This document shows positions 1 through 64,000 of a stretch of DNA of 64,000 nucleotides, piece by piece. The position numbers were made by a program, and so were the translations under genes. The DNA is from Tissierellia bacterium. Its GTDB lineage: Bacteria > Bacillota > Clostridia > Tissierellales > Sedimentibacteraceae. Below the pieces are notes generated by a model that ran no database searches, was not told the DNA's origin, and worked only from the letters and a program-made list of their open reading frames with translations. Each line of letters opens with the position of its first letter. Positions within the stretch are counted from its first letter, which is position 1. The stretch covers positions 1 to 64,000 of the forward strand of contig DURT01000031.1 of assembly GCA_012843025.1 (NCBI GenBank). Direction: 5' to 3'.

Positions 1-1628
1 AGAAAAATTCTGAAGTGCCAGAATTTATTGAAAAAGTAATATTTACAATGAATAGGCAAGAAGGGGACAAACTTCCGGTAAGTGCATTTAATGAACGTGA
101 AGATGGCACATTCCCATTGGGAGGAACTGCTTGGGAGAAACGTGAAATAGCAATAGAGGTTCCACTTTGGGATTCAGCTAAATGTATCCAATGTAATCAA
201 TGCTCCTTTGTATGTCCTCATGCAGTAATAAGACCTATACTTCTTACAGAAAAAGAATTAGAGCAGGCTCCCGAGGGATTTGTATCTGTTCCTGCTACAG
301 GTTTTAAAGATTTGCAATATCACTTGGCAGTATCTGCCCTTGATTGTACAGGATGTGGATCTTGTGTCAATGTGTGTCCTGCAAAGGAAAAAGCAATAAG
401 TATGAAACCATTGGCAGTTAACAGAGAAAAATATATTAAGGATTGGGAATATGTGAAAGATATTCCATCAAAAGAGATACCTACTAAGCAAGTAAAAACA
501 GTTAAAGGAAGTCAGTTTAAAAAACCTCTATTAGAATTTTCAGGAGCATGTGCAGGATGTGGAGAAACTCCATACGCAAAATTAGTTACACAATTGTTTG
601 GGGACAGAATGATGATTTCCAATGCAGCAGGATGTTCAACTGTATGGGGAGGTTCACCATCAGTATCTTATACCACTAATGAAAAGGGACATGGACCTTC
701 ATGGGGATTCTCATTATTTGAAGATAACGCAGAATACGGTTTTGGTATGTATTTAGGTGTGAAAAAAATAAGAGAAGCTACAAAACTAAAAGCAATGGAT
801 GCTCTTAATAACGACTTAAATGAAGAGTTAAGAATTGCTTTGGAAGAATGGATAGAAGGATTCGACAAATCAGAAGATACGAGAGAAAGAGCCGAAAAAT
901 TGGAAAATGCCCTTGAGAAATATAAGGGTAATGATGAACTATTAAACAGAATTTATGATAACAGAGATTACTTTGAAAAGAGATCCCATTGGATTTTCGG
1001 TGGGGACGGATGGGCATATGATATTGGATATGGCGGTTTAGACCATGTATTGGCTTCCGGTGAAAATATAAATGTACTAGTTTTTGATACTGAAGTATAT
1101 TCAAATACAGGAGGGCAATCATCTAAAGCTACTCCTACTGCTGCTATTGCAGAATTTGCTTCAAACGGTAAAAGAACAAGAAAGAAAGATTTAGGTTTAA
1201 TGGCAATGAGTTATGGATATGTTTATGTTGCACAGATAGCTATGGGTGCTGATAAAAACCAGACTCTAAAAGCTATTATTGAGGCAGAAAACTATCCAGG
1301 ACCATCACTGATAATTGCATATTGCCCATGTATTAATCATGGAATTAAAGTAGGTATGGGAAAAACACAACAGCAAGAAAAAGATGCAGTGGAAGCTGGT
1401 TACTGGACACTTTACAGATACAATCCGGAACTAGAAATAGAAGGAAAAAATCCATTTATATTAGATTCAAAAGAGCCTACAAAAGATTTCAAAGAATTCT
1501 TAATGAGTGAAGTAAGATATGCTTCATTGTATGAGACATTCCCTGCAGAAGCAGATGAATTATTCAAAAAAGCTGAAGAGGATGCTAAATTTAGATATAA
1601 AAAATATTTAAGGATGTCAAAGGAATAG
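1..1628 (+). CDS. nifJ: Pyruvate:ferredoxin (flavodoxin) oxidoreductase, C-terminal part (5' truncated by window edge)
   Basis: Two 4Fe-4S motifs (CIQCNQCSFVCP, CTGCGSCVNVCP), CAGCGETPY, ThDP motif GGDGWAYDIGYGGLDHVLASG, EVYSNTGGQ; frame open to the window edge. Confidence 0.95.
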   Translation, partial: KNSEVPEFIEKVIFTMNRQEGDKLPVSAFNEREDGTFPLGGTAWEKREIAIEVPLWDSAKCIQCNQCSFVCPHAVIRPILLTEKELEQAPEGFVSVPATGFKDLQYHLAVSALDCTGCGSCVNVCPAKEKAISMKPLAVNREKYIKDWEYVKDIPSKEIPTKQVKTVKGSQFKKPLLEFSGACAGCGETPYAKLVTQLFGDRMMISNAAGCSTVWGGSPSVSYTTNEKGHGPSWGFSLFEDNAEYGFGMYLGVKKIREATKLKAMDALNNDLNEELRIALEEWIEGFDKSEDTRERAEKLENALEKYKGNDELLNRIYDNRDYFEKRSHWIFGGDGWAYDIGYGGLDHVLASGENINVLVFDTEVYSNTGGQSSKATPTAAIAEFASNGKRTRKKDLGLMAMSYGYVYVAQIAMGADKNQTLKAIIEAENYPGPSLIIAYCPCINHGIKVGMGKTQQQEKDAVEAGYWTLYRYNPELEIEGKNPFILDSKEPTKDFKEFLMSEVRYASLYETFPAEADELFKKAEEDAKFRYKKYLRMSKE

Positions 1629-1709
1629 TTGCAAATATAAAACGGTAAAATACAAAGCATCTATTATTGCCAAGTGGTCTTAATCCCATATTTAACACTT
1701 TTAAACAAT

Positions 1710-1758
1710 AAGGTCTAATTATCATTGAAAAATCAATGAAATTAGACCTTTTGTTTTT
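1710..1758 (+). terminator. Rho-independent-like terminator
   Basis: AAGGTCTAATT-A-TCATTGA-AAAA-TCAATGA-AATTAGACCTT stem followed by TTGTTTTT. Confidence 0.75.
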
Positions 1759-2012
1759 AAAAAGAAAGTGCACAATGAATATATTTTTTTATCCTATTAA
1801 AAATTTTCATTTCTTTTAAGCTCCAATAAGACGATTTGATTGGGCTATGGTCTTTTACATGGCCATATTGTTTCATACCATCCTCTTGTTCAATCCAAAC
1901 TAATAATTCCTACAGTCATAGTAAAGGATTTGTAGGATAAAAATATATTATGGTTAACGATGTACAAATAATTCCCTATTAAAAATTTCCTAGTTATATA
2001 GAGAAGTTCTAT

Positions 2013-2036
2013 TAATACTATATAAAATAAGTATTA
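2013..2036. promoter_or_regulatory. Inverted repeat, candidate LysR-type operator 1
   Basis: TAATACT-N10-AGTATTA upstream of the 2116 operon. Confidence 0.5.
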
Positions 2037-2049
2037 GACATATAGATAT

Positions 2050-2077
2050 TACTAATTTAAAATGATATTAGTATAAT
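2050..2077 (+). promoter_or_regulatory. Inverted repeat, candidate LysR-type operator 2, overlapping a TATAAT -10 element
   Basis: TACTAAT-N10-ATTAGTA at 2050-2073; TATAAT at 2072-2077; 37 bp centre-to-centre from the first repeat. Confidence 0.5.
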
Positions 2078-2115
2078 AATATGCATGCATAAATAACATT
2101 GAAAGGAGTGACGGC

Positions 2116-3027
2116 TTGAAACTTCCATCAAAGGTAAGACTATGTGAGGTAGGTTTGAGAGATGGGTTGCAAAATGAACCTAAGATTTTAACTACATCAG
2201 AAAAGTTAAAACTTGCAGAGGGTTTAATAGATGCAGGTTTTAAGGTAATTGAATTAGGATCATTTATGAGTCCTGCAGCAGTTCCACAGATGGCCGACAC
2301 GGACGAACTATATAGACACCTTAATAATATTAAAGGTGTGGAGCTTCGTGCACTTGTAGCCAATAGAAAGGGAGTGGAAAGGGCAATAAATTGCGGGTGT
2401 CGTAAAATTAAGTTGAATGTTTCAGCCAGTAAAGGGCATAATCTTGCAAATATAAATAAAACTCCGGAGGAAACTGTGGCTGCATTTAGTGAAAACGTTG
2501 ACCTTGCTTTAAAAAACGGTCTTGAAGTTTCAGGTTCGATATCCATGCCATTCGGATCTCCTTGGGAGGGATTAATTCCTATTAAGGATGTAGAAGAAAT
2601 TGTTCAGGCTTATTTAAGAGTAGGAATAAATGAAATTTCACTTTCAGATGCTGCAGGTGTGGCTACACCAAGGCAGGTTTATGACATATGCTGTTCAATG
2701 CAAGAAAAATATCCCGAAGTAAAATGGTGGCTGCACTTTCACAATACTAGGGGAATGGCTATGGCTAATATCCTAGCTTCAATGGAAGCTGGAATAACAA
2801 ATTTTGATACATCCCTTGGCGGTTTTGGGGGTTGTCCTTTTGTTCCTGGAGCAACGGGTAATATATCTTCTGAAGATGTTGTTCATATGATGGATGAAAT
2901 GGGAATAGAAACGGGAATTGATATACAAAAACTTATTGAACTTTCAAGAAATTTGCAGGCTATGCTTGGTCGTGAGGGAGATTCATATATTTTGAAAGCA
3001 GGTAGAACTAAGGATTTATTTAATTAA
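2116..3027 (+). CDS. Hydroxymethylglutaryl-CoA lyase-like protein (DRE-TIM metallolyase)
   Basis: VRLCEVGLRDGLQNEPKIL, LHFHNTRGMAMAN, GGFGGCPFVPGATGN; TTG start after GAAAGGAGTG. Confidence 0.85.
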   Translation: MKLPSKVRLCEVGLRDGLQNEPKILTTSEKLKLAEGLIDAGFKVIELGSFMSPAAVPQMADTDELYRHLNNIKGVELRALVANRKGVERAINCGCRKIKLNVSASKGHNLANINKTPEETVAAFSENVDLALKNGLEVSGSISMPFGSPWEGLIPIKDVEEIVQAYLRVGINEISLSDAAGVATPRQVYDICCSMQEKYPEVKWWLHFHNTRGMAMANILASMEAGITNFDTSLGGFGGCPFVPGATGNISSEDVVHMMDEMGIETGIDIQKLIELSRNLQAMLGREGDSYILKAGRTKDLFN

Positions 3028-3084
3028 TGTTTTTAATACTTTCGTGAAAACGTTTGATTAAATATGTATTACCAGGAGGAAAAA

Positions 3085-4560
3085 ATGAGCAGAATGAGTT
3101 CTATGGAAGAGGTTTATGCAAAACTTAACCAAGATCAAATTGATGAAATTGAAGAAAAATTTGCTAAAGCTGATGCTGCACAAAAAATTTTTGAAAAATG
3201 GAATCAAGAAGAAATTGATAGGACAATTAGGGCTATCGCATGGAAAGTAGCCAATACACAAACTTTTAAAGAATTAGTTAAGATGAGCATCGAGGAAAGT
3301 AAAATGGGAGACCCCATAAGTAGAGAAAATAAAAAGTATAAAATAAGGGGTGTATTACGTGATGCTCTCAGACAAAAAAGTGTAGGTATCATTGAAGAAA
3401 TTCCTGAGAAAGGAATTGTAAAATACGCAAAACCAGTTGGGGTAATAGCATGTGTTATACCTGCAACTAACCCGGATTTAACACCTGCTGGGAATGCTAT
3501 ATATGCTCTAAAGGCAAGGAATGCAATAATATTTTCTCCTCACCCCAGAGCAGTGAAAACCGGGGGTAGGACGGTTGAACTGATGAGGGAAGGCTTAAGA
3601 CAGGTAGGAGCTCCTGAGGATTTAATTCAAATATTGGGACAGGGAAAAGCTAAGATAAACAAAGCCATGTCAGAAGCTTTAAATACGAAATGTGATTTGG
3701 TAATTGCAACCGGCGGCCAAGGTGTAGTAAGAAGAGCATATCACTCTGGTACACCAGCTTATGGAGTGGGAGCTGGAAATGCTACCATGATATGGGATGA
3801 AACAGCCAAGGATGAAATAAAAAAAGCAGCATACAATACCATGATTTCCAAAACATCAGATTTTGGATCAGGATGTTCTGCAGACGGCAATATTATTATT
3901 CATGAAAGTATTTTTGAAGAAGGTATAAATGCCTTAGTAGAAGTGGGCGGATATTTATTAAATGAAAGTGAGCAGGAAAGAATTAAAAAAATAATGTGGG
4001 ATGAAGAATGCCACCGTTTGCCTGATTCAGTAGCTCAATCACCACAAACTATGGCTAAGCTTGCAGGATTTGAAATACCTCAAGATAGAAAATTCCTAAT
4101 AGCAATGGGAACAGGAAGATACACATCAAATTACGAAGATGTGTGGTGTCGTGAAAAATTAACAACACTTTTGGCTGTTCATAAATATGAAGGTGAATTT
4201 CAAAATGCAATTAATATAGTCAAAGCCATTCACGAAGTAGGGGGAAAGGGTCACAGTGTGGGCATATATTCATACGATGAGGATCATATTCACCAACTTG
4301 CCCTAGAAGCCCAGGTTGGCAGAATAATGGTTAGACAACCTCAATCAAAATCAAATGCCGGCTCTTTTACTAACGGTATGCCCATGACATCGAGTTTAGG
4401 ATGTGGTACATGGGGAGGAAATGCAACATCAGAAAATGTTCATTTACGTCATTATATGAATTTTACTTGGGTTTCTAAGGAAATATCTGAGGACAGACCT
4501 ACTGATGAAGAATTATTCGGAGAGTTTTATGAACCTGAAAAAGAAGGAAAAAGGAGGTAA
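3085..4560 (+). CDS. CoA-acylating aldehyde dehydrogenase family (resembles sulfoacetaldehyde/succinate-semialdehyde/acetaldehyde type)
   Basis: PVGVIACVIPATNPDLTPAGNAIYALKARNAIIFSPHPRA, GSGCSADGNIII catalytic Cys region; ATG at 3085 follows AGGAGG. Confidence 0.8.
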   Translation: MSRMSSMEEVYAKLNQDQIDEIEEKFAKADAAQKIFEKWNQEEIDRTIRAIAWKVANTQTFKELVKMSIEESKMGDPISRENKKYKIRGVLRDALRQKSVGIIEEIPEKGIVKYAKPVGVIACVIPATNPDLTPAGNAIYALKARNAIIFSPHPRAVKTGGRTVELMREGLRQVGAPEDLIQILGQGKAKINKAMSEALNTKCDLVIATGGQGVVRRAYHSGTPAYGVGAGNATMIWDETAKDEIKKAAYNTMISKTSDFGSGCSADGNIIIHESIFEEGINALVEVGGYLLNESEQERIKKIMWDEECHRLPDSVAQSPQTMAKLAGFEIPQDRKFLIAMGTGRYTSNYEDVWCREKLTTLLAVHKYEGEFQNAINIVKAIHEVGGKGHSVGIYSYDEDHIHQLALEAQVGRIMVRQPQSKSNAGSFTNGMPMTSSLGCGTWGGNATSENVHLRHYMNFTWVSKEISEDRPTDEELFGEFYEPEKEGKRR

Positions 4561-4565
4561 TATAC

Positions 4566-6383
4566 TTGAAAAGATTAGTTTCAGAACAAATGGTAGAATA
4601 TCTTGAGAGACGCAATGTAGAATACATATTTGGTTTATGCGGTCATACGGTAATTGGATTTTTGGCTGCATTGTCAAAAAGCAAAAAACTTAAGTATATA
4701 TCATTTAGGAATGAGCAGCTTGCTGCTATGGCTGCTGACGGCTATGCAAGAATCAAAAAAAAGGCGGGAGTTGTTCTTTGCCATTTAGGACCAGGTTTGA
4801 CAAATACCGTAACTGGAGTTGCTAATGCCTCCTTTGATTCGATACCCATGGTTGTTATTGCAGGTGATGTTCCAAGATATTATTACGGAAAACATCCTCA
4901 TCAAGAGGTTAATCTACACTCAGATGCATCTCAATATGAAATACTTAAACCAATTGTAAAAAGAGCTTGGAGAATTGATGATGCAGAAGCACTGCCTGAA
5001 ATTTTGGATAAGGCCTTCAGGCTTGCAGAAAGTGGGAGGCCAGGACCAGTGCTTTTATCAATTCCCATGGACGTGTTTTCTACGAAAATAGATGAAGAAT
5101 TATTTAACCGTACCTTTAAAGATAGTACTGAAACTGTAAAGCCAGCACTGGCGCCTTCTGCTGCCAAAGCAATAGCTAAAAAACTTATAGAGGCCAAAAA
5201 TCCTGTTATTCATGCAGGAGGAGGAGTACTTTTGGCAGGCGCATCAGAGGAACTAAGGGAGTTGGTAGAATTTTTGGATATTCCTGTTTCAAGAACTCTT
5301 ATGGGGCAGGGATGTATGTCAGATACCCATCCCTTAATGCTAGGTCAAACCGGATTCTGGGGTCTTGAGTTTACTCACAAATTTACTGCAAATGCTGATG
5401 TAATACTTGGTTTAGGTACACGATTTGCAGAAGCAGACAGTTCAAGCTGGTATCCAGGTGTTACTTTTGATATGAATAAAACAGAATTTTTGCAGATAGA
5501 TATCGATCCTGCAGAAATAGGTAGGAATTATCCTGTATCAATCGGTGCCATAGCTGATTTAAAGCTTGCTTTAGCTCAAATTCTTGAAGAGGCTAAAGCC
5601 TTGGTACCAGAAGGTATTAAAAGACCAGGCTTAAGAGAAATGATTAAAACCAATCGTGATGAGTTTAGGAAGTCTAATATTGAAATTTCTTCAGATGGAA
5701 GATTTCCAATGACACCTCAAAGGATTTTAAAAGATGTTAAATCGGTTATACCGGAAGATGCCATTATTTTTACAGATGTAGGCTGGAATAAAAATGGAGT
5801 TGCCCAACAATTTGATATAACTATACCAGGAACTATCCACCACAGTTCTGGATTGGCAACGATGGGATTCGGTGGCTCAGCACTAATAGGCGGCAAGCTT
5901 GCAGCACCGGATAAGGTTGTATTGACCCTTGTGGGAGACGGAGGGTTTGGAGTTAATCCGGGAGCATTAGCAACAGCAGTTGAGCAAAATATTCCTGTAG
6001 TGTGGGTGGTTATGAACAATTCTGCATTTGGAACAATTGCGGGATTAGAATATTCAAATTATCAAACTAAATTCGGAACAGTATTTACAACACCGGACGG
6101 TAAACCTTATTCGCCTAATTGGGCAGAGGTCGCTAAAGCTTATGGGGTTGATGCTGTTAGAATAGAATCCGCAGATCAATTTAAACCGGAACTGGAAAAA
6201 GCAATTAATTGCAATAAGCCTTATTTGTTGGATGTACCAATGGAAAATATTGCAGTCCCCACACCTGGAACCTGGAACATAAATGATATATATAACCCTA
6301 AGGAAGGTGTTGTCAACGGAAAATTGGTTAAGAATGAAAAAGGAGAATACATACTTCCAAATCATTCTGGGTCCCATAAATAA
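4566..6383 (+). CDS. Thiamine diphosphate-dependent enzyme (acetolactate synthase-like superfamily)
   Basis: N-terminal YIFGLCGHTVIGF..RNEQLAAMAADGYAR; central DHP domain; C-terminal ThDP motif VGDGGFGVNPGALATAVEQNIPVVWVVMNN. Confidence 0.85.
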   Translation: MKRLVSEQMVEYLERRNVEYIFGLCGHTVIGFLAALSKSKKLKYISFRNEQLAAMAADGYARIKKKAGVVLCHLGPGLTNTVTGVANASFDSIPMVVIAGDVPRYYYGKHPHQEVNLHSDASQYEILKPIVKRAWRIDDAEALPEILDKAFRLAESGRPGPVLLSIPMDVFSTKIDEELFNRTFKDSTETVKPALAPSAAKAIAKKLIEAKNPVIHAGGGVLLAGASEELRELVEFLDIPVSRTLMGQGCMSDTHPLMLGQTGFWGLEFTHKFTANADVILGLGTRFAEADSSSWYPGVTFDMNKTEFLQIDIDPAEIGRNYPVSIGAIADLKLALAQILEEAKALVPEGIKRPGLREMIKTNRDEFRKSNIEISSDGRFPMTPQRILKDVKSVIPEDAIIFTDVGWNKNGVAQQFDITIPGTIHHSSGLATMGFGGSALIGGKLAAPDKVVLTLVGDGGFGVNPGALATAVEQNIPVVWVVMNNSAFGTIAGLEYSNYQTKFGTVFTTPDGKPYSPNWAEVAKAYGVDAVRIESADQFKPELEKAINCNKPYLLDVPMENIAVPTPGTWNINDIYNPKEGVVNGKLVKNEKGEYILPNHSGSHK

Positions 6384-6404
6384 ATATTATTAAAGGAGGA
6401 TAAT

Positions 6405-7250
6405 ATGGCAAGGAAATTTTCGCTTGCTTACCTGACCATACCTGGAACTAATCCGGTTGATCAGATAAGAATTGCTGCTGAAGCAGGATATGATTTCGTC
6501 AGTTTAAGACCAATTCCTATGCATCTTCCAAATGAACCTTTGTTTCAATTTGATATGGACAAAAAATTATTCAATAATATAAGAGGTGCATTGGAACAAT
6601 ATGACATAAAGCTTATGGATATTGAACTTGCACGAGTTAGAGAGGACTTGAAAGTTGAAGATTATGAATCTGCATTTGCAGCAGGAGCCGAGCTTGGGGC
6701 AACAGATGTGCTATCAAGTATTTGGACTAAGGATAAGGAATTCGCTTACAAGGAGTTTGAGAAAATTTGTGATTTAGCTTTCAAATATAATTTAAAAGTT
6801 AATCTTGAATTTGTAACATTCTCAGGAGTTCCTGGTCTTAAGGAAGCTTTAGAGGTTCTTGATAAAGTGAGCAGGCCTAATGCATATTTAATGGTAGACA
6901 CACTCCACGCACATAGATCAATGGTTAGCCCTGAAGATTTAGCCAAGGTTGACAGAAATAAATTTGGTTTTATCCATCTTTGTGATGGGCCTGGGGAAAT
7001 TCCATCTTTGGAGGATCCCTCCATGATTGGTGTTGCTAGAGAAGGAAGGTTGTACCCAGGAGAAGGGGAAATTGACCTTAAGGGTATGCTTTTAGCCATG
7101 CCTGAAAATCCAATATCTATAGAACTTCCTAATTCTAAGGAAATAGAAGTTAGAGGAGCAGCAGGGCATGCTGAAAGGTGCTTAATTACGGCTAAAGAAT
7201 TATTAGTCAATATAGCTGAAGAGGAGGATGTGGAATGCCAGTTAGCATAA
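6405..7250 (+). CDS. Sugar phosphate isomerase/epimerase-like TIM barrel protein
   Basis: IRIAAEAGYDFVSLRP, LMVDTLHAHRS, GFIHLCDGPGE.. typical AP-endonuclease-2 fold pattern; RBS AAAGGAGG. Confidence 0.75.
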   Translation: MARKFSLAYLTIPGTNPVDQIRIAAEAGYDFVSLRPIPMHLPNEPLFQFDMDKKLFNNIRGALEQYDIKLMDIELARVREDLKVEDYESAFAAGAELGATDVLSSIWTKDKEFAYKEFEKICDLAFKYNLKVNLEFVTFSGVPGLKEALEVLDKVSRPNAYLMVDTLHAHRSMVSPEDLAKVDRNKFGFIHLCDGPGEIPSLEDPSMIGVAREGRLYPGEGEIDLKGMLLAMPENPISIELPNSKEIEVRGAAGHAERCLITAKELLVNIAEEEDVECQLA

Positions 7251-8107
7251 AAACAAAAATGGTTGCATTACTTGGAAAACCTTTGTCTCAGTCCTATGCT
7301 GCAAGGATGCAAAATGCAGCTTATAGAGCTACGGGAATTGACATGGTGTACTTCTATTCAGAAGTAGAAAATGATCATCTTCCTGATGTGGTAAATGGAA
7401 TAAGGTATATGAATTTTGCAGGCTTTGCGGTTACAAAGCCAAACAAGGTTGAAGTTATGAAATATGTTGATGAAAAGGATCCCCTTTGTGAAAAGATGAA
7501 TGCAAGTAATACGGTTGTTATATTACCCGGTGGCAAGCTTAAAGCTTATAATACAGATGGGATAGGATTTATCAGAGCATTGAAAGAAGAAAAGCCCAAT
7601 ATAAATATTGAGAATTCGACATTTTTCTGTATAGGTGCTGGAGGTGCGGGAAGAGCAATAAGCAGTGCATTAGCTTATTACGGTGCTAAAAAAATTTATA
7701 TTACAAACAGAACTTTGTCAAAGGCGGAGACGTTAGTTGATGACATAAATCGAAATTTTGCACCGGTTGCCGAGTTGGTTGATCTTGGGGATACAGTTCT
7801 TTTAAAAGAAAAGATTAAAGAGTCAGATGTTGTTATGAATAATACAGGACTTGGAATGATTTCAAGCCTTGATGAAACACCTATTCCAAAGGAGTACCTA
7901 CGTTCCGGGCAATTATGCTTTGATGCAACCTATAATCCCGCAAAAACGCGTTTTCTAATAGAAGCTGAAGAAATGGGATGCAGCATAATGAATGGTTTAG
8001 GTATGTCATTATATCAAGGTGCTGAGCAGATTGAACTTTGGAGTGGAAAAGCTGCACCAATTGAAGCAATGCGTCAGGAGCTTATGGATATCATTTCAGG
8101 GAAATAA
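7235..8107 (+). CDS. Shikimate dehydrogenase (AroE)-family NAD(P)-dependent dehydrogenase
   Basis: LLGKPLSQSYAARMQNAAYRATG, NTDGIGFIRAL, GAGGAGRAISSAL, FDATYNPAKTRFL; overlaps preceding CDS, implying translational coupling. Confidence 0.8.
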   Translation: MPVSIKTKMVALLGKPLSQSYAARMQNAAYRATGIDMVYFYSEVENDHLPDVVNGIRYMNFAGFAVTKPNKVEVMKYVDEKDPLCEKMNASNTVVILPGGKLKAYNTDGIGFIRALKEEKPNINIENSTFFCIGAGGAGRAISSALAYYGAKKIYITNRTLSKAETLVDDINRNFAPVAELVDLGDTVLLKEKIKESDVVMNNTGLGMISSLDETPIPKEYLRSGQLCFDATYNPAKTRFLIEAEEMGCSIMNGLGMSLYQGAEQIELWSGKAAPIEAMRQELMDIISGK

Positions 8108-8146
8108 GGAAGAGCAATAGAATTCCAATAAATGGAGGAAATGAAA

Positions 8147-8704
8147 ATGTCGGTAATAAAATGGTTGGATGAGCATTTTGAAGAAGCAATTATGGTGATT
8201 CTGCTAATACTTATATCCTGTGTAATGATGGCTCAAATAATTGCTCGAAATATTTTTAATTCAATGACCTGGCCTGAGGAGTTTTCAAGATATTGTTATA
8301 TTTGGTCTGTATTTTTGTCACTAGGATATACTATTAAAAAAGGCAATATGCTGAAGGTTGGAATTGTAATGGATTTATTGCCTCCTAAGTTGAGAAAAGC
8401 AATAGAGATTGTGGTAAATATAATTATTTTAGCAATATGTGTGGTCTTTTTTAGAAATTCAATTATATATACAGGTATAGTACGTTCAACTGGACAGATT
8501 TCGCCTGCAATGCACTTACCCATGTGGATAATGTATTCAGCAACTGTTCTAGGATTTGGAATGGCTTCAATAAGAACATTTCAGGAAATAATCAGCAACA
8601 TAAAGAATTTTAACGTAAAATCTGAAACAACAATTGAGGCTACTATTAAAGAGGCTAGAGAAGAAGTAGAAACTACTGGAGTTATTCTAGGGGGTGAAAA
8701 GTAA
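8147..8704 (+). CDS. TRAP transporter small permease (DctQ family)
   Basis: 4-TM small protein with TWPEEFSRYCYIWSVFLSLGYTIKKG; directly precedes the DctM-like gene; ATG at 8147 fits RBS better than ORF-track start 8132. Confidence 0.85.
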   Translation: MSVIKWLDEHFEEAIMVILLILISCVMMAQIIARNIFNSMTWPEEFSRYCYIWSVFLSLGYTIKKGNMLKVGIVMDLLPPKLRKAIEIVVNIIILAICVVFFRNSIIYTGIVRSTGQISPAMHLPMWIMYSATVLGFGMASIRTFQEIISNIKNFNVKSETTIEATIKEAREEVETTGVILGGEK

Positions 8705-9987
8705 TGGCTTTACCGATATTTGCAGTTTTTATGGTAGCCTTGATATTTGCTGTACCCATAGGTATGAGTATGGTGCTTGGAGCTTTGACGCCACTTTTCC
8801 TAGGTGGTGCCGGCAGCTCAATTCAGCAGTTAATAGCTAACAGCTTTTCAGGATCGGACTCTACTCCTATATTAGCAGTACCTCTGTTTATATTAGGAGG
8901 AGTACTAATGGCTGAAGGAGGAATATCCAGAAGACTATTTAATTTCTTTGCTTACTTTGTAGGTAATTTTACCGGAGGGCTTCCTTGTGCGGTAATAATG
9001 ACATGTTTGTTCTATGGAGCAATTTCCGGTTCAGGACCTGCAACAACAGCAGCTGTGGGCTCCATGACAATTCCATTTTTAGTTGAAATGGGCTATGATA
9101 AAACATGGTCGGCAGGAATGATTGCTACAGCTGGTGGTCTTGGAGTAATTATTCCCCCATCCATACCCTTTGTACTTTACTCATTGGCAACGGGTGTTTC
9201 TACTGGAGCACTGTTTTTAGGTGGTATATTGCCTGGTATTGCAATAGGAACAGGTATGATGATTTATGCTGTATATTATTGCAAGAAAAAGGGTGAAGAC
9301 AAAGAGAAAATCAACAAAAAAATGAAGGAGCTCAGGGAAAAAGGTTTGTTTACGCTGTTTAAAGAGAGTTTCTGGGCATTACTATCACCAGTTATAGTAC
9401 TTGGAGGGATTTATTCCGGTTATGTAACACCTACAGAAGCCGCGTGTATCTCAGTGTTTTATTCTTTGTTTGTTTCATTATTTATCTATAAGTCATTTAC
9501 GGTTAAAGAGATAATCCCCTTTTTCGCAAATGCAGTTAGAACATATGCACCACTTTGCTTTGTTTTAGCATTTGCAATTGCATTTGGAAGAGTCTTAGCC
9601 TTAGCTAAGGCACCGGTAATTATTGAAGGGTTTATTTTAGACAACTTTAGCACAAGTTTTTCTGTACTGACGGCTGTACTAATTGTATTCTTAATTCTTG
9701 GAATGTTTATGGACACTGGACCTGCCATAGTAATATTAGCACCAATATTACTGCCAGCAGTTCAAGCTTTGGGTGTTCATCCTGTACATTTTGGTGTTAT
9801 TATGGTTTGCTGCTTATCAATAGGCTTGGCAACTCCACCATTTGGATTGGATTTATTTGTTGCAGGAACTTTATCAGATACCCCTCCAATGACTGTCGCA
9901 AAAAAAGCTATACCTTTTATCATTGCATTCGGTATAGTGCTATTTATTATAACATATGTACCATGGCTCAGTCTTGCACTCCTGTAA
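8704..9987 (+). CDS. TRAP transporter large permease (DctM family)
   Basis: IPFLVEMGYDKTWSAGMIATAGGLGVIIPPSIPFVLYSLATGVSTGALFLGGILPGI. Confidence 0.93.
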   Translation: MALPIFAVFMVALIFAVPIGMSMVLGALTPLFLGGAGSSIQQLIANSFSGSDSTPILAVPLFILGGVLMAEGGISRRLFNFFAYFVGNFTGGLPCAVIMTCLFYGAISGSGPATTAAVGSMTIPFLVEMGYDKTWSAGMIATAGGLGVIIPPSIPFVLYSLATGVSTGALFLGGILPGIAIGTGMMIYAVYYCKKKGEDKEKINKKMKELREKGLFTLFKESFWALLSPVIVLGGIYSGYVTPTEAACISVFYSLFVSLFIYKSFTVKEIIPFFANAVRTYAPLCFVLAFAIAFGRVLALAKAPVIIEGFILDNFSTSFSVLTAVLIVFLILGMFMDTGPAIVILAPILLPAVQALGVHPVHFGVIMVCCLSIGLATPPFGLDLFVAGTLSDTPPMTVAKKAIPFIIAFGIVLFIITYVPWLSLALL

Positions 9988-10028
9988 AGGATTTAAGTAT
10001 AAATTAAAAAAGAAAGGGAGGATTAAAA

Positions 10029-11102
10029 GTGAAAAAAGTTTTGATTATATTGTTAATAGCAACAATTTTATTGTTGCCTGTGGCTTGTACACAAGGTGCC
10101 GATGCTCCTACACCTGCACAACCTGAACAACCTGAACAACCTCAGCAAACAGAAGGAGGATATGATTCGCTTGAACCTGTTGTTTTAATAGGTGCTGATA
10201 ATGCAGGGGTTGGTGCTGCAGCTCAGCTTTATGGGGAGCTTATTACAGAAAAAGTTAAGGAAATAACCGGAGGTAAGCTAACAATAGAATACTATCCAAA
10301 TAGTCAACTTGGAAATGACCAGGAACTTCAAGCACAAATGCTTGCCGGTGATATTGATTTTGTAATTGCCCAAACCGCACAAACCGTATCTTTTGTACCT
10401 GAAGTAGCTATTTTTGACCTTCCAATGGTATTTGCAAAGTATGATGCTGAAACAATTGATTATGCATTAAATAAGAGTGAGTTTACAGACAAAATAAATG
10501 AAGCTTACAAGGCAAAAAATATGTATTGCTTACACTTCCTGCAGGGAGGAACCTTTAGAGAAACTACCTCAAACAAGAAGATTCAATCTATAGAGGACTT
10601 CAATGGGTTGAAGATAAGAACCATGGAGAACAAAAACCACATGGCATTTTGGCAGGCAATGGGAGCAGCACCTACTCCGCTTCCTTGGCCGGAAGTATAT
10701 ATATCTTTGCAGCAGGGATTGGTTGATGCACAGGAGAATGCTACAGATACTTGTGTAGGGGCAAATCTGCATGAAGTTCAAGATTACCTGATTATGACAC
10801 ACCATATATTGTACTGCAACCAATTCCTTATAAATGCAAGTAAATTTGACAGCCTTGATCCCTTGTACAAAGCCGCATTACAGCAGGCTGTTGATGAAGC
10901 TGCTGTAGAAATTGAAGCTAAACTTACTCAAATTGACTTAGATAATAAACAAAAGTTAATTGATAATGGAATGGAATTGGTAGAATTTGATGCAAGTTTT
11001 ATAGACCAGGTTTTAGAGAAAGCAAAAGGTGTATATGAATCAATAGGTAATGAAATTGGACAGGAATATGTTGATGCCTTGCTTAATGCTCTTGAACAAT
11101 AA
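10029..11102 (+). CDS. TRAP transporter solute-binding protein (DctP family), lipoprotein
   Basis: Lipobox LLPVACTQG; Pro/Glu/Gln linker; DIDFVIAQTAQ, GGTFRETTSNKKIQSIEDFNGLKIRTMENKNHMAFWQAMGAAPTPLPWPEVYISLQQGLVDAQEN. Confidence 0.93.
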   Translation: MKKVLIILLIATILLLPVACTQGADAPTPAQPEQPEQPQQTEGGYDSLEPVVLIGADNAGVGAAAQLYGELITEKVKEITGGKLTIEYYPNSQLGNDQELQAQMLAGDIDFVIAQTAQTVSFVPEVAIFDLPMVFAKYDAETIDYALNKSEFTDKINEAYKAKNMYCLHFLQGGTFRETTSNKKIQSIEDFNGLKIRTMENKNHMAFWQAMGAAPTPLPWPEVYISLQQGLVDAQENATDTCVGANLHEVQDYLIMTHHILYCNQFLINASKFDSLDPLYKAALQQAVDEAAVEIEAKLTQIDLDNKQKLIDNGMELVEFDASFIDQVLEKAKGVYESIGNEIGQEYVDALLNALEQ

Positions 11103-11153
11103 GAATTATAAAATATTATACTTTAGCAACTTGATTTATTAATTAGACGGGTA

Positions 11154-11193
11154 GATTAAAACCGCTGGGATTTCCAACGGTTTTAATCCCCTC
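11154..11193 (+). terminator. Terminator-like hairpin at end of TRAP operon
   Basis: GATTAAAACCG...CGGTTTTAATC stem-loop. Confidence 0.6.
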
Positions 11194-11258
11194 TATTGAT
11201 GTTGTTTTTAATATCAAAGAATTAGCAAGCTATAATTTTAAATATATAATAAAGGCAT

Positions 11259-12134
11259 TCAGACTGCGAAATTTTCGATAATAAAATCCTTTGTTTTAAC
11301 TGCGGCTGGTGATAAATACTTATCATCAGTCCAACACAAGTAGATTTCTCTTTTTAATGGCATACCACAAATCTCTACTATATTTACGTGTTTGTCCATG
11401 GATGGTATTTCCGGTACTATTGAAATTCCAAAATTAAGAGAAACAAACGAAATAATAGCATTACATTCTTCAGCTTCAAAAACTATTTTAGGAGTACAAT
11501 TATACCTTGCAAATATATCATCAACTGTGTTCCTAAGAGAGCTACTTTTATTTAAAGCAACAAATGGTTCATCAATTAAATCGGAAATATCGATGCACTT
11601 TCTTTGAGAAAAGGGATGTTTTTTCGGCACAATCAAATAAAGCTGTTGACTGAATATTTTCACGCATTTAAAATTTTTATTGGGCGTTGGACAAAAAGCC
11701 AATTGGATTTTTTTGTTCTTTAAATCCCTTAAAAGCTGTTCACTAAAATTCTGTACCAATGAAAACTTAATCAAACGATTGGAATCGTTTTCATAAAACT
11801 TTTTAATCATTTCAGGAATAAATTTTGAACCAATACTATAAATAAATCCAAGAGAAACCTCTCCAACTGAATTATCAGCAACGGATTTTAACATTATTGT
11901 ACCTTCGTCCAATATATCTAATGATTGTTCAACGTACTTAAGAAACAGCTCTCCCGGATAACTTAATTTAATTTTTTTTCCCTTTCTTTCAAACAATTTA
12001 ATATTTAATTCTTTTTCCAACTGAGAAATTGAATAACTTAAGCTTGGTTGGGCAATATGAAGTATTCCGGCAGCTTTTGTATAATTCTCTATTTTAGCTA
12101 AAACGCGAAAATAATGTAGCTGTTGTAACGTCAC
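11259..12134 (-). CDS. LysR-family transcriptional regulator
   Basis: N-terminal MTLQQLHYFRVLAKIENYTKAAGILHIAQPSLSYSISQLEKELNIKLFERKGKKIKLS HTH; GTG start with upstream AGGAGG. Confidence 0.93.
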   Translation of the reverse strand: MTLQQLHYFRVLAKIENYTKAAGILHIAQPSLSYSISQLEKELNIKLFERKGKKIKLSYPGELFLKYVEQSLDILDEGTIMLKSVADNSVGEVSLGFIYSIGSKFIPEMIKKFYENDSNRLIKFSLVQNFSEQLLRDLKNKKIQLAFCPTPNKNFKCVKIFSQQLYLIVPKKHPFSQRKCIDISDLIDEPFVALNKSSSLRNTVDDIFARYNCTPKIVFEAEECNAIISFVSLNFGISIVPEIPSMDKHVNIVEICGMPLKREIYLCWTDDKYLSPAAVKTKDFIIENFAV

Positions 12135-12304
12135 CTAACCTAACCTCCTATTATATCATAATAATTGGTAAGCTGTTACTATGAAGTCGATAAAATAATT
12201 ATAGATATTATACCAGATTATTTATAGAATGTCCCTATTATTTTATAGTATTTTTGTCATTTTAATATTGTAATATTGAAATGGCCGCTTTTTTACTTAA
12301 AAAT

Positions 12305-12360
12305 CTGAAGAGGATGCTAAATTAAGATATAGTAAGTATGTAAGGATGGCAAAGGAATAG
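12305..12360 (+). pseudogene. 3' terminal remnant of a nifJ-like gene (56 bp)
   Basis: 50/56 identical by eye to 1573-1628; reads SEEDAKLRYSKYVRMAKE* versus AEEDAKFRYKKYLRMSKE* at the end of nifJ. Confidence 0.8.
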
Positions 12361-12435
12361 CTGCATATAAAAACGATAAAAATTCAAATTAATACTTGAG
12401 TTTTTATCGTTTTTGATATTGAAAAGCTTATTTAT

Positions 12436-13155
12436 TTAAATCATTTTTTTAATATGACTAAGATGTTTGCGCATCACTGTTTTTGCCATTTTCGGGTCGT
12501 TATTTCTTAATGCATCTATTATTGCTAAGTGGTCTTTGATGGACTCAAAAATAAGCCCCTTTTTAAAAGCGTTGTACACGAAGGTTTCGTAGCTTACTCT
12601 TACAGCTTCTAATGCAATGTTTAATAGCTCATTACCTGATATTATTGCTAATTGAGAATGAAATTCAAAGTCATAAATAGTAAGTTTAGCTAGATCATCT
12701 AGACTATTTTTCATCATGTTTACTATATTCAGCAACTTTTCAATATCTTCATCTGTAGCATTTTTTGCAGCACTGTATGCAATTCCAACCTCTATTAGTT
12801 CACGAAACTCCATTACGTCTTCTGGGTTAGAATATTTTGCCACGAGATCAAAGTTCATTGGGTTTTTTACTTCTGTTTCTGTATTAACATAAGTGCCATT
12901 CTTGGTTCTGGTAATCAAGTTTAATGTTTCAAGTGATGCATATGCTTCTCTTAATGTGCTTCTACCGATATCAAGTTCCTTGCAGAGCTGGTTTTCATTT
13001 GGGAAAACATAACCTTCAGGAAGTTCTCCACTCAAGATGGCATTTCTTAATCTAATGAATAAATCTTCAGACAATCTTCTTTTACTGAGAGGATTAACGT
13101 CTTTTAATATATTAAACAGTTTATTGTTTTCATTTGAATTAAGATCATTCTGCAT
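12436..13155 (-). CDS. GntR/FadR-family transcriptional regulator
   Basis: N-terminal wHTH (LSEDLFIRLRNAILSGELPEGYVFPNENQLCKELDIGRSTLREAYASLETLNLI) and FCD-like C-terminal domain. Confidence 0.92.
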   Translation of the reverse strand: MQNDLNSNENNKLFNILKDVNPLSKRRLSEDLFIRLRNAILSGELPEGYVFPNENQLCKELDIGRSTLREAYASLETLNLITRTKNGTYVNTETEVKNPMNFDLVAKYSNPEDVMEFRELIEVGIAYSAAKNATDEDIEKLLNIVNMMKNSLDDLAKLTIYDFEFHSQLAIISGNELLNIALEAVRVSYETFVYNAFKKGLIFESIKDHLAIIDALRNNDPKMAKTVMRKHLSHIKKMI

Positions 13156-13257
13156 ATTTATCTACCTTTCTTTTTTGTAACTCAGCTTTATAAGCATAAA
13201 AACAAACAACTATTCATAAATGTAAGAATTAGTATGACCTTCCATATGGTAAAATTT

Positions 13258-13271
13258 TGATGTCAGACATG
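13258..13271. promoter_or_regulatory. Candidate GntR-family operator (distal copy)
   Basis: ATGTCAGACAT palindrome at 13260-13270, same core as 13413-13423. Confidence 0.6.
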
Positions 13272-13372
13272 CCATTAGAATAAGTATTAATCATTTTTAT
13301 AAAAAAGTCAAGAAAAATCTACATAGAGTTTAATAAACTAAAAAGATATCAAAAAAAGTAGTATAATTGGTA

Positions 13373-13401
13373 TTGACTTTTTTATTAGTTAATTATATAA
13401 T
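13373..13401 (+). promoter_or_regulatory. Sigma-A-type promoter of the molybdenum-hydroxylase operon
   Basis: TTGACT at 13373-13378, 17 bp spacer, TATAAT at 13396-13401. Confidence 0.75.
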
Positions 13402-13410
13402 TAACTTGGA

Positions 13411-13425
13411 TGATGTCAGACATCA
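13411..13425. promoter_or_regulatory. Candidate GntR-family operator just downstream of the -10 element
   Basis: Perfect 15-bp palindrome TGATGTCAGACATCA. Confidence 0.7.
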
Positions 13426-13449
13426 CACAAACAATCAAGGAGGTGTAAA

Positions 13450-15126
13450 ATGAGTTGTAAAGGTAAGGGGAATTTGCAAGGTATAGATAATAGCTTTGCA
13501 CGGTCCCTTTTTAAATCTATGGGGTATTCTGATGACGACCTGTTGGACAGACCAATTATAGGTATAGCAAATTCATGGAACACTTTAGTTCCTGGACATT
13601 TCAATTTAAATCAAATAAGTGAATTTGTTAAAAAAGGAATATATAGAGGCGGGGGTACAGCAGTAGAGTTTGGAGTTATAGGTGCCTGCGATGGAATAGC
13701 TAATGGTCATGAAGGTATGAAGTACATACTGCCTTCGAGGGAAATCATTTGTAATTCAATTGAAATTGAAGCTCGTGCTCATAAATTAGATGCCCTTGTA
13801 ATGATTGGGTCTTGCGATAAAATTATTCCCGGCATGTTAATGGCTGCTGCAAGGTTAAATATACCTTCAATCGTTGTAAATGGAGGTCCAATGATAGGCG
13901 GAGTTGTATTTGATGGCAGAAAATCAGATGCAACATCTGTTGACGAGGCCTTGGGAATGGTAAAAGCAGGTTCGTTAAGCGAAGAATCATTAAAGCTATT
14001 GGAAGACACAAGTTGCCCAAGCTGTGGTTCCTGTGCTTTCCTTGGAACTGCAAATACCATGGGTTGTCTTTCAGAAGCACTTGGAATGAGTCTTACGGGC
14101 AGTGCCTTAATTCCTGCAACTTATGCTGAAAGATTAAGAGTTTCCTTTGAAGCGGGACTTAAAATATGTGAGCTGGTAGAAAAGGATATTAAACCTCGTG
14201 ATATTTTAACAAAAGAAGCTATTCTTAATGGTATTAAGACAGTAATGGCAATAAGCGGCTCTACTAATGCTATTCTTCATCTAAGTGCCATTGTATATGA
14301 AGCTGAATTAGACATTGATGTCTTAAAGGAATTCAAGGAATTAAACAAAATTACTCCCCAAATAGCAAAAGTTAACCCAGCAGCTAAATGGGACATGGAG
14401 GACTTTTATAGGGCTGGTGGAATTCCAAGAGTAATGGACAACTTGGGTGATCTTCTATGCAGGTCAGTTACTACTTGCACTGGCAAGACCTTGGGAGAAA
14501 ATTTAGCGGAATACAAGTATCTCTATCCTGCTAATGATGAGATAATTAAAACTGTCGATGAACCTTTTGAAAAAACAGGAGGAGTTGCTGTTTTATACGG
14601 TAATTTAGCACCTAACTCTGCAGTTACCAAGCCTGGAGCATTTGACAAGTCTCTATATCATTTTAGGGGCAAAGCAAAGGTTTTTAATAGTGAAGAAGAG
14701 GCAAATGAAGCTATCTTAGCAGGTAAGATTGAAGATGGTGATGTAGTTGTTATAAGGTACGAAGGTCCAAAGGGTGGGCCAGGTATGAGAGAAATGTACA
14801 AGGCTATGAAGTACTTGTATGGAATGGGCTTAAACAAAACAACAGCTCTTATTACCGATGGAAGATTTTCTGGTACAAACAATGGATGTTTCGTAGGACA
14901 TATTTCACCGGAAGCTGCTGAAGGAGGCCCCATTGCAGCTATTCAAGATGGAGACATAATAGATATTAATGTTGAAGAAGGAACAATTAACGTCTTACTA
15001 AGCGATGAAGAAATAGAAAATAGACTTAAGAATGTTGTAATTCCAGATAAAGAAATACCTAGGGGATACTTACAGGTTTATTCAAAGTTAGCTTCATCAG
15101 CTGACAAAGGTGCAGTTATTTTATAA
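13450..15126 (+). CDS. IlvD/Edd-family dehydratase (dihydroxy-acid dehydratase or sugar-acid dehydratase)
   Basis: GIANSWNTLVPGH, IGSCDKIIPGMLMAAARLNIPSI, SCPSCGSCAFLGTANTMGCLSEALGMSLTGSA, ITDGRFSGTNNGCFVGHISPEAAEGGPIA. Confidence 0.88.
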   Translation: MSCKGKGNLQGIDNSFARSLFKSMGYSDDDLLDRPIIGIANSWNTLVPGHFNLNQISEFVKKGIYRGGGTAVEFGVIGACDGIANGHEGMKYILPSREIICNSIEIEARAHKLDALVMIGSCDKIIPGMLMAAARLNIPSIVVNGGPMIGGVVFDGRKSDATSVDEALGMVKAGSLSEESLKLLEDTSCPSCGSCAFLGTANTMGCLSEALGMSLTGSALIPATYAERLRVSFEAGLKICELVEKDIKPRDILTKEAILNGIKTVMAISGSTNAILHLSAIVYEAELDIDVLKEFKELNKITPQIAKVNPAAKWDMEDFYRAGGIPRVMDNLGDLLCRSVTTCTGKTLGENLAEYKYLYPANDEIIKTVDEPFEKTGGVAVLYGNLAPNSAVTKPGAFDKSLYHFRGKAKVFNSEEEANEAILAGKIEDGDVVVIRYEGPKGGPGMREMYKAMKYLYGMGLNKTTALITDGRFSGTNNGCFVGHISPEAAEGGPIAAIQDGDIIDINVEEGTINVLLSDEEIENRLKNVVIPDKEIPRGYLQVYSKLASSADKGAVIL

Positions 15127-15138
15127 TTGGGAGGTAAA

Positions 15139-16080
15139 ATGGATATTAAATCTAAGATTAATAATATAGTAATTGCTGGAGCAGGTGTTATGGGAGCATC
15201 CTTTGCTCAAATATTTGCTCAGTATGGTTTTAAGGTTGTCTTGTATGATATATTTGAAGCTTCCATAGAAAAAGGCAAGAAACTAATTAGCATGAATCAA
15301 CAAAATGCTATTGATGAAGGCCTTCTTACATCAGAGGAATCAAGCAAGCTTGTAAACAATATATCCTATACCATGGATATGGAATCTTTCAGAAATGCTG
15401 ATTTTGTAATTGAGGCAATTGCAGAAAAAATGGAAATAAAGCATGAGTTTTGGAAACAAGTGTCTTCTATTGCACCAGAGGATGCAATACTTACAACTAA
15501 TACATCAGGACTTTCAATAAATAAAATTGCTGAAGCAGTACATAAACCAGAAAGATTTTGTGGTATGCATTGGGTAAATCCACCACATATAGTTCCTTTA
15601 GTAGAAATAATCTCAGGAGATAAAACTAAGGAAGAAACATCGGAAATTGTAAAAGAGCTTGCTTTATATATAGAAAGAAAACCCGTAATGGTTAAAAAGG
15701 ATATTAGCGGATTTATTTTAAACAGATTACAATATGCAATATTAAGAGAAGCTTTCTATATTGTTGAAAATGGAGTTGCAAGTGTTGAAGATGTAGACAA
15801 TGTTATGAAGTATGGTCTTGGAAGAAGATATGCATGTATAGGTCCTTTTGAAACGATTGACTTTGGAGGAATTGATATATTCTTTAATGTTGGAAGTTAT
15901 ATGTTTAAAGAACTAAGCAATTCTACAGAAGTATCCCCGTTGCTAAGGGAGTTATATGAAGAAGGAGCCTATGGCGTTAAAACCGGTAAAGGATTTTATG
16001 ATTACAGTGGCGACAAGGCTGAAAAGGCTATTGAAAAAAGAGATAAAGATTTTATGAAAGTTGCAAAAGCGCTTTCATAA
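15139..16080 (+). CDS. 3-hydroxyacyl-CoA dehydrogenase-superfamily protein (hbd / L-gulonate or carnitine 3-dehydrogenase-like)
   Basis: IVIAGAGVMGASFAQIFAQYGFKVVLYD, TNTSGLSINKIA, RFCGMHWVNPPHIVPLVEII, GFYDYSGDKAEKA. Confidence 0.85.
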   Translation: MDIKSKINNIVIAGAGVMGASFAQIFAQYGFKVVLYDIFEASIEKGKKLISMNQQNAIDEGLLTSEESSKLVNNISYTMDMESFRNADFVIEAIAEKMEIKHEFWKQVSSIAPEDAILTTNTSGLSINKIAEAVHKPERFCGMHWVNPPHIVPLVEIISGDKTKEETSEIVKELALYIERKPVMVKKDISGFILNRLQYAILREAFYIVENGVASVEDVDNVMKYGLGRRYACIGPFETIDFGGIDIFFNVGSYMFKELSNSTEVSPLLRELYEEGAYGVKTGKGFYDYSGDKAEKAIEKRDKDFMKVAKALS

Positions 16081-16113
16081 TTAAATATAGTATTAGCTAA
16101 ATAAGGAGGAAGT

Positions 16114-17181
16114 ATGGAAAGAGAAATTATCAAAAGCGATGGCAGAGGAATTATTGCAGGAGATTACGTTAATCAGAATCATGATATTGACCGTGATCAA
16201 TGGCTAAGGGACTGTTTTCCAGAGTGGGGAACTTTTCTCAATCAAGAAATTGAGAACAGAGTAGTTCCAAAAGGAGAAGTAAGCCTTTGGTGGTGTGGAG
16301 GACCTTCTTGGGTTTTAAAAACTGATGAAGGAGGAATTTTCTTCATAGACCAGTACTGTGGTCCATCAATGTACACTTCCCATTACTACTGTGGTGTTTG
16401 TAAACAATCAGGTGCAGACAGCATTAACTGGGTACGTCTTAATCCACAAGTTATTGATCCTTGGCAATTCAATCAATTAGATGGTGTTTTCTGTACTCAT
16501 GCTCACCAGGATCATTGTGACCTTTATACTGTAAAAGCTGCTTTAAAAACTACAGATGCAATGTTTTATGCACCTCCTATAGCAGCAGATAAGTTAAGAA
16601 GATTTGAAGTTCCAGAGGAAAGATTAGTTGTTGCCAAAGTTGGTGAATCTGTAAAGGTAAAGGGAGCAGAAGTAGAATTCCTTATTTGCTATGACCAAAC
16701 TGCTATAAGAACAGGTGAAGGCGATGTAAATATTCCTTTTGAAGATGCTGCTTGCTGTTTCTTATTCAAAACTTCTGGTGGAAATATTTTATTCATGGGC
16801 GATACATGGTATCATGATGGATATGTTGCATTCAAACATAATTATGATATAGATGTGGCTATATTCGATATGGGAAGCAATGCACCAGGAGCTACAGACA
16901 AAATGACTCCTTATGATTGTGCGAGAGTTGGCCAGGCTATAGGAGCAAAACTATTAATTCCTGATCACTATGATAACTGGGCAAACACAGCAGGTGATCC
17001 AGAATTGTTAGTAAATCAGTTTGTAAGAATAGTTGAAGAAAATACACCTGAAATTAAGACTATGATTATGCGCTGTGGCGGAAGATTTGATTATCCAAGA
17101 GACCAAGATAAGAAGAGATACAGATATCCAGATGGAAGCGAAAATTATGATTTTTCAAAATCAGCTTTTGCAAAAAAATAA
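16114..17181 (+). CDS. MBL-fold metal-dependent hydrolase, UlaG-like (L-ascorbate-6-phosphate lactonase family)
   Basis: WWCGGPSWVLKTDEGGIFFIDQYCGPS, CTHAHQDHCDLYTV, FMGDTWYHDGYVAFKHNYDIDVAIFDMGSNAPG, LLIPDHYDNW. Confidence 0.8.
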   Translation: MEREIIKSDGRGIIAGDYVNQNHDIDRDQWLRDCFPEWGTFLNQEIENRVVPKGEVSLWWCGGPSWVLKTDEGGIFFIDQYCGPSMYTSHYYCGVCKQSGADSINWVRLNPQVIDPWQFNQLDGVFCTHAHQDHCDLYTVKAALKTTDAMFYAPPIAADKLRRFEVPEERLVVAKVGESVKVKGAEVEFLICYDQTAIRTGEGDVNIPFEDAACCFLFKTSGGNILFMGDTWYHDGYVAFKHNYDIDVAIFDMGSNAPGATDKMTPYDCARVGQAIGAKLLIPDHYDNWANTAGDPELLVNQFVRIVEENTPEIKTMIMRCGGRFDYPRDQDKKRYRYPDGSENYDFSKSAFAKK

Positions 17182-17201
17182 TACACAGGAGGTCTAACTT
17201 T

Positions 17202-18068
17202 ATGCGAGGTTACTTTTACGAATCACCAGACTCCTTTGAAAAGCTTTTCGAAGTTTTAAAGGATAACTCAAGGGAGATTAAATTTTTAGCTGGCGGATCA
17301 GACTTTGTACCCAGATTGAATTTGGAAAGGGAACAAGCTCCCAAAGAAAATAAAAAAGACTTATTGATAATAAACTTGTCTGAGTTGGGATTGAATACTA
17401 TAACGGAAAACGATAGTGAAGTTATTATAGGTGCAACGACAACTTTTACGGAAATACAGAAAAATGACATTATTAAAAGAGAATTTCCTGTTTTGATTGA
17501 AGCCATAAATCAAATAGCAGGTCTTTCCGTAAGAAATATTGCAACTATTGGTGGTAATATTATGAATGCATCACCAGCTGCAGACTCGGTTCCCTCCCTT
17601 GTGGTTTTAGATGCTGTATTTGTATTAAGGGGACCAGAAGGTTCAAGAAATGTGGAAGCAAAAGAATTTTTCACAGGTCCTGGCAGAACAGTAGCTAAAG
17701 AAAATGAAGTTCTAACACATATAATAATAAGAAAAAATAAAGGTTTTGCAGGTTTCAATAAACTTGGTAGAAGAAAGGCAGAAACTCTTTCTGTAGTTAA
17801 CGCAGCTGCATATATAGAAAGAGAAAACAATGTATGCAAAGTTGCAAGAATTGCGGTTGGTTCAGTAGCTCCTACTGTAGTTAGATGCAAGGAAGTAGAA
17901 GAATTATTGAACGGCAAGGAGCTTACAGAGGAAAATATAAGAGCAGCTAGCGAAAAAGTAGTTGATGAGATTAGTCCTATTGACGATATAAGAGCATCAG
18001 CCTGGTATAGAAGAAGAGTTGCCCCTGTAATTGTAAGAAGGGCAATTGAAGCAGCTATTGTTGAATAA
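17202..18068 (+). CDS. Molybdenum hydroxylase FAD-binding subunit (CoxM/NdhF-like)
   Basis: FLAGGSDFVPRLN, INQIAGLSVRNIATIGGNIMNASPAADSVPSLVVLDA. Confidence 0.9.
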   Translation: MRGYFYESPDSFEKLFEVLKDNSREIKFLAGGSDFVPRLNLEREQAPKENKKDLLIINLSELGLNTITENDSEVIIGATTTFTEIQKNDIIKREFPVLIEAINQIAGLSVRNIATIGGNIMNASPAADSVPSLVVLDAVFVLRGPEGSRNVEAKEFFTGPGRTVAKENEVLTHIIIRKNKGFAGFNKLGRRKAETLSVVNAAAYIERENNVCKVARIAVGSVAPTVVRCKEVEELLNGKELTEENIRAASEKVVDEISPIDDIRASAWYRRRVAPVIVRRAIEAAIVE

Positions 18069-18080
18069 GGAGGATAAACT

Positions 18081-18581
18081 ATGTCTGAAATATTAAGTTT
18101 TTACTTAAATGGTAATCCAGTAGAGGTCTTGGTTAAACCTGAACAGACTTTACTTGAAGTATTAAGGGACGATTTAGGTCTGACAAGCCCTAAATGTGGA
18201 TGCAATCATGGAGATTGCGGTGCATGTACTGTTATACTTGATGGAAAAGCTGTAAAATCATGTTTAGTACTAGCTCCTACAGTTAAAGGAAAAAAAGTTA
18301 TAACTGCTGATGGACTTTGTTCAGGAGAAAAATTGCATCCAATTCAGCAAGCATTCTTAGATTATGGAGCACCCCAGTGCGGTTATTGTACTCCCGGCAT
18401 GGTGATGGCGGCAACAGCTTTTCTTTTGGAAAATCCTAAACCTACAAGAGAAGAAATTAAGGAAGCTTTAAGCGGCAACTTATGCAGATGTGCAGGATAT
18501 GATAAATATGTTGAAGCAGTATTAGCGGTTTCAAATGGTGAATTTGGATTATTGCCGGAAGGAAGTGATATTAATGTTTAA
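18081..18581 (+). CDS. Molybdenum hydroxylase 2x[2Fe-2S] subunit (CoxS/NdhS-like)
   Basis: CGCNHGDCGACTVILDGKAVKSCL and CGYCTPGMVMAATAFLLENPKPTREEIKEALSGNLCRCAGYDKYVEAV. Confidence 0.95.
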   Translation: MSEILSFYLNGNPVEVLVKPEQTLLEVLRDDLGLTSPKCGCNHGDCGACTVILDGKAVKSCLVLAPTVKGKKVITADGLCSGEKLHPIQQAFLDYGAPQCGYCTPGMVMAATAFLLENPKPTREEIKEALSGNLCRCAGYDKYVEAVLAVSNGEFGLLPEGSDINV

Positions 18582-19863
18582 AAGTGTAGGAAAAAGAGTT
18601 AAAAAATACGATGGAGTAGGATTAGTTACTGGAAGAATGACATATGTAAGTGATCTTACTATGCCAAATATGTTGATTTGTAAAACTCTTAGAAGCCCAT
18701 ATCACAGAGCTAAGCTAAACAAGGTAGATGTATCGGAAGCTTTAAAGGTTCCAGGCGTATATGCTGTTATAACCAAAGATGATGTACCCCATAATTATTT
18801 CTCAATGGTTCCAGACCACCATGTTTTAGCTGAAGATCTTATCAGGTATAAAGGACAAAATATTGCAGCAGTAGCAGCAGTAAGCAAAGAAGCTGCATTA
18901 GAAGCAATATCGAAAATTAAACTTGACATTGAAGAACTTCCTTATGTTATAGACCCAGTTGAGGCATGCAAACCAGATGCTCCAAAAGTAAGACCTGAAG
19001 GTAATCTTCACTTGTTTGATGGTGTAAGTGAAGTTAGAAAAATAAGAAAGGGCGATGTTGAGAAAGGATTTGCAGAAGCTGATTATATAGTTGAGGGAAC
19101 TTACACAACTCCATGTCAGGAACATGCTCCATTGGAAACATGCGCTTCTTTGGCATACTTGGATGAAGCAGGAAAGTTGGTTATCCATTCAAAATCTCAA
19201 GGTTTGTATTTTTCACAGGGAGACCTTGCCAATGTATTCCAGTTACCTTTAAATAAGCTGAAATTTGTTGGAGGAACAATAGGTGGAGGATTCGGTGGTA
19301 TGAACAGTATTCATACTGACCATATAGCAGGACTATTAGCTTTAAAAACAGGACGACCTGTTAAGTTTCAGCTGACAAGAGAAGAAGAAATGCTTTATTC
19401 AACTATCAGAAGTCCATGGATCTTTAAGTTTAAAGATGGTATTAAGAAAGACGGTACTATTACTGCAAGGAAAATAGAAGTTCTACATGATTGTGGAGCA
19501 TATACCGAATTAGGATTATATGCAGTTGAAAAAAATGCTAATATGATTGCCGGGGCAGTAAAAGTTGAAAACTTAGCAATAGACTCTAAAATGGTTTATA
19601 CCAATAAAATGCCAAGCGGTTCAATGCGTGGATTTGGTGTAAACGTAGGACAGTTTGCAGACCAGGTTCAGATTGACAAACTTGCACGTGCTGTAGGCAT
19701 GAGTCCTATAGAGGTAAGACTGAAAAATGCATTTAAAGAGAACGATGAAAATCATGTTGGAAACAAATTAGTTGCAGTTTCTGCCATAGAAACACTAAAA
19801 ATGGTTGCTGAAATGGCAGGAGAAGAAATCTCTCCTGAGTATGCAAATTTGAGTTCTAAGTAA
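18574..19863 (+). CDS. Molybdenum hydroxylase molybdopterin-binding large subunit, N-terminal half (NdhL-like)
   Basis: KRVKKYDGVGLVTGRMTYVSDLTMPNMLICKTLRSPYHRAKL, GGFGG, PVKFQLTREEEM, GSMRGFGVNVGQFADQVQIDKLA; start 18574 fits family better than 18535. Confidence 0.88.
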   Translation: MFKSVGKRVKKYDGVGLVTGRMTYVSDLTMPNMLICKTLRSPYHRAKLNKVDVSEALKVPGVYAVITKDDVPHNYFSMVPDHHVLAEDLIRYKGQNIAAVAAVSKEAALEAISKIKLDIEELPYVIDPVEACKPDAPKVRPEGNLHLFDGVSEVRKIRKGDVEKGFAEADYIVEGTYTTPCQEHAPLETCASLAYLDEAGKLVIHSKSQGLYFSQGDLANVFQLPLNKLKFVGGTIGGGFGGMNSIHTDHIAGLLALKTGRPVKFQLTREEEMLYSTIRSPWIFKFKDGIKKDGTITARKIEVLHDCGAYTELGLYAVEKNANMIAGAVKVENLAIDSKMVYTNKMPSGSMRGFGVNVGQFADQVQIDKLARAVGMSPIEVRLKNAFKENDENHVGNKLVAVSAIETLKMVAEMAGEEISPEYANLSSK

Positions 19864-19877
19864 GGATGGTGAATTAG

Positions 19878-20885
19878 ATGATCAAAAAAGGAAGAGGAGT
19901 AGCAAATGTTTATTATCCAACTGGCTTTAATGGTGGCGGAGATCCTGACTTAGTATCCCTACGTATCAAAGCCGATGGAACAATCGACATGACAAATGCA
20001 AGCTGCGAAATGGGTCAGGGTTTTAAAACTGTTGCAATACAAATGGCAGCTGAAGCTTTAGGAGTAAGTGAAGAATTATTTACAATAGATAATTCAAATA
20101 CGGATACAACAGCATTCAGTATGGATACTGCAGGTAGTAGGTCTACCTACATAGTTGGTTTAGCTGCAATATCTGCTGCAAATAACTTAATAGAGAAAAT
20201 GAAAGAATTTGTTGCAGGCGTAAAAGGTTGCAGTCCTGAAGAATTAGACTATAAAGAAGGAAGAGTTTTCAAAAAAGATGATGAAAATGTAGCTATGACT
20301 TTGCAAGAAATTGGGACAGCATCAACCTACGGAGGAGTTTTCATAATGGGTGCAGGTGGGTTTTTACCACCAGTTGGTCCACCAAGAGATCCAGAAACAG
20401 GCTTTACTGTACCAAGCAGATCCTATGCATGGGGTTCTACAATAATTGATGTTGAAGTAGATACAGAAACCGGTGTTGTTACAGTTGAGAATATATATAA
20501 TTGCTATGATATTGGTACTGTTATAAATCCCCTACAAGCAGAAGGCCAGGTTGATGGAGGAAATGTCCAAGGAATAAGTATGGCATTATTTGAAGATTTA
20601 GCTCCTTATTTCCCTGAGAGCATTGAAGCATATGCAGCAGATTTTACGGATTATATTATTCCTACATTTATGGATATTCCTAAACATAGTGAGATAAAGT
20701 TCTATGAAAACTATGACCCCTACGGCCCATTCGGTGCAAAAGGTTGCGGCGAGATGGTTACAAATACACAGTCCCCAGCCATAGCAAATGCCGTTTATGA
20801 TGCAATAGGTGTATATATTGATTCACTTCCAATTACTCCTGAAAAAGTATTAAGAGCGTTGGATGAAAAAAATAAAACTAACTAG
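19878..20885 (+). CDS. Molybdenum hydroxylase molybdopterin-binding large subunit, C-terminal half (NdhM-like)
   Basis: SCEMGQGFKTVAIQMAAEALGV, DTAGSRSTYIVGLA, GPFGAKGCGEMVTNTQSPAIANAVYDAIG. Confidence 0.88.
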   Translation: MIKKGRGVANVYYPTGFNGGGDPDLVSLRIKADGTIDMTNASCEMGQGFKTVAIQMAAEALGVSEELFTIDNSNTDTTAFSMDTAGSRSTYIVGLAAISAANNLIEKMKEFVAGVKGCSPEELDYKEGRVFKKDDENVAMTLQEIGTASTYGGVFIMGAGGFLPPVGPPRDPETGFTVPSRSYAWGSTIIDVEVDTETGVVTVENIYNCYDIGTVINPLQAEGQVDGGNVQGISMALFEDLAPYFPESIEAYAADFTDYIIPTFMDIPKHSEIKFYENYDPYGPFGAKGCGEMVTNTQSPAIANAVYDAIGVYIDSLPITPEKVLRALDEKNKTN

Positions 20886-20891
20886 TAATAT

Positions 20892-20919
20892 TTCGGACAG
20901 GTAATATTACCTGTCCGAA
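20892..20919. terminator. Perfect 28-bp inverted repeat, hairpin between operon segments
   Basis: TTCGGACAGGTAATATTACCTGTCCGAA; no strong T-tract on + strand. Confidence 0.5.
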
Positions 20920-21004
20920 CAACCAATTATAGTATATAATAGTAACTAGCTGTAGTATATATTAGCATAATTTTTTATAATTGCAATAAATTATGGAGAT
21001 GAGT

Positions 21005-21847
21005 ATGCAAGAAATTGTTATTTTCGGTGCTGGACAAAGTGGAAGAATGATCAGAAGGTTGCTTAACGGAAAGATTGAACGGATTTGGTATGCTGACAAT
21101 AATTATAGAAACCTTCCAAGTTATGTGGATAATGTTTTAGTAATATCTCCAAAAGAAATTGTAGACATTAACCCGGACATGGTTATTGTTTCAGTATTAA
21201 ATAAAGAAGCTGCGGAAGAGATTTGTTCCCAGCTCTCAGAACAAGATATATGTAAATCAAAAATACTAAATATCAATAGTTTAAGAAATCTGTTTGATAT
21301 AAGGCTGGCAACTTTACGGTTGCAGGCACAAGAAATAAACAACAAAAAAATAGAAGGAAGTATTGCTGAATTAGGAGTTTATAAAGGATATATAGCAAGG
21401 GAACTAAATATCTTATTCAAGGAACGCAAATTATATCTCTTCGATACGTTTGAAGGATTTGACAATAGAGACATAGAATATGAAAGAACCTTAGGAAGCA
21501 ACAAAAAAATAATTAATAATTTCAGTGACACAAGTGTAGAACGAGTTAAGAGTATACTGCCTTATCCTGAAAATGTAGTCTTTAGTAAAGGTTACTTTCC
21601 CGAAACTGCAGTAAGTATTGAAGATAAGTTTGCATTAGTAAGTCTTGATACGGACTTATACCTTCCCACTCTTAATGGTTTAAGGTACTTTTATAAAAGA
21701 CTTAGTAATGGGGGACGTATTTTGGTTCACGACTATAACAGCAGCCAGTTTCCTTTAGTAAAAAAAGCTGTTGATGATTTTTCCAAGGAATTAGACATAA
21801 AAATAATCCCATTATGCGATTTGCATGGTAGTGCAGTAATTATTTAA
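21005..21847 (+). CDS. TylF/MycF-like (macrocin O-methyltransferase family) SAM methyltransferase with N-terminal nucleotide-binding-like domain
   Basis: N-term IVIFGAGQSGRMIRRLL; C-term GSIAELGVYKGYIARELN, LYLFDTFEGFD, FALVSLDTDLYLPTLNGLRYFYKRLSNGGRILVHDY. Confidence 0.7.
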   Translation: MQEIVIFGAGQSGRMIRRLLNGKIERIWYADNNYRNLPSYVDNVLVISPKEIVDINPDMVIVSVLNKEAAEEICSQLSEQDICKSKILNINSLRNLFDIRLATLRLQAQEINNKKIEGSIAELGVYKGYIARELNILFKERKLYLFDTFEGFDNRDIEYERTLGSNKKIINNFSDTSVERVKSILPYPENVVFSKGYFPETAVSIEDKFALVSLDTDLYLPTLNGLRYFYKRLSNGGRILVHDYNSSQFPLVKKAVDDFSKELDIKIIPLCDLHGSAVII

Positions 21848-21949
21848 TATATATTAAGTAAGTTAATTTATCAAAACTCAATTATTAAAATTAACAATTG
21901 TAATAATAGTTTTTTATTGTTAAAATAATAATGGAAAGGATAAAAATGG

Positions 21950-22885
21950 ATGTCTAAAAAATCAAAGAAGATTATTGTAACGGCAGCTGTTACAGGAGGA
22001 ATTCATACTCCTTCAATGACTCCCTACCTACCTTGTGGGGTAGAAGGTATATCCAAAGCTGCAATAAAGGCAGCCAATGCAGGTGCATCAATCGTACATA
22101 TTCATGCAAGAGAGGATAATGGAAAACCAACTTCTGACTTGGAAACGATTGGAAAAATATTAAAAAAGATCAAAGAAAACTCTGATGTTATTATTGGTAT
22201 AACTACCGGTGGGGCATTAGGCATGACATTAGAGGAGCGTTTAGCTGTAATTCCTGCATTTAAACCAGAGATAGCATCTTTCAACAGTGGTTCGATTAAT
22301 TTTAATATATCAGAAATGGCCAAAAGCATTAAAGAACCGAAATATGATTGGGAAGTACCATTTTTAACCAGTACAAAGAAAAATGTATTTAGTAATACAT
22401 TTGAGGAAATGGAAAGATGTATTGAAATTATGAACGATGCAGGGACTGTTCCAGAATTTGAAATCTTTGATTTTGGACAAATTCATAATATTAAGTACTT
22501 ATTCGACAAAGGACTAATTAAAAAACCCTTATATTTTCAGTTTGTTCCTTCAGTCTTAGGTGGTATTCCTCTTAATCCAGATAATGTATGGTATTTTGTT
22601 AACCAACTTAAAAAGACATTTGGTGAAGATGTAAATTTCTCAATGGTATCAGCCGGAAGACGAATCTTTCGTTATGAAGTGCTTTCAGCAATTTTAGGTG
22701 GTAATGTTAGAGTAGGATTGGAGGATAGTTTATACATTAATGTGAGTGGCGAATTGGCAACTAGCAATTCACAACAAGTAGAAAAAATTATCAATATATT
22801 AAAAATGCTTGATTATGAAATTGCAACACCGGATGAAGCGAGAGAAATTCTGAATACTAAAGGAAAAATCAATGTAAATTTCTAA
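21950..22885 (+). CDS. BKACE family protein (beta-keto acid cleavage enzyme, DUF849)
   Basis: KKIIVTAAVTGGIHTPSMTPYLPCGVEGISKAAIKAANAGASIVHIHAREDNGKPTSDLETI, NVRVGLEDSLYI. Confidence 0.9.
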   Translation: MSKKSKKIIVTAAVTGGIHTPSMTPYLPCGVEGISKAAIKAANAGASIVHIHAREDNGKPTSDLETIGKILKKIKENSDVIIGITTGGALGMTLEERLAVIPAFKPEIASFNSGSINFNISEMAKSIKEPKYDWEVPFLTSTKKNVFSNTFEEMERCIEIMNDAGTVPEFEIFDFGQIHNIKYLFDKGLIKKPLYFQFVPSVLGGIPLNPDNVWYFVNQLKKTFGEDVNFSMVSAGRRIFRYEVLSAILGGNVRVGLEDSLYINVSGELATSNSQQVEKIINILKMLDYEIATPDEAREILNTKGKINVNF

Positions 22886-22932
22886 GCAAAGTATAGGTAA
22901 GGGGGAGTATTCTTTTAATAGGCTAAGATGTA

Positions 22933-23289
22933 TTATGAATTAAAGAACTCATTAAAATAATCATCAAATATTTCTGAAGCTTTTGCAGTTAGTTCTTTTT
23001 CAAATTCATCATACTTATTCAGAAAATCTATACATTTAGGAGTTAAACTGGAACCGCCTCCGCCTAAACCGCCAATTTTTCGGTCCAACAGTTTAAAACC
23101 AAGGTTTTTCTCAGTCCCCTTAACCATTTTTAAAGCTTTTGAATAAGATAAATTCATTATTTTACAGGCTTCATTTAATGATTTATATTCGTCAGTTAAT
23201 CTAAGCAAAGTTCTGACACCGGGACCGAAAAAGACAGCATCTTTAGCTAAGCGAATTTGTAAGATATAATGTAGTTTTTTCATAAGCAA
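22933..23289 (-). CDS. ModE-like winged-HTH regulator (no C-terminal molybdate-binding domain)
   Basis: LAKDAVFFGPGVRTLLRLTDEYKSLNEACKIMNLSYSKALKMVKGTEKNLGFKLLDRKIGGLGGGGSSLTPKCIDFLNKYDEF. Confidence 0.85.
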   Translation of the reverse strand: MLMKKLHYILQIRLAKDAVFFGPGVRTLLRLTDEYKSLNEACKIMNLSYSKALKMVKGTEKNLGFKLLDRKIGGLGGGGSSLTPKCIDFLNKYDEFEKELTAKASEIFDDYFNEFFNS

Positions 23290-23366
23290 CCTCCTCTATA
23301 CTATATTATCAAAGATTTTAAAGAAATGACAGTAAAAAATTAATACTCACATATTTTTTTTAACAC

Positions 23367-23390
23367 CGTTATGTTTTTAAAAACATAGCG
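23367..23390. promoter_or_regulatory. ModE-box-like palindrome between modE-like gene and methyltransferase operon
   Basis: CGTTATGTTTTTAAAAACATAGCG, palindromic except one position; matches the CGnTATnT-N8-AnATAnCG layout of ModE sites as recalled. Confidence 0.65.
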
Positions 23391-23469
23391 ACTATCTGAG
23401 AATCTTATGGAGGAGAAAAATAAGTAATAGTCATCTAATTTACAAAATAAACTGCAAAAGGAGATTTGA

Positions 23470-24252
23470 TTGAGCTTGAAAACTTTAAAAGTTTATGAAA
23501 AGAGAGCAGGTTGTTCAAAAGTTAAATTTGGTTGGAATCCCCAAAGTGTACAGTGGTATTTAGAATCAGAACAAAATACGTCCTTTTATAGAAAGACAGT
23601 CGAAGAATTACATCCCTTTATACATGACTGTAAAACTCTTTTAGACATTGGATGCGGGATAGGAAGTTTTGCTGTTGAGTTTGCTAAGAAAGGATATAGT
23701 GTTACGGCTATTGACAAGTCCTCCTTAGCTGTAGAATCCTTAATGGAAAAAGCAAGACTTATGAACTTATCAAATTTAAAAGTTATAAACAAATCTTTTG
23801 AAGAATTTATCTTCGACAATAATTATGACATTGTGTTTATCAGTTACATGATGGGGTTAGTAAATGATAACAACATAATAGATTTTCTAAAAATAGCCAA
23901 TAAGCGCTTAGTAATAGTCTTGCCCTTTAGCAAAATAAAGAATGATTTTTCCATTAATGAACTTTATACCGAATTAGGAGTTGATTTAAAAAACTTGGAG
24001 CAGTTTAATTATGCCAGCATGTTAAACATATTAAATAAAAGGAATTATAAATATATTATTAAAAAAGTATCAGCTGAATTTGGCCAACCTTTTGATAATA
24101 TTGATGAAGCAGTAAATTTTATATACCACTATTTCAAACTTCCAGTTGAAAGAAGTGATGATGTAAGAGAGTGGTTAAATAGAAAAACAACATATAAAAA
24201 CGGTAAGCTCTTTTTACCTAATTTAAGAGAAAGTATGATGATTATTATTTAA
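23470..24252 (+). CDS. Class I SAM-dependent methyltransferase
   Basis: TLLDIGCGIGSFAVEFAKKGYSVTAIDKSSLAVESLMEKA motif I/II; TTG start after AAAGGAG. Confidence 0.8.
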   Translation: MSLKTLKVYEKRAGCSKVKFGWNPQSVQWYLESEQNTSFYRKTVEELHPFIHDCKTLLDIGCGIGSFAVEFAKKGYSVTAIDKSSLAVESLMEKARLMNLSNLKVINKSFEEFIFDNNYDIVFISYMMGLVNDNNIIDFLKIANKRLVIVLPFSKIKNDFSINELYTELGVDLKNLEQFNYASMLNILNKRNYKYIIKKVSAEFGQPFDNIDEAVNFIYHYFKLPVERSDDVREWLNRKTTYKNGKLFLPNLRESMMIII

Positions 24253-24262
24253 GGAGGAAGCA

Positions 24263-24799
24263 ATGATAAGAGAAAGATTTAATTTAACAGAAATGATTTA
24301 CATTTCATTATTGGCTACCATAGCAACTATTTCAAAGACTCCAATAAGGGCATTATCAAATTTCATGACAAGTTCAGTAGGACTACCTGGGGGAGTTGTG
24401 GGAGGAGTTTACTACATGTTTTGGATTGTGGCTGCCTGTGCCTTAGTGAAGAAACATGGGGCTGCAACACTGTTTTGTATTATACAAATATTTGTATCAT
24501 TGGCTACATCCAGTATGCCTGTTATTAGACTGATAACATATCTTCCTCCTGGAATAGCAATTGATTTATTCCTGTTATTCCGAAGAAATAGCGAATATAA
24601 CAAAGGGGTTATGATGTTTTTAGGTGCTATTGCTAATACTGCTGGTGCAGCAACTCAAGCAATTGTTATTATGAATCTTCCCTTAATAGCAACACTAATA
24701 AGTTGTTTTACTGCATTTGTTTCCGGTGGGGTGGGAGGTTATTTGGCATACTTGGTTGTATTACGAATAGTCCACGCTGTGGGAATTAAAGCTAATTAA
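24263..24799 (+). CDS. ECF-transporter S-component-like integral membrane protein
   Basis: About six hydrophobic segments; TEMIYISLLATIATISKTPIRALSNFMTSSVGLPGGVVGGVYYMFWIVAACALV pattern. Confidence 0.6.
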   Translation: MIRERFNLTEMIYISLLATIATISKTPIRALSNFMTSSVGLPGGVVGGVYYMFWIVAACALVKKHGAATLFCIIQIFVSLATSSMPVIRLITYLPPGIAIDLFLLFRRNSEYNKGVMMFLGAIANTAGAATQAIVIMNLPLIATLISCFTAFVSGGVGGYLAYLVVLRIVHAVGIKAN

Positions 24800-24800
24800 T

Positions 24801-25394
24801 ATGAATCGTATTCTATTCTTAGAAGGAACCATGCAGATTGGCAAAAGCACAATTATTTTGGATAATATAAAAAGACATAAGCTTTTAGAGCACACTGGAG
24901 GATTTCTATGCCAAAGGCTGACAAAAGGAAGTAAAACAAAGGCTTATCGCCTCATTGAAGCAGAAAAGGCAGAAGTTACAGCAACAGAATACCATGAGAA
25001 TTTACCTAGTATTTTTTTAGAAGAGGTGGCAGGTAATTGGGTTAAAAGGGACCAGGTATTTTTAAACAGAGGGATTGAACTCCTATCAGACCTGTCTTCA
25101 AGAAAGCTTATTCTATTAGATGAAATTGGAGGATTTGAGCTTTTAATTGATGAATTCAGGGAAAAACTCTATGAGGTACTTCTGAGCAGCACTCCAATAA
25201 TAGGAGTTATTAAGTCTTTTGACAATGGCAGGGTCATGAAAAATGCTATAGGAATAAATGATGTCTATTATTCAAAATACAAGGCACTTCGCTCATTTAT
25301 AACGGACAATAATGGAATAATAGTAAATGTTAATAATAATAACATTGAAAGTATCAATAATGAAATAAAAAGTTTTTTATGTAATATTGTATAG
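24801..25394 (+). CDS. THEP1-like nucleoside-triphosphatase (P-loop NTPase)
   Basis: FLEGTMQIGKSTIILDNI (P-loop-like), TGGFLCQRL, KLILLDEIGGFELLIDEFREKLYEVL Walker B, PIIGVIKS. Confidence 0.75.
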   Translation: MNRILFLEGTMQIGKSTIILDNIKRHKLLEHTGGFLCQRLTKGSKTKAYRLIEAEKAEVTATEYHENLPSIFLEEVAGNWVKRDQVFLNRGIELLSDLSSRKLILLDEIGGFELLIDEFREKLYEVLLSSTPIIGVIKSFDNGRVMKNAIGINDVYYSKYKALRSFITDNNGIIVNVNNNNIESINNEIKSFLCNIV

Positions 25395-25409
25395 ATACCA
25401 TGTAAGCAG

Positions 25410-25440
25410 AACCGGTCAGGTTATCCTGACCGGTTATTAA
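25410..25440 (+). terminator. Terminator-like hairpin
   Basis: AACCGGTCAGG-TTAT-CCTGACCGGTT. Confidence 0.7.
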
Positions 25441-25578
25441 TTAACATCCTAGGTCCTTTAAGTCCTTGAGTTTTGTAAATTATTATGATATTCTTGGTAT
25501 AGATATAGGCCAGACATATATGTAAAGAGGGTTTTAAACTAAAACATATTATTGGATAATATAGTAAGGGATGTTGTA

Positions 25579-26994
25579 ATGAACTCTAATAATTATAATA
25601 AAAATAAAACACTAATAAAGAAAGTAGAAGTGCCTTTTAAAGACGTGCCCTTTTCTGTAAAAATACAAGCTATAAAAAGATATCCTATACACTGGCACGA
25701 AGATGTTACGGAAATCTTGATACCAATAAAAGGCACTATATATATTGCGACAAATTATGAACGAATTTTAGTAAAAGAAAAAGATTTTGTGTTTATAAAC
25801 AACAGGTCTTTACATTTTATAGAAAGTTCTGAAGGAGCAATTGTTGCCAGTATTCATCTAAATCTAAATTATTTTGAAAAAAAATATGAGAATATTAAGT
25901 ATATGTATTTTAGAAGCAATATGTATTCTAAAATGCATAAAGAAATTGAAAGTGACAATTACAATTTAAATAAAAGATCCCACAAACAGATGTTCATGAA
26001 TAAACTAATAGGAGTTATTATAAATACTATTTCCAACAACAAGTCATTGGATAAAATTTCTTATTTTTATATAGAAAAAATAGTCGAATCCATGGTAAGT
26101 GACTTTAACTGGCTTCAGTTTTCAAGAACTAATTCCATCAAGAAAGAAAACTTAGACAGATATTACAGGATAGTAAAATATATTAAAAATAATATTACTA
26201 AGAAAATAACACTAGATGATATTACTTCAATGGAATATATTTCGAAAAATTATTTTTCTCATTTTTGGAAGGAACTATGTGATTTTAGTTTCACGGAAAG
26301 AGTAAATTTTGAGAAAGTTGTAGAATCGGAATTTATGTTGCTTACTACAAATATGAACATTGTTTCCATTGCAGAAGAACTTCGATTTTCAGATACTAAG
26401 TATTATTACAATCATTTTAAAAGATGGTATGGTTGTACTCCCTTAAGACACAGAAAACGTTGTTATTCTTTTATGAAATTGGATATGGAATACCATCTCC
26501 TGCCGGAGGATCAAGCAGCAGAGATAATTGATGATTACATAAATTATCATTCTGCTACACCCTACGAAGATCTGTTTACATTTACTAAGGATAACTATAC
26601 AGCAATAGAAAGATTATTTTCACTAAATGAGGGCTTTTCCATCAATGGAAATATGAGTATAGTATTAGATCTGTTCAAATATGTAAATGTTGAAAATGGT
26701 AGTACAAAAATTAATTGGCATATAATATTTCAAATAATATTGATTTCCTATGTAAGAAATTTAGGTTTGACAGTAAAAATAGATTGTACTTTTACTGATA
26801 AAATAGATTTTATCGATATCTTGGGCAAATTTTTTCAATTCAGTTTATTTCATTTTGATAACAGCATAATTGATAAGTGGGATTATTTCATTAAGTATGA
26901 TGAAAGTGTAAGTATAGATTATATTAAAAATATAAAAACTTTAGTGAGTAACAATGTTGATAAAGCAACATTCAAATACTATTTTGAATTTTAA
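25579..26994 (+). CDS. AraC-family transcriptional regulator with cupin-like N-terminus and ~170-aa C-terminal extension
   Basis: IHWHEDVTEILIPIKGTIYIATN, then HTH region ITLDDITSMEYISKNYFSHFWKELC..MNIVSIAEELRFSDTKYYYNHFKRWYGCTPLRHRK. Confidence 0.8.
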   Translation: MNSNNYNKNKTLIKKVEVPFKDVPFSVKIQAIKRYPIHWHEDVTEILIPIKGTIYIATNYERILVKEKDFVFINNRSLHFIESSEGAIVASIHLNLNYFEKKYENIKYMYFRSNMYSKMHKEIESDNYNLNKRSHKQMFMNKLIGVIINTISNNKSLDKISYFYIEKIVESMVSDFNWLQFSRTNSIKKENLDRYYRIVKYIKNNITKKITLDDITSMEYISKNYFSHFWKELCDFSFTERVNFEKVVESEFMLLTTNMNIVSIAEELRFSDTKYYYNHFKRWYGCTPLRHRKRCYSFMKLDMEYHLLPEDQAAEIIDDYINYHSATPYEDLFTFTKDNYTAIERLFSLNEGFSINGNMSIVLDLFKYVNVENGSTKINWHIIFQIILISYVRNLGLTVKIDCTFTDKIDFIDILGKFFQFSLFHFDNSIIDKWDYFIKYDESVSIDYIKNIKTLVSNNVDKATFKYYFEF

Positions 26995-27026
26995 TATACC
27001 AACAATAGTATGTAATACCAAGACAT

Positions 27027-27056
27027 AGCCGGAGGTTTAAGAACTACCGGCTTATT
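27027..27056 (+). terminator. Terminator-like hairpin
   Basis: AGCCGG...CCGGCT followed by TATTT. Confidence 0.55.
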
Positions 27057-27121
27057 TATGGAACAAATTATTTTTAAGTACGTCTATATTAAAGCAAAAA
27101 TAATAGACATGAGGTAGGAAA

Positions 27122-27814
27122 ATGAAAAACAAACTTATTGCAAAAATTGTATTGGTATGTGTATTAATAGCTATTCTTTTTATAAAGTTTGATCCAATGG
27201 ATTTCTTTAATGATGAAAATGATATATCAAAGGTTGAAGAAATAGATGATGAAAATCAAAAGAAAATTGAAATTGAGCTAAATGAAGATGGAATTATCAA
27301 AACAGAGATTGCAAAGGAAATTATTGAAGAAACTGCAAAGGAACTGATGACCTGGATAAAAAATAAAGATGCCACCAAAATAGCTGATTATGTACACCCG
27401 GTTAAAGGTGTAAGATTTACTCCCTATACAACAGTTTTAACAGAAAGGGATATTGTTTTTAATAAAGAAGATATGGAAAACTTTTTTAAGGATGAAAATC
27501 TGTATACTTGGGGGATATATGACGGCATAGGTGACGAAATTAAGTTAACTCCCAGTCAATACTATGAAAAATTTATATATTCTGAAGACTTTATTAGTGC
27601 TCCGGAAATCGGATATAATGAGATAATAAGTAAAGGTAGTATGTTTGAAAATCAATTTGAGGTTTATGAGAAACCGATTGTGGTTGAATTCTATATACCA
27701 GAAATTGATCCACAGTTTGAAGGACTTGATTGGCAAAGCCTTAGATTGGTTTTTGAAGAATATGAAGGTAATTGGAAATTAGTTGGAATAATTCACAATC
27801 AGTGGACTATTTAA
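27122..27814 (+). CDS. Hypothetical membrane-anchored extracytoplasmic protein
   Basis: N-terminal TM (LIAKIVLVCVLIAILFI); RBS GAGGTAGG. Confidence 0.6.
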   Translation: MKNKLIAKIVLVCVLIAILFIKFDPMDFFNDENDISKVEEIDDENQKKIEIELNEDGIIKTEIAKEIIEETAKELMTWIKNKDATKIADYVHPVKGVRFTPYTTVLTERDIVFNKEDMENFFKDENLYTWGIYDGIGDEIKLTPSQYYEKFIYSEDFISAPEIGYNEIISKGSMFENQFEVYEKPIVVEFYIPEIDPQFEGLDWQSLRLVFEEYEGNWKLVGIIHNQWTI

Positions 27815-28163
27815 TCCTTAGACGGTAAGCTATACAGAGACAGTATCAAAATCAAATTAGGTACTTTGATATAGTGCCTTTAATAATACTTGATAGTATT
27901 TTCTTGAAAGAATGAAAGAAGGAAAATATATTTGAAAAATATATCTTAATAACCTATAATAATTACAATGACTTCCTTTTAATGAAATAAAGTGAAAATT
28001 AAAAGGTATAAATAATTTACCAAAGATTAGGGATGATATAAAACGAAGGTTGATGAATGAAAAGATTAGAAAATGAAGGAAACTTTCATTTTTAAATTGA
28101 ATATAGTCCTATCAGCTGCTATAATAATTATGTTATGTAATAAGAATGATCAAGGAGCTAATA

Positions 28164-29189
28164 ATGAACGAAAACAACAATAATGTGCAATATTATGAAG
28201 ATGAAATTGACTTAAGGGAGCTGGTGATGGCTCTTTGGAAAAGAAAGAAAATGATTATAGCTTTTACTTTGATTGCAGCCATAATTGCGGGAATGTTCAG
28301 TGTCTTTGTACTTTCACCGGTATATGATACTAAGCTTAATATAGTAATAAGTATGCCGGATGTTTACCATACAAGATACGGTGAGTACAAGCTTCCCATT
28401 ACTAGCAATGAGCAGTACATAAATTTGATAAAAAGTAATGATGTGTTAATTAATACAATAAGGGACATGGGTTATACGGAAGTAAGTGTGGAACAATTGG
28501 CCAAAAGAATTAATATAGGTTCTTTAGATGCTAAATCAAACTCCGTACAAAATAGTTTTAACATTACGGTTTCAGCAGATAATCCGGAGGAATCCCATAA
28601 ACTTGCCCAGTTGCTGTTTGAAAATTATATTGAATTTATGGATGTTATGGTTAAGGAAAGGGCAATAAGCCACTATATTAATTATTTTAATGTAGAAATA
28701 ATGTCCTTGGAGAATTCCCTGGAAGTAGAAAAAGAAACCTTAGCAAAAAACCAAGAACTGTTATTACAGACTCCTAAGACAATAGATGTAGAGTCAAATA
28801 TAGAAGTTCAAACACAGCTTAACGGCGATAGTAATTATGTGGTTCCAGTGGATATAGCAAATCCCAACTATATTAAAATTGAAAATGATATAATCAGGAA
28901 CAAACAGAGTATTAACGGTATAGAAAGTGCTATTAAGAAGTACGATAAATACCTGAATGAGTTGGAAATTGAAAAGCAGGCTGTAAAGGAATACTACGAA
29001 ACAGGCAGGACGGAAAAACTTCAGTCCAGTGTAATCGGTATAGTGGAAAATAGTATTTACTTACCTTCCCCACCTGTAGTTCCCACTCAGAAAACAAGCC
29101 CTAGCAACACTTTGAATACTCTTATAGGTGCTGTTTTAGGGGGTATGATAGGAGTAATGGCTGCATTAGTTAAGGAATACTGGTTTTAA
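28164..29189 (+). CDS. Wzz/chain-length-determinant-like polysaccharide co-polymerase
   Basis: EIDLRELVMALWKRKKMIIAFTLIAAIIAGMFSVFVLSPVYDT N-terminal TM, coiled coil, Pro-rich VIGIVENSIYLPSPPVVPTQKTSPSNTLNTLIGAVLGGMIGVMAALVKEY. Confidence 0.8.
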   Translation: MNENNNNVQYYEDEIDLRELVMALWKRKKMIIAFTLIAAIIAGMFSVFVLSPVYDTKLNIVISMPDVYHTRYGEYKLPITSNEQYINLIKSNDVLINTIRDMGYTEVSVEQLAKRINIGSLDAKSNSVQNSFNITVSADNPEESHKLAQLLFENYIEFMDVMVKERAISHYINYFNVEIMSLENSLEVEKETLAKNQELLLQTPKTIDVESNIEVQTQLNGDSNYVVPVDIANPNYIKIENDIIRNKQSINGIESAIKKYDKYLNELEIEKQAVKEYYETGRTEKLQSSVIGIVENSIYLPSPPVVPTQKTSPSNTLNTLIGAVLGGMIGVMAALVKEYWF

Positions 29190-29327
29190 GTATTAGCATT
29201 CCCGGTAGCTGTGAGCAACACAAGTGAAAGGGGATGCTTTTCTTTTGATTTACATTTTAAAATTAGGGTATATTATAAAAGGCAGTCATTAAATTATATT
29301 AACAGTAAGTAAGGAGCATTATGTTTT

Positions 29328-30227
29328 ATGATAAATTTTAAAAAAGTAACTTTAGATGATAAAGAGTGGATAAATGAAAAATTAAAAGAATCAAACTTTC
29401 CCGGTTGTCATCAAAATTTTGGTAACATGTTTTCATGGTCAAGTATATACAATACTCATGTTGCCCAGATAAATGATTTTCTGGTAGTAAGGGAGACCGT
29501 TAATGAAGAGGATGTATTTTTTTATCCTGCAGGAAAAGGAGACAGAAAACCTGTTATAGAAGAGATTATAAAGTACTCGGAGGACAATGGAAACAGGTGT
29601 ATAATTACAGGATTGACTTTAGAAGATATGGAAGAGTTAAATCAAATGTTTCCCGAAAAGTTTGTTTATGAAGAACTGCGGGATGCATTCGATTATGTTT
29701 ACCTATTAGAAAAAATGGTAACTTTAAAAGGGAAAAAACTACATCGTAAAAGAAATCATATAAATGCTTTTAAAAAGAATATTACTAATTGGACTTTTGA
29801 AACAATTACTCAAGACAACTTGGAAGAATGCTGGGAAATGAATAAGAAATGGTGCATAGAAACTGGTTGTAAGGATGATATTGAATTAAATAACGAAAAC
29901 TGTGCAACAAAAATGTTTTTACTGCATTTTTCTGAATTAGACTTGGACGGAGGACTTATTAGAGTAGATGGGGAGGTAGTAGCCTATACACTAGGAGAAG
30001 TTCTAAATTCAGACACTTATGTTATACATATAGAAAAGGCATTTAGAGATATACAAGGGGCTTATCCCATGATTAACAGGGAATTTGCAGAGTGGATTCA
30101 AAAGACATATCCTCACATTGTTTATATTAACAGAGAAGAAGATATGGGGATGGACGGTCTGCGAAAAGCCAAACAATCCTACTATCCAATAAAAATGATA
30201 GAAAAGTACAGGGCAATATTAAAATAG
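29328..30227 (+). CDS. DUF2156 / phosphatidylglycerol lysyltransferase C-terminal-like (GNAT-fold) protein
   Basis: FPGCHQNFGNMFSWSSIYNTHVAQINDFLVV, GKKLHRKRNHINAFKKN, EKAFRDIQGAYPMINREFAEWI, NREEDMGMDGLRKAKQSYYPIKMIEKY. Confidence 0.75.
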   Translation: MINFKKVTLDDKEWINEKLKESNFPGCHQNFGNMFSWSSIYNTHVAQINDFLVVRETVNEEDVFFYPAGKGDRKPVIEEIIKYSEDNGNRCIITGLTLEDMEELNQMFPEKFVYEELRDAFDYVYLLEKMVTLKGKKLHRKRNHINAFKKNITNWTFETITQDNLEECWEMNKKWCIETGCKDDIELNNENCATKMFLLHFSELDLDGGLIRVDGEVVAYTLGEVLNSDTYVIHIEKAFRDIQGAYPMINREFAEWIQKTYPHIVYINREEDMGMDGLRKAKQSYYPIKMIEKYRAILK

Positions 30228-30341
30228 TCTAAAATTTTATTTGTTCATTTATTAATGTATTGTGATCTGTTTCAAATGTATATATTATACAATAGATATA
30301 AGTATTGAGATGTAGTATATCTTACATCTTACAGATGGTGT

Positions 30342-30969
30342 ATGAGGGGGATTACAATGGAATTAAGGACATTAAAATACTTTATAACTATTGCAGAATG
30401 TCAGAATTTTAGCAAGGCATCTAAATTACTGCACATCTCACAACCAACATTAAGTCGTCAAATAGCTTATTTAGAGGAAGAATTAGGTGTAACTTTGTTT
30501 ATTAGAACCAAGCCTAATATTAAGCTGACTCAAGCAGGAGAATTATGTTTGGAAAAGTCAAGAGATTTAAAAAGTGACAAATAGCAATTTATATGCAGTA
30601 GTATCGGTAAGACACAAGTTTGCAAAAAGAGAAAGTATATCTATTAATGAGCTGAAGGATGAAAAAATAGTTATATTTGAGAGAAAACAGGCTCCAGAGC
30701 TATTTGACAGTATAACAAATTTGTGTTTTAAAGAGGGGTTTATCCCTAATTTTGCAGAATTCCGTGATGATATGGAGTCTGTTATAATGGCGGCAGGATT
30801 AGGTGAAGGTATAGCATTAATGGATGAAACAGCAAAAATATTAGAAACGGAGTACACAGTATTCGTGCCGATCGATGATTGTGAAATAAATTATAATTGG
30901 TACCTTACTTGGCACAAAGAAAACAAAAATCCTTGTATTAAAATTGTAGTTGATAGTATTTATAGTTAA
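30342..30969 (+). pseudogene. Decayed LysR-family regulator (N-terminal HTH and C-terminal effector-domain fragment in different frames, centre deleted)
   Basis: ORF 30357-30584 encodes MELRTLKYFITIAECQNFSKASKLLHISQPTLSRQIAYLEEELGVTLFIRTKPNIKLTQAG; 30574-30969 encodes AVVSVRHKFAKRESISINELKDEKIVIFER..ESVIMAAGLGEGIALMDE. Confidence 0.75.
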
Positions 30970-31087
30970 AATATTATTCATATTATAAATAATCCTCTTA
31001 GGTAAATATTGAATTTAAGCATTGGACTACCTTGATATTCAATGTTAAAATATAGTCAATGAGACTATAACTAATACAGGAGGATTT

Positions 31088-32881
31088 ATGAAAAGAATAC
31101 TTGCTTTATTAATTTGCGTGATGTTATTTCTTAGCCTTGTAGGCTGTACAGAACCAACAACTGACTCTGCGCAGGATTTAACAAATGATGAAACAGAACA
31201 TGCAGAGGTAGAAAACAAATTTCAACCTGGAACTTATACAGTTGAAGTTATGGGACATAATGGAAGATTTAGTATTGATGTAACCTTTGATGAAAATTCA
31301 ATTGTAGATATAGTGGTTGGAGAGAACAATGAATCTGGTTTCATAGGCGATGTAGCCATAAAGGATATGACCAGTAAAATATTAAAAAGACAAAGTTTGG
31401 ATGTAGACACTATATCTGGTGCAACGGTAACTGGCGCTGTAGTAAGATCTGGAGTAGCAAAAGCTGTAGCTGAAGCAGGTGGAAATGTAGATGATTTTAT
31501 GATACCTGAAGAACCAGATACAACAGTGTGGGAGGATACTACTGCTGATGTTGTTGTAGTAGGAAGTGGGGCTGCAGGATTGGCTGCGACAATTCAAGCA
31601 GAAGAATTAGGTATGCAGGTAATTTTAGTTGAGCAACTGGGATTAATCGGGGGATCTTCCGTAAGGGCAGGATACATGGTTGGCGGAGATACCATAGTCC
31701 AAAAGAATGCAGGAATTGATTTTTCTGTACAAGACTGGGTAGACATAATGGTAAAACCTCGAGATACTACGGATATCGGTCTTTACCAGGAAGCATCATC
31801 ATTACGTATGGCCAGAAATGCCGGTAAGAATATAGATTGGCTGTATGAACTCGGTGTAGAATTTGGTCCGGTTAACTTAGAATGGCAGCACTATGGACCT
31901 GAAGGAGCAAGAGTAGGACCTTTTGCCATAAATGCCTTCCAAAGGGCTTTAGATGAAAGAGGTATAGATTATAGATTAAATACAAGAGCTACTAAGATAT
32001 TAATGGAGGACGGAGTAGTTAAGGGAATAACAGTTGAGGCTCCAAATGGAAGCAACTATAATATTTATGCCAATGCAGTAATTCTTGCTACAGGAGGGTT
32101 CTTTGCTAATAAGGAGATGGTGGAAAAGTATGATCCTGAACATGCTCAATTCCCAACGGATGTTTGTATAGGAGCTGATGGTTCGGGTATGCTTATGGCT
32201 GAAGAAGTAGGAGCTGTACTTAAGTATATGGATCAAGCAAATTATCACGGTCTTGCAGCAATGTGGAACGGTGCCAGTAGATCATTGTCATTGCCAGCTG
32301 GAAATGGAGCTATAGCTGTTAATAAATACGGTAAGCGTTATGCAAATGAAGCAGGAGCTTATGAACTGTTGACTAAAGGAACTATGTCACAAGAAGACGG
32401 TTTAGTATTTACAATAATGGATCAGACAATCATGGATTTGGATGTTATAAAAAATGATCATGGTCTATCTAATATAATTGAAATGTATGAAGTTGCAGAT
32501 ACAGTTGAAGAATTAGCAACAAAGTTAGGAATTGACCCAGAAGGATTAAGAGAAACAATAGACAACTACGGTTCCTACGTTAGAAATGGAGAGGACTTAG
32601 AATTCGGTAAAGATCCTGCTTATATGAGAAGCGACTTCTCTACGGGTCCTTATTATGGAGTTAAATCAATTGTAGAAAATCATACAAACCACGGCGGAAT
32701 AGTAGTAGACATAGACAATCATGTATTGAATGCTGATAATGAAATTATTCCCGGATTATTTGCAGCAGGCGAATGTGCCGCTTCACATATACAGGGATGG
32801 TATACATATCAGGCTTGTATAGAAAATGGACGTGTTTCAGCAAAAGTAGCATTTGAAGAAATGAATAACTTACAGCAATAG
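31088..32881 (+). CDS. Flavin-dependent extracytoplasmic reductase: FMN-binding domain plus FAD-dependent fumarate/urocanate-reductase-like domain, lipoprotein
   Basis: Lipobox LSLVGCTEP; SGATVTGAV flavinylation motif; VVVGSGAAGLAATIQAEELGMQVILVEQ FAD motif; GLFAAGECAASHIQGWYTYQACIENGRVSA. Confidence 0.88.
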   Translation: MKRILALLICVMLFLSLVGCTEPTTDSAQDLTNDETEHAEVENKFQPGTYTVEVMGHNGRFSIDVTFDENSIVDIVVGENNESGFIGDVAIKDMTSKILKRQSLDVDTISGATVTGAVVRSGVAKAVAEAGGNVDDFMIPEEPDTTVWEDTTADVVVVGSGAAGLAATIQAEELGMQVILVEQLGLIGGSSVRAGYMVGGDTIVQKNAGIDFSVQDWVDIMVKPRDTTDIGLYQEASSLRMARNAGKNIDWLYELGVEFGPVNLEWQHYGPEGARVGPFAINAFQRALDERGIDYRLNTRATKILMEDGVVKGITVEAPNGSNYNIYANAVILATGGFFANKEMVEKYDPEHAQFPTDVCIGADGSGMLMAEEVGAVLKYMDQANYHGLAAMWNGASRSLSLPAGNGAIAVNKYGKRYANEAGAYELLTKGTMSQEDGLVFTIMDQTIMDLDVIKNDHGLSNIIEMYEVADTVEELATKLGIDPEGLRETIDNYGSYVRNGEDLEFGKDPAYMRSDFSTGPYYGVKSIVENHTNHGGIVVDIDNHVLNADNEIIPGLFAAGECAASHIQGWYTYQACIENGRVSAKVAFEEMNNLQQ

Positions 32882-32931
32882 ACCTGATGGAACAGATAGA
32901 GTAAGTCTCACATAATAATCATAACATTCAT

Positions 32932-32959
32932 AGTGCGGGCAAATAACATTGCCCGCACT
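32932..32959 (+). terminator. Terminator-like hairpin
   Basis: AGTGCGGGCAA-ATAACA-TTGCCCGCACT. Confidence 0.65.
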
Positions 32960-33248
32960 AACTGTTGCTTATAGAAAAGTTGATCATTTGGGATAAATCA
33001 TAAGATTTATCCTTTTTATTTACCAACTAAAGATATGTTCGTTCTTTATGGGTACATAAAAATCTCTCTGAGTTGACATAAGAATCAGTTGTAGAAATTA
33101 ATATTATATATTAAAATTGCTACAAAGAAATATTACAAAAAATCGAAAAACAAAAAAATACTGTAATTTCTTTTTTTCTGTCCGATATATAGTGTGGAAT
33201 TTTTAATAAGAGGAGAGTATTGTGTAATTATTGATAAGAGGAGTGTAT

Positions 33249-34976
33249 ATGAAGAATTTTAGAATACGTAAAAAGCTTTTACTTAGTTTTGGTTCTTTAG
33301 GAATACTTATTTTAATTTTGTGCACTGTAGCATTGTTTTCTCTTATAGAAGCTAATTCAAGACTTAAATCTTTGTATGACAATAATCTAATAGCTACGAT
33401 TGCAGTGGGAAGAATGCGTGAAATATACCAACATGAGCGTTCAGTTACAAAAGACATTGTTATAATTATGGACGGTATAAGTGGAGCAACGTCAGATGCA
33501 CCAGATGCAGTAAGTTCTCCAACGATGGAGGCGGTGGAAAAATTAAATGACCTTGATAAAGAGATGTTGGCAAACTTTGAATTATATGAAGCAACAATTA
33601 CTACCCAAGAAAATAGAGAAATTTTCGATAAAATAAAAACTCTTTATTTAGGAGATTACTCCGAATTCAAAAACCAGCTTAAAGAATATGTTGTTGAAGG
33701 AAACTTCTCATCAGCTAATAGTCACTTGCTTTCAGATTCCGGAATCAATGACAGTATGACGGATTATCTTGATCAGATAGAAACTATAAATAAAGAATAT
33801 GCTGAAACTGCCATGTTGAAATCAAAACAAGCTGCAGTGCTTACCTACACGACAGGAGCTGTCTTCATTCTTGTTGCTGTATTCTGGCTGTTATACCTAG
33901 TAAAGAATTTAGATAAAATGATTGCAGGACAAATTGAAAAGTTAGTTGTAGCAACTAACGAGCTTGCAAAGGGAAATGTTGATGTTTCCGTTGAAGTTGA
34001 AAGTGAGGATGAAATCGGTCAATTAGCTAAAGACTTTAACCATATGATAGGTGGTATTCGTGAACTGGTAAAGGTTGTGGAAGCCATAGAATTAGGAGAC
34101 TTGACTGTAAAAAGTGTTCCTCGTTCCGAGAAAGATGTAATGATGCTGTCCCTTAATAAAACTATAGATAATCTGAATAGACTTTTAGGAAGTTTTAATA
34201 TTGCAGCTCACCAAGTGAGCACAGGTATTAATGAAGTTCTTAATACTTCTCAGTACATTGCCTCGGGAGCCACGGAACAAGCTGCCTCCATAGAGGAGCT
34301 TACAGGGGCTATTAATAATGTCTTAGAAAAAGCTAATGAAAATGTAGAACATATGGAAAACGCATCAAGACATATGGATGAAGCAGATGAAGGTATTAAA
34401 AAGAATAATGAGTATATGAGGGACATGGTCAATGCCATGAAGAGAATTGAAGATTTCTCCGAGAAGATTTTAGGAATCGCTAAATTAATTGACGACATAG
34501 CTTTTCAGACTAATATTTTAGCTTTAAATGCTACTATAGAAGCAGCTCATGCTGGAGAAGCAGGTAAGGGATTTGTTGTTGTGGCGGATGAAGTCAGGAA
34601 CTTAGCCTTAAAATCTGGACAGGCTGCTAAAGAAGCGTCACAATTGATTGCCGATACAGTGGAAGCTGTTAAAAATGGTACCGACATAGCTGTGGAAACA
34701 GCCGCAGTATTGAGTGAAGTATCTGAAAGAATGTCTGAAGTATCAGAGTTTGTGTCTAAGATTGAAGATGTTTCATATGAACAGAAACAAGCCATTGAAC
34801 TTATTACATTCAGTATAGAACAAATTTCTAACGTAGTACAAAACAACGCAGCATCTGCTGAAGAAAGTTCATCTGCTGTAGAAGAATTATCTGCACAGGC
34901 AGACTTACTCATGGAAGAAATAAGTAAGTTCAAGCTATTAAATGAAGATGGAGTCCCAGAGATATTAAGCTATTGA
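33249..34976 (+). CDS. Methyl-accepting chemotaxis protein
   Basis: Two TMs, HAMP, signalling tip [57 protein letters not shown]. Confidence 0.95.
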
Positions 34977-35028
34977 ATTGAATAGTAGCACATTAATTGG
35001 TATAATAAACAAAAAACAGGAGGAACAA

Positions 35029-35580
35029 GTGGACAAATTTTATTTAGACAGAGAAGAAACTTTATTATTGGTAATCGATATTCAGGAAAAATTACTGCCT
35101 GTTATAAGTAACAAGGAAGACCTGGTAGAGAAAAATAATATTTTGATATCTACAGCAAAAAAATTAAATATACCCATTATTTACACAGAGCACTATGCAA
35201 AGGGTATTGGCCCTACGGTAGAAAAGTTGAAAGAAAACTTAGAAGGAGCAACTAAGTTTGATAAAAAAGCATTTTCTGCCTGTATAGAGGAAGGATTTTT
35301 AGAACTAATCAGCGAAACCAAGAGGAAAAAGATAATCGTTACAGGAACGGAAACTCATGTATGTGTATTTCAAACAATAAGAGACTTGTTGAAAAATGGA
35401 TATACAGTGCATGTACCTTTTGATGCGGTAGGTTCCAGAGTAGAGGAAGTAAAAAATAATGCTTTGGAATTATTAAGGGACATGGGGGCTGTAATTACCA
35501 ATACTGAGTTAGTTGTATTTGACTTAGTTAAAATATCCGGAACACCGGAATTTAAAGAAATATTAAAATTAGTTAAATAA
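35029..35580 (+). CDS. Isochorismatase-family cysteine hydrolase
   Basis: TLLLVIDIQEKLLPVI, KIIVTGTETHVCVFQTIRDLLKNGYTVHVPFDAVGSR; GTG start after AGGAGG. Confidence 0.85.
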   Translation: MDKFYLDREETLLLVIDIQEKLLPVISNKEDLVEKNNILISTAKKLNIPIIYTEHYAKGIGPTVEKLKENLEGATKFDKKAFSACIEEGFLELISETKRKKIIVTGTETHVCVFQTIRDLLKNGYTVHVPFDAVGSRVEEVKNNALELLRDMGAVITNTELVVFDLVKISGTPEFKEILKLVK

Positions 35581-35589
35581 TAGTTAAAA

Positions 35590-35620
35590 ATGAGCTATAT
35601 AAGATTTCTTATATGGCTCT
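35590..35620 (+). terminator. Terminator-like hairpin
   Basis: GAGCTATATAAGA-TT-TCTTATATGGCTC-TTT. Confidence 0.6.
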
Positions 35621-35758
35621 TTGACTTTATAACCTATTAAATCTAAGTAAGATACAGCTTGTCTTAGGAATGAGTTTACGTTATAATATAAACAAAGAAC
35701 TATATTAAAGATAATATTGTAGAGGATTACAATTTTTAGCGGAAAAGAAGGTAGTGAA

Positions 35759-36628
35759 ATGATTAAATTAATTGTGGACAGCACCTGTGACTTAAACAAT
35801 GAAATTACAGATAACTACGACATCGAAATAATTCCTTTAAGTATTACCGTTGATGGAAAGTCTTACTTAGACGGAGTGGATATCGATACAGATGAAGTGT
35901 ATAAATACATGAAAGAAGGAAAGATTCCTAAAACTTCTCAAGTTTCTTTTGAATCTGTGTCCAAGGTTATTGAAAAGTGCATTTCTAACAATTGGGATTT
36001 TATTTACTTGGCTTTTTCATCTAAATTATCAGGTACCTATAATTTTGCAAAGAAGATTATAGAAAAGTACAAAGAAAAATATCCTGAAAGAAAAATGGCT
36101 ATAATTGATTCCAAGGGAGGAGCCGGAGGCAATGGCTTAATCGTTATGCAGGCAATAAAAATGATTGAGCGAAACTTGCCTTTTGAATATATTATAAAAC
36201 AGATACAATTTATGGTTCAGCACATAGTGTACAGGTTTACAATAACTGATTTGGAATGGCTGTCTAAGGGCGGAAGAATAAGTAAGACAGCAGGATATGT
36301 GGGAAATGTATTAAACATTAAACCTTATTTAATTGTGGAAGATGGTTTAATAAAAGTTTTAAAAATGATTCGTGGAAGCAAAAAAACCATACAGAAATTA
36401 TTAATGGATACGGAAGAAGGCACAGCTAAGTTCAATAATCAAATAATTGGAATCAGCCATGCAGATGATTTGGAGACAGCCCTGTTATTGGAGAAAAAGA
36501 TTAGGGACAGAGTTAAGGGATGTAAAACTACAATTTTTAAAATTGGTGCTGTCTTAGGTACACACTTGGGAATAGGCGGTGTTGGTGTGTTCTTCTTTGA
36601 TGAAAAACCTGAATTCTATGAATTTTAA
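35759..36628 (+). CDS. DegV-family fatty-acid-binding protein
   Basis: MIKLIVDSTCDLNNEITDNYDIEIIPLSITVDGKSYLDGVDI, TSQVS, LAFSSKLSGTYNFAK, LEWLSKGGRISKTAGYVGNVLNIKP. Confidence 0.95.
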   Translation: MIKLIVDSTCDLNNEITDNYDIEIIPLSITVDGKSYLDGVDIDTDEVYKYMKEGKIPKTSQVSFESVSKVIEKCISNNWDFIYLAFSSKLSGTYNFAKKIIEKYKEKYPERKMAIIDSKGGAGGNGLIVMQAIKMIERNLPFEYIIKQIQFMVQHIVYRFTITDLEWLSKGGRISKTAGYVGNVLNIKPYLIVEDGLIKVLKMIRGSKKTIQKLLMDTEEGTAKFNNQIIGISHADDLETALLLEKKIRDRVKGCKTTIFKIGAVLGTHLGIGGVGVFFFDEKPEFYEF

Positions 36629-36720
36629 ATGCAAGTTCAGGATTTTTGATATGTTATAAAAATAACGCTTGACAAATAAGAATATATAGTTTAAAGTATG
36701 TAGAAATTAATATTTAAACT

Positions 36721-36865
36721 TCTTATCAAGAGAGATGGAGGGAACGGCCCAGTGAAGTCTCGGCAACCTACATTCGTAAGGTGCCAAATCCGGCAAAGAT
36801 TTCTTTGAAAGATGAGGAGGAGATATAGAAATATAATCCTCTCTTCATGGGAGGAATTTTTTATG
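36721..36865 (+). ncRNA. SAM-I (S-box) riboswitch with downstream terminator
   Basis: CTTATCAAGAGAGATGGAGGGAACGGCCCAGTGAAGTCTCGGCAACC...GGTGCCAAATCCGGCAAAG..GATGAGGAGG, then CCTCTCTTCATGGGAGGAATTTTTT; upstream of metY. Confidence 0.95.
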
Positions 36866-36910
36866 CCTGGAGGGTCACTCTCGATAGATAAGGAAGATTA
36901 GGAGGGGAAT

Positions 36911-38179
36911 ATGAATAATTTTAAGTTAGAAACGCCATTAGTACAATCTTTGGAAGAATTTAAGGAAGGAGAGCCCAGGGTATATCCCTTAGTACAAAGT
37001 ACCACATATAACTATAAAGATCCAGATTTCGTTGCAGGTTTATTCGACTTAACAGAGTCCGGACACATGTATTCAAGGATAAGCAATCCTACCGTCCAGG
37101 CCTTTGAAAACAAGATAGCCAAATTAGAAGGAGGGGTAGGTGCAGTTGCTGTATCTTCAGGTCAGGCTGCAACTACAACAGCCATACTTAATATATGCAA
37201 TTCCGGTGATCATATAGTTGCTTGTTCAACTATTTACGGAGGTACCTTTACCCTATTGTCCTCCAGTTTAAAAAAATTAGATATTGAAATATCATTTTTT
37301 GGTCCTGACAGTACTGAAGATGAAATTTTATCATTATTTAAAGAAAATACTAAGGCCATATTTGGCGAAACTATAGGAAATCCCGGGCTAAACGTATTGG
37401 ATTTTGAAAAAATATCAAGGGTAGCCAAGAAGGCAGGAGTTCCCTTTATAGTTGATAATACTATTGCAACTCCATATCTTTGCAGACCTATAGAACATGG
37501 TGCCAATATAGTTATCCATTCCACAACTAAGTATATTGACGGTCAAGGTTCTTGTGTAGGGGGAGTTGTGGTAGATGCAGGAAATTTTGACTGGAACAAC
37601 GGTAAATTCCCATCCCTTGTTGAACCAGACCCCAGCTATCACGGCCTGAGTTACTATGATACTTTTAAAGATGCAGCCTACATAGTAAAGGCAAGGACCC
37701 ACATACTAAGAGACTTCGGTGCCACCATGAGTCCTTTTAATGCTTTTATATACTTAAGAGGATTGGAAACCCTTCATGTTAGAATGGATAGGCACTGCGA
37801 AAATGCACTTAAGGTAGCAAAGTTTTTGGAAAGCCATGAAAATGTACTATGGGTGAACTATCCCAAACTAAAAAGTGGAAAATACTATGAACTTGCTGAA
37901 AAATATCTGCCAAAAGGCAGCAGCGGAATAATTTTATTCGGAATAAAAGGCGGAGCTGAGGGAGGAAGAAAATTCACCACGAAACTTAAATGGATTAATA
38001 ATGTAGTTCATTTGGGAGATGTTAGAACCTGTGTACTCCATCCAGGCAGCACAACTCACAGACAGCTTTCTGATGAAGAACAAATTGCTGCTGGTGTAAT
38101 GCCAGAAGCTATAAGGCTAAATGTGGGAATAGAGAATATAGATGACATTATAGCTGATATTGATCAGGCACTAAAATAA
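36911..38179 (+). CDS. metY: O-acetylhomoserine aminocarboxypropyltransferase / Cys/Met metabolism PLP enzyme
   Basis: [14 protein letters not shown].., [62 protein letters not shown]. Confidence 0.92.
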
Positions 38180-38200
38180 TTACTAGAAAGGAAGATCAAA

Positions 38201-39118
38201 ATGCCCGTTATTATACCCCATAATTTACCGGCCTATAAAATATTGGAAGATGAAAATGTATTTGTGATGAGCAAGGAAAGAGCAGAAAGACAGGATATAA
38301 GACCTTTGGAAATAGCATTGGTTAATTTAATGCCTACAAAAATAGAGACAGAAACCCAGTTTCTTAGGTTGCTTTCCAACAGTCCCATACAAATAAATGT
38401 TGAATTTATCCATACTAAAAGTTATGAGGCAAAAAATATTTCTCAAAGCCATATGAAAAATTTTTATAAAAATATTTATGAGGTACAGCATAAGAAATAT
38501 GATGCAATGATTGTTACAGGTGCTCCTGTAGAATTAATGGAGTATGAAGAAGTAGATTATTGGGAGGAGTTAAAAGATATCTTAGAATTTTCCCATAAAA
38601 ATGTTACTTCTGCCATGTATATATGCTGGGGTGCCCAGGCTGCTCTCTATCATTTTTATGGAATAAATAAGCAAACACTTTCGGCAAAACTTTTCGGAGT
38701 ATTTGAACATGAGAAAAAACACGATACTTCAATGCTCTTAAACGGTTTTGATGATATATTTTATGTACCACATTCAAGGCATACGGAAGTTAAAAAGGCG
38801 GATATTGAAAAAGTTAAAGAACTAATTATACTGGCTGAATCTGAAGAGGCAGGAGTTCATATTGCAGTTACTGATGATTACAGCAGAATATTTATAATGG
38901 GACATTCTGAATATGATCCTTTAACTTTGAAAAAGGAATATGAAAGAGACATAAGCCAGAATAAATCCATAAATATACCGAAAAATTACTATCCCGACGA
39001 TGACCCATCAAAGCCTCCCTATGTAAAGTGGAGAAGTCATGCCAATCTCTTGTTCAAAAATTGGATAAATATTATTTATCAGGAAACCCCCTACAATATC
39101 AATGAAGTTGGGAGATAA
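38201..39118 (+). CDS. metA: Homoserine O-acyltransferase (MetA)
   Basis: MPVIIPHNLPAYKILEDENVFVM, IRPLEIALVNLMPTKIETETQFLRLLSNSPIQI, YDAMIVTGAPVELMEYEEVDYWEEL, GHSEYD. Confidence 0.96.
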   Translation: MPVIIPHNLPAYKILEDENVFVMSKERAERQDIRPLEIALVNLMPTKIETETQFLRLLSNSPIQINVEFIHTKSYEAKNISQSHMKNFYKNIYEVQHKKYDAMIVTGAPVELMEYEEVDYWEELKDILEFSHKNVTSAMYICWGAQAALYHFYGINKQTLSAKLFGVFEHEKKHDTSMLLNGFDDIFYVPHSRHTEVKKADIEKVKELIILAESEEAGVHIAVTDDYSRIFIMGHSEYDPLTLKKEYERDISQNKSINIPKNYYPDDDPSKPPYVKWRSHANLLFKNWINIIYQETPYNINEVGR

Positions 39119-39151
39119 AAATCATCCTGTGGACAATCCACAGGATGATTT
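39119..39151. terminator. Bidirectional terminator-like hairpin
   Basis: AAATCATCCTGTGGA-CAA-TCCACAGGATGATTT. Confidence 0.7.
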
Positions 39152-39210
39152 AGTGTGTAACTACAAGGTTCCCAGAACAAAGCATTTTGATTGCCTCGTT
39201 GAGTGAGGTT

Positions 39211-39963
39211 CTATAATATACTTAGTATATGTCTTTTATACTTCATGAAATTTTCACTTACTTTGAAATTTTTATCTCGGGGCTTCGGTTCTTTTATAAT
39301 TATTTCTTCTTTGATTTTTCCCGGTTTTCCAGCCATTATATATATTCTGTCAGATAAGATGATGGCTTCATCTATATCGTGGGTTATCAAAAGAGTAGAT
39401 AGTTTTATTTGATCCATAACCTGCATATACCATTCATGCATAGCGTCTTTGGTAATACTGTCAAGAGCGCTGAAGGGTTCATCCAAGAGTGCAACTTGGT
39501 CTGAAAACAAATAGGTTCTTAAAAGGGCTGCCCTCTGTCTCATTCCTCCAGACAACTGGTAAGGATACTTTTTCTCAGTTCCTTCCAGGCCGAATTCTTT
39601 AAAATAATTAGCTGTAATTTCCCTTGCCTTTGATTTTTTTTCACCTCTTATTACTAGGGGCAATGAAACATTGTCTATAATGGTTTTATAGGGAAGGAGC
39701 AAGTCCTTTTGAAGCATGTAACTTACATTTCCTGCTTTGCCGGTAATATCTCTGCCATCTAATTCAACTCGACCTTCATCTGGGTTAAGGAGGCCGGAGA
39801 TAACATTAAACAATGTTGTTTTGCCAACACCGCTTACGCCCAAGAGACATACTATTTCGCCTTTATTCAATTCTATTGAGATATTTTCTATAATGTTGGC
39901 ACCTTCATAACTTACGGTTATGTTTTTTGCAACTAATTTCTCCATCTTCCTCCAACCCTCCAA
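39211..39963 (-). CDS. ABC transporter ATP-binding protein (ThiZ/TauB-like)
   Basis: LLGVSGVGKTTLFNVISGLL Walker A, YQLSGGMRQRAALLRTYLFSDQVALLDEPFSALD signature. Confidence 0.93.
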   Translation of the reverse strand: MEGWRKMEKLVAKNITVSYEGANIIENISIELNKGEIVCLLGVSGVGKTTLFNVISGLLNPDEGRVELDGRDITGKAGNVSYMLQKDLLLPYKTIIDNVSLPLVIRGEKKSKAREITANYFKEFGLEGTEKKYPYQLSGGMRQRAALLRTYLFSDQVALLDEPFSALDSITKDAMHEWYMQVMDQIKLSTLLITHDIDEAIILSDRIYIMAGKPGKIKEEIIIKEPKPRDKNFKVSENFMKYKRHILSIL

Positions 39964-39965
39964 TA

Positions 39966-40979
39966 TTATTCGGGAAGATACTGATTTGTAAATCCTGTTC
40001 CCTTAGGTATTTCTTTTTCTATAAGATTGTTTTCAAACAGCCAGCTATAGAATGCATCCCATCTGTCCTGGTCAATATATCCCCATTGTTCTACCTCTGC
40101 TTTATACTGTCCTGCCAACCATTTTTGACTTTCTTTCACTATTTCTTCATCTAATTCAGGAGCAGCTTGAAGCAATATGTTGGCAGCTTCATCGGGATTC
40201 TCTATGGCAAATTCATATCCTTCCTTAATTGCTTCTAGGGTTTTCTTTACCGTTTCAGTATTGTTCTTAGCATAATCATCATTCACTATAATTACGGGAT
40301 TATAATAGTCTAACTCAAAACCGTAATCCGCAAAATTCAGAAAATTAGTTTCCAAGTTTTTAACCTTGGTTGCTATTCCGTCCCAGGCATAATAAACCCA
40401 TACTGCATCTATATCTGTTTGAAGTGCAGTTACTACATCGGTAACGGTACTTGGTATAAGCTGAATGTCTTCAAACCTGCCTCCATCATCGGTAACTATT
40501 TTGTTAATGATAGCTTTTTCTACAGGAAGATCCCAGGTAGCATATTTATGTCCAGCTAATTTTGCAGGTCTGTCTATTCCTTTTTCTTTTAAGGAGATTA
40601 TACCAGAAGTATTGTGTTGAATTATAGCTGCTACTGCTGTAAAGGGCATTGGATTATCTGAAGCAAAGTTGGGTGCCATATAATCCTGGAAGCTTATACC
40701 GAATTCTGCTCCTCCGCCTCCTACAAGCATTTCAGCTCCACCTTCCGGTGGTTGAAGTATTTCAACATCAATTCCTCTTTCCCTAAAGAAACCTTTTTCT
40801 TCGGCTACATATAATCCTGTATGATTGGTATTAGGTGTCCAATCTAAAACAATTCGAACCTTTTCGCTTTTTCCCTCTAGGCCTTCTTCCTTTGGTTCAG
40901 AACATGCAGCTAAAATCAATATAATAATTAACAAAAGGGCTATTACAGCGGACAATTTTCTTTTCATATTACACCTCAT
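39966..40979 (-). CDS. ABC transporter substrate-binding lipoprotein (NMT1/THI5-like, ThiY-type)
   Basis: Lipobox LILAACSEP; VRIVLDWTPNTNHTGLYVAEEKGFFRERGIDVEILQPPEGGAEMLVGGGGAEFGISFQDYMAP. Confidence 0.92.
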   Translation of the reverse strand: MRCNMKRKLSAVIALLLIIILILAACSEPKEEGLEGKSEKVRIVLDWTPNTNHTGLYVAEEKGFFRERGIDVEILQPPEGGAEMLVGGGGAEFGISFQDYMAPNFASDNPMPFTAVAAIIQHNTSGIISLKEKGIDRPAKLAGHKYATWDLPVEKAIINKIVTDDGGRFEDIQLIPSTVTDVVTALQTDIDAVWVYYAWDGIATKVKNLETNFLNFADYGFELDYYNPVIIVNDDYAKNNTETVKKTLEAIKEGYEFAIENPDEAANILLQAAPELDEEIVKESQKWLAGQYKAEVEQWGYIDQDRWDAFYSWLFENNLIEKEIPKGTGFTNQYLPE

Positions 40980-40981
40980 TA

Positions 40982-41749
40982 TTAATTTTTCTTTCTGTCC
41001 CAGGGCATTACTGCATTTCTTAATAGTGTTACCCCTGACATCAACAGTAAACTGATAAAAGAGATAAAAAATATTACCGCAAACATCTTATCGAATGAAT
41101 AGGATTTCCTAACTCTGGTCATATATACCCCAAGACCGTAGAACCCTCCCAACCATTCAGAAATAACGGCACCTACAACGGAGTAGGATACGGAAATCTT
41201 TAGGCCGGCGAAAAAATGACTTAAACTGCTAGGTAATTTAATATGTGTGAAACATTGTAATTTGTTGGCTCCCATTGCCTTTAACAAATTAATTGCATCT
41301 GGGTCTACAGAGCGAAAACCATCTAACAATCCGATAGCAATGGGAAAAAAGGTTGTTAACACTATTAAAACTACCTTTGGTAACAAGCCGTACCCTAACC
41401 AGAGTACCAATAGGGGAGCAATGGCTACGGTTGGAACTGTTTGGGTAACCACCATCAAAGGATATACGGACTTATAAGCAAGGGGATAGTGATCCATTAC
41501 TACGGCAATTATAAAACCTAGGACAGTACCTATTGTTAATCCCAAAAATGCTTCCGTCAATGTTGTAGCTCCATGTTTCATAAGGAGTGGAAAGTCTCCT
41601 ATAAATGCTAAGATTACATCTACTGGTGACGGCAGCATGAATTTTGGAACAACACCAGTGGCGGATAAAATCTGCCACAATATTAATATGCAAATTATTA
41701 CAATAAAGGATGAGCCTTTATTGATGATGTTTTGAAATTTTTTCTTCAA
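40982..41749 (-). CDS. ABC transporter permease (ThiX-like)
   Basis: EAFLGLTIGTVLGFIIAVVMDHYPLAYKSVYPLMVVTQTVPTVAIAPLLVLWLGYGLLPKVVLIVLTTFFPIAIGLLDGFRSVDPDAINLLKAMGA. Confidence 0.92.
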   Translation of the reverse strand: MKKKFQNIINKGSSFIVIICILILWQILSATGVVPKFMLPSPVDVILAFIGDFPLLMKHGATTLTEAFLGLTIGTVLGFIIAVVMDHYPLAYKSVYPLMVVTQTVPTVAIAPLLVLWLGYGLLPKVVLIVLTTFFPIAIGLLDGFRSVDPDAINLLKAMGANKLQCFTHIKLPSSLSHFFAGLKISVSYSVVGAVISEWLGGFYGLGVYMTRVRKSYSFDKMFAVIFFISFISLLLMSGVTLLRNAVMPWDRKKN

Positions 41750-42014
41750 TAGTTAATACACCACCATTAGGGTTAAAGAATATTTTTACGTATGAAATTA
41801 CCGATGGAGCCCCTTCTTTAACTGCAATTAATTGACAATTCTTTACTATTTCCATTAATTCGTTATAATTTCCCTCAATTGTTGTTTCAAAAGGTCCTAC
41901 ATAGTAATTAAGCCCCGTACTTTTAATATAGTCTATAATACTATCTACTACACGTACTACTTCTTCATTTCCCTCTACCTGAGGTAGAACCTGAATTGCT
42001 ACACTTGCTTCCAT
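41718..42014 (-). CDS. Thiamine-binding MTH1187/YkoF-like protein (DUF77)
   Basis: MEASVAIQVLPQVEGNEEVVRVVDSIIDYIKSTGLNYYVGPFETTIEGNYNELMEIV; ATG at 42014 preceded by GGAGG. Confidence 0.85.
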   Translation of the reverse strand: MEASVAIQVLPQVEGNEEVVRVVDSIIDYIKSTGLNYYVGPFETTIEGNYNELMEIVKNCQLIAVKEGAPSVISYVKIFFNPNGGVLTIEEKISKHHQ

Positions 42015-42035
42015 AAAAACCTCCATTCCAAATAT

Positions 42036-42190
42036 GCAAAAAACCCCTCCGGCAATGGGAGAGGTTGCATATAGCAAAGTATACATTACCTACGCCAGCA
42101 TTACCTGGATCAGGTTCAAGCAGTATTACTGCTTTAGGGTCAAAACATTAGAGTAGTTTTATCTCAGCCTAATTCATTAAGCTCCCCTAT
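42036..42190 (-). ncRNA. TPP (THI-box) riboswitch with terminator
   Basis: Minus strand GGGGAGC...GGCTGAGATAAA...ACCCT...GAACCTGATCCAGGTAATGCTGGCGTAGG then AACCTCTCC..GGAGGGGTTTTTT. Confidence 0.95.
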
Positions 42191-42371
42191 TGCTTAAATA
42201 GTATCACAGTAAAATATATATGTCAACAAGATATTATAGGAAATGGAAGATAAATGCAAAATTATTCTTGACATTGAATTTTTATGGTAGTATAATGCTT
42301 GAAAGGTATAAAGACCTCATTGACAGGGAGTCTTTAAATTACACGAATGTTTCCATTAACAGAGGTGGAAT

Positions 42372-42428
42372 ATGAAAAACATATTTTTAACACAATTACA
42401 TCATCATAGATACAGAGTTTGTAACTAA
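42372..42428 (+). CDS. Putative his-operon leader peptide MKNIFLTQLHHHRYRVCN
   Basis: ATG after AGAGGTGGA; three consecutive CAT His codons immediately ahead of mutually exclusive stems and a terminator upstream of hisZ. Confidence 0.7.
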   Translation: MKNIFLTQLHHHRYRVCN

Positions 42429-42538
42429 GAATATAATTCACAGTTACAAGCTCTATCGGTCGTACGAAAAAATGGCTTGTATCTGTGATGGACAATATAT
42501 ATAGTTAGCCATCTGATATAAGTCAGATGGCTTTTTTA
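42414..42538 (+). promoter_or_regulatory. Putative transcription attenuator of the his operon
   Basis: AGAGTTTGTAACT (42414-42426) pairs AGTTACAAGCTCT (42442-42454); the latter region can instead pair GGCTTGTATCTGTG (42474-42487); terminator AGCCATCTGA..TCAGATGGCT-TTTTTT (42507-42538). Confidence 0.7.
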
Positions 42539-42550
42539 ATAGGAGGAGAA

Positions 42551-43498
42551 ATGAGATTTTTAAATATTGAAGACGAAATGAAGTATTTTCAAAGAATGTT
42601 TCTTTTGAGAAAAGAAATTGAAAACTTCCTCTACAACGAAGGTTTCATGAATATTGAGCCTTCCATATTTGAGGGGTACGATGAATTTATCAGCGTAAAT
42701 TCTCGAATAGACAAAAAAACAACAGTAAAGATTTTAGACAGTAATAAGGATATATTGATACTAGCTCCCGATATTACCACAGGAATTATAAATAAATTTA
42801 TGCCCAGGTGGGAGTACGGTTTAAAACTGAAAATATTCTACTACGGCAAAACCTATAAGTACAACGGAACAGGTATAAAAGAAAACCGGGAGATGGGTGT
42901 TGAAATATTAGGAGAAAAGAACGAAAACACCGACCAAGATACCTTGAATGTGGCCAACAGGATATTAAACAAGTACAGCGAAAACTATTTAATAGAAATT
43001 GGCAGCAGCAAGTTTCTAAAAGGAATAATATCAGCCTGCTCTTTTAAGAAAGAAGATTACCACAATATTTTGGATTTCCTTTATTCAAAAAATAAACAGG
43101 AACTGCGAGAATACTTGGAGAAACTTCCTTACAAGGAGCCAATGAGAACCCTGTACAATATTTTAGAACTTGAAGGTTCTTATGAGGAAATTACTTACCA
43201 GCTTAAAGATATGTATTTAAATGACCTAGCCAGAGAAGGACTGGAAGAACTTAAAGCCATTGATAGCTGTATGAAAAATATTACAGACAAAATAATATAT
43301 GACCTTTCACTGGTTTCAGAACTTAGTTACTATGATGGAATAATATTCAGAGGGTATATAGAAGGTTCCAACAAGGCGATAATAAAAGGGGGAAGGTACG
43401 ATTCCTTTACGGAGCAGTATGGATACAAAGTTCCGGCAATAGGTTTTACCGTTGAACTAGATGAATTATCTAAAATCCTTTATAGGGAGGATGTATAA
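42551..43498 (+). CDS. hisZ: ATP phosphoribosyltransferase regulatory subunit
   Basis: Class II aaRS-like fold text (YFQRMFLLRKEIENFLYNEGFMNIEPSIFEGYDEF, GGRYDSFTEQYGYKVPAIGFTVELDEL), adjacent to hisG. Confidence 0.85.
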   Translation: MRFLNIEDEMKYFQRMFLLRKEIENFLYNEGFMNIEPSIFEGYDEFISVNSRIDKKTTVKILDSNKDILILAPDITTGIINKFMPRWEYGLKLKIFYYGKTYKYNGTGIKENREMGVEILGEKNENTDQDTLNVANRILNKYSENYLIEIGSSKFLKGIISACSFKKEDYHNILDFLYSKNKQELREYLEKLPYKEPMRTLYNILELEGSYEEITYQLKDMYLNDLAREGLEELKAIDSCMKNITDKIIYDLSLVSELSYYDGIIFRGYIEGSNKAIIKGGRYDSFTEQYGYKVPAIGFTVELDELSKILYREDV

Positions 43499-44136
43499 TG
43501 AGTTTGACAATTGCTATACCCAAGGGAAGATTAGGAACACAGGCCATTGAAATATTTAAAAGAGCAGGCCTTGGAGAATGTATAGATGAAAAATCAAGGA
43601 AGCTAGTTTTTGAAGATAAAAAGAGAAATTTAAAGTTCATACTATTAAAGAATTCCGATGTTATAACTTATGTGGAAAACGGAGTTGCTGATATAGGAAT
43701 CTCCGGCAAGGACATGGTTATGGAAAGTGGAGGAGACGTTTTTGAGCTTTATAAAATGAATATTGGGAAGTGCAAAATGTCGGTAGCGGGCATTAAAGGA
43801 AAAAAGATTTTTAAGGACGACACAATTTTAAAGGTAGCTACCAAGTTTCCGGAAACTGCAAAGAAATATTTTAGGGGCAGGGGACAAAGGATTAAGACTA
43901 TAAAATTAAACGGCTCAATTGAGTTGGCACCTATTTTAGGTTTATCCGATGTAATAGTAGATTTGGTTGAAACGGGAAATACATTAAAGGCCAATGGTCT
44001 TGAAGTTTTCGAAGATATGTATCAAATAAGTGCCATGATAATTTCCAATAAAATAAGTTATAAGTTCAAAAGAAAAGAAATTAAAGAAATTATTGAACTA
44101 ATAAGGAGGGAAGAGGAAAATGGTAAGGATAATTGA
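43498..44136 (+). CDS. hisG: ATP phosphoribosyltransferase catalytic subunit
   Basis: LTIAIPKGRLGTQAIEIFKRAGL, VENGVADIGISGKDMVME, LAPILGLSDVIVDLVETGNTLKANGLEV. Confidence 0.97.
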   Translation: MSLTIAIPKGRLGTQAIEIFKRAGLGECIDEKSRKLVFEDKKRNLKFILLKNSDVITYVENGVADIGISGKDMVMESGGDVFELYKMNIGKCKMSVAGIKGKKIFKDDTILKVATKFPETAKKYFRGRGQRIKTIKLNGSIELAPILGLSDVIVDLVETGNTLKANGLEVFEDMYQISAMIISNKISYKFKRKEIKEIIELIRREEENGKDN

Positions 44137-45409
44137 AAAAGAAAGTATCCCAAAATTCCTCTTAGAAATTCGAGACAGATATATACAGGACTATGACAGT
44201 GTATATAGCAAAGTAGATGAAATATTAAAAGATGTTAGGGAGAATAAGGATAAAGCCGTTAAAAAATATACTAAGGAATTTGATGGGGTGGAGATAGAAA
44301 ATATAGAAGTTACAGATGAAGAGATAGAGGAAGCTTTCGAAACTATAGACAGGGAACTTTTGGATACAATAAAAAGAGCAAAAGAAAACATTACAAACTA
44401 TCATGAAAAGCAAAGAAGAACCGGTTTTCAATTTAAACCTGAAGGGAAGGACATTCTCTTAGGTCAAATAATAAATCCCATTGAAAAGGTGGGAATTTAT
44501 GTACCAGGAGGCAAAGCATCCTATCCTTCAACTGTACTAATGAATGGAATTCCTGCCAAAATTGCAGGTGTAAATGAAATCATTATGATTACTCCCCCCA
44601 TGGAAGATGGAAAAATAAAAAATTCCATACTTGTGGCTGCAAAGTTAGCGGGGGTGGACAGAATTTTCAAGATAGGAGGAGCCCAGGGGATAGCTGCCTT
44701 AGCCTACGGTACGGAAACTGTTCCGAGAGTGTATAAAATTACGGGACCGGGAAATATCTATGTGGCTGCTGCCAAAAAAAGAGTTTCCGGCATAGTGGGA
44801 ATAGACATGGTGGCAGGCCCCAGTGAAATATTAATAATTGCCGATAAAAAAGCAAATCCCTCCTACATTGCAGCTGACTTAATATCCCAGGCAGAACATG
44901 ATGAGATGGCTGCCTCTATCCTGATTACTGATTCACGACCCTTGGCAAATGAAGTAATAAAAGAATTAAACAGACAGGTAAAAAAGCTAAGTAGAAGCAA
45001 TATAGCAGAAAAATCTTTAAATAACTACGGAGCAATAATTCTTGCAGAAAATATAGAGCACTGTATAGAGTTGGCTAACGAAATAGCTCCTGAACACTTA
45101 GAGCTATTAACGGAAAAAGCCTTTAATATATATAAGAAAATAAAAAATGCTGGGGCCATTTTTTTGGGAGAGTATACTCCTGAACCTGTTGGAGATTATT
45201 TTGCAGGACCTAATCATACGCTGCCTACCAGTTCTACAGCTAAATTTTCCTCTGCCTTATCAGTAGATGATTTCATAAAAAAAACTTCCCTTATTTACTA
45301 CAGCAGGGAAGCCCTTTTGGAAAGTGCTGATGATATAGTTCGTTTTGCGGAAAATGAGGGATTAACAGGACATGGAAATGCTATAAAAATAAGAAGGGAG
45401 CAATTATGA
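44120..45409 (+). CDS. hisD: Histidinol dehydrogenase
   Basis: GIYVPGGKASYPSTVLMNGIPAKIAGV, YKITGPGNIYVAAAKKRV, DMVAGPSEILIIAD, AGPNHTLPTSSTAKF. Confidence 0.97.
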   Translation: MVRIIEKESIPKFLLEIRDRYIQDYDSVYSKVDEILKDVRENKDKAVKKYTKEFDGVEIENIEVTDEEIEEAFETIDRELLDTIKRAKENITNYHEKQRRTGFQFKPEGKDILLGQIINPIEKVGIYVPGGKASYPSTVLMNGIPAKIAGVNEIIMITPPMEDGKIKNSILVAAKLAGVDRIFKIGGAQGIAALAYGTETVPRVYKITGPGNIYVAAAKKRVSGIVGIDMVAGPSEILIIADKKANPSYIAADLISQAEHDEMAASILITDSRPLANEVIKELNRQVKKLSRSNIAEKSLNNYGAIILAENIEHCIELANEIAPEHLELLTEKAFNIYKKIKNAGAIFLGEYTPEPVGDYFAGPNHTLPTSSTAKFSSALSVDDFIKKTSLIYYSREALLESADDIVRFAENEGLTGHGNAIKIRREQL

Positions 45410-46428
45410 TAAAATTAAAAGAAAGTGTGGAAAAATTACAAGCTTACTTTGTTAACGATGTACCCTACAGGGTAAAATTAGATGCAAATGAAGGAAGTAA
45501 TTACTTGTTGAAAGATGGATTTAAAATTGATAGTTTCAAACCTAACTTGTATCCGGACAGCGACTCAAAGGTTTTAAGAGAAAAAATGGCAAGATATTAC
45601 GGATGCAGTCCGGAAAACATTATGGTGGGAAACGGATCCAGCGAGCTTATAAATACAGTAATAAATGCCTTCTGTGAAAAAGGACAGAAGGTTATGAGTT
45701 TTGTACCTTCCTTTAGCATGTACCAAACCTACTGTGATTTATGTGGTGCAGAATATGTTGGCTTGGAAACTGAAAGGGATTTCAGCCAAAATATAGACAA
45801 ATTAATAGCTGAAGGCAGGAAACAAAACACTAAAATAATAATACTTTGTAATCCTAACAACCCTACAGGATATGTAACCCCTAGAGAAGATGTGGTAAAA
45901 CTATTAGATAGTATTAACAATTCCTTGATTATATTAGATGAAGCCTATGCGGATTTTTCGGAAATTTCCGTAATTGATCTAATAGATAAATATGAAAACT
46001 TAATTGTAATGAGGACCTTGTCAAAGGCCTTTGGCCTTGCGGGACTACGTGTAGGAGCAATGATAGCTAATGAAAAAACAGTAAAATACATATGGAAAGT
46101 TAAAATTCCTTACAATATTAACATACTGTCCCAGCATGCAGCAGAGCAGGCATTGGATAATATTGATAAGGTGAAAGAATATACTAAAAGAGTTAAGGAA
46201 CTGAGACAGGAATTAAGGGAAAGTTTAAAAGAACTTAATTTCAAGGTATATCCTTCCGGAGGAAACTTCTTATTTGTAAAGTCCCCCATAGAAAATTTAT
46301 TTGAAAAACTAATGGCCAGGGGAGTACTTATAAGAGAGTTTAAGTTCGATACAGTTTATAACCGTATCACCGTGGGGACAGAGGAAGAAAACAAAATATT
46401 GATTGAGGAAATAAGGGAATTGATGTAG
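45406..46428 (+). CDS. hisC: Histidinol-phosphate aminotransferase
   Basis: NIMVGNGSSELINTVINAFC, ILCNPNNPTGYVTPREDV, ILDEAYADF, MRTLSKAFGLAGLRVGAMIAN. Confidence 0.95.
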   Translation: MIKLKESVEKLQAYFVNDVPYRVKLDANEGSNYLLKDGFKIDSFKPNLYPDSDSKVLREKMARYYGCSPENIMVGNGSSELINTVINAFCEKGQKVMSFVPSFSMYQTYCDLCGAEYVGLETERDFSQNIDKLIAEGRKQNTKIIILCNPNNPTGYVTPREDVVKLLDSINNSLIILDEAYADFSEISVIDLIDKYENLIVMRTLSKAFGLAGLRVGAMIANEKTVKYIWKVKIPYNINILSQHAAEQALDNIDKVKEYTKRVKELRQELRESLKELNFKVYPSGGNFLFVKSPIENLFEKLMARGVLIREFKFDTVYNRITVGTEEENKILIEEIRELM

Positions 46429-46469
46429 GAGCAAGGTACTAATGAGATACAGCTATATGGGAGGAAAAA

Positions 46470-47048
46470 ATGAGAAAAAGTATAATAACTAGGAACACCC
46501 AGGAAACAAATATTGAGTTGGAGCTTAATATAGATGGAAGGGGAAAGACTGATATAGAAACTGGCATTGGATTTTTGGATCACATGCTTACATTGTTTGC
46601 TTTTCATGGGAAATTTGATTTAAAAGTAAAGTGTGAAGGAGATTTAAAAGTAGATACTCACCATACTTCAGAAGATATAGGAATAGCCTTAGGGCAGGCT
46701 TTTAAAGAAGCATTGGGAAGTAAGAAGGGAATTGAAAGATACGGCTATATGTACCTGCCCATGGACGAAGCTTTGGCCAGGGTAGTTGTAGATTTCAGCG
46801 GCAGACCATGCTTAGTTTATCATGTGGAATTAAACAGAAATCAATTGGGAGAAATGGCAACGGAAGATTTTAAAGAATTCTTCAGAGGATTCGTAAACAA
46901 TTCCCTGTCTACACTACATATAGAGCTTTTATACGGAGAAAATGACCACCACAAAATTGAAGCAGTATTTAAAGGTTTTGGAAGAGCTTTAAGAAAGGCT
47001 GCAGAAATTACTTCTGATACCTTGCAGACAACCAAGGGGGTGTTGTAA
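46470..47048 (+). CDS. hisB: Imidazoleglycerol-phosphate dehydratase
   Basis: TGIGFLDHMLTLFAFHGKFDL, DTHHTSEDIGIALGQAFKEALG, NDHHKIEAVFKGFGRALRKA. Confidence 0.97.
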   Translation: MRKSIITRNTQETNIELELNIDGRGKTDIETGIGFLDHMLTLFAFHGKFDLKVKCEGDLKVDTHHTSEDIGIALGQAFKEALGSKKGIERYGYMYLPMDEALARVVVDFSGRPCLVYHVELNRNQLGEMATEDFKEFFRGFVNNSLSTLHIELLYGENDHHKIEAVFKGFGRALRKAAEITSDTLQTTKGVL

Positions 47049-47767
47049 TGATACTTTTTCCTGCAATAGATATAAAGGATAATAAATGTGTGAGGCTTAC
47101 TCAGGGAAAGTTTGATAGGGTTAATGTGTATTTCAGTGACCCTGTGGAAATGGCAAAAAAATGGGAGGCTATGGGAGCAGAATATCTTCACGTGGTGGAT
47201 TTAGACGGTGCCAAAGATGAAGGTTTTCAAAACAGAAAGTCCATTGAAAAAATAGCCAATGCCATAAATATTCCCATGCAGACAGGTGGAGGAATAAGAA
47301 GCAAAGAAAGAATTAAGAATTTAATAGATATGGGGGTTGCCAGGGTAATAGTGGGCACAATGGCAATTGAAAATCCAGAACTCTTAAAAGAACTCATAAA
47401 TATTTACAAGGAAAAAATAGCTGTTTCCATAGATGCTCTTAATGGCAAAGTTGCCATTAGAGGCTGGCAGGAAGTTGGGGATGTTGATTCTATAGAAATG
47501 TGCAAGTCCTTAGAAGGTATGGGAGTGGAGACAGTAGTTTATACTGATATTTCAAAAGATGGCATGCTTTCAGGGCCAAATTTCAATATATATGAAGCAT
47601 TATCCAAGGAAGTTAATATTAATATAATTGCCTCAGGGGGAGTTACCACTTTGGAGGATATAGGCAGATTAAAAGAAATGAACTTATATGGTGCAATTAT
47701 AGGGAAAGCCCTATATGATAATAAATTAGATTTTAAAGATGCATTAGCCAAAGTTCGTCAACCTTAA
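47048..47767 (+). CDS. hisA: ProFAR isomerase
   Basis: MILFPAIDIKDNKCVRLTQGKFDRVNVYFSDPVEMAKKWEAMGAEYLHVVDLDGAKD, QTGGGIRS, ASGGVTTLEDI. Confidence 0.97.
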   Translation: MILFPAIDIKDNKCVRLTQGKFDRVNVYFSDPVEMAKKWEAMGAEYLHVVDLDGAKDEGFQNRKSIEKIANAINIPMQTGGGIRSKERIKNLIDMGVARVIVGTMAIENPELLKELINIYKEKIAVSIDALNGKVAIRGWQEVGDVDSIEMCKSLEGMGVETVVYTDISKDGMLSGPNFNIYEALSKEVNINIIASGGVTTLEDIGRLKEMNLYGAIIGKALYDNKLDFKDALAKVRQP

Positions 47768-47785
47768 AATATGAAAGGAGTCAGC

Positions 47786-48538
47786 ATGAAAAAGACAAGA
47801 ATTATTCCCTGCTTAGACATTCGAAATGGTAGGGTGGTAAAAGGTACTAAGTTTAAAAATATAAAAGATGTAGATGACCCGGTTAAATTAGCAAAGTTCT
47901 ACAGTGAATCCGGGGCGGATGAAATAGTACTTTTCGATATAACCGCATCTAGTGAAGAAAGAAAAACATCTCTGAACTTTGTAAAAGATGTTGCAGAAGA
48001 AATCAACATACCTATTTGTGTTGGAGGTGGAGTTGGTAGTCTTGAAGATTTTGAATACATATTAAAAAACGGGGCAAACAAGGTATCTGTAAATTCTGCC
48101 GCCGTTAAGAATCCTTATTTAATAAAGGAAGCTGCTGAGGCTTTCGGTAGTGAAAAGGTTGTTTTGTCCATAGATGCAAAGAAGAATGAGGAAGGTTCTT
48201 GGAGCGTCTATGTTAAAGGTGGAAGAGAAAAAACTAGTTTAGATGCTGTTGATTGGGCAATAAAGGCTGTGGAGCTAGGAGCAGGAGAAATTGTAGTTAA
48301 CAGTATAGACGAGGACGGTATGAAGAAGGGATACGACTTGGAGCTTATGAAAAAAATAAAAGAAAAGGTGACAGTACCTATTATTGCTTCTGGAGGAGCA
48401 GGAAAATATGAACATTTCTTAGATGCCGTTAAATATGCCCAGGTAGATGGATTATTAGCAGCTTCTGTATTCCACTTTGGAGAAATAAAAATTCCTGATT
48501 TGAAGAAGTACTTAATAGAAAATGGAATTGAATTATAG
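47786..48538 (+). CDS. hisF: Imidazole glycerol phosphate synthase subunit HisF
   Basis: [79 protein letters not shown]. Confidence 0.97.
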
Positions 48539-48594
48539 TAAGGTATATTATCTATTTGCAAGACAAAAGATGGATGTAAATGGAAGGTAAGGAA

Positions 48595-49218
48595 ATGGAT
48601 ATAGATAAATTATTAAAGGAAATTAAATTTAATGAAAAAGGACTTATTGTTGCCGTGACCCAGGATTATAAAACTAATGAAGTGTTAATGGTTGCCTATA
48701 TGAATGAGGAAGCTTTGGAAATAACACTAAAGGAAAAAAGGGTTTGTTATTTTTCAAGAAGCCGAAATAGTCTTTGGAGAAAAGGAGAGACATCAGGTCA
48801 TGTACAAAAGCTAAAGAGCCTTTATTATGATTGTGATGGAGATGCTCTATTGCTAAAGGTTGAACAAGTGGGAAATGCCTGTCACACAGGAGCCTATTCC
48901 TGCTTTCACAACAAAGTGTACGAAGATGATATAGCTGATAAATCAATTATTAATAAAGTTTACAATCAGGTGCTTAACCGAAAAGAAAATCCTAAAGAAG
49001 GTTCCTATACCAATTATTTATTTAGTGAAGGACTGGATAAAATCCTTAAAAAAGTTGGAGAAGAAACATCGGAAGTAATAATTGGGGCTAAAAATAAAAA
49101 TAAAGAAGAACTGATTTATGAAATGTGTGATTTAATATATCATTCCTTAGTCCTTATGGTGAATGAAGGAATAACCATAGAAGACTTGGAAAAGGAGTTA
49201 ACTAAAAGACACAAATAA
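48595..49218 (+). CDS. hisIE: Bifunctional phosphoribosyl-AMP cyclohydrolase / phosphoribosyl-ATP pyrophosphatase
   Basis: [71 protein letters not shown]-term [37 protein letters not shown]. Confidence 0.96.
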
Positions 49219-49336
49219 ACTACACTTCCCCTTCAGGTTTATGTTTGAAAGGTTTACGGTTTTGGTATATATTGATATATCTTTAATAATTTCAGATACA
49301 ATTAGAGAAAAATATTATTAATAATAGGAGGGTGTA

Positions 49337-50269
49337 TTGAGAACAAGATTAACTGAACTATTAAATATAAAGTATCCTATATTACAGGGAGCTATGGCTT
49401 GGGTGTCCGAGGCCAACTTGGCTGCTGCAGTATCCAATGCAGGTGGAGCAGGGATTATAGCCACAGGTGGAAGAAATTTAACATGGGTTAAGGAACAGAT
49501 AGATTTAGCAAGGTCCTTGACAGATAAGCCCTTTGGGGTAAATGTTGTACTAATGGACAGAAATAAAGAGGAAATCATAGATTTACTATGTGAGGAAAAA
49601 GTATCCTTTGTTACCTTGGGAGCAGGTAATCCTGTACCATATTTTGAAAAGTTAAAGAAGGCAGGAATAAAAGTAATTCCCGTAGTACCAAGTATAAGGC
49701 TAGCAAAAAGAGTTGAAGATAATGGAGCCGATGCATTGATAATAGAAGGAATGGAAGCGGGAGGCCACATTGGGAAAATAACCACCCTGTCCTTAATGAC
49801 CCAGGTAATTCCGGAAGTAAAAATACCTGTTGTTGCTGCAGGAGGTTTTGCAGATGGCAGGGGATTAGCAGCTGCCCTGGTAATGGGAGCTTCAGGAATT
49901 CAAATGGGTACCCGCTTTTATGCATCCAAGGAATGTATTGCTCATATAAATGCCAAGAATGCAATTGTTAATGCCCAAGACACGGATACAGTAATTACTG
50001 GATATATGAGCGACCATTTAATAAGGGGAATAAAAAACAAAATGACTGATAAATATATTCAATTGGAAAAGGAAAATGCTCCATATGAAGAGTTGCATAA
50101 TTTAAGGGTAGGAACAAGCAGGAAGGCACCTATTGATGGAGATGCGGACTGGGGACTGGTTCAGGCTGGCCAAAGTTTATCTGTTATAAAGTCCATTGAA
50201 ACTTGTGAAGATATAATTAATGATATTATTAAGGGAGCAAGGGAAGCCATTAATAATTTAAAACCTTAA
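49337..50269 (+). CDS. Enoyl-ACP reductase II (FabK)-like / nitronate monooxygenase family
   Basis: TELLNIKYPILQGAMAWVSEANLAAAVSNAGGAGIIATG, IIEGMEAGGHIGKITTLSLMTQV, AAGGFADGRGLAAALVMGASGIQMGTRF; TTG start. Confidence 0.88.
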   Translation: MRTRLTELLNIKYPILQGAMAWVSEANLAAAVSNAGGAGIIATGGRNLTWVKEQIDLARSLTDKPFGVNVVLMDRNKEEIIDLLCEEKVSFVTLGAGNPVPYFEKLKKAGIKVIPVVPSIRLAKRVEDNGADALIIEGMEAGGHIGKITTLSLMTQVIPEVKIPVVAAGGFADGRGLAAALVMGASGIQMGTRFYASKECIAHINAKNAIVNAQDTDTVITGYMSDHLIRGIKNKMTDKYIQLEKENAPYEELHNLRVGTSRKAPIDGDADWGLVQAGQSLSVIKSIETCEDIINDIIKGAREAINNLKP

Positions 50270-50334
50270 TTCTACACTAACACTGGAACCCTGTCAACAA
50301 AAATTTGCTTTTTTTAGAAAAATGTGATACTATA

Positions 50335-50382
50335 AGCATATTCAGTACTGCTATGTGCAGGCAGAATATGCTGCTTTTTTTT
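50335..50382 (+). terminator. Hairpin plus T-run in the leader between FabK-like gene and 50464 gene
   Basis: AGCATATTC...GAATATGCT followed by GCTTTTTTTT. Confidence 0.65.
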
Positions 50383-50463
50383 GTGCCTGAAGACATCCTT
50401 ATGTAAGCGAAAGAACTATTGGTTGGCAGATTAAAGGTAATAATATAGAGAGGTGAAGCGTTA

Positions 50464-51318
50464 ATGAACTTAATTAACAAGGAAGTAGTGCATAAAAGTT
50501 TTGGGAAAGGAAAAATAGTTGATTTTGCTGATACTTATTTTGTAGTTAATTTTAAATCTGGAAGGAAATCTTTTATTTATCCGGATGCATTTGCAAGGTA
50601 CCTGACTTTAGTTGATAAGAAGGCAAGTGAAGAAATTAACCGAGTACTAAAAAAACATATTATTAAACAAAAAGAAGAAGAAGAGAGAGTAGAACAGGAA
50701 AGAATTTTAGAATTAGAGAAAAGACAGCGCAAATTGGAAGTTGAAAAATATTTAAAAAATCATAGAATTCACCACAGCTCACAAGTAGCGTTTAATTGCC
50801 AAGAAGAAGAATTAGACAGTATTTTTTCTGAATGGAAAGTCTTTGTAGGAGCGATTAAAAGCGGAAAAAACCAGGGTAAACCTAATAAACTTGTACGTAC
50901 TCATCAAAACAGTGCCTGTATTATAACTTTAAGTATACCTGGTATGGAAGAAAAAGACAGACCTATTGTAGGTGTATACATGGTGGAAGAAACTTTTGTT
51001 GGTAGAATGCGTGAAGACGGATATATTCCGGCTCATTCAAAATATAGAATTCGCCTAAAAGAAGAAGAATATAAAAAGTTACCTTTCTGGAAATACTATA
51101 TAAATAACAGATATCCCAACAGCATGACTTGGAATTCTGGTAGATATCGCTATTTTGATAATATTTGGATGGCTCAGGTTTTAAGGGACATAGTTTCTAT
51201 GAAAGAAGATGAAGAAAGAGATTTAGCTAAAGAATTCTTTGAATATTTTTGCTTAAAAAATCAAATTAATGAAAATGAAATACCCGAGGCTGGCGGGGTA
51301 TTAATGCAAATAAAGTAA
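50464..51318 (+). CDS. Hypothetical protein (284 aa) with central coiled-coil
   Basis: Good RBS (GAGGTG) and long ORF; no confident family. Confidence 0.65.
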   Translation: MNLINKEVVHKSFGKGKIVDFADTYFVVNFKSGRKSFIYPDAFARYLTLVDKKASEEINRVLKKHIIKQKEEEERVEQERILELEKRQRKLEVEKYLKNHRIHHSSQVAFNCQEEELDSIFSEWKVFVGAIKSGKNQGKPNKLVRTHQNSACIITLSIPGMEEKDRPIVGVYMVEETFVGRMREDGYIPAHSKYRIRLKEEEYKKLPFWKYYINNRYPNSMTWNSGRYRYFDNIWMAQVLRDIVSMKEDEERDLAKEFFEYFCLKNQINENEIPEAGGVLMQIK

Positions 51319-51327
51319 GACCATAGA

Positions 51328-51366
51328 ATTGGGGGACATACTGAAGGTATGTCCCCCAATTCTTCT
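51328..51366. terminator. Strong bidirectional terminator hairpin
   Basis: GAATTGGGGGACATAC-TGAAG-GTATGTCCCCCAATTC. Confidence 0.85.
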
Positions 51367-51378
51367 TATATTAATAGC

Positions 51379-51663
51379 CTACCTAGGGCATCTGCAGAAA
51401 TCGTCATCATCTAATTCGTCTTCTAATAGGTTTAGCAAACATTCGAAAACGCATTCGCAGTCGCATCTTCTTCTGAAATCGCCACCGGGTCGCAAGCCTT
51501 CCCAGTTGCGTCTTTCACAGCATCGTCTGTTATCTCTATCATCTAATGCATCTTCTAATAAGTCAAGTAAGCATTCAAATACGCATTCGCATCTTCTTCC
51601 GAAGTCGCGGTCACGTCTTCTTCCGCCTCTTCCGGCAACATCATTACAATTATCAAAGCCCAT
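51379..51663 (-). CDS. Small Cys/Arg/Asp-rich protein with two internal repeats (unknown; possibly spore-coat-like)
   Basis: DFGRRCECVFECLLDLLEDALDDRDN.. and DFRRRCDCECVFECLLNLLEDELDDDD; RBS AAAGGTG before ATG. Confidence 0.6.
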   Translation of the reverse strand: MGFDNCNDVAGRGGRRRDRDFGRRCECVFECLLDLLEDALDDRDNRRCCERRNWEGLRPGGDFRRRCDCECVFECLLNLLEDELDDDDFCRCPR

Positions 51664-51748
51664 AATAACACCTTTTCATTATGATTTAGGGTCAAGCCCA
51701 TTACTATAGTATTCTAATAACGAAAAAGTGTGATAACTTGTCTATAGT

Positions 51749-52039
51749 TTATTTTGATTTTTTTGCTAAAGGATCTGAAAGCATTTCATAGCCTCCAGCA
51801 GCAGTTACTGTAATCATTATTGCATTTATAATTGTCAGCACAATATCTTGGGGGTTATTTCCCTGTCTTGCAAAGACAAAGGTCAATATTAGTGCTATTA
51901 TAAAGCTGTAGATTCTTACGCAAGAATCCCCCCAACGGTTTTTTACCAAGGATTTTGTGAACTGGACTATTAGCATTGTTGTAGCCGTAAGTCCGGTAAA
52001 TGTAGTTAGAACATCCAAAGTCATAAAATCATTGAACAT
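51749..52039 (-). CDS. Small membrane protein, holin-like
   Basis: Two to three TM segments: TTFTGLTATTMLIVQFTKSLVKNRW, YSFIIALILTFVFA, TIINAIMITVTAAGGYEML. Confidence 0.6.
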   Translation of the reverse strand: MFNDFMTLDVLTTFTGLTATTMLIVQFTKSLVKNRWGDSCVRIYSFIIALILTFVFARQGNNPQDIVLTIINAIMITVTAAGGYEMLSDPLAKKSK

Positions 52040-52115
52040 ATGCTCACCTCTTTTCCTAAAGCATTATATGCAGCAAGGAAAAGAAAATGAAGTACAGAAA
52101 CACAGGAATAGTTTA

Positions 52116-53744
52116 CTAAAATGCACCTTTTTTAGAAACCGAACTAATATTAAGTAATGAAGGCTTGTGGAAATAATAACCTTGCATATAATTTATACCT
52201 ACTTCAATGCAGGCATCGGCGATTTTTTTGTTCTCCACACCTTCAGCAACGGTAACTATATTGTGAGTATTGAAAAAACTGACTATACTTTTTACAGCAT
52301 CTTTTGCAATTTTACTGTCACCTATCTTATCAATTAAGGATTTATCTATTTTCACCGTATTCACAGGCAGTTCGCTTACATATTGATAAGAGGAGTATCC
52401 GGTGCCGAAATCATCAACGGCTATTAAAATTCCTTTTTCACTAATTAAAGATAAGTACTTTTCTACTCTTTCTCTGTCTATAATGGAGCTTTCCGTAATT
52501 TCAATCTGAATTCTACCCTTTTCTATATTGTGTTCAATAACTTTAGACAGCAAATATCCAACCGTTTCATCGTTAAAGTCCTTAGCAGAAAAGTTTATTG
52601 ATAAAACAATGGTTCCTAGTATATTACTATTTATAACTTCAACAGCTGTATCGATCATATACCTGGTAAGATCTCCAATAAGCTCTGTATTTTCTATAAC
52701 GGGAATAAAGTCTCCCGGAGAAATACATTTATTGTTATCAGCAAACCATCTGGCCAAAAGCTCTGCGCTGTATACCTTGTTGGTAGTTTGGCAGTAAATA
52801 TTTTGTGCGGCAATTCTAATTTTGTTGTTTTCTAAGGCAGAACTGAAATTACTGGCTATATTCATTATATTTTTATAATAGTAATCTAAGTAAGTATTGT
52901 ATTCAGCATATTTTAAATTATTGGAATGAGCATACTTCATTGCTATGAGAGAATGTCTTACCCCTTCTAATGTTTCATCTCCTGCTTTAAGGTAGGCGAT
53001 TCCCATTATAGTTTCAATATAAATAGGTATTTCCTTAACTGTTAATAAGGTGTTTTTCATGGAGTCGGACATGGTAAGCACTTCATCTATAGTTTTTTCC
53101 CTGCTTAAATTTTGTCTGTTGTCAATAATTATAATAAAACTCATTCCTTCATGCTTGTACAAATCAACATCATCAAATCTGCTTATAAGGTCTTTTAATA
53201 ATTGAGAGAACTTTATAACGATTTCCATGGTAAAGTCATAACCGAAGGCACTGATCATTTCATTATAACTTTTTACAGATAAGGAAACTATAGTCTTGGG
53301 ATAGGAAGCTCTTGTTTCTGATTTCTTTAAAGATTGGATGTTTTTGAGCGTGGTAACAGAATCGTGGGTCAGTATGTCTGTGATATGTTCCTCATATTTT
53401 TTGTTAAATTCATGAAGTAATCCTAAAATAAAAGCAATGGTTATATAGGTAAACATTCTAACCAGCCAGTTAACTGGCTCTTGTGGAACATAGGGGGAAA
53501 CACTTAAGGGCATAATAGGTCCCACTAAGAGGGCGCTGAAAACAGCATGAAGCATACCTTGATACTTGTCGGTAGTAGAGGATATTATGGATATGGGAAT
53601 ATACATAAGGTTTGCATATACCATTGCTGTACCACCGGTAAAATAAACAAGCACTGATATGATTATAGAAAGAATGTAGGATAATATAATAAAGAAAAAT
53701 TTATATTTTCTTGTATTTTTTAAATCAAAAAGCTTAATATGCAT
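52116..53744 (-). CDS. Membrane protein with degenerate GGDEF and EAL domain (putative c-di-GMP phosphodiesterase)
   Basis: N-terminal TMs; AELLARW, NFSAKDF, EITESSI, VDDFGTGYSS, TVKIDKSLI, VAEGVEN of EAL; GGDEF position replaced by HEGMSF. Confidence 0.85.
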   Translation of the reverse strand: MHIKLFDLKNTRKYKFFFIILSYILSIIISVLVYFTGGTAMVYANLMYIPISIISSTTDKYQGMLHAVFSALLVGPIMPLSVSPYVPQEPVNWLVRMFTYITIAFILGLLHEFNKKYEEHITDILTHDSVTTLKNIQSLKKSETRASYPKTIVSLSVKSYNEMISAFGYDFTMEIVIKFSQLLKDLISRFDDVDLYKHEGMSFIIIIDNRQNLSREKTIDEVLTMSDSMKNTLLTVKEIPIYIETIMGIAYLKAGDETLEGVRHSLIAMKYAHSNNLKYAEYNTYLDYYYKNIMNIASNFSSALENNKIRIAAQNIYCQTTNKVYSAELLARWFADNNKCISPGDFIPVIENTELIGDLTRYMIDTAVEVINSNILGTIVLSINFSAKDFNDETVGYLLSKVIEHNIEKGRIQIEITESSIIDRERVEKYLSLISEKGILIAVDDFGTGYSSYQYVSELPVNTVKIDKSLIDKIGDSKIAKDAVKSIVSFFNTHNIVTVAEGVENKKIADACIEVGINYMQGYYFHKPSLLNISSVSKKGAF

Positions 53745-54000
53745 AATAAACCCTCGCTACTTACATGCAAATAAATATTTTTCCAATATTATAGCATTTT
53801 TTCACAAACTATGGAAGATGTAATTGCAAATTTTAGGGAAAAATGTCGTTGTATTTTTAAAGAAGCATTTTCAGCTACCATCTGGCAGCTATAGTTTTGT
53901 AATTGACAATAATTTTACAGTATGCTATTATCAAATTAGAATTAAGGCTTAATCATCTTTATTGGAGGAATGCAACTATTTTATAAGGAGAGGAATCATA

Positions 54001-54432
54001 GTGAAAGTTGGCGCGTCAGAACTCTTGGTAATATTTGTTGTAGCTTTGTTGGTCCTTGGGCCAGAAAAGATGCCCAAATATGCTAAGAAAGCAGGTAAGT
54101 TCTTAAGCTCTGTAAAAGTTTATGCAGATAAACTAACAGAAGATATTAATGAAAGTATAGTGGAACCTCTGGAAGAAGTGCAGAAACCTTTAATGGAAGC
54201 AGTGGAACCTATAACAACTATTACTAAAGATATTAAAAAGTCTGTAGACGACATTGGAAAACCTAAAAAGAAGGAAAGCGTTAAAGAAGAGTTGGAAAAA
54301 GAGGAACTGGAAAACAAAGAAGAAAAGTTCGAAAAAGTTGAAGAAACAGAAGAAACACAAGAAACAGAAGAAATACAAGAAACAGAAGAAATACAGGAAA
54401 AGCAGGAAGTACAGGAATCAATAGAATCATAA
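54001..54432 (+). CDS. Tat translocase TatA/TatB-like protein with long acidic repeat tail
   Basis: GTG start; VGASELLVIFVVALLVLGPEKMPKYAKKAGKFL; tail EETEETQETEEIQETEEIQEKQEVQ. Confidence 0.85.
   Translation: MKVGASELLVIFVVALLVLGPEKMPKYAKKAGKFLSSVKVYADKLTEDINESIVEPLEEVQKPLMEAVEPITTITKDIKKSVDDIGKPKKKESVKEELEKEELENKEEKFEKVEETEETQETEEIQETEEIQEKQEVQESIES
54342..54411 (+). repeat. Short tandem coding repeat (GAAACAGAAGAAATACAA-like units)
   Basis: Repeated ETEE(T/I)Q units in the TatA-like tail. Confidence 0.65.
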
Positions 54433-54475
54433 TAACCAAAATGAAGCTTCAAATAACTAACTTTAGGAGGATAAT

Positions 54476-54643
54476 ATGTTTGGAAAAGTTTCAACACAGG
54501 AATTATTAATAGTATTAATTATTGTTTTAGTTATATTTGGACCAAAGCAACTGCCTAAATTAGGAAAAACATTTGGTAAGACTATCAAGGGTTTTAAAGA
54601 TGGTATAGAAGAGGGATCAGAAGAGGACTCAGAAGAAATTTAA
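54476..54643 (+). CDS. tatA: TatA (55 aa), not in supplied ORF track
   Basis: MFGKVSTQELLIVLIIVLVIFGPKQLPKLGKTFGKTIKGFKDGIEEGSEEDSEEI; RBS TAGGAGG. Confidence 0.9.
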   Translation: MFGKVSTQELLIVLIIVLVIFGPKQLPKLGKTFGKTIKGFKDGIEEGSEEDSEEI

Positions 54644-54657
54644 TTTGGAGAAATAAA

Positions 54658-55443
54658 GTGATAAGACGAGCTGTTAAGAAGAAAGCTAAAAATTCAAGTG
54701 GCGAAATGGGTGTTATTGAGCATCTGAGTGAATTAAGAAAAAGAATATTTTTCGTCGTTATTATCTTTTTTATTATTACAGTTGTCGGCTTTAATTTTTG
54801 TGATGATTTAGTAGATTTACTTGTAAGAAAGGCAAATGCAATTGGTTATGAAATGGTCTACATTTCTCCTGGAGAGCTGTTTACCCAGTATATAAGGATG
54901 GCGGTAATAGGAGGGATTGTGCTTTCATCACCGGTAATTTTGTTTCAGACATGGCTTTTTATAAAACCTGCCCTTAAGAAAAATGAAAAAACTGTTGTGT
55001 TTTTATCCCTTATGGCAGGATTAGTTTGTTTTATTTTAGGAGCTTTATTTGCATTTTTTATTGTAGTACCCATTACGTTAAACTTTTTTCTAAGTGTAGA
55101 TAAATTGCAATCGGTACAAGCTACAATAACGATACAGAATTATTTAAATTTTGTCATTACAACCTTGATTACCTTTGGTGTTATATTTGAAATGCCGGTT
55201 TTAACAATACTTTTAAGTCAATTAGGATTATTAAAACCGGAATGGTTAATTGGTAGTCGTAGAGTAGTAATTGTTGTAGTGTTTATTATTGCAGCGGTTA
55301 TTACGCCACCAGATGTTATATCACAAATATTAGTGGCTATACCCATGCTAGTATTATTTGAAGTAAGTGTGGCACTGAGTAAAGCTATAAAAAGACGTAA
55401 GCAAGATCGTGAAGATGAAGAAGAATTTGATGACGAAGATTAA
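54658..55443 (+). CDS. tatC: Sec-independent protein translocase TatC
   Basis: MGVIEHLSELRKRIFFVVIIFF, YISPGELFTQYIRMAVIGGIVLSSPVILFQTWLFIKPAL, IAAVITPPDVISQILVAIPMLVLFEVSV; GTG start. Confidence 0.96.
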   Translation: MIRRAVKKKAKNSSGEMGVIEHLSELRKRIFFVVIIFFIITVVGFNFCDDLVDLLVRKANAIGYEMVYISPGELFTQYIRMAVIGGIVLSSPVILFQTWLFIKPALKKNEKTVVFLSLMAGLVCFILGALFAFFIVVPITLNFFLSVDKLQSVQATITIQNYLNFVITTLITFGVIFEMPVLTILLSQLGLLKPEWLIGSRRVVIVVVFIIAAVITPPDVISQILVAIPMLVLFEVSVALSKAIKRRKQDREDEEEFDDED

Positions 55444-55453
55444 GAATAGAATT

Positions 55454-55482
55454 AAGGTTCAGTAGCGGCTACTGAACCTTTT
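55454..55482. terminator. Bidirectional terminator
   Basis: AAGGTTCAGTAG-CGG-CTACTGAACCTT-TT. Confidence 0.8.
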
Positions 55483-55508
55483 AATATATCAGAATTTCCT
55501 ATTAGAGT

Positions 55509-56399
55509 TTATGATTGCTTAATATTTTCCGCCTGGGTAATAAGCATACCTGCCAGCATAAGAGCACATCCTAAGTATCCTCTCAGAGGGAGAGTTTCAT
55601 TAAGCAGCAACATTCCACCTATTGCGGCAAATACAGCTTCCATGCTAAGGGCTATGGCTGCGTGAGAGGGTTTGGCATGTTTTTGGCCTACAGCCTGTAA
55701 AGTATAGGCAACACCTGCGGACATTATACCTCCATAAAGGAGTGGAACCAAAGCATCCACAATTCCTGCCAAATTAACATCTTCAAAAATAAATGCAGTT
55801 ATTAAGCTTAGTACTGAACAGGTGGCAAATTGGGCACTGGATAGTTTAATAGCATCCACATTTTTTACGAACCGATCTATTAATAGAATGTGGCTTGCCC
55901 AGAAGAAAGCCCCTATAGTTTGTAGTAAGTCCCCGAATTGTATGGTGAAGTCTTCATTAATACTTAAAAAATAAAGTCCTACTGCTGCTGTAATTGCACC
56001 TATCCATGTAGTAACGTGAGTTTTTTGCTTTAAAAATATTCCCAAAATAGGTACTAAGACAATGTACAGGCTGGTAATGAATCCTGCTTTACCGGCGGTA
56101 GTATAAATAAGTCCTACCTGTTGGAAAGATGCAGCTAAGAACAGTACACTTCCAGCCATCATTCCGGCCTTTAGGGTTGTTTTAAAATCTGCATCTAATT
56201 CTTCATTCTCTGATTTTTCTTTTCTATCGAAGAAATAGATTACGGGAAGCAAGGATATGCTACCTAGTGCAAACCTTATACCGTTGAAAGTAAATGCACC
56301 TACATGATCCATTCCCACTCGTTGAGCAACAAATGCAAAACCCCAAATCGCCGCTGTAAGCAGCAAAATAAATACAGCTCTTATTTCTTTTGACTTCAT
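55509..56399 (-). CDS. EamA/DMT-family transporter
   Basis: AAIWGFAFVAQRVGMDHVGAFTFNGIRFALG; ten predicted TMs; second EamA repeat. Confidence 0.92.
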   Translation of the reverse strand: MKSKEIRAVFILLLTAAIWGFAFVAQRVGMDHVGAFTFNGIRFALGSISLLPVIYFFDRKEKSENEELDADFKTTLKAGMMAGSVLFLAASFQQVGLIYTTAGKAGFITSLYIVLVPILGIFLKQKTHVTTWIGAITAAVGLYFLSINEDFTIQFGDLLQTIGAFFWASHILLIDRFVKNVDAIKLSSAQFATCSVLSLITAFIFEDVNLAGIVDALVPLLYGGIMSAGVAYTLQAVGQKHAKPSHAAIALSMEAVFAAIGGMLLLNETLPLRGYLGCALMLAGMLITQAENIKQS

Positions 56400-56482
56400 A
56401 GTAAACTCCTAAGTATGTTATTAATAATATTTTAACATAAAAAACATTTTTTTGCCAGTACTATGTTATTAAAACCAAATAG

Positions 56483-57043
56483 TCACCTGTAATATTCTGC
56501 CATTAAGGTTCGTAATCTTTTTATTGCCAAGCTCTTTAAGTTTATAACTGTACGGTATTTTAGGTTTAATTCATGGGCTATCTCTTTAATTGACATTCCT
56601 TTAAAATAAAATAAATATAATATTTTTTGCTGTTTTTCAGGCAGTTTTTCCATACATTTCATAAGAGTGTTTCTTTCTTCTATAGAAATAATTTTTTTCA
56701 GTTCATATGTTTTGGCCTTTGGTTCCTTTCTCATTTCTATTAAATTTTCAATGCTTATGGTGGTATTATTCTTATTTTTGAAATAATTTTTATAGAAATA
56801 ATGAAGTTTAACCTGCACATACCTAAGATAATGTACATTTCGACTCTCTCTATATTCCTTTAAAGATTCCAAAATGACCATATAACCTTCCTGTACCAGA
56901 TCTTCTACCAGGGGACTGGTAGGGTTGCAATACAGATATATATTTTTATAAATTAGTGGATTTAGCCTTTTTATCAATTTTTCCTGGAAAATCTTGTCCC
57001 CTTTTATGGCTTTCTGAATAATATAATTAATATCAGAATTCAT
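56483..57043 (-). CDS. RNA polymerase sigma-70-family factor (ECF/SigH-like)
   Basis: VEDLVQEGYMVILESLKEY region 2; CMEKLPEKQQKILYLFYFKGMSIKEIAHELNLKYRTVINLKSLAIKRLR region 4. Confidence 0.85.
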   Translation of the reverse strand: MNSDINYIIQKAIKGDKIFQEKLIKRLNPLIYKNIYLYCNPTSPLVEDLVQEGYMVILESLKEYRESRNVHYLRYVQVKLHYFYKNYFKNKNNTTISIENLIEMRKEPKAKTYELKKIISIEERNTLMKCMEKLPEKQQKILYLFYFKGMSIKEIAHELNLKYRTVINLKSLAIKRLRTLMAEYYR

Positions 57044-57197
57044 TATTACCACCTATTAGATTTTTAAACATTATATTATTAAAAGTAAAATCTTGTTAAT
57101 TGACAGTTGAACAAAGCAGGCAGTGGGTTAGTTAAAAAGTCCTTATATGTAATTCCTTATAAATTCAATATAAATACTAAAAAAGGATATGAGTTGT

Positions 57198-57668
57198 ATG
57201 AAAAATATATTTAATATTAATGAAATAGAGGCCATGCTTCCCGTATATGTGAAAGATAAAGGAAATTGTACCGAAATTATTACAAAAGAAACATCTTTCA
57301 TAAAAAATACCACAATTGAAACTTGTATAAAAAACTTGGCAGATTACTACAATATAAGTTTGTATCACAACCGCTTAAATTATGGACAAGAATTAGGTAT
57401 TAAAAATAAAGTTCCTTTGGTTATAAATGAAAATTTAATATATATTTACATTAACGTAAGAGAACCTATGTTTAATCATGATGCAGCTTTTGGAATAATC
57501 GACGTAAATGCAATAAATTCAATATATGAAAAGGAAGGCAAGGCGGTCATTGAGATGAAATCCGGAAGAGTTATTCCTCTGCGGCAAAGTGTTAAATCCA
57601 TGAAAAAGAACATGCTTAATGCAAGGATTGCTAAGGATATATATAAAGAAAAACACAAGATGACCTAA
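57198..57668 (+). CDS. ComK-like protein (competence regulator family, tentative)
   Basis: Pattern resemblance to ComK: small-residue/Lys-Pro-hydrophobic run KVPLVINENLIYIYINVREP, FGIIDVNAINSIYEKEGKAVIEMKSGRVIPLRQSVKSMKKNMLNARI. Confidence 0.5.
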   Translation: MKNIFNINEIEAMLPVYVKDKGNCTEIITKETSFIKNTTIETCIKNLADYYNISLYHNRLNYGQELGIKNKVPLVINENLIYIYINVREPMFNHDAAFGIIDVNAINSIYEKEGKAVIEMKSGRVIPLRQSVKSMKKNMLNARIAKDIYKEKHKMT

Positions 57669-57703
57669 CCTTGTTTCTCTAAAGAATGGTTAGTAGGTCA
57701 TTC
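57659..57703 (+). terminator. Terminator-like hairpin
   Basis: ATGACCTAACC...GGTTAGTAGGTCAT. Confidence 0.55.
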
Positions 57704-57778
57704 ATAACATTTCCCTCTTCATATTCATGTCATAAATGATTTATTAGGGACATATACTGTAGTTAGGGGGGAAATGTT

Positions 57779-58051
57779 ATGGATGAGAAAATAACACAGA
57801 GCTTAGTTCTTGAGAATAAGGAAGTATTAAATGTCACTGGTGTTGAAGGGGTGGATAACTTTAACGATGAGATAGTTGTACTAATTACTACAAAGGGTAA
57901 GCTTACCATAAGGGGAGAAAAACTAAACATAAGCAAACTGAATGTGGAAGAGGGAAAGCTTATGGTGAAAGGAGTTATAAATTCCATGGTTTTCTCTGAA
58001 TATGAAGGTCAAAGAGAAAAGGTAAGCTTAGTTAAGAGATTATTCAAATAA
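57779..58051 (+). CDS. yabP: Sporulation protein YabP
   Basis: SLVLENKEVLNVTGVEGVDNFNDEIVVLITTKGKLTIRGEKLNISKLNVEEGKLMVKG; followed by yabQ and divIC. Confidence 0.93.
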   Translation: MDEKITQSLVLENKEVLNVTGVEGVDNFNDEIVVLITTKGKLTIRGEKLNISKLNVEEGKLMVKGVINSMVFSEYEGQREKVSLVKRLFK

Positions 58052-58052
58052 T

Positions 58053-58625
58053 ATGGACTATCTACCTTATACTCAGGAATACATGCTTGCAGTGTCTGTT
58101 ATGGCAGGCATGTTTTTAGGATTTATATGGGATATTTACAGAGTTATAAGACACTACGGCAAATTTAAAACCCTGGGAACCATAATCGGTGATATTTTAT
58201 ATTGGATTATCAGCATATACATAAGTATCCAATTAATTTTGGATATAAGTTACGGCAATGTAAGATTTTTTATATTATTAGGATTTGTGGCAGGAGCACT
58301 TTTATACTTTTATGGAATAAGTAGGTATATATTAAAAGTGCTTATATTTATTATTGATTTTATTTTGAAATGTATAAAAGCCATATATAATATTTTAATA
58401 ATTCCTGCTAAGTATCTATTTAACAAGCTTAAGTCCCTCCTATACCCTCTTAAAGTAAAATATATTAAAGTGCGTGACAAAACAAAGAAAAGATATAAAT
58501 TTATGAAGTATAAGCTAAAAAAGGTTTCCAAAAACAGAAAAATGAGATATAATAAGAGAAAAAGAAAGGAGCTAAAGAAACTTGAACGAAGAGCAAAAAA
58601 TCATAGAATTAAAGAAAAAAATTAA
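58053..58625 (+). CDS. yabQ: Spore cortex biosynthesis protein YabQ
   Basis: N-terminal TMs GMFLGFIWDIYRVIRHYGK; conserved position between yabP and divIC. Confidence 0.88.
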   Translation: MDYLPYTQEYMLAVSVMAGMFLGFIWDIYRVIRHYGKFKTLGTIIGDILYWIISIYISIQLILDISYGNVRFFILLGFVAGALLYFYGISRYILKVLIFIIDFILKCIKAIYNILIIPAKYLFNKLKSLLYPLKVKYIKVRDKTKKRYKFMKYKLKKVSKNRKMRYNKRKRKELKKLERRAKNHRIKEKN

Positions 58626-59040
58626 CCATTATGATTTTCGTGCCCGAGAAAAACAAATCAAGGAAGAAAAAAGACAACAAAAGTTAAATGCTCCTGTTAA
58701 GAAAAAAAGAAGGTTTAATATTATTAAATTTCTTTTTGTTGTTTTTGTTTTGTATTTTGCTTATACAGCTTTTAATCAATATGAAATGTTGGCAGACTTA
58801 AACAAACAAATAAAAGAAAAAGAGGCCATAAAAGCAAAAGTAGAAAAGGAAGCCTTAGAACTTAAGAGGGATGTTGAAAAGTTACAGGATGAAGAAGCCC
58901 TTATGGAAATAATAGAAAAAATTGCAAGAGAACAGTATAAAATGGTGAAGCCTAACGAAACCATTTATATAGACAAAAACAAGAATGACAACAAGCTGAT
59001 TCAGGGTATAGGTGTTGAAGAAGAGCTAAAAAATAATTAA
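58582..59040 (+). CDS. divIC: Septum formation initiator DivIC/FtsB family
   Basis: Single TM then coiled coil LNKQIKEKEAIKAKVEKEALELKRDVEKLQDEEALMEIIEKIAREQYKMVKPNETIYI. Confidence 0.88.
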   Translation: MNEEQKIIELKKKINHYDFRAREKQIKEEKRQQKLNAPVKKKRRFNIIKFLFVVFVLYFAYTAFNQYEMLADLNKQIKEKEAIKAKVEKEALELKRDVEKLQDEEALMEIIEKIAREQYKMVKPNETIYIDKNKNDNKLIQGIGVEEELKNN

Positions 59041-59108
59041 TATAGTAGGAGCATATTTTGACAGTATTTTACAATCATATTTGCTACCATGTTTAAGAGG
59101 TGGGAACT

Positions 59109-60656
59109 ATGATTGAAAAAACACAAGAAAAACAAACTATGCTCATTTTAAATATTATTAAAAAAGAATTAAAGCACATCAAAGAAAATTGGTTACTATT
59201 TTTGGTGTGTTTTTTTATTTCAAGACAAAATATAATTGATGAATTATTTCCTTTTTCAATAGTAGTTTTAAGTACTTATTGCCATATAAGAGGCCCTTGG
59301 ATATCTATATTGCTGGTAACCTTAGGGGGAATTATATCTGTAAGATTTGATTTTGATTACACAGTAATGTTAACAGCCATATACCTATTCTTTTATAATT
59401 TTCGCAAGGAAGGGAAAAAATCAATTATCTTAATTTCAGCATATTCTGCCGCAGTTTTATTTTTTTCTAAAACGGCTATATTAATGGCAGACGGTTTCAG
59501 TCTAAACAGCTTGCTTCTTAATATATTTGAAACATTATTTGTATTTAGCGCCATAATTCTGACTAATGAAGGAATAAACACGTTTAATAATATAAGAAAA
59601 GGCGTTAAAAAGGAAAAGGTAAATAAATTAAAAAAGAAAAAAACTGAACCTGTCCATGAACTTGTAAAAAAAGAAGATGTAAAAAATGAAGCTGCCCCCA
59701 CTTCTTATGAAACAAGAATCACAGTAGGTAGACAATCTAAGAAAGGCAAGTATTTAAGTTTAGTATCCCAGGAAGCCAAAGATAAAATACGGGAACAGCT
59801 TCTATGGCAAAATATTAATTTAAAATTTATTGAAGTGATACCTCACAGGAATTCTTCCATCCTATTAAGCGTAACTGTAAAAACTGATAAATCCGCAGAA
59901 GAGGCGGAGGTAGCAATCGCCCTAATAGTAAGAAATGTATGTGGATTAAAACTCAGGTGTGTTGACAGAATAATAATTTCTCCTAATTACTACGTTATTA
60001 AATATAAAAATATTAAGAAGGTTAAAATAAGAACTTATACTGCCCAGGCAATAAAGGACGGATCTTCTGTATCTGGCGATAATTATGAATATGCCGGGAG
60101 AGGGGACAAGTATTATGCCGTTCTTTGTGATGGCTTAGGTTCAGGGGAAGAGGCTTATTTGGAAAGCAACAGTGCCTTAGATCTTATGTCTAAATTTTTG
60201 TATTCAGATTTTACGGAAGAGCAAATTCTAAAGACTTTAAATTCTGTGCTCATGATTAAGTTAGGAGATGAAAGATACGTTACTTTTGACTTTGCAGTAA
60301 TTGATTACGGTGCAAAAGAGCTCAGGTTGTACAAGGCTGGGGCAGCACCATCATATATTATTAGAGGAAGGAATGTAGATAAAATAAGTGGTAAAAGTCT
60401 GCCCTTGGGAATATTGGATAATTTCGAATACAGTTCTTTCAAAAAAGAAATTGCCTTAGGAGATATAGTAGTGATGGTAACGGACGGAATCATAGATTCT
60501 ATAAGCCTTGATCCTAAGAAATCCTTAGATAAATATTTAGAATTTATCGCCCATAAGGACCCCCAAACTATTGCCAATTCTATACTAAGTTATGCTTTGA
60601 GAGGCCAAGACAAAATTATTGATGATATGACAGTCCTTGTAACAAAAATAGGGTAG
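59109..60656 (+). CDS. spoIIE: SpoIIE-type PP2C phosphatase, short form
   Basis: Membrane N-terminus; C-terminal PP2C AVLCDGLGSGEEAYLESNSALDLMSKFL, YKAGAAPSYIIRG, MVTDGIIDS, DDMTVLV; after divIC. Confidence 0.85.
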   Translation: MIEKTQEKQTMLILNIIKKELKHIKENWLLFLVCFFISRQNIIDELFPFSIVVLSTYCHIRGPWISILLVTLGGIISVRFDFDYTVMLTAIYLFFYNFRKEGKKSIILISAYSAAVLFFSKTAILMADGFSLNSLLLNIFETLFVFSAIILTNEGINTFNNIRKGVKKEKVNKLKKKKTEPVHELVKKEDVKNEAAPTSYETRITVGRQSKKGKYLSLVSQEAKDKIREQLLWQNINLKFIEVIPHRNSSILLSVTVKTDKSAEEAEVAIALIVRNVCGLKLRCVDRIIISPNYYVIKYKNIKKVKIRTYTAQAIKDGSSVSGDNYEYAGRGDKYYAVLCDGLGSGEEAYLESNSALDLMSKFLYSDFTEEQILKTLNSVLMIKLGDERYVTFDFAVIDYGAKELRLYKAGAAPSYIIRGRNVDKISGKSLPLGILDNFEYSSFKKEIALGDIVVMVTDGIIDSISLDPKKSLDKYLEFIAHKDPQTIANSILSYALRGQDKIIDDMTVLVTKIG

Positions 60657-60733
60657 ACCTTACTCGTGCATACCACGGAAATTTTATTGGCGCAAAAAAA
60701 CTTCAGGATGTATTAAGAAAAATCTCTTGGTTG

Positions 60734-61142
60734 TGTACACAAAAGTGGGACTGCACCATTTGATGCTTTTTATGAAGCTGGGCAATACATTGACAAGAAA
60801 GGTTTAGTTTTTATGAATACCTCGTCGTATGATATTGTGTCAGTAACTGCAAAGGTTGCAGGAGGTTGTCAGTTGGTAGTCTTTACGACCGGTTTAGGAA
60901 CTCCTCTTGGGAATCCAGTCGCTCCTGTTATAAAGGTTACAGGTAATAAACATACTTACGAATTCTTAAATGATATTATTGATTTTTCAACTCATCAAAG
61001 TATTTCTGGCGAGAAAAGTTTAGAAGAATTATCAGATGAGCTTTTTAAATTTATATTAGATGTTTCAAATGGTAAAGAAGTAATCGCAGAAAAAATTGGT
61101 TCTGGATACGTAGCTGTAAATCAGGTACATAGTTGTTGCTAA
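60734..61142 (+). pseudogene. C-terminal fragment of UxaA/GarD-family altronate/galactarate dehydratase
   Basis: In-frame KSLGCVHKSGTAPFDAFYEAGQYIDKKGLVFMNTSSYDIVSVTAKVAGGCQLVVFTTGLGTPLGNPVAPVIKVTGN..GYVAVNQVHSCC, stop codon upstream, no N-terminal domain. Confidence 0.75.
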
Positions 61143-61179
61143 TGGAGAATATACAAAATTATTTAAACAGCCAATATTT

Positions 61180-61211
61180 AAGGGATATCGTCATGATATC
61201 CCTTAGATTTT
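61180..61211 (+). terminator. Terminator-like hairpin
   Basis: AAGGGATATC-GTCAT-GATATCCCTT. Confidence 0.65.
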
Positions 61212-61430
61212 AACCTGCTTTACATGTTTTTTGAACCAATATATCTCATGGTATCATTAAATCTTATATGTTTTCCATAAAGCGTTTCATGAGATATTCG
61301 ATATTCTCACTAGCTCTTTTCAGTTCTTCTTTCAGGCTTCAATGATTACACAAAACCCCGGTTATTTAATTTCAAAATATATTTTTAAAATACCATTTTT
61401 GTGGTATAATTTATGCTAAGGTGAGCTAGT

Positions 61431-62810
61431 ATGTATAGTTTAGTAAAGAAAAATATTATTGAAAAAAAATTAATAGAGCCAGGGGATAATATTTTATTAG
61501 GATTGTCCGGGGGACCGGATTCTGTATTTTTATTCTATAATTTAATAAAATTAAAGGAAATGTTAAGCTTCAATTTGTATGCTTCCCATATAAACCATAT
61601 GTACAGAGGGGAAGATGCAATGGCTGATGAAGAATTCGTAAGATCCCTGTGCAAGAAACATGGTATTAAACTTTTTGTAAAAAGAAAAAATGCAACAGAA
61701 TATGCCAAGGAGCTTAAAGTTACTGAAGAAGAAGCAGGTAGAGTTTTAAGGTACACTTTTTTTAATGACAATTTAAAGGAAGTAGGAGGAGGGAAAATAG
61801 CCCTTGCTCACCATTTAAACGACCAGGCTGAAACCGTCCTTCAAAGAATAATTAGAGGTACGGGTATTGACGGTTTAAGTGCCATGTCTTTTAAAAATAA
61901 CAATTTAATAAGACCAATACTTAATGTTCCCAAAAACGAAATAATGGACTATCTTCATGCTAATAATTATGATTATTGTATTGATATTACCAATAGTCAG
62001 GACATATATGGCAGAAATAAAATCAGGCTCAATTTAATTCCCTATTTGGAAACCTTTAATCCCAATATTCAAAATTCCCTTTACAGAATGTCTCAGGCTA
62101 TGGAAAGGGACAAAAAAATAATATCAAAATATGTGGAGCTTAAATTTAATGAAGTTTTAAAGAAGAAAGACTCCAATACTATTACCCTGTGCTTAAACAA
62201 ACTTAAAGATATGGATGAGGCAGAAGCAGGAAGGACTATAAGGAGAGGGATTGAAGAATTAAAAGGAAATACTGTAAATATTGAGATGAAGCATATTGAT
62301 AGTGCAATAGAGTTAATAAGGTCGGGTAAGACTGGCAAAAAAATTAATTTGACAGAAGGTATTACAATTGAGATTAGCTATGATGATTTATTGATAAATA
62401 AAATGGTTGAAAATGTTCCTGATTTTGAATATAATATAGTCTTAAGCAAATTAATCCATATTAAGGAAGTCAACAAATACTTGTTTTGTAAGCTTATAGA
62501 GCCTAAGGATGCTGTTATAGAGGATAAAAACAGCATCAATATTGATTATGACCTTGTAAAGGGAGACCTGAAGGTAAGAAACAGAAGGCCTGGTGATAAA
62601 ATGGTACCTTCTGGTATGAAGGGGAGCAAAAAAATCAAGGATATTTTTATAGACTTGAAAGTTCCAACAAAGGAAAGAAACAGCAAATTAATTATTGCAG
62701 ACAATGAGAATATTTTATGGCTTGAAGGCTTTAGGATTCACGATAGATACAAAGTATCACCAAAGACGAAAAAAATTCTTAACATTTCAATAGGGAGGCA
62801 AAATGAATAA
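61431..62810 (+). CDS. tilS: tRNA(Ile)-lysidine synthetase
   Basis: [23 protein letters not shown]-loop, [59 protein letters not shown]. Confidence 0.96.
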
Positions 62811-63339
62811 AGACATTAAAAAAATACTCATTGATGAAAAAGAACTACAAGCAAAGATAGCAGAATTAGGAGAAAGAATTACGGAAGATTACAAGGATAA
62901 AAATTTATTAATAGTATGTGTATTAAAGGGAGCAGTAATTTTTGTAAGTGATTTAATAAGAAAGATTGATTTACCCTTGGATATTGACTTCATGGCAATT
63001 TCCAGTTACGGTTCTAATACGGAATCCTCGGGAGTTGTAAGAATACTTAAAGATTTAAATGTTAGTATTGAAGGTAGACACGTATTAATTGTTGAGGATA
63101 TTATTGATTCAGGGCTTACACTAGCCTACTTAATCGAAAACCTTAAAACAAGAAGGCCTGAATCTCTTGAAATATGTACCTTGCTTGACAAACCAGACAG
63201 AAGGACTATCGATTTGGACATAAAGTATAGAGGTTTTCAAGTTCCTGATGAGTTTGTAATAGGTTACGGTTTAGATTATGCGGAAAAATATAGAAATCTT
63301 CCCTATATAGCAGTTTTAAAGGAAGAAGTATATCAATAA
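62803..63339 (+). CDS. hpt: Hypoxanthine phosphoribosyltransferase
   Basis: [53 protein letters not shown]. Confidence 0.97.
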
Positions 63340-63423
63340 TTTAGGATCAGTGTATTGTGTTGAGTTTATTTTTATGTTACAATTTTATTAAAGAATAGTC
63401 ATTTAGACAAGAGGAGGCACTAA

Positions 63424-64000
63424 TTGAAAGGTTTTATGAGAAGTATCGCTATGTACATTTTAATATTCGTAGTGATCATTCTGCTGGTTCAAAGCATGGT
63501 TGAACCTACTCAGGATGCTCAAAAAATAAGTTATAGCGAACTCATACTTCAACTTCAAAATAATAATATAAAATCATTATCTTTTACTGAAAGCGAAGTA
63601 AGTGGTGTATATAAAGACGGAACTACTTTTACGTCCTACGTTCCTACAGTATTTTTATTTTCATCAAGCTTCTATGATAAATATTTGGCTGAAAAAGTTG
63701 AAGCTGGTGAAATAGTTATAGAAGGAGAAAAGGTACCAGCCACACCCTTGTGGATTCAAGCATTGCCAACTTTAGGAATGTTGGTATTGCTAGGCGTTTT
63801 ATGGTATGTATTCATGAAACAATCTCAGGGCGGGGGAACAGGTAAGGCTATGTCCTTTGGAAAAAGCAGAGCTAAAATGGTTAAGGACGATGACCCCAAC
63901 AAAAAAGTAACTTTTGCCGATGTAGCTGGACTTGATGAAGAAAAAGAAGAACTTAGTGAAATAGTAGATTTTCTTAAAAATCCTGCCAAGTTCGTGAAGT
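63424..64000 (+). CDS. ftsH: ATP-dependent zinc metalloprotease FtsH, N-terminal part (truncated by window edge)
   Basis: Own translation MKGFMRSIAMYILIFVVIILLVQSMV..ISYSELILQL..GKSRAKMVKDDDPNKKVTFADVAGLDEEKEELSEIVDFLKNPAKF; TTG start after AAGAGGAGG. Confidence 0.95.
   Translation, partial: MKGFMRSIAMYILIFVVIILLVQSMVEPTQDAQKISYSELILQLQNNNIKSLSFTESEVSGVYKDGTTFTSYVPTVFLFSSSFYDKYLAEKVEAGEIVIEGEKVPATPLWIQALPTLGMLVLLGVLWYVFMKQSQGGGTGKAMSFGKSRAKMVKDDDPNKKVTFADVAGLDEEKEELSEIVDFLKNPAKFVK

Follow-up and report, generated by a model that had tools for sequence, protein, structure and literature searches.

A ModE-type operator and an ECF S-component operon beside molybdenum hydroxylases in Tissierellia: a candidate route for molybdenum cofactor uptake

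Molybdate uptake in Escherichia coli is regulated by ModE, whose site has the layout CGTTAT-N12-ATAACG; a literature search found no paper giving the letters of that site. The general view is that every cell makes its own molybdenum cofactor (Moco), because free Moco is unstable. We know of no bacterial Moco transporter, and the literature search found no paper on a Moco or molybdopterin transporter of the type considered here. One survey of coenzyme uptake under riboswitch control names B12, thiamin, riboflavin, queuosine and folate, and Moco is not among them (PMC3766115). Likewise, the description of the Moco/Tuco riboswitch regulon (RF01055) names Moco biosynthesis, molybdate transport and Moco enzymes, and no ECF transporter (PMC2408646). 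The nearest described systems to the components treated here are the permease YkoE (HMP/thiamine), the NTPases THEP1 and NTPCR, the flavin ECF exporter EetB-FmnA of Listeria, and the yqeB/yqeC/ygfJ set for the maturation of selenium-dependent molybdenum hydroxylases.

The locus described here lies in a 64-kb stretch of DNA, which in its full length is referred to as the window, from the draft genome of a Tissierellia bacterium (G000; 2.2 Mb, 97 contigs, 97% complete). In it, a gene for a ModE-type regulator is divergent from three genes encoding a class I SAM methyltransferase (MT), an ECF-type S-component and a THEP1-like P-loop NTPase (hereafter the trio), which are separated by only 10 bp and then 1 bp (22933-25394; Table 1). 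Both this arrangement and the three identities had been proposed in a sequence-only reading, and they are borne out by the open reading frame calls and by the Methyltransf_25, PF09819 and NTPase_1 profiles. Compared with the sister genome G014, whose locus is L019, all four genes are under purifying selection, with dN/dS values of 0.19 for the regulator, 0.16 for the MT, 0.14 for the S-component and 0.29 for the NTPase, the neighbouring enzymes being more tightly constrained (0.08). The nearest named relative of the host is the Tissierellia MAG JAAYRW010000047.1, with an 87% identical S-component, the range among relatives of the same genus being 67-87%. A contig scan with a single query sequence returned one locus. 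A riboswitch scan of the window gave no match at the operon; a SAM riboswitch (RF00162, 90 bits) was found at 36720-36818 (+).

Table 1. Coordinates of the main features, in window positions unless a locus is named
Feature	Position	Strand	Remarks
Hydroxylase, four-subunit Mo enzyme	17202-20885	(+)	NCBIfam XDH family
Hydroxylase FAD subunit	17202-18068	(+)	
Hydroxylase FeS subunit	18081-18581	(+)	
Hydroxylase Mo subunit, split	18535-19863 + 19878-20885	(+)	
TylF-like MT	20993-21847		between hydroxylase run and operon
BKACE enzyme	21950-22885		between hydroxylase run and operon
ModE-type regulator	22933-23289	(-)	predicted N-terminal winged-helix domain only; ATG 23283 likely start, behind GAGGAGG; 118 aa
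Putative ModE-type operator	23367-23390		CGTTATGTTTTTAAAAACATAGCG; best CGTTAT-N12-ATAACG match of 64 kb
Class I SAM methyltransferase (MT)	23470-24252	(+)	TTG start behind AAAGGAG
ECF-type S-component	24263-24799	(+)	PF09819, YkoE-related, trio clade; profile match
THEP1-like P-loop NTPase	24801-25394	(+)	NTPase_1, PF03266; profile match
L018 (G000:C46:6000-24000), Moco/Tuco riboswitch	L018:661-776		
L018, S2 cluster	L018:836-17828		

The earlier placement of the operon directly after the hydroxylase run has to be corrected, as genes for a TylF-like methyltransferase and a BKACE enzyme intervene. In the sister genome, XdhC and MobA-HD genes lie between these two (L019:4155-6280), where the window has a gap of only 103 bp (21847-21950). 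The best PDB matches of the hydroxylase are chains A and B of nicotinate dehydrogenase (3hrd); no nicotinate pathway genes were recognised adjoining it.

Like E. coli ModE, the regulator appears to have a LysR-like winged-helix N-domain, which matches the structures 2ijl and 1b9m and the profile TIGR00637 (ModE_repress; E 5e-11, 42.5 bits, under the 98.5 cut-off and over the N-domain only). Unlike E. coli ModE, its 118 residues hold no C-terminal molybdate-binding TOBE/Mop domain detectable with Pfam or NCBIfam, and its putative target is the MT/S/NTPase operon rather than modABC. It is 86% identical to its counterpart in L019 and 38% identical to that in L021.

The dyad that the sequence-only reading had noticed as near-perfect and of ModE-site layout is a 24-bp palindrome with 14-nt arms of 93% complementarity, of the same type as the E. 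coli site. The pattern CGNTATNTTTNNNNAAANATANCG has a single match without mismatches in the 64 kb, and in the whole 2.2-Mb draft CGTTAT-N12-ATARCG is matched exactly at this dyad alone. With one mismatch allowed, the host has further matches in the neighbourhood of housekeeping or unrelated genes, and a backwards-read control pattern gave more matches genome-wide than the real one, so that one-mismatch matches carry little weight and the case for the operator rests on its conservation. A CGTTAT-N12-ATAACG-like site is kept at the homologous operon in nine loci from nine genomes and four families: the window, L019, L020, L021 and L022 within the genus, L093 (f49), L094 and L095 (f41), and L096 (f39). 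Their summed consensus is CGTTATATTTTTAAAAATATAACG. In eight of the nine, no other site of the locus matches as well as the one at the operon (in L020 there is a tie), and a chance operator was rejected on this ground. The site is conserved despite differences in gene order and transporter. The site lies between the ModE and NTPase genes in L093, L094 and L095; in L094 it falls within the mechanically called NTPase frame, whose true start is probably further inside. In L020, L022 and L096 the site is present and the ModE gene is absent from the available stretch, and L062, L063 and L097 have neither such a site at the operon nor a ModE gene in view. From this conservation, we infer that the ModE-type protein binds the palindrome and controls the trio, presumably in response to Mo or W.

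Concerning the trio itself, the MT (Methyltransf_25, E 2e-12) is TehB-like in its N-half, the only part covered by the PDB TehB match, whereas its C-terminal half is distinctive in the alignment (EFGQPF...EA..FIYHYF). The NTPase (NTPase_1, E 6e-14; THEP1 1ye8, E 1e-15 with an alignment profile; Walker A IGKST, Walker B LLDE) belongs to the same P-loop family as THEP1 and NTPCR (1ye8, 2i3b), but differs from them in being part of a Mo-linked operon. The S-component scores 33.3 bits against PF09819 (cut-off 25.2), the YkoE family. It resembles YkoE in its length of about 180 aa and in coming without an ATPase or EcfT of its own. However, even YkoE (5edl), the closest relative with a solved structure, is only very distantly related (E 9e-4 with an alignment profile), and the trio S-component differs from it in its Mo context and in lacking thiamine regulation: none of the loci scanned showed a TPP riboswitch, and no thi genes were identified beside the trio S-component. 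No close homologue has an assigned vitamin. EcfT (CbiQ) and ABC ATPases are encoded in the host, in the paralogous cluster L018. AlphaFold models built from two-sequence alignments were poor, with mean pLDDT values of 38.8 for the S-component and 52.6 for the NTPase.

Within the genus, the gene order is MT-S-NTPase in the window and L019, and NTPase-MT-S in L020, L021 and L022. In all five loci the trio and Mo-hydroxylase subunits are at most about 12 kb apart; four of the loci have XdhC and three MobA-HD. MoCF-domain, ETF-domain and histidine phosphatase genes accompany the trio in L020 and L022, and L021 has YqeB (TIGR03309, 360 bits over a cut-off of 220) at one end and ModE at the other. 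The wider distribution was determined by a class-wide search with the MT as query. G278 (L093) shows the order ModE-NTPase-MT-S, and in G329 and G303 ModE-NTPase-MT lies directly 5' of hydroxylase subunits; at L085 and L086 NTPase and MT are placed directly before such subunits. The stretch of hydroxylase genes in L094 and L095 runs on into YqeC, MocA, XdhC and YqeB, together with an NCS2-like permease and a PucR-like regulator, both named by eye. G215 carries NTPase-MT-S after a PucR regulator, adjoining a probable microcompartment and hydantoinase cluster; G217 carries only NTPase-S; and in other genomes NTPase-MT, or the MT alone, sits beside FecCD-type transporters or DUF364. This comparison identifies NTPase-MT as the core of the module and the transporter as its variable part, which differs or is absent in L085, L086, L094 and L095. 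Because the core occurs with XdhC, YqeB, YqeC, MocA-like proteins or hydroxylase subunits in several families, a role in the service of Mo hydroxylases is well supported, and the regulatory and neighbourhood evidence together make it very likely. By its neighbourhood the trio is linked to genes for the maturation of Mo hydroxylases, a role that the sequence-only reading had named as one possibility. YqeB, YqeC, MocA-like proteins and XdhC are shared with the yqeB/yqeC/ygfJ set, but in the parts of the paper on that set reached by a term search, no methyltransferase or NTPase figures among the accessory genes (PMC2276186).

The host encodes a second S-component, S2 (G000:C46), which is about 30% identical to that of the trio, the two forming separate groups with support of 100/99. 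Its cluster (L018), headed by a Moco/Tuco riboswitch, comprises SLH-anchored Oxidored_molyb, FMN_bind-Oxidored_molyb and Fer4_5-FMN_bind proteins, a phosphodiesterase/nucleotide-pyrophosphatase-like protein, two ABC ATPases (EcfA), EcfT (CbiQ), MobB and an APH/RIO-like kinase. RF01055 is present at S2 clusters in six loci (L018, L024, L028, L030, L031 and L032), among them the compact operon L024:6004-9605 (-), where the riboswitch stands directly 5' of S2, an extracytosolic Oxidored_molyb protein, EcfA, EcfA and EcfT. The paralogous ECF cluster is thus placed under the Moco/Tuco riboswitch, unlike the operon of the window, which has no riboswitch match. The L018 aptamer lacks P3, a form which has been linked to the tungsten cofactor (Regulski et al., PMC2408646). 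As in EetB-FmnA, an ECF S-component for a redox cofactor would here lie with FMN_bind and extracytosolic redox proteins; the Listeria system differs in its substrate, a flavin and not a pterin, in acting in export, and in its family, PF07456 (PMC9973259). Clusters of the L018 type recur across the order, and in f16 genomes an NTPase_1-like gene is divergent from S2 (L064:4496-5062, L065:9737-10315).

XDH-family hydroxylases are encoded in 20 of the 27 genomes of the family. Four of these 20 (G000, G014, G015 and G025) lack MoaC, and MoaA is absent from the same four plus G010 and G013; MoeA_N is missing from G000 and G014, with one copy kept in G025 and one in G015. MoaE (PF02391) was uninformative, with weak matches in four of the 27 genomes and absences even where MoaA and MoaC are present. 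Three trio genomes, G000, G014 and G025, thus have XDH-family hydroxylases without MoaA and MoaC. The host is a draft and moa/moe genes are often clustered, so a single assembly gap could hide several of them; G025 comes close to a closed genome (2 contigs, 99% complete). Within the family, the trio occurs in three of the four hydroxylase-bearing genomes without MoaC versus two of the 16 with it (hypergeometric p about 0.03, calculated by hand on relatives that are not independent), an association that should be read as suggestive, since G000 and G014 are sisters. The combination of Moco enzymes with missing Moco-biosynthesis genes does not extend to the trio genomes G004, G009, G278 and G215, all of which keep MoaC, as does G217 (NTPase-S). 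Outside the family MoaC is found in G278, G215, G217 and G329, and is absent from G303, where ModE-NTPase-MT has no S-component adjoining. Strict auxotrophy as the role of the trio was rejected on account of these retentions, and the trio is no simple replacement of synthesis. Among the S2 genomes, G031, G033, G036 and G189 (97-99% complete) have hydroxylases and lack MoaC.

We favour the reading, at a probability of about 0.45, that the S-component imports molybdopterin or a Moco-type pterin, because it fits both the moa/moe losses and the riboswitch-controlled S2 paralogue. The trio would be an accessory operon serving molybdenum hydroxylases under a ModE-type operator. Its S-component would join ECF ATPases and EcfT encoded elsewhere to take up the pterin, and the NTPase, which may be kinase-like and serve in trapping, would work with the MT, perhaps acting on the pterin or on a chelator, to process the pterin, to trap it or to load it for the adjoining xanthine-dehydrogenase-family enzymes. 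The host and some of its relatives have hydroxylases and apparently no Moco-biosynthesis genes, and there uptake would take the place of de novo synthesis; in relatives keeping the pathway it would be a supplement. The salvage of a pterin or Moco-related compound had been suggested from the sequence; the missing biosynthesis genes and the riboswitch on the paralogue strengthen this suggestion, and the retention of MoaC in several trio genomes counts against it. Pterin import is further weakened by the distant NTPase-MT pairs with FecCD or DUF364, which fit metal or chelate uptake equally well, by the HMP/thiamine permease being the only solved relative of the trio S-component, and by the P3-lacking riboswitch of L018. 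The direction of transport is likewise an assumption, and export is conceivable, cofactor export being within the reach of ECF systems (PMC9973259).

A broader proposal, which we hold slightly more tentatively, is that of a dedicated bacterial uptake of molybdopterin or of Mo/W cofactor through ECF transporters with two related S groups. One would belong to the ModE-type operons next to Mo hydroxylases, the other to clusters that combine a Moco/Tuco riboswitch with EcfA, EcfA, EcfT and surface Oxidored_molyb proteins; species lacking moaA, moaC and moeA could thereby operate their molybdoenzymes with cofactor that neighbours have made. The trio module may be how cells that seem to lack Moco-synthesis genes obtain Moco or its pterin part externally. 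Should these S-components carry a pterin, Moco would become one of the cofactors that microbes share, and ModE-type sites and riboswitches would offer a direct route to finding and testing such transporters.

The main rival, rather unlikely in our estimate, is the acquisition of the metal itself: molybdate, tungstate or a small Mo/W chelate would enter through the S-component, or else through a FecCD-type ABC transporter encoded elsewhere, with MT, NTPase and DUF364 making or opening the chelator and ModE repressing when the metal is plentiful. This agrees with the ModE-type operator, with the regulation of molybdate uptake by ModE in E. coli, and with the FecCD/Peripla_BP_2 transporters that adjoin NTPase-MT in other genomes, some of them together with DUF364. 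According to the DUF364 structure paper, the transport of molybdate and tungstate is part of the genome context of this domain, and a derivative of a pterin or siderophore is proposed (PMC2954201). However, PF09819 is a family of vitamin-type S-components; MobB, Oxidored_molyb and the nucleotide-pyrophosphatase-like protein of the S2 cluster suit a cofactor better than an ion; and metal alone would not give G000 and G014 Moco, because both lack MoaA, MoaC and MoeA. A maturation module is less probable again. Here the NTPase-MT core would modify or insert the cofactor, perhaps in a selenium-dependent manner, and the transporter would supply a different small molecule for that step, in keeping with the constancy of NTPase-MT beside changing or absent transporters, the YqeB and YqeC markers nearby, and the nicotinate dehydrogenase-like enzyme of the window; it leaves the Moco-riboswitch S paralogue and the missing moa/moe genes unexplained. 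Lastly, uptake of thiamine or HMP by a YkoE-type precursor transporter lying near the hydroxylase by chance would suit the PF09819 assignment and the match to 5edl, but is very improbable, because TPP riboswitches did not turn up in the loci scanned, nor thi genes beside the trio S-component, and the ModE-type operator and Mo-hydroxylase context are conserved in several families.

Some of the more distant loci have further neighbours of their own. In G215 (L062:1686-12704) these are BMC-like, UbiD/UbiX-like, hydantoinase-like and isochorismatase-like genes, most of them named by the look of the sequence only. In L098:6612-10312 and L100:3244-10193 the MT lies beside DUF364 with cobalamin riboswitches nearby, and in L098 it is accompanied by the NTPase and by a CobW/HypB-type GTPase.
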